33,308 bases of DNA, from the NCBI GenBank assembly GCA_002779995.1, contig PEWX01000060.1, positions 1 through 33,308 on the forward strand, read 5' to 3'. The translations under genes were made by a program, and so were the position numbers. This stretch comes from Piscirickettsiaceae bacterium CG07_land_8_20_14_0_80_44_28. GTDB taxonomy: Bacteria > Pseudomonadota > Gammaproteobacteria > Thiomicrospirales > Thiomicrospiraceae. The notes beneath the pieces are model-generated. The model saw nothing but the letters and a program-made list of their open reading frames with translations. It ran no database searches and had not been told where the DNA came from. Below, one piece after another: positions 1 through 33,308 of this stretch; positions within the stretch are counted from its first letter, which is position 1, and the number at the start of each line of letters is the position of its first letter.

Positions 1-220
1 AATGACGGGGTGGGTATGGATTGCCACGTCGCTTTGCTCCTCGCAATGACAGGGTAGGGGTGGATTGCCACGTCGCTTTGCTCCTCGCAATGACAGGGGG
101 GTATGGATTGCCACGTCGCTGCGCTCCTCGCAATGACAGGGTGGGGGTGGATTGCCACGTCGCTTTGCTCCTCGCAATGACGGGAATTAGGGTCTTTGCG
201 AGCCGAAGGCGAAGCAATCC
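1..220. repeat. 43-44 bp tandem repeat array plus a related terminal element
   Basis: Four near-identical 33-base units (GGATTGCCACGTCGC at one end, CTCCTCGCAATGAC at the other) begin at 18, 62, 105 and 149, giving a 43-44 bp period with G-rich 10-11 base spacers. The first six bases of the window (AATGAC) are the tail of a further unit, so the array continues upstream. Each unit has short complementary ends (ATTGC/GCAAT) and could form a hairpin. Unit 3 carries a two-base change in its centre (GCTGCGCTCC instead of GCTTTGCTCC). At 194-220 a related sequence, TTGCGAGCCGAAGGCGAAG, ends in CAATCC and resembles the other arm of the same repeat class. Similar ATTGC...GCAAT intergenic repeats are widespread in bacterial genomes. 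The array lies directly after the rsmI stop codon. No convincing gene overlaps it; the open frame across it simply translates the repeat. Confidence 0.9.
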
Positions 221-233
221 ATTTACCGGTAAT

Positions 234-1157
234 TTAAATGGATTTAAGCGTCAAGGTTCGCTCATAAACCGCTTTCTTTTTAACGTCTTGCCATTGCGAT
301 ACAATTTCAGCAATCTGCTTGACTGGCAGGCCTTGTTTTAATAAGACCAAGATTGCCGAATCAATCTTTTCACCCAACTCACTTTTTGACTTTTCCGAGT
401 CATTGGCGGAGTCACCTTTTACCATCAACACAAACTCTCCCCGAACCTTACTCGGGTGCGCGTTAAAATACTGCAAAATTTCGCTCACCGTCCCCCTTTG
501 AAACTGCTCAAACTGTTTGGTAATTTCCTTAGCCACCACCATTTGTTTATCGTCACCAAAAGCCGCTTGAAAACTGGCCAAACTGTCCAATAACCGATGA
601 GGCGACTCATAAAACACCAAGGTTCTAGGTTCATTGCACAAGGCTTCTAAGGCCAATAAGCGTTTGTTTTTTTTAGCGGGTAAAAACCCTTCAAATGCAA
701 ATCGATCCGTCGGCAAACCCGCCGCACACAACGCACTGACAAAAGCAGAAGCCCCCGGAATCGGCACCACCCGAATGCCTTCTTGACGCAATAAATTCAC
801 CAAATGATAACCGGGATCACTGATCAATGGCGTACCGGCATCAGAAATCAACGCCCCTTTTTCGCCCCTTTTCAATTTTTGTAATAATTCATGCCGACGA
901 TCCATTTCATTATGATCATGCAAACTCAACATCGGCTTATGCAACGCATAATGCTGCAACAATCGTTTTGAATGACGCGTATCTTCAGCCGCAACCCAGT
1001 CTACAGCAGCCAAAACATCCAGCGCTCGCAAGGTAATATCTTTTAAATTGCCAATCGGTGTGGCAACAATATAAAGTACCCCACCTTCAGCATCATTATT
1101 TAAGTCAATGGTTTCTGAGCATCCATCCGAACCCGAATTCATATTATTTTTTTGCAT
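234..1157 (-). CDS. rsmI: 16S rRNA (cytidine1402-2'-O)-methyltransferase RsmI
   Basis: RsmI methylates the 2'-O-ribose of C1402 in the decoding centre of 16S rRNA using S-adenosylmethionine, in the cytoplasm. The 307-residue product has the family signatures in order: YIVATPIGNLKDIT (about residues 29-42), AAEDTRHSKRLL, the SAM-binding ISDAGTPLISDPG (about 105-117), PIPGASAFVSAL and FYESPHRL. About 25 low-complexity polar residues precede the fold, somewhat longer than usual. A purine-rich GAGAGAA lies just upstream of the chosen ATG and supports it, but an internal Met at residue 6 is also possible. The gene is divergent from lpoA, the standard gammaproteobacterial arrangement. All core motifs are intact, so the identification is secure. 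Confidence 0.96.
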   Translation of the reverse strand: MQKNNMNSGSDGCSETIDLNNDAEGGVLYIVATPIGNLKDITLRALDVLAAVDWVAAEDTRHSKRLLQHYALHKPMLSLHDHNEMDRRHELLQKLKRGEKGALISDAGTPLISDPGYHLVNLLRQEGIRVVPIPGASAFVSALCAAGLPTDRFAFEGFLPAKKNKRLLALEALCNEPRTLVFYESPHRLLDSLASFQAAFGDDKQMVVAKEITKQFEQFQRGTVSEILQYFNAHPSKVRGEFVLMVKGDSANDSEKSKSELGEKIDSAILVLLKQGLPVKQIAEIVSQWQDVKKKAVYERTLTLKSI

Positions 1158-1202
1158 GATTTTCTCTCATCAATTCAATACCAACTTTGGGTCATTTATC
1201 GT

Positions 1203-1208
1203 TATAAT
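1203..1208 (+). promoter_or_regulatory. candidate -10 box for lpoA-yraN
   Basis: A perfect TATAAT lies in the short divergent gap, 43 bases before the lpoA start codon. I cannot find a convincing -35 hexamer at 16-18 bases, so this is only a candidate sigma-70 element. Confidence 0.35.
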
Positions 1209-1251
1209 GACCTGCATCAGTGACTTCACTATTCTATACACATGGTTTCAA

Positions 1252-2787
1252 ATGTATCAATCCATTGCCACAATTATCATTTTATGCAGTTTTTTAGGGC
1301 TATCCGCCTGTAGCACGGCCCCTAAGCCCGTACCGTCGCAGTCCGAAATACCTGCAACAGAAATAGAACCCCCTAAGATTTCTGAAAAAGAATCCCAGAA
1401 ACACCAAATAGCCACCCTTGAACGCAAGGCCTTACTGGCTAAAAAGACCCAGGCCTGGGCAGAATTTATCCAGTTCAGTCAACAATTATGGCACCTCAGC
1501 GATGAAGATAACCAAGCCGCTATCGAGTTTCAAATTTGGCACAGCTTAAAACACCTCCCCGCATCAACACTAATAGAACTCGCTGAACAATCTCCAACGC
1601 TTGCCAACTGGACGACGTTTGCCGAAATCACTCAACAGCACCCCATCTGGCAAAAACAGCGCCTAAAAGACTGGCAAGACTTTAGCCTTGATGACCCAAC
1701 AGCGCTATATAATTATCATCTGTTACCTGCCTTATTAACCCAACTCAACCACAGAAACCCCGTCACCCGGATTGCCATCCTGCTCCCTTTTACAGGACAA
1801 TATGCCGGCATCAGCCATCAAATTCGCAACGGCATTTTGAAAAACCATTTTCAACAACTCAAACACCAAAAATCGGCACTCGAATTTGATTTTTACGACA
1901 GTAGCGACCTCACACAAATTCAATCGCTATATCAAACTGCTATGGCGCAAGGCGCTGAATGGGTTATCGGACCTTTACGCAAAACTGCCATAGAGCAGCT
2001 CACGCCTCTCGCGCCCAAAAATGTGCTGGCGCTCAACCAAGTTGATCTCCCATCGATTTGGCAATTCAATTTCAAGTCGGAATCTGAGGCGCATCAAATC
2101 AACCAACAGCTCTGCCATCAAAACTTTCAACGTATTGGTATTTTAAGCAGCACCATGGATGCCGACACACGGCTGGCGCAGGATATTTTATTTGGTTGGC
2201 ATCAACAAAGCCAAAACCGCAATCAAACCGCCATCTTAAAAACCTATCCGGCTCGCAACCCCAATTTGCGCCAAGCGCTGGGCAGTTTAATCAACGAAAA
2301 ACAAAGCCAAGAACGCAATAACAATTTACGCTGGCTATTTGGTCAAAACCTGCAATTTACTCCAAGATTGCGCCAAGATTTAGACGCCATCGTATTAGTT
2401 GGAAATGAACGAAGATTGGCCGTTTTTAAACCCCAATTTGAATTTTTTGACCTCAATCTGCCAACTTATGGCACATCCAAAATTACCCCTTCACAACTGT
2501 TTCAAACACCTCTCAACCCAGACCTGGCCGGGCTTATTTTTCCAACCCTTCCAGCTGCAATTCTCCCGGTTAGTGTCGAAACCGCGTTTGAAGCCTATGG
2601 CTGGGACAGCCTAACCCTAGTTCAAAACCTAAATCGGCTAGACTCGGGGCTTTGTTTAAATAACGGCGTCACCGGGCGTCTGAAAATACAAGATCGCGAA
2701 GTTGACCATCTGTTCATTTGGGCGCGCTACAATGCGCGTGGCCAAGCCGTACCGCTACACCTTCCCAACCCATCCGGCACACCTTAA
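1252..2787 (+). CDS. lpoA: LppC/LpoA-family outer-membrane lipoprotein, penicillin-binding protein activator
   Basis: LpoA-type lipoproteins sit on the inner face of the outer membrane and stimulate the bifunctional peptidoglycan synthase PBP1A. The frame is open from 1108, but the ATG at 1252 is preferred because it places a lipoprotein signal peptide at the N-terminus ([20 protein letters not shown]) with lipobox LSAC, giving 511 residues. An N-terminal helical repeat region (about 55-170) is followed by a periplasmic-binding-protein-like C-terminal half starting near [16 protein letters not shown], with EWVIGPLRK and the family-typical [10 protein letters not shown] near the end. The length is close to the shorter LppC homologues; E. 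coli LpoA is longer. No clear ribosome binding site is visible. yraN follows after 5 bases, so the two are probably cotranscribed. One CCAGGCCTGG palindrome lies inside the gene at 1449-1458. Confidence 0.9.
1449..1458. repeat. CCAGGCCTGG palindrome, copy 1
   Basis: In lpoA, read as CAG-GCC-TGG (Gln-Ala-Trp). The palindrome extends to 12 bases (CCCAGGCCTGGG, 1448-1459). Confidence 0.85.
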
Positions 2788-2792
2788 CCATC

Positions 2793-3164
2793 ATGTCCAA
2801 GCTCAGCCACCAAACCGGGCAGCAAAAAGAACAGCTAGCCGCTCAGTGGCTTCAACAACAAGGCATTCAACTGCTTGAGCAGAACTTTCGCATTAAAGGC
2901 GGTGAAATCGACCTAATTGGATTGGATGCGCAAAAAACGTTGATTTTCTTTGAAGTTAAATACCGTCAATCGGTGCAATACGGTTATGCCAGCGAATTCG
3001 TTTCCACCCAAAAACAAGCCCGACTCATCAAGTGTGCTCAGGTCTATTTAATCAAACACCCGCACTATCAAAACCAGCCACAACGGTTTGATGTTATCAC
3101 CTTTGAAGCGCAACAAACTCAACCTAATTGGATACAAAACGCCTTTAGCACCGATGGATTTTAA
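2793..3164 (+). CDS. yraN: YraN family protein (UPF0102), predicted nuclease-fold protein
   Basis: YraN proteins are small, widely conserved proteins with a restriction-endonuclease-like fold; their biochemical role is unsettled, though DNA processing has been suggested. The start is set at 2793 rather than the upstream frame start at 2718, because 2718 lies inside lpoA and the family begins close to this Met. The resulting 123 residues match the usual length. Visible family motifs are G-x2-KEQLAAQWL near the N-terminus, [17 protein letters not shown] (GEIDLI holds the predicted active-site Glu and Asp) and FFEVKYR (Glu-x-Lys). The PD-(D/E)xK-like residues are therefore intact. The stop codon overlaps the stop codon of the convergent AddA-like gene within the palindrome TTAA at 3161-3164. 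Confidence 0.93.
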
Positions 3165-6100
3165 GCCACCTCAACCCATTGATCTAGATGCGTAAAATAC
3201 AAAACCCACTTCTGTGGTCGTGTTTCTAATGCATCAAACAAATCACCATACCGCTGCAATTGATCTCGATAAGCCACCACCTGCTTCTCCACAAATACCG
3301 CCAACTCAGCCGCACGCTTCTCACCACTTTCCTCTAATGGAAAATAACTGGTTTTGTAGTCAATAATCCAGCGCATACCCGTTTCATCCACAAAGGTACG
3401 ATCAACAATATGATTGGACTGAACACCCCCTTGTGATGTTTTTTCCAGCGAACTTAATGGCCACTCGGCAGCCGCCTCTAAATGATCGGAACGCAGTGCC
3501 CACATCACTTGAGTATTCTGAAGCACATTCTGCAATGATTGCATCACCCTATCTATTGCCAAATTCAAAAGCGGATCGCGCAATCCGAGCTGCATCAAAC
3601 CAAATTGATGGCGTGAGCGCTCTGCCAACAACCCATCGAGCGAAGGAATCCGTTGATTATCCTTGGCCCATTGCTCTAACACTTGATGCACCCAAACCCC
3701 AACGGCTTTAACCATTTCTGCTTCGGAAGCGGATATTGCGAAAGCACTCAACTCAGGTGAACCGCCTTCAGACTCAGTTGCAGGCGGTTTTTCTGTTGCC
3801 GGCAACTGCTCTTGAATTAAAGCGGGCGGTTGTTGCTGCCAAAATCCTTGCCGATTTGCCTGCAACCGAGAGATTTTGACGGGCGCCTTCTCAAGCGTAT
3901 GATCTTTATCAGCCGCATGAAAACCCGGCAACAAGGCTTCAAAGTTAGCTTTTTCCAGTGGCCATAAACAAGCCAATAAACTCTTTTGCGCGGGGTTTAA
4001 TTCAGTCTCTCCAGCCAATATTTTATCCGTAACATTCACCGAGCCAAAACAATGTAATTGCCGTTTTGCACGCGTGCAAGCCACATATAATAAACGGGCT
4101 AATTCATAGTCCTGCTTTTGGTCTTCATAGCGCTTAATCAGCTCCACCAAGCCGGGTTTAGCGGTGTTCGCCTTGCCTTTTTGTTGCAAAGGCGCAATCA
4201 CCAATTGTTCTTTTTGAGCGCTTTTAAATGCCAGCCAAGACATTAACGGAATATCATCATTTCTCGGTTTGCGTCCCAAACAGGGTAAAATCACCGTATC
4301 GAACTCTAGCCCTTTAGATTTATGCATGGTCATGAGTTCTACCCACCGAGATTCCGGTGACGTATCCGGCAACGCATAAAGCTCAGCGAGGGTTTCCTCT
4401 AAAGCCGTAATAGAAATACTACCGCCTTGTTGCTGCCGAGTTGCCTCATCCGCCATCTCCGCCAGCCTTTGCCAATAAGCATCCACATTTTGCAAACAAC
4501 CGGCATCCATCAAGGTTTGTGGCCCATCGAGCGCCAACCAAGTTTGACGCAACCATACCGCCAAGGCAACCGCACCTTTGGTTTGTAAAGCGTGCTGTAA
4601 AATCGGTAAGGTTTCGGCAAGTCGCGCCTGCCCTTCAGCGCTAATTTTGTCAGCCCAATCTGACCAGGCCTGGTCATTTTTTTGGCGGTTTTGACCCTCA
4701 AAAGCTTCCAGCCGCTGCCAAACCGTGCCCGATGTCGGCCGACCATTTTCAGTTAATAAATAACTTAAATCCGCCAAACTCAATCCGATTAGCGGTGAAC
4801 GAAGCAACGCTATCCACGCAGGCCGATCGCCAAGATGTAACAAGGCACGCGTCAAGGCTTGGCAATCTTGAATTTCCTGACGGTCTTTTAAAACTTCCAA
4901 GTCTACCGCTCGAAACGCAATCCCCGCCTGCTTTAGCGCCGAAGCAATCGGCATCAGATGACCTCGACTGCGACCCAGCACCCCGATAACCGCCTGGTCG
5001 CTAAAATCATCGGCTTGTAATCTTTGTTGAATCAGCGTCACCACTTCATCCACTTCTTGTGTTTTTGAAGCCGCTAAACGCCAATGCGTCTTCACGCAAT
5101 GATGGATGTCTGCTGTTTCCGGGTCAACATCCTGTGCTATCGCCTTGGCATAGCAAACCCCACCTAATGCCAATTGATTTTTAGCGGGAAAGACCTGCTT
5201 AAAAGTTTGATTCACCCAATTCACCAGGCCGGCGCTTGAACGAAAATTAACCGTCAAATTCAAAGCTTTTAAGGGCACTTGTCCCAATTGACCTTGCCAA
5301 GCTTCCAAAAAATTGCCCACCTCAGCTTCTCGAAACCGATAAATAGATTGCATCGGATCACCGACAATAAAGATCGTATGCGCATCCTCTGCTGTCCAAC
5401 TCGCCACCAGTTTTTTGACCAACTCATATTGGCCGACACTGGTATCTTGAAATTCATCAATCAATAAATGTTTTAACTGATAGTCCAACTGTTGCGCCAA
5501 ATCGGTTGGGTTTTCCGCTTCGCCTAAGGCTTTTGTCGCCGCTTGTGCCACTTCGATAAAATCTGTTTGAGCAGCTTGTTGAAACGCCACGCTCAAATGC
5601 GCCACTGCACGTCGCAATAATCGAATTAAATTCTGTAAGCGTTGCCAATCCGCATCACGGTACTCGATATCCGGCAATTGACTGATTTGCTGTAAAGCAG
5701 CCGCGGCCTTCCCTTGAAAATCGGCCAAACTCACCTCAGCCAATACCGCCAGAAAAGCCTCTTTATTGGCTTTATTTTCTCCTTTTCCGGCCGGAAATCC
5801 TTTGTTTTTATTGACGGTTTTCAGCCAACTGCCCTCTTTTGTCAACAACCAAGCTGCCAAAGCCCGCCAAACCGCTAAATCCGTTGACACCTTCAAAGGT
5901 GCATTGGATTGAGACCAATCAACCAACACGCTTAACCTCGCTGCCAACGACTCATCAACCCCATTGGATAAAGCCCATTCAGCATAGCATCCTAACCCTT
6001 GTAATCCTGACAAAACCGGATTTAAAACCACCAGTGCCGCTTGCTTTTCTTGCATCACCAAATCGGCAACCCCTGCTTGCAATGCTAGGCGCGCGCTTGC

Positions 6101-6775
6101 TGAAGTCTTCTGGTCATCGCCTTCATAGGGCAATAACACGCGCATCCATTGATCTCGTTTTTTGAGCATTGACACCAAAAGAGATACAGCCGTGGTCAAC
6201 TTGCCATTCACCAATTGCAATAATTCAGCGCTGGCTTCGGTGGCCTCCGCATCCTCTAAAGCAGCGCGCGCCGCCTGAGCATACAACTGATCTTGCTGAT
6301 CCGCTATTTGCGGTTGGACGCCCAGCCTAGACAATAATGGCATCTGTTGTACCAAGTAACCATTCATACCATCCAAGGTGCGAATCCGTAATCGATTCGG
6401 GTTAGCCAGCAACTGCCAATCACGTTGCGCATTGTTCTGTAAAGCGGCTTGGGCTAACTGCCAGGTATTTTGATCAAATACGCTTGCCTGCTTCGCTAAG
6501 GGGGAACAACCAAACTGTAATGCCTCTAAAATACGGTTTCGCATTTCTGCCGCCGCTTTTTTAGTAAAGGTCATCGCCACCACCTGCTCCGGAAAGTCCA
6601 CTTGAGACAATAACGCCAAAAATCGTTGCATCAGCAGTGCCGTCTTGCCGGAACCGGCCGGGGCTTGCACAATAAAAGACTGACCGGGGTAAATGGCTTC
6701 AAATCGTGCCTCGCCATCCGGTAATGTGGGATCAGGCTGACACTGCTGCAAGGGGTTTATGCTCGATATATTCAT
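3161..6775 (-). CDS. AddA-like UvrD-family helicase with C-terminal RecB-type nuclease domain
   Basis: Predicted ATP-dependent 3'-5' helicase/nuclease subunit of a double-strand-break end-processing enzyme acting with the AddB-like protein encoded just upstream. The 1204-residue product shows superfamily 1 motifs in order: Walker A APAGSGKT (about 38-45), [13 protein letters not shown], Walker B with DEFQDTS (about 440), [15 protein letters not shown] (about 470), the NFRSS motif, [10 protein letters not shown] (about 815) and [11 protein letters not shown]. The C-terminus carries a PD-(D/E)xK nuclease signature (VDRTF and IIDYKTS, about 1120-1138). The helicase and nuclease residues look intact. 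It starts inside the end of the addB-like gene (ATGA, 6772-6775), so translation is coupled. No recombination partner such as recA lies in the window. Whether it replaces or supplements RecBCD cannot be seen here. Confidence 0.9.
4661..4683 (+). repeat. CCAGGCCTGG palindrome, copy 2: 16-base palindrome followed by T7
   Basis: TGACCAGGCCTGGTCA (4661-4676) is a perfect 16-base palindrome immediately followed by seven Ts. On the plus strand, antisense to the AddA-like gene, it has the shape of an intrinsic terminator. On the coding strand it is read as GAC-CAG-GCC-TGG-TCA (Asp-Gln-Ala-Trp-Ser). A perfect palindrome of this kind must turn within its centre, so the real stem would be about 6 bp. 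Confidence 0.7.
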
Positions 6776-9588
6776 TGTTCGATTTCCTTGTCAAGATTCC
6801 ATGAAGCTCTTTGCCATTGCGCCTCCGGTAATCGCAAAGCCAGCCGGCCGGCGGCATATTGCACATCCTGTTCATTGTGATAATCCATGGCCGCCCAGCC
6901 TTGTTGCAATTGGCTCGCCAAATCAGCAACCGCTTCTCGTAACCCCCATAAAAAATCTTCCCAGGCCTGCCCCTCAAAGTCACCACCGGTTTTTTGCGAC
7001 AGTTGACTAAAGACTTTTTGCCGGGGTTTATCCGGTAGCATGCCTTCTTCCGCAACCACAAAATCCAGTTTTACCCCATCATCACTGTGCAAAATCCCAT
7101 AGCCTAACCCCGCAATTTTATCAACATCAAACGCTTGACTATACACCGCCAACTGGGGTGCCAAAATCGGATCACTAAACAATTCGTTACTACTGGCGCG
7201 CCCGGTTTTATAATCCATAATCAGCAGCTGACCGGCAGCGTCACTTAACGCATCTACTCGATCAATTTTGGTATTAAATATCAAACCGCCCAGTGTCAGT
7301 TGATGCTCGGCCTCGGTTGCCACTACGGCAAAAGAAGGCCGCAAACGCTCCAATTCTAACCACTGATTTATCAGTTTAAGAATACGCTGTTTTTCCAAAC
7401 TCAAATAGTGACCATCATAATGATTTTGCAAAGGCAACATAGCCGTTTCCAGCAACTGAGACAGTTGACACTCTAAGGTTTCAGAGTCCAACATCAATAA
7501 CCGATTCTGAGTCTTCACCTCACGCCAAAAGTGCTCTAACACTTCATGGACGAGTGTGCCTAAATGATTCGATTGCATGCCTTCTTCAACCGTTTCCAGT
7601 TGTCGACGCGCGCCCAATCGATAATCCACAAACGCCATTAAAGGACATTTGCTTTGTGCCAATAAAACCCCCGTTCCGCCCGGCACAATGCTATTTAACG
7701 GCAAGGGCGGGGCTTGATCATCCAGCAGCCACTGCAAAGGCGGCGCCTGTTGATAAAGGCGGGAAGCCAAAGTAACATAATCCTGCGGACAGTAGTTTTG
7801 CCAATCCGTTGATGCTTTCGCCATTTCACTCAGCAAAGGGCTAGGCAATAACGCTTTATCACCACTGTGGCAGGCATACGACCAAACCTGTTCAGCGGCG
7901 GATAGAGCCAACCGTTTCGTCACTGCCTGTGCAAATACCAACTCTCGATGGGCATCACTGTGCGGCATCTGACAGTCACGCTGTAACCCAACGGGCAAAA
8001 ACGGGTTGGGGTTGGGCATCCTTGGCCAGGCTTCATCGGTCAACCCCATCACCCAAAGGGCGTCAAACGATTGCCCGGCTGCTTCCAACATTCCCATTAT
8101 TTGAATCGGCACCCACCCTTGTGTTTGCGGCTGATGTAAGGTGGCTGTGAGGTGCCGTTTAAAATGGCTTAACCAACTCGACCAGGCTTGTTTACGCGCT
8201 TTAAAGTAAAACCGAGAGAACTGCTCTAAGGCTTTTAAAAAAGCCTCCTTCTGCTGTTTTTCAACAGAACTTAATGCGCGCGATTGTTCATACTTTTGAA
8301 GTGGGGTCTGTCCCCACCGAAAGGCATTTAAGGTATCGGTAACTGCCTCAACAAAGGTTTCTAACCCCACTTTCGCCGGTCGCTTAATCTGACTTTGTCG
8401 TTTTAAAACCGAATGCAATTGATTTGGCAAAGGGTGAGACTGATCCGGTGCTTTAAATCGGCTGTCGATAGTCTGTAAAAACTTTGGCCATTCAAAGCTC
8501 GCCCACTGTAGGCGCCGTAACGTCACATCGGCTTGTTGTCGCTGCAAGGCTCCGCCCAGTGTATAAGGGGCGGTGAGCCAACTTGACCATAAGTCATAAG
8601 ACAAACGTTGATGGGTTAACAAGCCAATCTGCAAAGTCTGTAAAGCATTCTGCACAATGGGGGCATGAGACAATGGCTGCCCCAAAGACACATTATAAAA
8701 CGGTCGGCGACCCACTTTTAATGGCAAGTCTTGCCCAAAACGCTGATACAAGGTTTCATCCAATGCCCAAGTCAATTCTCGCTGAACCGCTTCGATATTC
8801 GGGGCGACGATCCCTAAACGGGGCAGGCCATTGTCCCCGTCTTCAGATGCGTTTGCTGAAGTCGCCAACCATTTCTCTAGAGTATTCGCACACCAATTGG
8901 CCACTTGCTGAGCTTCTTGTACCGGCGTTTGCGCGCGATAAACTTGTTGAGAGGGTTTCACGCTCAAGGGATTGGGTTCAAGGACATGTATCTTTGCGCC
9001 CTGAGCCGTCAGAAGGTCAATCCACTTTTGGACAAAAGGCGGTATCTCATCAAAACCATGCAGATAAAACGCGCGCCCTTCAACCGAACTTGCTAATTCA
9101 GCCAGTAGCATCAATCGTTGACCTTGTAAGCTGGGCGGGTCTAACAGTTTTAATTGAATCAGTCGCGTTTGATAGGATTCTTTTAGACTTAAAAAAAGCG
9201 ATACTTCAGCGGTTTTAAACGCTGAGTCTAATGCGGTTTCAGAGGCATATTCGTTAAAAAAACACCAGGCCTGGTAAAGTTTTTTGGCGGTGGCATCTAA
9301 ATTCAATAAATACAACTCGGGCTGATGTTGCATTGCCTCTTCCAACACCGCTTGCCACAATAACTCCGCTTCAAAAGCCGCTATTCTTCGCGCATCCAAT
9401 AGCGTTGCTAATTGCGCCAAATCTGCCTGCAAGATTAGTTGTTGCTCCCAAGCCAGCCACCATTGAGATAACGTCATTACGTTTGGCGTTTGTGCCACCG
9501 ATTGATGTTGCCAAGTCTCAGATAAGAGTTGCTGTTTTAACAACTGACTCAACCGACTGTTAACAGCAATATGGTTTGAACTCAACAT
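6772..9588 (-). CDS. AddB-like PD-(D/E)xK nuclease protein (probable DNA repair protein)
   Basis: This 938-residue protein resembles the gammaproteobacterial AddB-like DNA repair family found paired with AddA-like helicases. Such proteins retain an inactive helicase-like body with a RecB-type nuclease at the C-terminus. I see no Walker A motif at the N-terminus. The mid-region GLTDEAWPRMPNPNPFLP (about 510-527) is family-typical. The nuclease part is marked by HEVLEHFW (about 683), TKIDRVD and LIMDYKTG (about 785-793), so its catalytic residues look intact. One Cys remains in SKCPLMAFVDYRLG, where AddB-type proteins have the first iron-sulfur ligand. However, the C-terminal C-x2-C-x5-C expected after the nuclease motifs is missing. 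GAGGA sits 5 bases before the chosen ATG. The downstream helicase gene overlaps by ATGA. Confidence 0.85.
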   Translation of the reverse strand: MLSSNHIAVNSRLSQLLKQQLLSETWQHQSVAQTPNVMTLSQWWLAWEQQLILQADLAQLATLLDARRIAAFEAELLWQAVLEEAMQHQPELYLLNLDATAKKLYQAWCFFNEYASETALDSAFKTAEVSLFLSLKESYQTRLIQLKLLDPPSLQGQRLMLLAELASSVEGRAFYLHGFDEIPPFVQKWIDLLTAQGAKIHVLEPNPLSVKPSQQVYRAQTPVQEAQQVANWCANTLEKWLATSANASEDGDNGLPRLGIVAPNIEAVQRELTWALDETLYQRFGQDLPLKVGRRPFYNVSLGQPLSHAPIVQNALQTLQIGLLTHQRLSYDLWSSWLTAPYTLGGALQRQQADVTLRRLQWASFEWPKFLQTIDSRFKAPDQSHPLPNQLHSVLKRQSQIKRPAKVGLETFVEAVTDTLNAFRWGQTPLQKYEQSRALSSVEKQQKEAFLKALEQFSRFYFKARKQAWSSWLSHFKRHLTATLHQPQTQGWVPIQIMGMLEAAGQSFDALWVMGLTDEAWPRMPNPNPFLPVGLQRDCQMPHSDAHRELVFAQAVTKRLALSAAEQVWSYACHSGDKALLPSPLLSEMAKASTDWQNYCPQDYVTLASRLYQQAPPLQWLLDDQAPPLPLNSIVPGGTGVLLAQSKCPLMAFVDYRLGARRQLETVEEGMQSNHLGTLVHEVLEHFWREVKTQNRLLMLDSETLECQLSQLLETAMLPLQNHYDGHYLSLEKQRILKLINQWLELERLRPSFAVVATEAEHQLTLGGLIFNTKIDRVDALSDAAGQLLIMDYKTGRASSNELFSDPILAPQLAVYSQAFDVDKIAGLGYGILHSDDGVKLDFVVAEEGMLPDKPRQKVFSQLSQKTGGDFEGQAWEDFLWGLREAVADLASQLQQGWAAMDYHNEQDVQYAAGRLALRLPEAQWQRASWNLDKEIEQ
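6962..6969. repeat. CAGGCCTG core palindrome, copy 3
   Basis: In the AddB-like gene, read on the coding strand as CAG-GCC-TGG (Gln-Ala-Trp). On the plus strand the outer pair is imperfect (CCAGGCCTGC). Confidence 0.75.
9265..9274. repeat. CCAGGCCTGG palindrome, copy 4
   Basis: In the 5' part of the AddB-like gene, read as CAG-GCC-TGG on the coding strand. Extended palindrome ACCAGGCCTGGT (9264-9275), with an A-run on one side and a T-run on the other. Confidence 0.85.
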
Positions 9589-9752
9589 AAGCGTCCTCAG
9601 AGTAAGGGTTCAGAAGGCATCATTCTAATGCAATCCATGTTTATATAGGCGCAAATCCTTCCGAAAACTTGCATTTTCAAGCACGAGTCGGCATAATACG
9701 CGCTCATTTTTTTACCAAAAATCAAAGTATTACATTATTTTTATATGACATA

Positions 9753-9839
9753 GAGACCTTTGCATGAGTGGGACGCGAAAGAAGAATGCGGAAAAATTTA
9801 ACCCTTTTTATTCGTGTAGCCATCTCGTGCAAAGGTCTC
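9753..9839. mobile_element. 87 bp MITE-like element with IS5-type terminal inverted repeats
   Basis: The ends are GAGACCTTTGCATGAG (9753-9768) and the inverted copy of GAGACCTTTGCACGAG (9824-9839), matching at 15 of 16 positions. GAGACCTTTGCA ends are typical of IS5-family elements of the IS1031 type. The 55-base interior has no reading frame, so this is a non-autonomous element or a collapsed IS. The three bases flanking it (ATA on the left, ACA on the right) are not an exact duplication, so target-site evidence is weak. It lies 67 bases before the SulP start codon and could influence its expression. Confidence 0.75.
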
Positions 9840-9852
9840 ACATAATTTCCCC

Positions 9853-9872
9853 TTTTCGTTTTTAAACGAAAA
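9853..9872. promoter_or_regulatory. 20-base perfect inverted repeat upstream of the SulP gene
   Basis: TTTTCGTTT and AAACGAAAA are separated by two bases. The centre lies about 43 bases before the start codon. It may be an operator for a dimeric regulator. As RNA it would be an AU-rich, weak hairpin, so a DNA-binding site seems more likely. No regulator gene lies adjacent. Confidence 0.4.
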
Positions 9873-9905
9873 CATCCTAAATTCATCGAATAGACAAAGG
9901 GTTAT

Positions 9906-11399
9906 ATGCGGTTATCTCAACTCAAAAAAGACTGGTTAGGCAATATCCGTGGGGATATTTTAGCGGGCATTGTGGTTGCATTGGCACTGATACCGGAAGC
10001 CATTGCTTTTTCCATTATCGCCGGAGTGGATCCAAAAATCGGGCTTTACGCGTCTTTTGCCATAGCCGTGATTATTGCCATTGTTGGCGGTCGCCCGGGC
10101 ATGATTTCAGCTGCTACGGCTGCCACTGCGCTACTGATGGTCACGCTGGTTAAAGACCATGGCTTGCAATATTTATTAGCGGCCAGTATTTTGGCGGGGG
10201 TACTGCAAGTGATTGCCGGCTATTTAAACCTGCACCAGCTCATCAGTTTTATTTCTCGTTCGGTCATGGTGGGCTTTTTAAACGCCTTAGCTATTTTGAT
10301 CTTTATGGCACAGTTACCTGAACTGACCAATGTCACCTGGCATGTTTATGCGCTGACCGCTTTGGGCTTGGCGATTATTTATTTATTTCCTTATGTGCCC
10401 AAAATCGGCACCCTGCTCCCCTCTCCTTTGGTCACCATTATTGTGTTATCGGCGCTGGTGATTGCGCTGGATATTGACGTACGCACCATCGGCGATATGG
10501 GGCAATTGCCCGATACCCTCCCTATTTTCCTATGGCCGGACATCCCCCTTACATTAGAAACACTGTGGATTATTTTACCCTATTCGATTGCCATCGCCGT
10601 AGTTGGGTTATTAGAATCGTTAATGACCGCGCAAGTCATTGATGAGATGACGGATACCGACAGCGACAAACGTCGTGAATGTAAAGGCCAAGGCATTGCC
10701 AATATTGGCTCCGGGCTATTAGGCGGCATGGCCGGCTGTGCCATGATTGGTCAATCCATTATTAATGTCAAATCTGGTGGACGTGGCCGCTTATCAACCT
10801 TTTCCGCCGGGTTATTTTTGCTTATTATGGTGGTTTTTATTGCCGATTACTTATCGGTCGTCCCCATGGCCGCGCTGGTGGCGATTATGATTATGGTGTC
10901 GATTGGGACCTTTAACTGGCAATCCCTTAAAGATTTACGCACCAACCCGCCTCAGGCCACGATTATCATGCTCAGCACAGTGACGGTCACCGTCTACACC
11001 CATAATTTGGCATTTGGGGTCATTACCGGTGTGGTACTGGCGTCGCTGTTTATGGCCGGTCGATTACGCGAGTATATGTATATTGACAGCCAATATGATG
11101 AATCCACCCAAACTCGCACTTATTTGGTCATTGGACAGGTTTTCTTTAATTCTTCTGAGAAGTTCATAAGTTATTTTGATTTTAAAGAGGCAGTTGACAA
11201 AGTTATTATTGATGTCCATCGTGCGCACTTTTGGGATATCAGCGCCATTCACGCCCTGGACAAAGTGGTCATTAAACTGCGTCGTGAAGGTGCGGATGTT
11301 GAGATTATCGGTTTAAATGAAGCCAGTGAAACATTGGTGGACAAATTTGCGGTTCACGACAAACCCGAAAAAATTGAAAAAGTAATGGGAGGTCACTAA
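9906..11399 (+). CDS. SulP family inorganic anion transporter with STAS domain
   Basis: A 497-residue inner-membrane transporter of the SulP/SLC26 family, which moves sulfate, bicarbonate or related anions, usually with Na+ or H+. The N-terminal part has many hydrophobic helices and the signature region [30 protein letters not shown] (split here: [20 protein letters not shown] spans about residues 29-48). The C-terminal 110 residues form a compact STAS domain with [12 protein letters not shown]. The substrate cannot be assigned; BicA-like bicarbonate transport is attractive if the host is an autotroph. AAAGG lies 5 bases before the ATG. The stop overlaps the next start as TAATG, and GGGAGG precedes it, so the universal stress gene is coupled. 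An IS5-type MITE lies upstream. Confidence 0.9.
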
Positions 11400-12265
11400 T
11401 GCAGTCCTTAGAAAAACAATGGGTCACGGCATGCCTGGATGGTTCAAATTTAACCAATGACATTATTGATTATGCCGCTTGGATTGCAGAAAAAGTAAAC
11501 TCGCCATTAGAGTTATTGCATTCCATTGAACACAGTCTGCTATTAGCCAATATCGACCAAACCGGAAATTTGGTGCCCAATATGGCGGATAATCTCATGG
11601 CGGTTTTGTCAGAAGAAGAAGCCAACGAAAATAAACTTCATATCCAAGAAGGCAAAGCGTTATTAGCCCGGGCGAAAGACCGACTTAAAGGCCGCCCCAT
11701 TAAAGACGTTATCACCAAACAACGCCATGGCAGCCTAAGCGAGTGCTTAATGGATTTGGAAGATGAAATTCGGGTGTTAGTGGTTGGTTTTCGCGGCAAG
11801 ACTACCCCTGAAGATGAAACCGGCATCAGTGAGCAGTTGGAAGAATCGATTCGCGCACTGCATAAGCCGATTTTTATCGTGAACGGTGATTTTGCAGTGC
11901 CACAATCGTTAATGCTGGCCTATAACAATACCGATGGTGCAAAAAAAGCACTCGATATGATCTGCCGTAGCCCACTCTTTGAAGACATGACCATTCACTG
12001 CGTCCATGCCGTTAAAGAAAGTGGCGCTGACAAAGACATTCTTCAACAAGCCGCCGAACAGCTATCGCTATCGGGGCGGCGTTTTGAAACCGCTCTACTC
12101 AGCGGTGATCCGCAAACCGAGTTATTAGCTTATCAAGCCAAGCATCACTTAGATATGACCGTTATGGGCGCCTTTAATCATGGTAAACTCCGCAGCTTAT
12201 TTTTTGGCAGCTTTACCTTAAAAATGCTTAAAAATAATCAAAAGTCGGTCTTACTGATTCGTTAA
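11399..12265 (+). CDS. universal stress protein with two Usp domains
   Basis: A 288-residue cytoplasmic protein made of two consecutive UspA-like domains (about 8-152 and 160-288). The second ends with the nucleotide-binding loop (MGAFNHGKLRSLFFGSFT) and the strand SVLLIR, matching the Gly-x2-Gly-x9-Gly-Ser/Thr class with slight deviation (an inserted residue before HGK). The first domain retains LVVGFRGK but is more degenerate. Such tandem Usp proteins often accompany SulP transporters, and in some bacteria a Usp domain is fused to the transporter C-terminus. The one-base TAATG overlap with the transporter stop therefore suggests a regulatory partner of the transporter. The mechanism, for example ATP-dependent gating, is an inference. 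Confidence 0.88.
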   Translation: MQSLEKQWVTACLDGSNLTNDIIDYAAWIAEKVNSPLELLHSIEHSLLLANIDQTGNLVPNMADNLMAVLSEEEANENKLHIQEGKALLARAKDRLKGRPIKDVITKQRHGSLSECLMDLEDEIRVLVVGFRGKTTPEDETGISEQLEESIRALHKPIFIVNGDFAVPQSLMLAYNNTDGAKKALDMICRSPLFEDMTIHCVHAVKESGADKDILQQAAEQLSLSGRRFETALLSGDPQTELLAYQAKHHLDMTVMGAFNHGKLRSLFFGSFTLKMLKNNQKSVLLIR

Positions 12266-12274
12266 TCCGCGGAT

Positions 12275-12625
12275 ATGACCTTCAAGCCTTTAACCGCCTC
12301 GCAATTAATCCGTTTTAAGCAACAGCTTTTAGACTTAAAAAAGGATTGCCAACAAGATCTGATGGACGACAATCAAAGTACCGACATTGTCAATTTAGAT
12401 CAGCAAAGTGTTGGCCGATTATCACGCATGGATGCCATGCAAAATCAACAAATGGCGCTTGAATCAAAACGCCGCAGCCAATTGCAACGCATTGCCATTG
12501 AAAAAGCGCTGAAACGAATGGAAAACGGCAGTTATGGATGCTGTGAAGACTGTGACGAATGGATTAATCCCAAACGGTTAGAGATTAATCCCACCACCAC
12601 ACTCTGTATTGAGTGTGCCGATTAG
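12275..12625 (+). CDS. short DksA/TraR-family zinc-finger protein
   Basis: A 116-residue protein with an N-terminal helical hairpin (about 8-80) and a C-terminal four-cysteine zinc finger. CEDC and CIEC are separated by 17 residues, the spacing of DksA/TraR proteins. DksA-type proteins enter the secondary channel of RNA polymerase and alter initiation, often together with ppGpp. The canonical hairpin tip DxxDxA is not present; the tip region reads VGRLSRMDAMQ, common in short DksA paralogues. It follows the universal stress gene by 9 bases and is probably the last gene of the SulP operon. It ends 13 bases before the convergent RND gene. This is probably an accessory paralogue rather than the housekeeping DksA. 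Confidence 0.88.
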   Translation: MTFKPLTASQLIRFKQQLLDLKKDCQQDLMDDNQSTDIVNLDQQSVGRLSRMDAMQNQQMALESKRRSQLQRIAIEKALKRMENGSYGCCEDCDEWINPKRLEINPTTTLCIECAD

Positions 12626-12638
12626 CGCTAAATTTCGC

Positions 12639-15600
12639 TTAAACTTTAGGCAACCGAAACCAAATTGCATAAAGCGCGGGTAAAAACAGTAAGGTCAATA
12701 GCGTCCCCACACCGATTCCCCCGATTAACACATAGGCCAAAGGTCCCCAAAAGGTATTGGTGGTAAGGGGGATAAACGCCAGCATGGCGGCTAAGGCCGT
12801 TAATAACACCGGCCTGGAACGACGTAAGGTTGCATCAATCAAAGCCGTTTGACCCTGCATCCCTTGTTTCTGATTATCATGAATCTGTCCCACCAAAATC
12901 AGGGTATTACGCATTAAAATACCCGCCAAACCGATTAAGCCTAAGGTCGCAACAAATCCAAAGGGTTGCGAAAACAGCAGCAGCGCTGCCACTGCGCCAA
13001 TCATACCCAAAGGGGCTGTGACCAACACCATAAAGGTTCCGGAAAAGCTTTGCATATTCAACATCACCATGGTGATCATCAATAACACCATCAGCGGCAT
13101 CAACACCCGAATGGACGCTTGTGCTTTGCCGGATTGCTCCACCGAGCCGCCAATTTCCAAACGAACCCCCTGCGGTAAATCCGCCATTAACGGCTGTAAA
13201 TCCTGCCAAATCGCCAGAGTGACATCAGGCGGCTGAGCGCCTACCACTTCGGCATTCACATTCAAATAAGGCGTGCGATTGCGTCGCTTTAATACGGGAT
13301 CGGTAAAGACCACCGCTAAACGCGCTATTTGTTGTAACGGCAACTTATCGCCTTGCTGAGTTTCTATGGGTAAGGCATTTAATGAAGCCAGTAAATCCTG
13401 CGCGCGCTGCTCACTAAAACTGGTCAATAAAATCTGCCGGGATCCTTCGCGCAATACCGCTTGCGTTTCGCCGCGCAACGCCTGTTGTAATTGCTGTGAT
13501 AAACTTAGCGGCGTTACCCCCAACAAGGCCAAACGATCGCTATCGTAATCCAACTGAATTTCAGGTGACTGCTCGCCCCACTCTAAATGCGGATCACGAA
13601 TATGTGTGTTTTGCACCATCACTTGACGCACCTGCTCAGCCACGGTAGTGAGCTGTTCAACCGAGCCTCCTTCCACGCGGAAAGTGACCGGCCAGATCAC
13701 CGGAGGGCCGTATAACAAAGCATGCACCCGCACCCTGGCCGCATTAAAACGACCCGCTTCAATTTCCGATTGCAAGCGGGCTTTAAGCTGATTCCGTTTT
13801 TCGGCATTCTCAGTGACGATGATCAGTTTGGCAAAGGCCGGATTCGGCAATTCAGGATTAAGCGCTAAAAAGAAACGTGGCGCGCCTTGACCGACATAAC
13901 TGGTCAACGTTTTCACCTCGGGTTGTGCATGCACATAGGCTTCAATTTGATGTGCTAATTGATTGGTTACTTGCTGGCTTGACCCTTCCGGTAAATAAAT
14001 ATCCACCATTAATTCAGGTCGATCAGAACTGGGGAAAAACTGTTTTTCGACCAATTTCGCCATCCCGATGACCGACAAGACAAACAAGCTCAAGGTGAGC
14101 AACACAACCGTTTTGCGATAGCGAACACAGCCGTGTACCCATTTCGACAAGCGACGACTAAAGGCATTATCGGGTGCAGCATCGGCAGAATGAACCGCAT
14201 TTTTGGCAACGTCCGGTAAGAATTTATATCCTAAATAAGGGGTAAAAGTCACCGCCACCAACCAAGACAGCAATAATGAAAACGCCAATATCCAGAAGAT
14301 ATTACCCGCATATTCCCCCACATTGGATGCCGCAAATCCGATGGGGACAAACCCCACCACCGTCACCAAAGTCCCAAACAACATCGGAGAAGCCGTTACG
14401 GTCCAAGCATAGGCAGCGGCTTTGGTTCTTTCCAAGCCTTCTTCCATTTTCACCAACATCATTTCAATCGCAATAATGGCATCATCCACCAGCAGCCCCA
14501 AGGCTAAAATCAATGCGCCCAAGGTAATCCGATCCAGGTTTTTACCCGTTAACATCATTAGGAAAAAGGTCAAGGCCAAGGTTAAGGGAATGGCCAAGGC
14601 CACAACGATTCCGGCTCGCATCCCCAATGCGATAAAACTGACCAACAACACCACGGCAACCGCCATTAAAAACTTAATTTGAAAAGCATTCACGGCCAAA
14701 GAAATGGCATCCCCTTGATTGGTCACCTTTTGCAAAGCAACACCGTCCGCTAACTGTGTTTGCCACTGCGTCGCAAACCGGTTTAGGCGGTCTGACAACG
14801 CCAAACCATTTTGCCCGGATTTCATGACCACCCCAAGCAACAAGGTGTCTTCCCCTTGGTTGCGAATCATTAAATCGCTTGGGCGGACAAAACCGCGTTG
14901 AATGCTTGCCAAATCCCCCAAATGTAATACTTGATCGCCAACCGCAATCGGTATTTGTCGCAATTGTGCTAAATCGTCAATGCCATTTTGCGGGCGTAAA
15001 TAAATTCTGGGGCCATCGGTTTCGATAAACCCGGCCGGCGCAATGGTTTGATAAGCAGCAATATTGTGCAGAATTTGCGCCTGCGTTAATGCCAGTTGCG
15101 CCAATTTATGGTGATGAAACTCGATTTGAATTTGCTGCGGTTGCTCGCCCAGCAAATTGACCTTTTGCACCCCCTCTACTCTGAGTAACCCATCGCGGGT
15201 TTTTTCAGCAACCTCAAGCCATTGCCGATAGTCGAGTTGTCCCGGCGTTAATGAATAGAGAGTGAAATACACATCAGAAAAATCATCATTGACAAAAGGG
15301 CCTTGAACCCCTTGAGGTAAGCTGCCTTGTAAATCCAGCATACGCTTACGAACTTGGTAAAACTGATCTTGAACCTGATCGGCGGGCGTATAGTCTTTAA
15401 AATTGATTAAAAGAGTGACACTGCCCGGCCGCGCAGTGGTTTCAACAAAATCAAAATATTTGACTTCTTGAAGCTTTTTTTCAATGTGGTCAGCCACCTG
15501 CATTTGCATTTGTTCCGCTGTAGCGCCCGGCCACTTTGCCGACACCACCATCACTTTAATGGTAAAGGTAGGGTCTTCGGCACGCCCCAAATTAATAAAC

Positions 15601-15695
15601 GAAAAGGTGCCCACCAATAATGACAGCAAAATAAAATACAGGGTAATCGCTTGATGTTTAACCGCCCATTCCGACAGATTCCAACGCTGCATCAT
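12639..15695 (-). CDS. RND-family efflux transporter permease (HAE1-like)
   Basis: An inner-membrane proton-driven efflux permease of 1018 residues, the usual RND length. It has TM1 near residues 14-34, a large periplasmic loop, TM4 with the paired aspartates of the proton relay (LGLLVDDAIIAIEMM, about residues 397-411), and a repeated second half ending in GVGTLLTLLFLPALYAIWF. The N-terminal motif RAEDPTFTIKVMVVSAKWPG is typical of the clade often annotated as multidrug or AcrB-like. The substrate cannot be assigned. Its start overlaps the adaptor gene by ATGA (15692-15695). No outer-membrane channel gene is adjacent, so a TolC encoded elsewhere is probably used. Confidence 0.93.
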   Translation of the reverse strand: MMQRWNLSEWAVKHQAITLYFILLSLLVGTFSFINLGRAEDPTFTIKVMVVSAKWPGATAEQMQMQVADHIEKKLQEVKYFDFVETTARPGSVTLLINFKDYTPADQVQDQFYQVRKRMLDLQGSLPQGVQGPFVNDDFSDVYFTLYSLTPGQLDYRQWLEVAEKTRDGLLRVEGVQKVNLLGEQPQQIQIEFHHHKLAQLALTQAQILHNIAAYQTIAPAGFIETDGPRIYLRPQNGIDDLAQLRQIPIAVGDQVLHLGDLASIQRGFVRPSDLMIRNQGEDTLLLGVVMKSGQNGLALSDRLNRFATQWQTQLADGVALQKVTNQGDAISLAVNAFQIKFLMAVAVVLLVSFIALGMRAGIVVALAIPLTLALTFFLMMLTGKNLDRITLGALILALGLLVDDAIIAIEMMLVKMEEGLERTKAAAYAWTVTASPMLFGTLVTVVGFVPIGFAASNVGEYAGNIFWILAFSLLLSWLVAVTFTPYLGYKFLPDVAKNAVHSADAAPDNAFSRRLSKWVHGCVRYRKTVVLLTLSLFVLSVIGMAKLVEKQFFPSSDRPELMVDIYLPEGSSQQVTNQLAHQIEAYVHAQPEVKTLTSYVGQGAPRFFLALNPELPNPAFAKLIIVTENAEKRNQLKARLQSEIEAGRFNAARVRVHALLYGPPVIWPVTFRVEGGSVEQLTTVAEQVRQVMVQNTHIRDPHLEWGEQSPEIQLDYDSDRLALLGVTPLSLSQQLQQALRGETQAVLREGSRQILLTSFSEQRAQDLLASLNALPIETQQGDKLPLQQIARLAVVFTDPVLKRRNRTPYLNVNAEVVGAQPPDVTLAIWQDLQPLMADLPQGVRLEIGGSVEQSGKAQASIRVLMPLMVLLMITMVMLNMQSFSGTFMVLVTAPLGMIGAVAALLLFSQPFGFVATLGLIGLAGILMRNTLILVGQIHDNQKQGMQGQTALIDATLRRSRPVLLTALAAMLAFIPLTTNTFWGPLAYVLIGGIGVGTLLTLLFLPALYAIWFRLPKV

Positions 15696-16717
15696 TTGAG
15701 CACACTCACAGTTTGACCCGCCACCAGACGATGGGTTCCTTGCGAAACAATTTGTGCGCCCACCGGCAAAGCCTCAGCAACCAAGGTTGCAAACGCCTGA
15801 TTGACTCGGACCACCGAAACGGGTGTGGCTTTGACTTGATGATTCACGACCTGCCAAACATAGGCCTGATGCCCTTGATTAAAAATCGCGGTAATCGGCA
15901 CTTGACGTTGCTCGGCTTGTGCGGGTTCTTTAAATTGCAATCGAACCACGCTGCCATACGCTAAAACGCCTGTACAGTCCGACAATCGATATCGAGCCAA
16001 GGTTTGCTTGGTTATCGCATCACTGATTGGGCGTTTCAAGCGCAAACTGGCTTGACAAGAAATGGCTTGATCGACACTGTTTAACAGCGCCTTTTGGTTT
16101 GATTTTTGCAAGGCCTCAGCCGGCAAGAAGACTTCTGCTTCTGTCGCACCCGCCAATAATACAAATGCCGGTTGTCCCGCCGCAATAGATTGACCCTCCT
16201 CCACATTAACCTCAGTAACCTGACCGGATTTAGGCGCAGTCAATTCACTGTAGCGACGCTGGTTAGTCGCTAATTTTAAAGCCGCCTCTGCGGCAACCAC
16301 CGCTTGTTGACTCTCTACCTCAAAGGTTTCTGCCCGTTGAAGATCCTGTAAACTGATTAATTGATCTTTATAAAGTTTACTCAAGCGGTTACGTTCACGG
16401 CTGGCATTTTCAAGACGGGATTGTGCAGACGCCAGATTGGCCTGACTCTGTTCCAACGCCAACTGATAATCCGTGGCATCTAACCGAGCCAATAATTGAT
16501 TGGCATTGACCGAGCTGCCAAGGTCAACCAACCGTTTTGATACTTGACCGCCAACCCGAAAACTCAAAGGCAACCGATACCGTGACACGGCTTGCCCGGT
16601 CACTTGCCAAACCTGATCCTGAGCAGGCTCAACCGAAACCGTGGGAACCACCGAAGGCGCCGCCATCGCACCCATTGACCAGCCAAGCCAAACAAAGCCC
16701 ACTAACACAAACCGCAT
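15692..16717 (-). CDS. RND efflux periplasmic adaptor (membrane fusion protein)
   Basis: A 341-residue periplasmic adaptor linking the RND permease to an outer-membrane channel. It begins with a cleavable signal peptide (MRFVLVGFVWLGWSMGAMA) without a lipobox Cys. The split lipoyl/barrel region is visible (YRLPLSFRVGGQVSKRLVDL and then LTAPKSGQVTEVNVEEGQ). Between them is a helical hairpin of about residues 95-155, rich in Gln, Ala, Glu and Arg. The C-terminal part carries the membrane-proximal domain ending HRLVAGQTVSVLK. It is the first gene of the two-gene pump operon and overlaps the permease gene by four bases. A good promoter lies 35-60 bases upstream. Confidence 0.92.
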   Translation of the reverse strand: MRFVLVGFVWLGWSMGAMAAPSVVPTVSVEPAQDQVWQVTGQAVSRYRLPLSFRVGGQVSKRLVDLGSSVNANQLLARLDATDYQLALEQSQANLASAQSRLENASRERNRLSKLYKDQLISLQDLQRAETFEVESQQAVVAAEAALKLATNQRRYSELTAPKSGQVTEVNVEEGQSIAAGQPAFVLLAGATEAEVFLPAEALQKSNQKALLNSVDQAISCQASLRLKRPISDAITKQTLARYRLSDCTGVLAYGSVVRLQFKEPAQAEQRQVPITAIFNQGHQAYVWQVVNHQVKATPVSVVRVNQAFATLVAEALPVGAQIVSQGTHRLVAGQTVSVLK

Positions 16718-16751
16718 GATTATTATCCCTTACTCTAAATATTAGCAGATC

Positions 16752-16780
16752 ATAATAAAGGAATTTAAAACCAATGTCAC
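16752..16780 (-). promoter_or_regulatory. sigma-70 promoter of the RND pump operon
   Basis: On the minus strand, GTGACA (16775-16780) is separated by 17 bases from TATTAT (16752-16757). Each hexamer matches consensus at 5 of 6 positions. Transcription would start near 16745, leaving a leader of about 28 bases before the adaptor ATG. Confidence 0.6.
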
Positions 16781-16805
16781 GCCTAAAGAATGGGCTTCCA
16801 CATAG

Positions 16806-16833
16806 AAAAAAATGGCCAGGCCTGGCCATTTTT
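16806..16833 (-). terminator. intrinsic terminator of the HDOD gene, built on CCAGGCCTGG (copy 5)
   Basis: A 26-base perfect palindrome (AAAAATGGCCAGG and its complement, 16808-16833) continues into a run of seven Ts when read on the minus strand. It lies just after the HDOD stop codon. The A/T flanks make it usable from both strands, and it also insulates the pump operon promoter. Its centre is the iterated CCAGGCCTGG palindrome (16816-16825). Confidence 0.75.
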
Positions 16834-16847
16834 AACAAAAATCAGGT

Positions 16848-17708
16848 TTAATGAGACCCCATGGCCATGCCAATACTGCCGCCCCATTTGGTCACAGCAG
16901 CACGAGCCGATGCCAAGGCATTTTCTGGTAAATCCAATTCCTTAAGGGCTAAATCACGCCAGGTTTTTAACTCTTGGGTAAGATAGGTTTCATCGGCTAC
17001 TTCTGCGACAATATAGTTGCTAAGCATAATCAAAGCTGTTAGATGTCGCACACGTTCATTATTATGGTTCTTTTTAGCGAAGTCATTATCATGATGAAAC
17101 AATATCGCTTTGTAGATATCCGGGTTCATATGCCATTTCTTACAGGCCAAACAGCCGATAAAGGCATGGTTGGTATGATAGGTGTCAATTTCTTTTTGGT
17201 AACCACTAAAAGGATAAGCTTGTTGTAATTCAAAAATTTCAGCGTAACTTTCAGAATCATATCGTCCCATATAAATTGCACCGACATTCTGCATTAAGCC
17301 TGCCATATAGGCCTCAGAGCGAGACACATCAAACACCCAGTAGGAAAGTTCCGCTGCGGCAATGCCGCATTTTGCGCCCTGTATTAAAATGGGTTTTTCA
17401 GACGGGCTGATATCCAAGATTTGCACCATGCCAGATGACAAAAAGAGATTGTTAATTTCATCCAAACCCAATACATTCACCGCCGCTTTGGCATCCTGTA
17501 CTTTACGATTTTCTACGGTAATATTGGTATTCACCAGCTTTAAAAAACCAGCCAGTAACTCGGGGTTATGACTGATTAAATTCGCCACTTTAACGGTATT
17601 GGGATATTTAAAATTTAACTCGGCTTGAAGTAATAACACCTCTTCGGGCACATTGGGCACCGATTGACTTTTTAAAATTTCCGAAGCTTTTTCAATCAAG
17701 GACTGCAT
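16848..17708 (-). CDS. HDOD domain protein
   Basis: A 286-residue cytoplasmic protein consisting almost wholly of an HDOD domain, the HD-related output domain of bacterial signalling proteins. Visible family features are LPxxP-like VPNVPEEVLLLQ (about 17-28), ISHNPELLAGFLKLVN (about 45-60), AAVNVLGLDEINNLFL, and a later helix with AYMAGLMQNVGAIYMGRY, the counterpart of the usual GLLHDIG where the metal-binding His-Asp is replaced. A YKAILFHHDND segment follows. It is therefore probably non-catalytic and acts by protein interaction. It is monocistronic, diverges from the receptor/GGDEF-EAL operon, and ends at a strong terminator. A role in the same c-di-GMP circuit is possible, but only by proximity. 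Confidence 0.85.
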   Translation of the reverse strand: MQSLIEKASEILKSQSVPNVPEEVLLLQAELNFKYPNTVKVANLISHNPELLAGFLKLVNTNITVENRKVQDAKAAVNVLGLDEINNLFLSSGMVQILDISPSEKPILIQGAKCGIAAAELSYWVFDVSRSEAYMAGLMQNVGAIYMGRYDSESYAEIFELQQAYPFSGYQKEIDTYHTNHAFIGCLACKKWHMNPDIYKAILFHHDNDFAKKNHNNERVRHLTALIMLSNYIVAEVADETYLTQELKTWRDLALKELDLPENALASARAAVTKWGGSIGMAMGSH

Positions 17709-17846
17709 TCACCTTAGCCTCAATACGTTTAAATGACATAGCATAGACTGAAAATCAAGCTAAAACAATCATAAAACCGCTACGGACTTACCCTAAATCA
17801 AAAAAAATGGTCATAAAAAATTCAATATCATAAAAGCCGCAACCGC

Positions 17847-17874
17847 TTGTTAAATCCATAATCAACGGTATACT
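17847..17874 (+). promoter_or_regulatory. candidate promoter of the DctP-LivJ / GGDEF-EAL operon
   Basis: TTGTTA (17847-17852) and TATACT (17869-17874) are separated by 16 bases, matching consensus at 4 and 5 of 6 positions. The predicted start near 17881 gives a leader of about 34 bases. No strong ribosome binding site is visible before the ATG. Confidence 0.45.
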
Positions 17875-17914
17875 AAACGGATTTGCAACGTATCCAAACC
17901 TAAAAAACGCCAAT

Positions 17915-20098
17915 ATGAATCGTTTCATTCGCTTATCCCAACAAATGCCGTTATTATTAACACTCAGTGTCGCTTTAAGCCTAATCGTTTTATTGAGTAT
18001 TACCGTCTATGAAGTGTCTGAACTGCAACGCCCACAACCGCAATCCTTAAAACCATCGCCCAAAATTCATACGCTGAAACTGGGGCATAATACCCCCGAT
18101 AATACCGCGCTCCATGCTGCCGCTCAGCGCTTTGCCAAACAGGTTGAGGCAGAAAGCCACGGCCGTTTAAAAATCGAACTCTTCCCGGCACAACAACTGG
18201 GCAATGATCACCAAATGATTGAAATGACCCGCGAAGGCGAACTGGATATACTATTGGTGCCGACGGCCAAATTAAGTGTTCCGATTCCGGCGATGCAATA
18301 TGCCGATCTGCCTTTTTTGTTTCCCACAAGAGAGGATGCCTATCGGTTATTAGACGGAGAGCCTGGTCGATTGTTGCTCGAAAAACTCAAGTCCATTGGC
18401 TTATTAGGCGTCACTTTTTGGGAGAATGGTTTTAAACACTTTACCGGTCATCAATTTTTTACCACCCCGGAAGATTTTGTCGACAAAAAATTTCGGATTA
18501 TGAAAAGCCGACTGATTGAATCTCAATTCAATGCCTTAGGCGCCGAAGCCATTCCCATTGATTTTCACAGCACCTATCAAGCCTTAAAAGACGGCGTGGT
18601 TGATGGACAGGAGAATCCTTTGGTCGCCATTGCCAGCATGGGATTTCACAAGGTTCAGTCACACTTAACCCTCAGTGAACATGGCTATTTAAGTTATGTG
18701 TTTGCCTTTAGCCAAAACACCTTCTCAAAATTACCACAAGATTTAAAAGCGCTACTGATTGAAGCTGCTCACGACCAAACAGACTGGGAACGTCAAGAAA
18801 CGCAAAGGCGTGAAACCGCCTTCTTAACTAAAATTAAGGATGCCGGTGTGCAGGTTCGAGGGTTAACTCGCCAGCAGCGCCAAGTTTTGGCTGCCAAAAC
18901 GGCACATCTGATTCAACAATTTGAACCGATTATTGGTAGCAATATCATCAGTTACACCCAAACCGACCTCAACCAAAAATATGCATTCTCAGACAACACA
19001 CCCAAAATCGCGATTGGGCTCAACACCGACCTGTCTTCTGAAGCCAAACAAGCAGGATTAGCCATTAAACGCGGGATGGAATTGGCCATTGCCGACCTGA
19101 ATGCCCAAGGCGGACTGTTAGGACAAGAGGTAGTATTGCTACCGATGGATCACCGTGCCTTGAGTAGTCGCGGCCAACAAAATATAGAAAAATTGGCGCT
19201 CCAAAAGCATTTAATTGCCATTATGGGCGGGGTTCACAGCGCAGTCATCATGGCCGAGTGCCCACTCATTCACCGCCTGAAAATGCCTTACTTAGTGCCT
19301 TGGGCAACAGCAACGGAGATTACCAAAGCCGATGGACAACATCAATTCCTGTTTCGCGTGTCGATTAATGACGCCATTGGCGCTAAAAAATTGGCAGACT
19401 TTACCGTACAACATCATCAAAAGCCGGCGATTATTGTCGAAAATTCGGTTTGGGGGCGGAGCAATCTACAACGGCTAAAAGCATTTCTAACTGAAAAAGC
19501 CATACCGCCGGTATTAGAATTTACCTTTAATCGGGGTCAAAGAGATTTCGATGCGCTCATTGAGCTTATAAAACAAGTGGACGCCGATTCGATCATTTTA
19601 GTTGCCAACGCACAAGAAGCCGCCGCCCTTGTGAAAAGACTGCATCAAAAGCAGAGATTACTGCCGATTATTTCTCATTGGGGGATTGCCGCCGGCAATT
19701 TTTTTGAGGAGGTTTCCCCCTTTTTATCTGAGTTAAACCTGCATTTGCTACAAACCTATTCATTTTTTGAACCCCATAACGCCACTAAACATCACCTTTA
19801 TCAACGCTATCTTGAGGTTTATCAAACGCTTGATATCCCCTATGCAGCCAATGGCGTTGCCCAAGCATACGATCTCGTTCACCTACTGGCCTTAGCCGTT
19901 GAGCAACAGCAAAGTACCGACCCGGAAGCGATCCAACAAGCCATGGAACAACTGCCGCCCTACCAAGGCGTGTTAAAAGACTATGCACCCGCCTTTAGCG
20001 CCGATTCACATGATGCTTTAACCGAAGAAGATATTTATATTGCCAAGGTCACCCCCAAAGGTCAGCTGCTAGCGGTTGCACCACAGGAGACACCATGA
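17915..20098 (+). CDS. membrane-anchored fusion of a TRAP DctP-type receptor and a LivJ-type (type I) periplasmic binding domain
   Basis: A 727-residue protein with a single N-terminal membrane segment (about 11-35, hydrophobic with no evident signal peptidase site) and two different solute-binding folds outside the membrane. Residues about 52-345 are DctP-like: LGHNTPDNTALHAAAQRFA, FPAQQLGND, the ligand-carboxylate Arg in FRIMKSRL (about R193), and ALKDGVVDGQENP. Residues about 362-715 are a Peripla_BP_6/LivJ-like domain: IKRGMELAIADLNAQGGLLGQ, IMGGVHSAVIMAECPL, YLVPWATATEIT, FRVSINDAIGAKKLADF. No TRAP permease or Liv ABC genes are nearby, so uptake is unlikely to be its job. The stop overlaps the start of a GGDEF-EAL gene (ATGA, 20095-20098). 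Inference: a dual-ligand receptor that controls the neighbouring c-di-GMP enzyme. Ligands are unknown; DctP proteins usually bind organic acids and LivJ types bind amino acids, amides or urea. Confidence 0.85.
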   Translation: MNRFIRLSQQMPLLLTLSVALSLIVLLSITVYEVSELQRPQPQSLKPSPKIHTLKLGHNTPDNTALHAAAQRFAKQVEAESHGRLKIELFPAQQLGNDHQMIEMTREGELDILLVPTAKLSVPIPAMQYADLPFLFPTREDAYRLLDGEPGRLLLEKLKSIGLLGVTFWENGFKHFTGHQFFTTPEDFVDKKFRIMKSRLIESQFNALGAEAIPIDFHSTYQALKDGVVDGQENPLVAIASMGFHKVQSHLTLSEHGYLSYVFAFSQNTFSKLPQDLKALLIEAAHDQTDWERQETQRRETAFLTKIKDAGVQVRGLTRQQRQVLAAKTAHLIQQFEPIIGSNIISYTQTDLNQKYAFSDNTPKIAIGLNTDLSSEAKQAGLAIKRGMELAIADLNAQGGLLGQEVVLLPMDHRALSSRGQQNIEKLALQKHLIAIMGGVHSAVIMAECPLIHRLKMPYLVPWATATEITKADGQHQFLFRVSINDAIGAKKLADFTVQHHQKPAIIVENSVWGRSNLQRLKAFLTEKAIPPVLEFTFNRGQRDFDALIELIKQVDADSIILVANAQEAAALVKRLHQKQRLLPIISHWGIAAGNFFEEVSPFLSELNLHLLQTYSFFEPHNATKHHLYQRYLEVYQTLDIPYAANGVAQAYDLVHLLALAVEQQQSTDPEAIQQAMEQLPPYQGVLKDYAPAFSADSHDALTEEDIYIAKVTPKGQLLAVAPQETP

Positions 20099-22365
20099 CA
20101 GCATTTCCACAACATCACACCGGTCACCCTAAAAAAAGTATCAAAACCCGCATTATTTGGACGATTAGCCTATTAATGCTCAGTGGCATTTTGTTTATTG
20201 CGACCCTCGCCTCACTTCAAACCTATCATCTAATGAAATTGCAAACGGAGAGTTATTTTAATAACCTCACCAGCACCTTATATAATCGGCTGGAACAACA
20301 CCTGACTTACCTAATAGAAAACAGTGATCGCCTCACTCAAAATGAGTTGATGGTGAATGCTTTTACCGACAGTTTGGGACGACAAAAATACCTGTCTCCT
20401 TTAATGAAAGGGTTTATGCAACACCAAGATGTTCAAGCCATTGCGCTCGTGGATTATGATGCCCATCCGATTTTTCAAACGCACGGTGCCCTCCTTCAAT
20501 ACAACCAGTCACCGCCATTACGTGCCGCCTTGACATTCACTCAAACCCGCTATTTTGTTGAACAAGGGTTTTTGTATATTATTTCGCCCATTAAATACTA
20601 CACCACCACCCAAGGCGCATTGATTGTTCGGTATAAATTGAAAAATTTGATTGAAGCCTATTTGCCTGTCATTGACCATGGTTATGCCAGTATCACTCAT
20701 CAAGATCAAATAATTTTTTCCAATGGCCACAGTGACGAAAAAAATGTCATGTATTTTGACAACGCCCCCTTCACCAATCCGGATGACCTGATTGCCCAAC
20801 TCGGATTAAAAGTCACCATCAGCGTCAAAAAAAGTTATTTTTTAGAACCCATTTTAAAAGCCACAGGCAAGGTGATCTTAATCAGTTTGATTTTTTTGGT
20901 CTTTAGCCTGTATGCGGCCTATCAGGTAGCCAACTCGGTTGTCACTCCCATTTTAGAATTACTAACACGGGTACGCATGTCTACAAAGAGCCAAGAGGTC
21001 TTATGCAGCCCATTAGGAACCAACGATGAACTAGATGAATTGGCGATTGCTTTTGACGAAAAAACCTACAACCTACAACATCAAGCGCAACACGATGCGT
21101 TAACCGATCTGCCCAATCGAATCTTATTTGTCGACCGTTTACAACAGGCCATGCCGATACGCAAGCGCCTTCAGCAAAAACTGGCCGTGTTGTTTTTAGA
21201 TTTGGATCGGTTTAAAGAGGTCAATGACTCCTTTGGCCATGAAGTGGGCGATCAGTTGATCGATAAAGTTTCACAACAAATCCAACAACATTTACATCCC
21301 GAGGATACTTTAGCTCGATTTGGTGGGGATGAATTTGCCATACTCATTTATCAATTTGATCACATCAGCCAACTCGTCAAGCGCATTGAAACCATTCTAT
21401 CAACCTTTCACCAACCCTTTAGTGTCGGAGATTTACAAATTTTTTCCACTTGTGGGATAGGCATTGCCCTCTACCCTGAAAATGGTCAGGACGCTTCTAC
21501 CTTGATGAAAAATGCTGATGCGGCGATGTATCAAGCCAAGCAAAAAGGCCAAAATCAATATGAATTCTATAGCCATGACATGACCGAGCAAACCTATGAA
21601 CGGGTTCGTTTAGAAAGCGAACTCCGCTATGCACTGGCGCATAACGAATTAGAAGTTTATTACCAGCCGCAAATTGAGATGACCACCGGGAAGGTCGTTG
21701 GCTTAGAAACGTTAATGCGTTGGAACCACCCCCAAAAAGGCCGTATTCCACCCGATATGTTTATCCCGTTTGCTGAAGAGATTGGTTTGATTGTGGAAAT
21801 GGATCGCTGGTCAATGAATCAGGCGATGAAGCAGGTTCAACACTGGCAAACAATGGGATTAACCCCTGGAAAATTATCGCTCAATTTATCACTCATACAA
21901 CTCAATCATTTAGACTTTTTGGCATCCGTACAACAAGCCATTGCCCAAAGTCTCATACAACCTGAAGATTTAATGTTTGAAATCACCGAAACCCAAATCA
22001 TGCGCAACCCTGAACAAGCCACTCAAACTTTAACGCGATTAAAAGAACTCGGACTGAGTTTAGCCATTGACGATTTTGGCACAGGTCATTCTTCCTTGTC
22101 TTATTTGAAAAATTTTCCCATTGACAAACTTAAAATTGACCAATCCTTTGTTCGTGATATGACCACCGATAAAGACGATGCCAATCTGGTCAACGCCATT
22201 ATCAATATTGCCAAAAGTTTAGAGATGAGCGTAATTGCCGAAGGGGTTGAAACCCAAGCTCAAGCAGATATGCTTATCAGCAATGGCTGTCATGAAGCGC
22301 AAGGGTATCTGTATAGCAAGCCGCTCAATAAAGCGGACTGTGAAGCCTTTTTAAAAAGCCATTAA
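20095..22365 (+). CDS. membrane GGDEF-EAL c-di-GMP cyclase/phosphodiesterase
   Basis: A 756-residue inner-membrane signalling enzyme. TM1 (about 17-41) is followed by a periplasmic domain of roughly 210 residues, TM2 (about 256-280), a HAMP-like linker (PILELLTRVRMST then DELDELAIAFDE), a GGDEF domain and an EAL domain. The cyclase motif is intact (RFGGDEF, about 407-413). The allosteric RxxD position reads HPED, so product inhibition is probably lost. The EAL motif is LETL, which keeps the metal-binding Glu. Later phosphodiesterase residues are present: NLSLIQL, FEITETQ, IDDFGTGHSS, KLKIDQSFV and AEGVET. Both activities may therefore operate. It is coupled to the upstream DctP-LivJ receptor by ATGA and very likely receives its signal in the periplasm. 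Its 3' end overlaps the convergent metallopeptidase gene by 15 bases. Confidence 0.92.
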   Translation: MTAFPQHHTGHPKKSIKTRIIWTISLLMLSGILFIATLASLQTYHLMKLQTESYFNNLTSTLYNRLEQHLTYLIENSDRLTQNELMVNAFTDSLGRQKYLSPLMKGFMQHQDVQAIALVDYDAHPIFQTHGALLQYNQSPPLRAALTFTQTRYFVEQGFLYIISPIKYYTTTQGALIVRYKLKNLIEAYLPVIDHGYASITHQDQIIFSNGHSDEKNVMYFDNAPFTNPDDLIAQLGLKVTISVKKSYFLEPILKATGKVILISLIFLVFSLYAAYQVANSVVTPILELLTRVRMSTKSQEVLCSPLGTNDELDELAIAFDEKTYNLQHQAQHDALTDLPNRILFVDRLQQAMPIRKRLQQKLAVLFLDLDRFKEVNDSFGHEVGDQLIDKVSQQIQQHLHPEDTLARFGGDEFAILIYQFDHISQLVKRIETILSTFHQPFSVGDLQIFSTCGIGIALYPENGQDASTLMKNADAAMYQAKQKGQNQYEFYSHDMTEQTYERVRLESELRYALAHNELEVYYQPQIEMTTGKVVGLETLMRWNHPQKGRIPPDMFIPFAEEIGLIVEMDRWSMNQAMKQVQHWQTMGLTPGKLSLNLSLIQLNHLDFLASVQQAIAQSLIQPEDLMFEITETQIMRNPEQATQTLTRLKELGLSLAIDDFGTGHSSLSYLKNFPIDKLKIDQSFVRDMTTDKDDANLVNAIINIAKSLEMSVIAEGVETQAQADMLISNGCHEAQGYLYSKPLNKADCEAFLKSH

Positions 22366-23070
22366 CGCCGGCCCTTGCTGTTTAATCCAAGCTTTGTGTT
22401 TGAGCATATCCGGGCAATACTGCTGAACCAATTGCCAAAAATCCCGTGAGTGATTCGGGTGAACCAAGTGACATAACTCATGCACAATCACATAATCAAT
22501 TACCGGCTTTGGCGCCATGGCTAATCGCCAATTAAACTGGATTCGCCCATCGGCATAACAACTGCCCCAACGCGACCGATAAGTGCGAATCGTCACCTCA
22601 CCGGGGGTCACACCCATTTCCGCCGCTAAAATGACCAATCTCGGCAATAGATAGTCGGCTAATTGTTGGCGGTAAAAACGCATCCATTTTTGTTGTAAGG
22701 TCGCTTGCGGCAACTTTAACTGACGATGGGTTTTTAAAAAAGCGCACACTTGATTGCCCTCAAGTCGGACTTGCAAACTCCGCACAGCGGTAACATGATC
22801 CTCAGTATAGCGAATCGGCTCACCAAATAACGGCACCGTTCCCCCGGATTGCAATGTCATTTTGGCCGGCCATTTTGCCTGCTGCTTGTCAATGCTCGAC
22901 AATAACCATTCCGCTTGCGAAGCCACTAATTCAGCAATGGTTTGATCAGAAAACTGTTTAGGCACCATCAAACTCGCCCCGTCAGGCGACACCTTTAACG
23001 CAATCGACCCGCGTCGAGTGGTTTTAACAATCGTTAGTTGATGGTCACCCAGTTGTATCTGTTTTGCCAT
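22351..23070 (-). CDS. YgjP-like zinc metallopeptidase-domain protein (M48/DUF45)
   Basis: A 239-residue cytoplasmic protein with the YgjP-like domain. Family signatures are YRSRWGSCYADGRIQFNWRL and the zinc site VHELCHLVHPNHSRDFW (near residues 192-208), with the HExxH His pair and the downstream His and Asp. The molecular substrate of this family is not established. YgjP relatives are often found beside restriction systems, but no such genes are here. The gene is monocistronic. A perfect minus-strand TATAAT lies upstream at 23108-23113. Its stop lies inside the end of the convergent GGDEF-EAL gene. Confidence 0.88.
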   Translation of the reverse strand: MAKQIQLGDHQLTIVKTTRRGSIALKVSPDGASLMVPKQFSDQTIAELVASQAEWLLSSIDKQQAKWPAKMTLQSGGTVPLFGEPIRYTEDHVTAVRSLQVRLEGNQVCAFLKTHRQLKLPQATLQQKWMRFYRQQLADYLLPRLVILAAEMGVTPGEVTIRTYRSRWGSCYADGRIQFNWRLAMAPKPVIDYVIVHELCHLVHPNHSRDFWQLVQQYCPDMLKHKAWIKQQGPALMAF

Positions 23071-23107
23071 TTATGGTTTTCTCACACCGATTTAAAATCA
23101 AGCGGCT

Positions 23108-23134
23108 ATTATAGGGCAGATCCATTACCCTCAA
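23108..23134 (-). promoter_or_regulatory. candidate promoter of the YgjP-like gene
   Basis: Minus-strand TATAAT (23108-23113) is a perfect -10. TTGAGG (23129-23134) is the best -35, but the spacing is only 15 bases. The predicted leader is about 30 bases. Confidence 0.4.
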
Positions 23135-23182
23135 GTTGAAATCTACAAAACGCACCGACCCAAAATCGCCTAAAATAATGCC

Positions 23183-24091
23183 ATGAACCTTTTTCCAGAC
23201 ATTGCCTCGATTGAATACCATTTTACAATAACGGAAGCGAACACCATTTTATTGATGGCACTGCAAAGCCATTGCCCCGACTCGATTTCATTATCCAATC
23301 AACAATTTAAACAGCTCTGTGAAATGGGTGCGGTTTGGGTTGCAGAACCGCATCCTAAAACCGCAAAAATCGCCAGGCCTGGTCGAATTCGACGAGCCAA
23401 AAAAGCCCTAGCGATTCATTCGGAAGTGTCGGTTTATATCAACCCTCAGGTACTCAATAGGATAGCGCCTACCCCCATATTGATTGCCGATGAAGGCGAT
23501 TATAGCGTCTGGTATAAGCCAAAAGGGATGTTGTCTCAAGGGTCTAAATGGGGCGACCACACGACGCTTTATCGTTGGATAGAGCGCAACCGGCCATTTG
23601 AACTACACCCTCAAAGGCCTTGTTGGCCGGTGCATCGACTCGATAAAGCCACGGATGGTCTGATGCTGATCGCCCACACCAAAAAACGTGCGCACCAATT
23701 GGCTCGACAATTTGAATTGCGACACCTTCAAAAACACTATCGAGCCTGGGTGGCCGGCCATTTTTGCGACACCTTTTCAGGGTTACCGCACCACTTCCAA
23801 ACCCCCGTTCACTGTAAAAAAGCGCACACCGAAGTCCAAGCTTGCCATTATGATTCTGAACAAAATCGAAGCTTACTGACAATAAAACTGCATAGCGGGC
23901 GCAAACATCAGATCCGCATTCACCTGGCTGAAGCAGGGTTTGCCATTATCGGCGATCGCCTATACGGTCAGGCCGGTGAAGATGATATAGATCTGCAATT
24001 AACCGCCGTCAAACTGACCCTATTGCAAGACACTGAACAGCCGCTCAAAACCTATCAATTGCCAGAGTCGTTAATGTTTGGACAAACTTAA
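23183..24091 (+). CDS. RluA-family RNA pseudouridine synthase
   Basis: A 302-residue enzyme that converts uridine to pseudouridine in rRNA or tRNA. The catalytic motif HRLDKATDGL holds the nucleophilic Asp (about residue 153). Other conserved blocks are VWYKPKGMLSQG, HLQKHYRAWV and GRKHQIRIHLAEAGFAIIGDRLYG. The N-terminal part (about 40-95, QFKQLCEMGAVWV followed by IRRAKKAL) resembles the S4-like segment of a proteobacterial RluA subgroup. The target site cannot be fixed from sequence. The gene stands alone. The CCAGGCCTGG at 23373-23382 is read as GCC-AGG-CCT-GGT and forces an AGG arginine codon, which is unusual in this window. Confidence 0.9.
   Translation: MNLFPDIASIEYHFTITEANTILLMALQSHCPDSISLSNQQFKQLCEMGAVWVAEPHPKTAKIARPGRIRRAKKALAIHSEVSVYINPQVLNRIAPTPILIADEGDYSVWYKPKGMLSQGSKWGDHTTLYRWIERNRPFELHPQRPCWPVHRLDKATDGLMLIAHTKKRAHQLARQFELRHLQKHYRAWVAGHFCDTFSGLPHHFQTPVHCKKAHTEVQACHYDSEQNRSLLTIKLHSGRKHQIRIHLAEAGFAIIGDRLYGQAGEDDIDLQLTAVKLTLLQDTEQPLKTYQLPESLMFGQT
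23373..23382. repeat. CCAGGCCTGG palindrome, copy 6
   Basis: In the pseudouridine synthase gene, read as Ala-Arg-Pro-Gly, a different frame from the Gln-Ala-Trp copies. Confidence 0.85.
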
Positions 24092-24098
24092 TTTTTAA

Positions 24099-24272
24099 TT
24101 ATTGTGCGACTTCTCGATCCAGCTCTCGGTGGGCTTTTTCAGCGGCTTGTTTTTGATATTCTTTTTGTGCGGCGCGTTGTTGCGCGGCTTGCTCAGCCTG
24201 TTTCTCTGCCGAGCTACAACCGAAACTGGCAAAAATAAACATTGTTAAAACACCACTGATAAATTTTTTCAT
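24099..24272 (-). CDS. small putative lipoprotein
   Basis: A 57-residue product beginning at the ATG of 24272, preferred over the longer frame (from 24389) because AGGAAG lies 6 bases upstream and a signal peptide starts there. MKKFISGVLTMFIFASFGC is followed by an Ala-, Gln-, Glu- and Lys-rich charged helix of about 35 residues. The Cys at 19 is a plausible lipidation site, though Phe at -2 makes the lipobox imperfect. Its size and helical character resemble small cell-envelope lipoproteins such as entericidins or Lpp-like proteins, but there is no specific match. It is convergent with the pseudouridine synthase gene and divergent from korA. Confidence 0.65.
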   Translation of the reverse strand: MKKFISGVLTMFIFASFGCSSAEKQAEQAAQQRAAQKEYQKQAAEKAHRELDREVAQ

Positions 24273-24306
24273 GATTGTCTTCCTGATTATTATGTAACTG
24301 AAAGGT

Positions 24307-24335
24307 TTGTTGCCGACCAAAAGTTGTTCTAGAAT
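24307..24335 (+). promoter_or_regulatory. candidate promoter of the kor operon
   Basis: TTGTTG (24307-24312), a 17-base spacer, then TAGAAT (24330-24335; 5 of 6). The predicted start is near 24342, about 27 bases before the korA ATG, leaving the AAGGAAAG ribosome binding site inside the transcript. Confidence 0.4.
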
Positions 24336-24368
24336 AAGGCAAACTTTTTGCAAATACAAGGAAAGCGC

Positions 24369-26132
24369 ATGCCAAATCACCATCAACAAACGGTTCCCCC
24401 GCGCCTTGCCGTTTCTATTTCCGGTTCAGGCGGAACCGGTGCCGTCACCGTCGGGCTGATTTTATTGGATGCGGTTGCCAAAGCCGGATTTTATGGCAAT
24501 ATGACACGTGCCTTTGGCCCACAGATTCGCGGGGGTGAATCGGCGGTGATGCTGCATTTTTCTGATCAGCCAATTGAAACCCTTGCCGAATTTTCGCAAC
24601 TGCATCTTGCCTTGGACTGGGTTAAATTTGATCGGTTTGAAGATGAAATCCCACTTACGGCTGACAGCTTGGTGATTTACGAAAATAGCCGTGAAAAACC
24701 ACCAGGCCTGGTCGAAAATTCAGGCGCAACGCTGCTTGGCGTAGATTTACAAGCGATTGTCAAAACCATCAAAGGCAGCCGAATCAATATGGTCGCACTG
24801 GGCATTGTTGCACAGCAAATCGGCTTAGCCCGTCATTTTATTGAAGCGGCTTTGCAAAAAACCTTGGGACGAAAAGGCTCGGAAGTGGTTGAGACCTCAA
24901 TGGCTGCGGTTGACGCCGGCATGGCGCTATTAACCGACACGCCACTCAGCGGCTTAGCCAACTGGCAGCCCACCCATCAACCCCGCTGGAATATGAGCGG
25001 CAATGAAGCCTGTGGGTTAGGTACGCTTCGCGGCGGCCTCAAATTTGCCGCCGCTTACCCCATTACCCCGGCAACCGATATTGTCGAATATTTAGCCCGG
25101 CCGCTGGTGCAAATGGGCGGGAACCTGCTAATTGCCGAAGATGAATTGGCGGCGATGAATATGGTGATTGGCGCGTCCTTCGGTGGTGCCCCCAGCATGA
25201 CGGCCACCTCTGGCCCCGGGTTATCGCTGATGATCGAAGCCATGGGATTGGCGGTGGCTGCAGAAATTCCGGCACTGGTTATCACCGTTATGCGCGGCGG
25301 GCCTTCTACCGGTATTCCGACTAAATCCGAACAATCTGATCTTAACCAAGCGCTTTACGCCTTGCATGGCGACGCCCCCCATCTGGTCATCGCGCCGCTC
25401 AATATTCAAGAATCGGTTAATATTAGCCAATGGGCGCTGGCCTTGTCAGAAGCCCTACAAACGCTGGTCATTTTAGTCACCGACCAACATTTAGGGCAGA
25501 CTCGGATGATTATGGATCCAGTTGACAAATTGCCTTTAACCTTAAGCCGTTTGCAACCCAAAGCCGATCCAACCGCTGATACAGCCGTGCATTATCAACG
25601 TTATCAAATCACCGATTCCGGTATTTCGCCGATGTCTTTGCCTGGGATGGGTTCCTATCAATATGCCGCAGAAGGGCTTACCCACACCGAATCGGGGCTG
25701 CCTTCTTCTCGCGTTCAAGACCATGCGCAACACCTCCATAAACGCTCCCATAAAATACTGCAATTTGACTATGGCGAGCTTTGGGCGCAAAGGCTGCCAA
25801 TGGCCAATGCCCAACATACGGTGATTACCTGGGGCTCGAGTTTTGAGGCGGTTAAAGAGGCGGTCAAGCTGTTAAATCATCGAGGGGCAGCCATTTCACT
25901 AATTGGACTCAGACTGATTATGCCGTTACAAGCCGAAGCCTTGGCGGCGTTAACGCAACACCAAAAAGTGCTGGTCATCGAACAAAACGATTCCGCTCAG
26001 TTGAGCCATTATTTGCTGGCTGAAAAAGCCATTCCGCTCGACAGTGAAGCTTATGCAAAACCAGGCCCTTTGCTATTTAAGCCCTCTGATTTAATTCGCC
26101 CTATTCAAACCTGGATGGAGGATCGCACATGA
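24369..26132 (+). CDS. korA: 2-oxoglutarate:ferredoxin oxidoreductase, fused gamma-alpha subunit
   Basis: With KorB this thiamine-dependent enzyme interconverts 2-oxoglutarate plus CoA and succinyl-CoA plus CO2, using ferredoxin. The start at 24369 (587 residues) is preferred over TTG at 24348 because AAGGAAAG lies 5-10 bases before it. Residues about 15-190 are the gamma domain (SISGSGGTGAVTVG, FGPQIRGGESAV). Residues about 210 onward are the alpha domain (GNEACGLGTLRGGLKFAAAY then PITPATDIVEYLA, and TATSGPGLSLM). The C-terminal domain has WGSSFEAVKEAV and LIMPL. The fusion is usual for KorA/OorA types. The exact 2-oxoacid is inferred from family resemblance and pairing. It overlaps korB by ATGA. 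In autotrophs lacking 2-oxoglutarate dehydrogenase it can supply succinyl-CoA or work in the reductive direction. Confidence 0.9.
   Translation: MPNHHQQTVPPRLAVSISGSGGTGAVTVGLILLDAVAKAGFYGNMTRAFGPQIRGGESAVMLHFSDQPIETLAEFSQLHLALDWVKFDRFEDEIPLTADSLVIYENSREKPPGLVENSGATLLGVDLQAIVKTIKGSRINMVALGIVAQQIGLARHFIEAALQKTLGRKGSEVVETSMAAVDAGMALLTDTPLSGLANWQPTHQPRWNMSGNEACGLGTLRGGLKFAAAYPITPATDIVEYLARPLVQMGGNLLIAEDELAAMNMVIGASFGGAPSMTATSGPGLSLMIEAMGLAVAAEIPALVITVMRGGPSTGIPTKSEQSDLNQALYALHGDAPHLVIAPLNIQESVNISQWALALSEALQTLVILVTDQHLGQTRMIMDPVDKLPLTLSRLQPKADPTADTAVHYQRYQITDSGISPMSLPGMGSYQYAAEGLTHTESGLPSSRVQDHAQHLHKRSHKILQFDYGELWAQRLPMANAQHTVITWGSSFEAVKEAVKLLNHRGAAISLIGLRLIMPLQAEALAALTQHQKVLVIEQNDSAQLSHYLLAEKAIPLDSEAYAKPGPLLFKPSDLIRPIQTWMEDRT
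24702..24711. repeat. CCAGGCCTGG palindrome, copy 7
   Basis: In korA, read as CCA-GGC-CTG-G (Pro-Gly-Leu), the third reading frame used by this motif. Extended palindrome ACCAGGCCTGGT (24701-24712). Confidence 0.85.
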
Positions 26133-26983
26133 GCGTTGAAAAAATCCCCGTTAAAAAGGCTCGCCCGAATGATTACACCTCAGAACATCATCCGGTTTGG
26201 TGCCCCGGTTGTGGTCATTTCTTTATTTTGCGCGCCCTGACCAAAGCCTTGGCCTGGCTTAATTTAGACAAAGAAAATATTGGCTTGGTGTCGGGCATTG
26301 GCTGCTCATCACGGTTACCCGCCTATTTAGATGTTTATGGATTTCATGGCGTTCATGGTCGAGCCTTAGCTCTCGCAAGTGGCTTAAAATTGGCCAGGCC
26401 TGATTTAACCGTTATTGCTGCGGGTGGCGATGGCGATGGCTATTCGATTGGCGGGAATCACTTTATTCATGCCTGTCGGCGCAATATGGACATCACTTAT
26501 ATTGTGATGGATAACGAAGTCTATGGCATGACCAAAGGGCAACCCTCCCCTACCAGCGACCCTGATTGGCACAGTAAACTGGCACCCAAAGGGACAGGAT
26601 TGGCGCGATTTAATCCGATGGGCATTGCTTTAGCATCCGGTGCCAGTTTTATTGCCCGTGGTTTTTCAGGCGACCCAAATGGTCTAACCAAAATTCTCAC
26701 CGAAGCCATCGAGCATAAAGGGTTTTCCTTGGTTGAAATTAAAAGCCCTTGTGTCACCTTTCGACCTGAGCAAAAAGACTGGCATCACGCTATGCGACTG
26801 ATGAATGTAACCCTCACGGCCAATCCGATGGAGGCCGCTCAGGCCATATATGGCAGTGATGGCTTTGATACCGGTATCTTTTTTCAAGCGGATATGCCTG
26901 TTTATGAAGCGGAAGCGGCAAACGAAAAACCCCATTCAGATTCGGCATCAATGGAATCCATTGAAAAGGCACTCTTGGTATGA
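26129..26983 (+). CDS. korB: 2-oxoglutarate:ferredoxin oxidoreductase, beta subunit
   Basis: A 284-residue thiamine pyrophosphate-binding subunit that carries out the carbanion chemistry and passes electrons to ferredoxin. WCPGCGHFFILRAL (about 28-41) holds a CxxC pair. SGIGCSSRLPAYLDVYGFHGVHGRALALASGLKLA is split by family motif: GCSSRLPAY then HGVHGRALALASG. The thiamine/Mg site is GGDGDGYSIGGNHFIHACRRN, beginning near residue 97 with the GDG core. DNEVYGMTKGQPSPTS follows. All are canonical. It overlaps korA (ATGA) and the downstream ferritin-like gene (ATGA, 26980-26983). CAGGCCTG at 26395-26402 is read as GCC-AGG-CCT, again introducing an AGG codon. Confidence 0.92.
   Translation: MSVEKIPVKKARPNDYTSEHHPVWCPGCGHFFILRALTKALAWLNLDKENIGLVSGIGCSSRLPAYLDVYGFHGVHGRALALASGLKLARPDLTVIAAGGDGDGYSIGGNHFIHACRRNMDITYIVMDNEVYGMTKGQPSPTSDPDWHSKLAPKGTGLARFNPMGIALASGASFIARGFSGDPNGLTKILTEAIEHKGFSLVEIKSPCVTFRPEQKDWHHAMRLMNVTLTANPMEAAQAIYGSDGFDTGIFFQADMPVYEAEAANEKPHSDSASMESIEKALLV
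26395..26402. repeat. CAGGCCTG core palindrome, copy 8
   Basis: In korB, read as Ala-Arg-Pro with an AGG codon. The outer base pair is imperfect (CCAGGCCTGA). Confidence 0.75.
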
Positions 26984-27513
26984 AAACACATCCTTTTTTA
27001 AAAACCCATAACAAAAATCTGGCTTGGGTATTGGCTGCCGTCAATGAAATGATTGAAGAATCCATCTATTACTGCGACACCTTTTCCCATACCTTACAGG
27101 CTCACCATAACGAGGCGGCAGCCGCCATTTTTTCAGCGTTAAGTCCCTACTTTAAATCGGAACAAGCCATTGTTTTAACAAAATTACCCGAACAGGATTT
27201 GCCGAATATTCCGCCTTGGGAGATTCCTCATCAAGACTATGAGCATCCTGCCAATTCACTCATGCAGGCGCACTATTTAATGACGGAACATGAGGCTTGG
27301 TCAATTGTGAACGACATAATCCAAATCCATCATTGCTTTTATCGGGATCTGCTCGCCAATACCTCACAGCAAGAAGTGATTGATTTGATTACCTCATTAC
27401 AAACGCATTGTTTACAATGTGAAAAAATTTGCGCCACAAAAAAATTGCCCGCCAAAACCGATGAGGATAACAACCCCCTAGACGATCTGGATGCGCCTGT
27501 CGCGCAAAGTTAA
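26980..27513 (+). CDS. ferritin-like four-helix protein associated with korAB
   Basis: A 177-residue, mostly helical cytoplasmic protein. Its first helix (LAWVLAAVNEMIEESIYYCDTFSHTLQ) and later HEAWSIVNDIIQIHHCFYRDLL carry Glu and His in ferritin/rubrerythrin-like spacing, with ANEAAAAIF-type NEAAAAIFSAL between them. A four-helix bundle with a possible metal site is likely, but I cannot define the ligands. Near the C-terminus is a CLQCEKIC cluster (about 147-154), which might bind a metal or iron-sulfur centre, followed by an acidic tail. It starts within the korB stop (ATGA), so it is very probably made with the oxidoreductase. It may be an electron-transfer, oxygen-protective or iron-handling accessory. 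The function is inferred from position. Confidence 0.65.
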   Translation: MKTHPFLKTHNKNLAWVLAAVNEMIEESIYYCDTFSHTLQAHHNEAAAAIFSALSPYFKSEQAIVLTKLPEQDLPNIPPWEIPHQDYEHPANSLMQAHYLMTEHEAWSIVNDIIQIHHCFYRDLLANTSQQEVIDLITSLQTHCLQCEKICATKKLPAKTDEDNNPLDDLDAPVAQS

Positions 27514-27516
27514 CCC

Positions 27517-27987
27517 ATGCTTAACGTCAGGGTGAACCTCTATGAACATGTTAGCCGTTGGTTTCAGTGGCTAACGGCGCCCTTCCGACCCCAGCCTTGG
27601 CATTGGGTTTTGCCCATTAAAGGCAGTTTTTATTATGATGCCGAACTGGCTGAAGCATCCGGCTGGCTGATGGTTGGCCGCAAGCTTCAGCTTAGCTGCG
27701 AACCTGAAAACCGCTACGACCGCCAAGCCGTGCAAATTAGCTTGCCACTTGCCCATTCAAATCAAACCGCATTGCTCGGCTATATTCCCTATAGCCACAG
27801 TCCGGCGCTCACTTGGTTGCTAAAGAATGCCCAACTTTCAGCACCCTTAGAAGCCAAGCTGTTTAGCGGTTATCGTCAATACCAACGGTTGCACCTTTTT
27901 ATGATTATTCAAGCGCGTTTAAGCATTTGGCAAAGGGTTCGCCTAAGCCAATTAAAAAGATCTGCGCCTAAAAAACCGTTAGAATAA
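27517..27987 (+). CDS. HIRAN domain protein
   Basis: A 156-residue protein with one HIRAN domain at about residues 28-125. The pattern is GSFYYDAE, GRKLQLSCEPENRYDRQAVQI and LLGYIPYSHSPALTWLL, with the conserved E-P-x-N-x-Y/F-D-x-x-A-V and LGYIP elements. HIRAN domains in eukaryotic HLTF bind 3' single-stranded DNA ends and are seen in bacteria alone or fused to nucleases and helicases. The N-terminal 25 residues are basic and aromatic with no clear signal peptide, and the C-terminal 30 residues are basic (SQLKRSAPKK). It lies 3 bases after the ferritin-like gene and 30 bases before a DnaQ-type exonuclease gene, which suits a DNA-end role better than a metabolic one. Confidence 0.82.
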   Translation: MLNVRVNLYEHVSRWFQWLTAPFRPQPWHWVLPIKGSFYYDAELAEASGWLMVGRKLQLSCEPENRYDRQAVQISLPLAHSNQTALLGYIPYSHSPALTWLLKNAQLSAPLEAKLFSGYRQYQRLHLFMIIQARLSIWQRVRLSQLKRSAPKKPLE

Positions 27988-28017
27988 CGTTCATCCATAT
28001 CAATCTCTGGAGAAAAA

Positions 28018-28920
28018 ATGTCCTTATCACAATCTGCCATCTTGCCCGATAATTTAGAACAACTTGCACAGCAACTTGAAGCCTCCGGCCATTATCAAGT
28101 TTTAAAGAAGTTTCAGCCTATTTCCCAATATCTGCCAGATGATTCTCAGATTGCCCGCCACTTAGTTTGTATTATTGACACAGAAACAACGGGGCTAAAT
28201 ACCGATAGCTGTGAAGTGATTGAATTGGGTTATCAATTGGTGGAATTCGATTCCCACGGTCATTTCTACAAGGTGGTCTCTGCCAAAAATTTCTTGAATG
28301 AACCTGAAGGCGACATTTCTGACGAAGTCACCCAAGTGACCGGCCTGACCATAGACGATGTGAAAGGACATCGCATTCCTTGGGACGAAGTGGTGGCTGA
28401 TATCAGCCAAGTGCAACTGTGTATTGCCCATAATGCCGGCTTTGATCGCCCGATTTTAGAACGCTACCATGCGTGCTTTGTCGACAAAGTTTGGGGCTGT
28501 TCGGCAAGCCAGATTGATTGGTTTCATCTTGCCAAAGTTGGCTCACGCAGCCAGGAATTTTTATGCTGGAAAGTGGGTCACTTTTATTATGATGCCCACC
28601 GCGCGCTGGATGATGTGCAAGCGCTCACCCATCTACTGAGCCAGCCCATTTCCGATCCACCACAACCTGCCATGCATTTTTTATTGCAAACCGTTCGTCA
28701 ACAGAAGGTGTTGATTAAAGCCTCCGGTGCCCCATTTGATCTCAAGGATGATTTAAAGCAACGCGGCTACCGCTGGCAACCGCAGAACCGAGTTTGGCAG
28801 AAAGTTTTTGATGCGTCTGAGCAAGAAAGTGAATTGGTCTGGCTAAGCGAACAGAACGTGCACACACCTGACGTAATCAAACTCAAAGCCACCGACAGTT
28901 TCTCCATCCGCGCGCAATAG
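28018..28920 (+). CDS. DnaQ-like 3'-5' exonuclease domain protein
   Basis: A 300-residue protein with a DEDDh exonuclease domain: IIDTETTGL (about 53-61, motif I), IAHNAGFDRPIL (about 138-149, motif II) and DAHRALDDVQAL (about 192-203, motif III with His and Asp). All catalytic residues appear present. An additional C-terminal region (about 230-280) contains VLIKASGAPFDLKDDLKQRG followed by YRWQPQNRVWQK, a small domain seen attached to this exonuclease subgroup. It is not a typical DNA polymerase III epsilon subunit (no beta-clamp motif seen). TGGAGA lies about 7 bases before the ATG. It is preceded by the HIRAN gene and may be the last gene of that operon or have its own promoter. The substrate is unknown. 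Confidence 0.85.
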   Translation: MSLSQSAILPDNLEQLAQQLEASGHYQVLKKFQPISQYLPDDSQIARHLVCIIDTETTGLNTDSCEVIELGYQLVEFDSHGHFYKVVSAKNFLNEPEGDISDEVTQVTGLTIDDVKGHRIPWDEVVADISQVQLCIAHNAGFDRPILERYHACFVDKVWGCSASQIDWFHLAKVGSRSQEFLCWKVGHFYYDAHRALDDVQALTHLLSQPISDPPQPAMHFLLQTVRQQKVLIKASGAPFDLKDDLKQRGYRWQPQNRVWQKVFDASEQESELVWLSEQNVHTPDVIKLKATDSFSIRAQ

Positions 28921-29142
28921 ATGGTGTGGGTTGTTAATCTCCCTTCGCGGAATACTTAACTCGATTTAGTACCTCTCCAGTCAAAGTAAGAGATTCCCGC
29001 TTTCATGGAAATGACAGTAACCATCAGAGAGATGGTCCAAGGTAACCCCGTGGCACAGCCTGGGGTAGGGGTATCAATTTAATCCTCGCCCCGATTTGGT
29101 GGTATCCTTAAACCAAGAGATCTCAGAAATAGGAAAATTCAA
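28921..29142. other. 222-base accessory intergenic region with a degenerate hairpin repeat
   Basis: It contains ATTCCCGCTTTCATGGAAATG at about 28993-29013 (first 20 bases or fewer match the downstream repeat at 30738). A short inverted repeat, ACCCC and GGGGT, lies around 29045-29066. AGGAA lies 7 bases before the following start codon. I see no gene or tRNA here. Confidence 0.6.
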
Positions 29143-30675
29143 ATGAAAAACTGGAAGTTACCGGAATTTTTGCAGACCCCTTTGGGGTTGATGACCGTAT
29201 TAGGTTTGCTCATTGCGGTGTCCGAGCTTTTGATTATGATCGTTATTTATGATGCCATCGCTTTTTTGCACATCCCAGATGTTTACTGGAATTTCATTGA
29301 TGCCATCCTGCTGATCCTGTTCGTTTCTCCCGCGCTCTATTTTTTGGTGTTCCAAAAAATACACGATAATGAAGAGCGTTTCCGGCAAATCAACGCCTCT
29401 GTCCAGGATGCGATTATTGTTGTCAACGAACAAGATCTGATTACCGAGTGGAACCTTGCCGCACAAAAAATGTTTCAGTACAGCCAGGAGGAGGCGATAG
29501 GGCTACAGGTAAACCAACTGATATTTCTGCCCTGTCACCACGCTGATGCTGAGCGCGACCTTGCTGGTTTTCAAAAGATTGGTGTCAGGTCACTGATTGG
29601 CAAGACCACTGAAATTTCAGCGTTGCGCAAAGACGGCAGCGAATTCCCCATTGAACTATCCCTTTCAGCGGCCAAAGTGAAAGGCCGCTGGCATGCCATG
29701 GGCGTTATCCGCGACATCACCGAGCGCAAGCGTGCTGAAGATGAACTGCGCATCGCCGCCGTTGCTTTCTCGACCCAGAACGGCATGGTGATAACCGACC
29801 CTGAAGGAAAAATTCTGAGGGTGAACGAGGCCTTCACACGACTGACTGGCTACCGTGCCGACGAAGCGGTTGGCAAAACAATGGCGCTACTGCATTCGGG
29901 ACGACAGAGCCAGCTGTTTTATCAGCATATGTGGCAAAAACTGCTCGATGAGGATCAATGGCAGGGTGAAATCTGGAACAGACGCAAGAACGGTCAGATC
30001 TATCCTGAAATGCTGAGTATTACCGCAGTTGTGTCGCCTGAGCGAGGTGTCACTCATTACGTCGGCAATTTTATAGACATTACTGCTAACAAGGAGGCCG
30101 AGGCAAGGATTCATCGCCTAGCCTATTACGATCCGCTCACTAGTTTGCCTAACCGCCGTCTGCTACAAGATCGTCTGGGTCAAGCGCTGGCGGCCGGAAA
30201 GCGTAGTGGTCGTTATGGTGCGCTCATATTTCTTGATCTGGATAACTTCAAGCCGATCAATGATACTCATGGGCATGATGTGGGTGATTTGCTCTTGATT
30301 GAAGTAGCACGCCGTATTACCCTTTGTGTGCGCGATGTGGACACCGTCGCACGTTTAGGTGGCGATGAGTTCGTGGTGATGCTAAGTGACTTGGATATGG
30401 ATAAAGCCGCATCCACCGCTGAAGCTGAAGCCGTTGCTGAAAAAATCCGTAACACAGTGGCTGAACCTTATCTGTTGACCATTCAGCAAGAGGACGATTC
30501 AGAAACCACAGTGGAGCACAGTTGCACGTCGAGCCTTGGTGTCGCGCTATTCATTAGCCACGAATCCAGTGTGGAAGAGATTATCAAATGTGCTGATATG
30601 GCAATGTATCAAGCGAAAGAAAGCGGAGGAAACCAGATCCACTTTTTTGATCAGACAATTTGTAGTGCAGATTAA
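29143..30675 (+). CDS. membrane PAS-PAS-GGDEF diguanylate cyclase
   Basis: A 510-residue inner-membrane enzyme predicted to make c-di-GMP from two GTP. Two N-terminal membrane helices (about 12-37 and 46-68) are followed by PAS1 (about 77-195: SVQDAIIVVNEQDLITEWN, IRDITERKRAEDEL), PAS2 (about 202-325: NGMVITDPEGKILRVNEAFTR split by family motif, FIDITANKEAE) and GGDEF (about 330-500). The active site ARLGGDEF (about 405-412) is intact and the inhibitory RxxD site is present (RDVD). No EAL domain follows. Its codon use (CTG, GAG, CGC more frequent) looks different from the neighbours, and hairpin repeats lie on both sides, suggesting acquisition. PAS ligands (redox, oxygen, small molecule) cannot be named. 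Confidence 0.9.
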   Translation: MKNWKLPEFLQTPLGLMTVLGLLIAVSELLIMIVIYDAIAFLHIPDVYWNFIDAILLILFVSPALYFLVFQKIHDNEERFRQINASVQDAIIVVNEQDLITEWNLAAQKMFQYSQEEAIGLQVNQLIFLPCHHADAERDLAGFQKIGVRSLIGKTTEISALRKDGSEFPIELSLSAAKVKGRWHAMGVIRDITERKRAEDELRIAAVAFSTQNGMVITDPEGKILRVNEAFTRLTGYRADEAVGKTMALLHSGRQSQLFYQHMWQKLLDEDQWQGEIWNRRKNGQIYPEMLSITAVVSPERGVTHYVGNFIDITANKEAEARIHRLAYYDPLTSLPNRRLLQDRLGQALAAGKRSGRYGALIFLDLDNFKPINDTHGHDVGDLLLIEVARRITLCVRDVDTVARLGGDEFVVMLSDLDMDKAASTAEAEAVAEKIRNTVAEPYLLTIQQEDDSETTVEHSCTSSLGVALFISHESSVEEIIKCADMAMYQAKESGGNQIHFFDQTICSAD

Positions 30676-30735
30676 TCGAATCTGAAGTGATATCGAATCA
30701 CCCACGTTAAGCTGAACTTGATTGAGCACCCCTAT

Positions 30736-30759
30736 CCATTCCCGCTTTTGCGGGAATGG
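30736..30759. repeat. perfect hairpin repeat CCATTCCCGC-TTTT-GCGGGAATGG
   Basis: Ten-base arms flank a TTTT loop. This ATTCCCGC...GCGGGAATG class is a common intergenic repeat in proteobacteria. A decayed relative sits in the same orientation at about 28993-29013, so the two bracket the PAS-GGDEF gene. This copy sits exactly where the GNAT frame is cut and supplies its apparent ATG. Confidence 0.8.
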
Positions 30760-30980
30760 CGGTTGACAAAAAACACAAAGGGAAGGGGTTGGAAGAGTTA
30801 TTACTGGTAGATGCACTTAGAAAACTATTGCAAGTCAGCGATGAGGTTGGATTTCCATTCGTGATTGTTGACGCGAAGGATGGTGCAAAAGCATTTTACG
30901 AAAAATATGGATTTACGGCTTTTGAAGATTTAGAAAACAAACTATTCTTAACCATAGCCGATATTCGCACAAATATCTAA
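30756..30980 (+). pseudogene. C-terminal remnant of a GNAT-family acetyltransferase toxin
   Basis: The 74-residue frame matches only the C-terminal half of TacT-like GNAT toxins: VDKKHKGKGLEELLLVDALRK (acetyl-CoA-binding loop with the K/R-G-x-G-L type signature, written here in part), IVDAKDGAKAFYEKYGFTAF, and a final LFLTIADI. Full-length relatives are about 160-175 residues, so roughly the first 85-95 residues are missing. The apparent ATG lies inside the inverted repeat at 30736-30759, indicating that the repeat, or a deletion next to it, removed the 5' part. No DUF1778-type antitoxin gene remains upstream. Half of the acetyl-CoA fold is absent, so it is almost certainly inactive. Confidence 0.75.
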
Positions 30981-30983
30981 CCC

Positions 30984-31529
30984 TCAGGGAGCCGTTGCAG
31001 TGCGAACCAGTCGAACTTGATACACATCATCTCGATAGTCGCTGAAAAATTCGCCACGACCAAATCCCACACCAAAACTCCCATAATGACTTTCAGGATC
31101 CGGGGTGGCGGACCAATAATAATCACTGGGCGTATTCGGGAAAACTTTTAAATTAATGGCTGGGTCATAGCAGCGAAACTCAACCAATGATTTTAATTCT
31201 TTGCGATTAGGCAGACGCCAATCTTTATAACCGCCATACCCTTTAGTGTTATTGACTTGAGCAGGCCATTGCAAAGCTTGTTGCCAGGTTAAAGCGTTTG
31301 CTTTGCCTTGACAACTCCCCTTTTCCCAACGTTGCCCCACACTACAGACCTGCCACATCAGCCCAGTTTTTAAATGAGTCACCGTGCCATTTTGATGCGA
31401 TTTAAATTCATCTGATGGGGTCATGGCCAGCATATTTTTTGTTTTACAGGTTTGGGCCCATGCCGTTTGAGCCAGACCAATCACTAACACACAACTGAGC
31501 CAATAGCGGATTCGATGATTAATCGGCAT
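30984..31529 (-). CDS. exported DUF1566 (Lcl-like) domain protein
   Basis: A 181-residue product from the ATG at 31529. This start is chosen because GGGAGAAG precedes it and a signal peptide follows (MPINHRIRYWLSCVLVIGLA, then QTAWA as the cleavage region). The upstream frame start at 31643 lies deep inside the preceding gene. The mature part is one DUF1566 domain: THLKTGLMWQVC, ALTWQQALQW, YGGYKDWRLPNRKELKSLV, YYWSATPD and VRLVRTA. DUF1566 domains are related to the C-terminal domain of Legionella collagen-like adhesins and are often on the cell surface; their molecular role is unclear. Several Cys residues may form disulfides. It overlaps the previous gene by 11 bases and is the last gene of the operon. 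Confidence 0.8.
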   Translation of the reverse strand: MPINHRIRYWLSCVLVIGLAQTAWAQTCKTKNMLAMTPSDEFKSHQNGTVTHLKTGLMWQVCSVGQRWEKGSCQGKANALTWQQALQWPAQVNNTKGYGGYKDWRLPNRKELKSLVEFRCYDPAINLKVFPNTPSDYYWSATPDPESHYGSFGVGFGRGEFFSDYRDDVYQVRLVRTATAP

Positions 31530-32583
31530 GAGCTTCTCCCGGGCGTGCAGTGCGAACAAGACGAACATAAAGCTCATCTTTTCGGGCACTAATACCGTCT
31601 CTGCCGCTACTAAAATCCAAATGCCAACTATAACTTTTATCAAACGCGGTGGGCGTACTCGACCAATAAGCGCCTTTACGAGTATTTGGGAAAAACTGTC
31701 TCTGAATCATCAAGCGGCTATTATCCAAACTCATCAGCGTTTCCAATTCCTGCAAATTGGGCAATCGCCAATCATGGAAACCGCAAAGGCCTTGTTGATT
31801 AACCCGATAAGCAAACGCATGGGTATTACAGTAAGTCATTTCTTTGCCTGCCACAAATCCGGTACAGATTTTACCATCGTGATTTCGATAGCCTGTTGCG
31901 CCACCATTGGTGGCCCACATAAGATTTCGCCAATTAAACTGATCTTCTCGTGAGTGCAAATCCGTCCCTGTTGCTTTTGCGGTTTTCACTTCCCAAATTA
32001 ACCCCGTGTGATTATCCTTAATGCATGACCAATGTTTTGCGTGTTTTGGCAAAGCACGGCCTTGTGCATCGAGTTTAGTGAAATACAATTGATTGCGGCC
32101 ATGCGCACAGTCTTGTTGATCAGCCAATTCACCTTGGCAGGTTTCTGCATTGCCTTCTGGATAACTTGCCGCCCAATTCACTCCAGTATCATTTAAAGGG
32201 GGCACGGTGGAGGCCGGCACAATCGTTACCAAGCGTTGCACACTCGCCTTGTGTCCCGCTTTATCGGTTGCCGTGTAGGTCAAGGAGTGTTCACCCAATG
32301 CATAGGTTTTGATTTTTCCCGTTACCTTAACCGCCACTCGACCATCAAAATCATCCATGGCGGTCGCCCCCGGATCCGTGAAATATTGGTGGCGTTCAAT
32401 GATTAAATCCCCCCCATTCAAATGAATTTTAGGCGGTTGGGTGTCCTTTTCAGGCAAAGTTGATGTTGTTGGCTCAGGTGTTTTTTCAAACACCGAACAG
32501 GATGACAAAAGCCCACTGAGCAGAATCACACTAACCGTGAAGTGCCATTGAGGCTTTAAACGGAATACAATTAATAAGTTCAT
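31519..32583 (-). CDS. lipoprotein with DUF5011 Ig-like and DUF1566 domains
   Basis: A 354-residue predicted lipoprotein. The signal peptide ends in the lipobox LLSSC (Cys about residue 29). A proline-rich linker leads to an Ig-like DUF5011 domain (about 48-125: PPKIHLNGGDLIIERHQYF, DPGATAMDDFDG, YTATDKAGHKASVQRLVTIV), which often recurs in surface proteins. A DUF1566 domain follows (about 185-345: HTGLIWEVK, FNWRNLMWATN, CGFHDWRLPNLQELETLM, AYWSSTP, YVRLVRTA). The C-terminal domain is paralogous to the next gene product. Its start overlaps the transglycosylase stop by ATGA (32580-32583). An outer-surface or periplasmic role at the cell wall is likely. The exact role is unknown. Confidence 0.82.
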   Translation of the reverse strand: MNLLIVFRLKPQWHFTVSVILLSGLLSSCSVFEKTPEPTTSTLPEKDTQPPKIHLNGGDLIIERHQYFTDPGATAMDDFDGRVAVKVTGKIKTYALGEHSLTYTATDKAGHKASVQRLVTIVPASTVPPLNDTGVNWAASYPEGNAETCQGELADQQDCAHGRNQLYFTKLDAQGRALPKHAKHWSCIKDNHTGLIWEVKTAKATGTDLHSREDQFNWRNLMWATNGGATGYRNHDGKICTGFVAGKEMTYCNTHAFAYRVNQQGLCGFHDWRLPNLQELETLMSLDNSRLMIQRQFFPNTRKGAYWSSTPTAFDKSYSWHLDFSSGRDGISARKDELYVRLVRTARPGEAHAD

Positions 32584-33191
32584 GGATTTTTCACCAGGGT
32601 CTTTTCTAAAACCTGTCGTTTACTGTTATCAAATCGCTTAGAAGCATCCAAGAAAATGCGCATTTTTTGAATGCTGGTGACGTAATTGACCGTCTCCGTT
32701 CCGACAATTTGGCGCGCCGCCACTTCCACGTTGTAAAGCCATTTGTATGGATCTAACCCCATCTTCTCGGCCTTACGTTGTAGTTTGCGAACTTTAGCAG
32801 GCCCGGCGTTATAGGCGGCTAAGGTTAGGTTTTCCTGCTCTTCGCGCGCTAAATGAGGGTCACTAAAGTAACGATCGCGTATAAAAGCTAAATATTTAAC
32901 CCCCGCGTGGATATTGGTTTCCAAATCCTTAATATTCGGTAAATTAACATGGCGGTCTTTAGCCGTGGACAGTTTAATTTGCATAATTCCCAACGCACCC
33001 GCAGAACTGCGTTTATGGTTATTAAAGCGAGATTCTTGATACGCCAAAGCGGCAATCAACTTCCAATCAAAGTCATAGTAATCAGCGTATGTTTGAAAAT
33101 AATATTTCAAACAACTCACTTTGTTTAATAAATCATGCGCTGGCGGATTTTTAATCCAATAATCATTTTCAAAATACTTTTTAAAAACCAT
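32580..33191 (-). CDS. lytic transglycosylase (SLT domain, MltF-like)
   Basis: A 203-residue peptidoglycan lytic transglycosylase. It contains ALAYQESRFNNHKRSSAGAL with the catalytic Glu of YQESRF (about residue 53), GIMQIKLSTAKD, AGVKYLAFIRDRYF and LTLAAYNAGPAKVRKLQ, the usual SLT motif order. The closest family is the MltF-like group, in which an N-terminal solute-binding-protein domain precedes SLT. Here only about 45 residues precede the SLT fold and no signal peptide or lipobox is visible at the chosen ATG. No in-frame extension is possible because a stop codon lies about 50 bases upstream. It may be a 5'-truncated MltF relative or use a non-classical export route. It leads the operon with the two DUF1566 genes. 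Confidence 0.85.
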   Translation of the reverse strand: MVFKKYFENDYWIKNPPAHDLLNKVSCLKYYFQTYADYYDFDWKLIAALAYQESRFNNHKRSSAGALGIMQIKLSTAKDRHVNLPNIKDLETNIHAGVKYLAFIRDRYFSDPHLAREEQENLTLAAYNAGPAKVRKLQRKAEKMGLDPYKWLYNVEVAARQIVGTETVNYVTSIQKMRIFLDASKRFDNSKRQVLEKTLVKNP

Positions 33192-33207
33192 ATTGCCTAA
33201 AAAATGA

Positions 33208-33217
33208 CCAGGCCTGG
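33208..33217. repeat. CCAGGCCTGG palindrome, copy 9
   Basis: Intergenic, 17 bases before the transglycosylase start codon, flanked by A-rich sequence (AAAAAATGA on its left). Confidence 0.8.
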
Positions 33218-33308
33218 CATGATCATGAATAAATCGATTCGTAACTATTCACCCCCCCCCACGACTAATCAACCTGATGAAGGGCGATGTCATCCGTCAT
33301 AAAAGCTA

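Follow-up and report, generated by a model that had tools for sequence, protein, structure and literature searches.

The stretch of DNA analyzed here (the window; 33,308 nucleotides of contig PEWX01000060.1 from Piscirickettsiaceae bacterium CG07_land_8_20_14_0_80_44_28) carries a gene whose single product joins a TRAP-type DctP domain to a LivJ-like domain and whose stop codon overlaps the start of a gene for a GGDEF-EAL protein. This locus raises the question of whether a protein built from two transporter-class receptors serves uptake or, as a preliminary description made from the sequence proposed, a c-di-GMP circuit. The inputs of most c-di-GMP enzymes are, to our knowledge, not known. 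Our analysis indicates that the two genes very probably form a dedicated signaling unit of the NspS-MbaA or LuxP-LuxQ kind, outside any transporter, in which the receptor would contact the periplasmic part of its partner.

One tethered polypeptide carries two classes of solute-binding domain

The receptor gene (17915..20098; plus strand, as are all features below unless noted otherwise) encodes a membrane-anchored protein of 727 residues, defined by its open reading frame, Pfam matches, an AlphaFold2 model, and 42 homologous fusions. Pfam placed both halves above its curated cutoffs, assigning residues 56 to 336 to DctP (18080..18922; PF03480; E = 7.4e-80), with which NCBIfam concurred, and residues 365 to 716 to Peripla_BP_6, the type I, LivJ-like class (19007..20062; PF13458; E = 8.3e-35). 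In the AlphaFold2 model of the full receptor (pLDDT, 90.9; pTM, 0.88), the first half resembled the TRAP receptors 4ovs, 7bbr, and SiaP in Foldseek searches; the solved structures nearest to the second half by sequence were 4mpt and 4q6w, a putative leucine/isoleucine/valine-binding protein. The union of two receptor classes read in the preliminary description was thus borne out, with each half fitting its family. The DctP half shares with TRAP receptors its fold and a conserved arginine (~34% identity to 4ovs and 7bbr); unlike them, the window's receptor is membrane anchored and fused and has no DctQM genes nearby.

A hydropathy scan revealed a hydrophobic N-terminal segment (residues ~11 to 35; 17945..18019) that forms a helix over residues 11 to 35 in the model; the scan found no lipobox there, and no cleavage site was obvious by eye. 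This helix tethers the receptor to the inner membrane. The hydrophobic segment is kept in nearly all homologues, and in two of them (L122 and L012) a lipobox-like cysteine replaces the anchor.

Residues W169, N171, G172, F173, K174, R194, E233, N234, and P235 of the DctP half were invariant in 32 aligned receptors. R194 (codon at 18494..18496) lies in the FRIMKS motif and is, we assume from SiaP and DctP, the carboxylate-binding arginine expected of TRAP receptors; its retention, already remarked on in the preliminary description, holds in all 32. The ligand of this domain is probably an organic carboxylate. In the Peripla_BP_6 half, nearly all receptors keep W463, F480-R481, D486, N510, W513-G514-R515, H588-W589, and Q613, and the domain is of the amino-acid or small aromatic/organic-acid type, with ligand binding predicted. 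Mean pairwise identity was 60% for the DctP half versus 42% for the Peripla_BP_6 half, a pattern that would fit a fixed first pocket or docking surface and a freely varying second one.

The partner is a predicted bifunctional enzyme with its own periplasmic domain

The second gene (20095..22365) encodes 756 residues arranged as a transmembrane helix, a periplasmic dCache-like sensor, a second transmembrane helix, a HAMP-like segment, GGDEF, and EAL (open reading frame, Pfam, alignment, and AlphaFold2). Both the overlap with the receptor gene and the periplasmic domain had been noted from the sequence and proved correct: stop and start share 4 nt (ATGA; 20095..20098), and a putative ribosome-binding site for the enzyme (AGGAG; 20085..20089) can be read within the receptor's final codons. 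Pfam recovered the GGDEF domain (21085..21558; E = 1e-50), the GGDEF motif of which is intact, and the EAL domain (21619..22323; E = 1.5e-80), in which every motif residue examined is present (ETL, N, E, DD, K, E, and Q), ETL standing for EAL. The RxxD inhibitory-site motif, present in many homologues, is missing from the window's enzyme (HPED). The catalytic residues of both domains are kept across the GGDEF-EAL partners, with SSDEF in one homologue. On these motifs, the partner is predicted to be bifunctional.

The sensor domain (residues ~45 to 249; 20227..20841), which is common to all partners, gave a subthreshold match to dCache_1 in Pfam (E = 2.9e-6; 27.4 bits versus a cutoff of 45). 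Its AlphaFold2 model (pLDDT, 87.7) matched KinD, DctB, and PctA in Foldseek, with target TM-scores mostly between 0.5 and 0.66, and, lower in the ranking, LuxQ of the LuxP-LuxQ complex (2hj9_D; E = 1.2e-3). As modeled, the domain has a dCache fold.

Receptor and sensor are paired at every locus and inherited together

A survey of the homologous loci, for which L095 was completed from L120, found a same-strand partner adjacent to the receptor at all 40 loci with downstream sequence, and the partner carried in every case a periplasmic sensor of one specific subfamily. Partner starts lie between −65 and +79 nt from the receptor end, with ATGA the commonest junction (14/40). Receptor and effector are separate open reading frames throughout; an apparent receptor-enzyme chimera in a Thiomicrorhabdus-type genome (a 1,506-residue open frame) was rejected, as the DNA has a stop codon between the genes. 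All partners open with a homologous module of ~310 residues, comprising a transmembrane helix, a periplasmic domain of ~205 residues, another transmembrane helix, and a HAMP-like segment. Behind this module lie GGDEF-EAL (18 loci) or HisKA-HATPase (20 loci), with the remaining 2 partners cut by contig ends. Loci of the GGDEF-EAL class consist of receptor and partner alone; partners with HisKA-HATPase usually add REC and often Hpt. Since a REC-HD-GYP gene lies no more than three genes away in 9 of the 20 kinase loci, these too may end in c-di-GMP breakdown. The link between receptor and partner proposed in the preliminary description is strengthened by this pairing, and by the reciprocity and tree agreement described below. 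In about half of the family, hybrid histidine kinases take the place of GGDEF-EAL.

In the reciprocal direction, 369 gammaproteobacterial genomes were searched with a sensor-module profile. The eight best-matching genomes were exactly the eight that carry the fusion, at adjacent coordinates (Fisher P of ~1e-16 over the 369 genomes). The next six matches (G158, G182, G164, G125, G373, and G403) adjoin Peripla_BP_6-only receptors, and the rest covered essentially the HAMP end only, except for a partial match in G234 that reached profile position 160. Among 94 relatives, the six genomes matching the periplasmic part were the six with the fusion. From this reciprocal co-occurrence in both samples, the sensor subfamily looks dedicated to receptors of this type. 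Chance adjacency of receptor and partner was ruled out by the pairing at 40 of 40 loci together with the reciprocal presence.

Pairwise identities among receptors and among periplasmic sensors were closely correlated (r = 0.90, a value reached in 0 of 5,000 permutations; 0.90 within the GGDEF-EAL class and 0.96 within the histidine kinase class); the correlation partly reflects shared species history, yet the pairing is unbroken at all loci examined. The receptor tree and the sensor tree each split the GGDEF-EAL class from the histidine kinase class with one change. As read from these trees, the cytoplasmic output was exchanged once while receptor and sensor stayed together.

The fusion loci are free of transporter permease genes

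No DctQ, DctM, LivH, or LivM gene was found near the fusions when the homologous loci were searched with seeds that did match Liv genes in L125 and L128. The lack of an adjacent DctQM or Liv permease gene, first seen in the window, is thus a property of the homologous loci as well, and no homologue was found to sit beside a permease. A transporter role was rejected as a reading of the fusion loci on this permease-free context, the seeds working elsewhere. The fusions share the Peripla_BP_6 domain with LivJ-type ABC receptors, but LivHMGF genes are not adjacent to them.

The DctM and Liv permeases of the window's genome sit on other contigs. One of these, C60 (L139:260-4626, minus strand), holds the genome's only DctM gene, together with a DctQ gene and with no adjacent DctP gene, followed by a gene for a PAS-GGDEF-EAL protein. 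The lack of a DctP gene there leaves a small probability that the window's receptor has a transport role. The genome encodes two DctP domains in all. Contig C73 (L138:4974-12506, minus strand) carries an unfused counterpart of the receptor: a DctP gene with an apparent twin-arginine/lipoprotein signal, in one run with genes for Peripla_BP_5/6 (UrtA-like), dCache-PAS-PAS-GGDEF, and MASE3-PAS-GGDEF-EAL proteins, with no permease gene among them. Here the same receptor classes are paired with c-di-GMP enzymes as distant paralogues.

The fusion is widespread, and related single-domain receptors occur

Across a scan of genomes and sampled relatives, we counted 42 distinct full or partial DctP-Peripla_BP_6 fusions, a recurrence that ruled out an assembly or annotation artifact or a chance fusion. 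They occur in the Gamma- and Betaproteobacteria, the Magnetococcales, the Campylobacterota, and the Nitrospirota; carriers include Hydrogenovibrio, Thiomicrorhabdus, Amphritea, Oceanospirillum, Azoarcus/Parazoarcus, Burkholderiaceae, Rhodoferax, Magnetococcales, Sulfurimonas, Sulfuricurvum, other Campylobacterales, and Nitrospirota, including “Candidatus Magnetobacterium casense.” The tandem architecture, unfamiliar to the author of the preliminary description, does appear to be undescribed but, with 42 loci, is by no means unique.

The receptor nearest to that of the window belongs to Hydrogenovibrio sp. SC-1, a genome of the same genus. At that locus (L037:7944-12315), the closest relative, frameshifts interrupt both genes, the receptor near its N terminus and the enzyme between the HAMP-like segment and GGDEF, so that either the pair is decaying or the sequence contains errors; L008, the closest homologue of the receptor, has an N-terminal frameshift. 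Because only 2 of 12 sampled genomes of the window's genus carry the pair and Campylobacterota and Gammaproteobacteria are intermixed in the tree, the two-gene unit seems to move between lineages. A plasmid search at 1e-60 found no close relatives. The DctP halves form one group in which a DctP-only receptor, at L073, is nested, which suggests a single origin of the fusion and one loss of Peripla_BP_6.

At this locus (L073:7416-13284), the anchored receptor has DctP alone and is accompanied by a hybrid kinase with a homologous sensor, along with a REC-HD-GYP regulator. Elsewhere (L124, L126, L129, L130, and L131), Peripla_BP_6-only receptors adjoin dCache-like hybrid kinases or a dCache-PAS-GGDEF-EAL enzyme, the latter accompanied by a second diguanylate cyclase gene; in the tree of Peripla_BP_6 halves, these signaling receptors neighbor the L122 and L012 fusions. 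Bacillales loci L075 to L092 were rejected as family members, those inspected being single DctP genes beside histidine kinase/response regulator and TRAP genes. In four of these loci (L075, L077, L080, and L087), two DctP genes are consecutive, one following the kinase/regulator pair and the other at the head of DctQM, as though sensing had a copy of its own.

Within the window, an HDOD-domain gene (16848-17708, minus strand) lies divergently and directly upstream of the receptor gene, and a PAS-PAS-GGDEF cyclase is encoded at 29143-30675 (plus strand); the 2.28-Mb genome has 45 GGDEF domains. No inverted repeat was found upstream of the receptor gene, and a promoter/terminator scan performed no better than it did on shuffled sequences.

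Proposed mechanism and alternative readings

We propose that the inner-membrane-tethered receptor presents two unlike Venus flytrap domains, DctP and LivJ-like, to the periplasm and that ligand occupancy would alter its docking on the dCache-like domain of its neighbor. The dCache-like domain would in turn act through its transmembrane helix and the HAMP-like segment on the balance between c-di-GMP synthesis by GGDEF and breakdown by EAL; roughly half of the family would couple this front end to a hybrid histidine kinase. The tether would hold receptor and enzyme in one membrane, making it unlikely that the receptor is shared with a transporter. That the two proteins touch, that both pockets bind ligands, and that the two inputs are integrated is predicted from the pairing and by analogy with known systems in which a solute-binding protein (SBP) acts on a sensor. 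We regard it as an evenly balanced proposition that TRAP-class and ABC-class flytraps, fused together, make a tethered receptor with two inputs, computing whether two metabolites are present together; that the result would be sent through a conserved dCache-like adaptor to an output that can be exchanged, either GGDEF-EAL or a hybrid kinase, is a part of the same reading for which we would argue neither more nor less strongly.

The two pockets are not strictly required, given that the DctP-only receptor at L073 is found with a homologous sensor kinase. That locus, with its histidine kinase and HD-GYP regulator, and the Peripla_BP_6-only receptors next to histidine kinases or GGDEF-EAL enzymes with the same sensor type, would fit an ordinary one-ligand SBP-sensor pair of the NspS-MbaA kind, in which only one domain senses a ligand and the other serves as a spacer or as a platform for docking; the far stronger conservation of DctP than of Peripla_BP_6 fits as well. 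Near-invariant residues are found in both halves, however (W169, N171, K174, R194, and N234 in DctP; W463, F480-R481, N510, W513-R515, H588-W589, and Q613 in Peripla_BP_6), and the fusion has been kept at 42 loci across phyla with a single apparent loss of Peripla_BP_6, so we consider a one-ligand receptor rather unlikely, if the most serious of the competing explanations. dCache domains often bind ligands themselves, and the sensor model resembles those of KinD (pyruvate), DctB (succinate), and PctA (amino acids), with R143, Y169, T171, and Q173 invariant in the partner alignment. The receptor might, then, merely concentrate a ligand of the dCache-like domain or tune its basal state. We think this improbable: among the 369 genomes, no strong sensor match lacked an adjacent SBP, sensor evolution tracks that of the receptor, and a membrane anchor would be odd for a scavenger. 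Still further from our expectation is a receptor that belongs to a distant TRAP or Liv transporter as its substrate-binding subunit and regulates the enzyme as well. Such dual use has a precedent in BctC (PMC5812351), and the DctQM genes on C60 look like orphans in a genome with only two DctP domains; but the receptor is tethered and fused to a second receptor class, no homologous locus has a permease, and the other DctP, on C73, is the better candidate for DctQM.

Comparison with known systems

The dedicated signaling unit that we favor has relatives in function. The window's receptor is not homologous to NspS, which we take to belong to the polyamine SBP family; only DctP and Peripla_BP families matched it in Pfam. 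In the NspS-MbaA system of Vibrio cholerae, a separate periplasmic binding protein likewise switches a paired transmembrane GGDEF-EAL enzyme, with norspermidine-bound NspS favoring c-di-GMP synthesis and the absence of NspS favoring breakdown (PMC8967002). NspS is a single unit, whereas the window's tethered chain is DctP plus Peripla_BP_6, and the sensor half of the window's family also drives histidine kinases. In LuxP-LuxQ of Vibrio harveyi, the dCache-like periplasmic domain contacted by the SBP is one that the sensor model matches (2hj9_D); LuxP, however, is a single type I SBP and LuxQ is a hybrid kinase only, in contrast with an anchored tandem of unlike SBPs. Tandem Venus flytraps also feed a c-di-GMP enzyme in CdgH, a V. 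cholerae diguanylate cyclase (PMC5431781), and a kinase in BvgS (PMC4352136), but these are repeats of one class on the effector's own chain, whereas the window's pair unites two SBP classes and would act in trans. In BctC-BctE of Bordetella pertussis (PMC5812351), a sensor kinase receives its signal from an SBP belonging to a secondary tripartite transporter class; unlike the window's receptor, BctC has a transport role too and adjoins its permease.

SBP control of cyclases is recognized in general (PMC9602780), and a 2022 review of c-di-GMP inputs lists, within the PBP clan, only SBP_bac_3 (RmcA) as studied (PMC8846402). No paper on a DctP-Peripla_BP_6 fusion was found in the open-access library searched, which returned general SBP, TRAP, and c-di-GMP papers only. 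What appears new for SBP-dependent signaling is the heterotypic tethered receptor with an exchangeable output; SBP control itself is known.

The family offers a defined c-di-GMP input with two testable pockets, and it is present in culturable Hydrogenovibrio, Thiomicrorhabdus, Amphritea, and Azoarcus. It also amounts to a natural experiment, one front end having been replugged to a different output, and it could supply ready parts for two-input biosensors. Its study could reveal how two nutrient signals are merged in a cell before it commits to settling or swimming. Bacteria of three phyla seem to use this receptor as a two-pocket antenna for c-di-GMP or phosphorylation signaling and not for the import of food.
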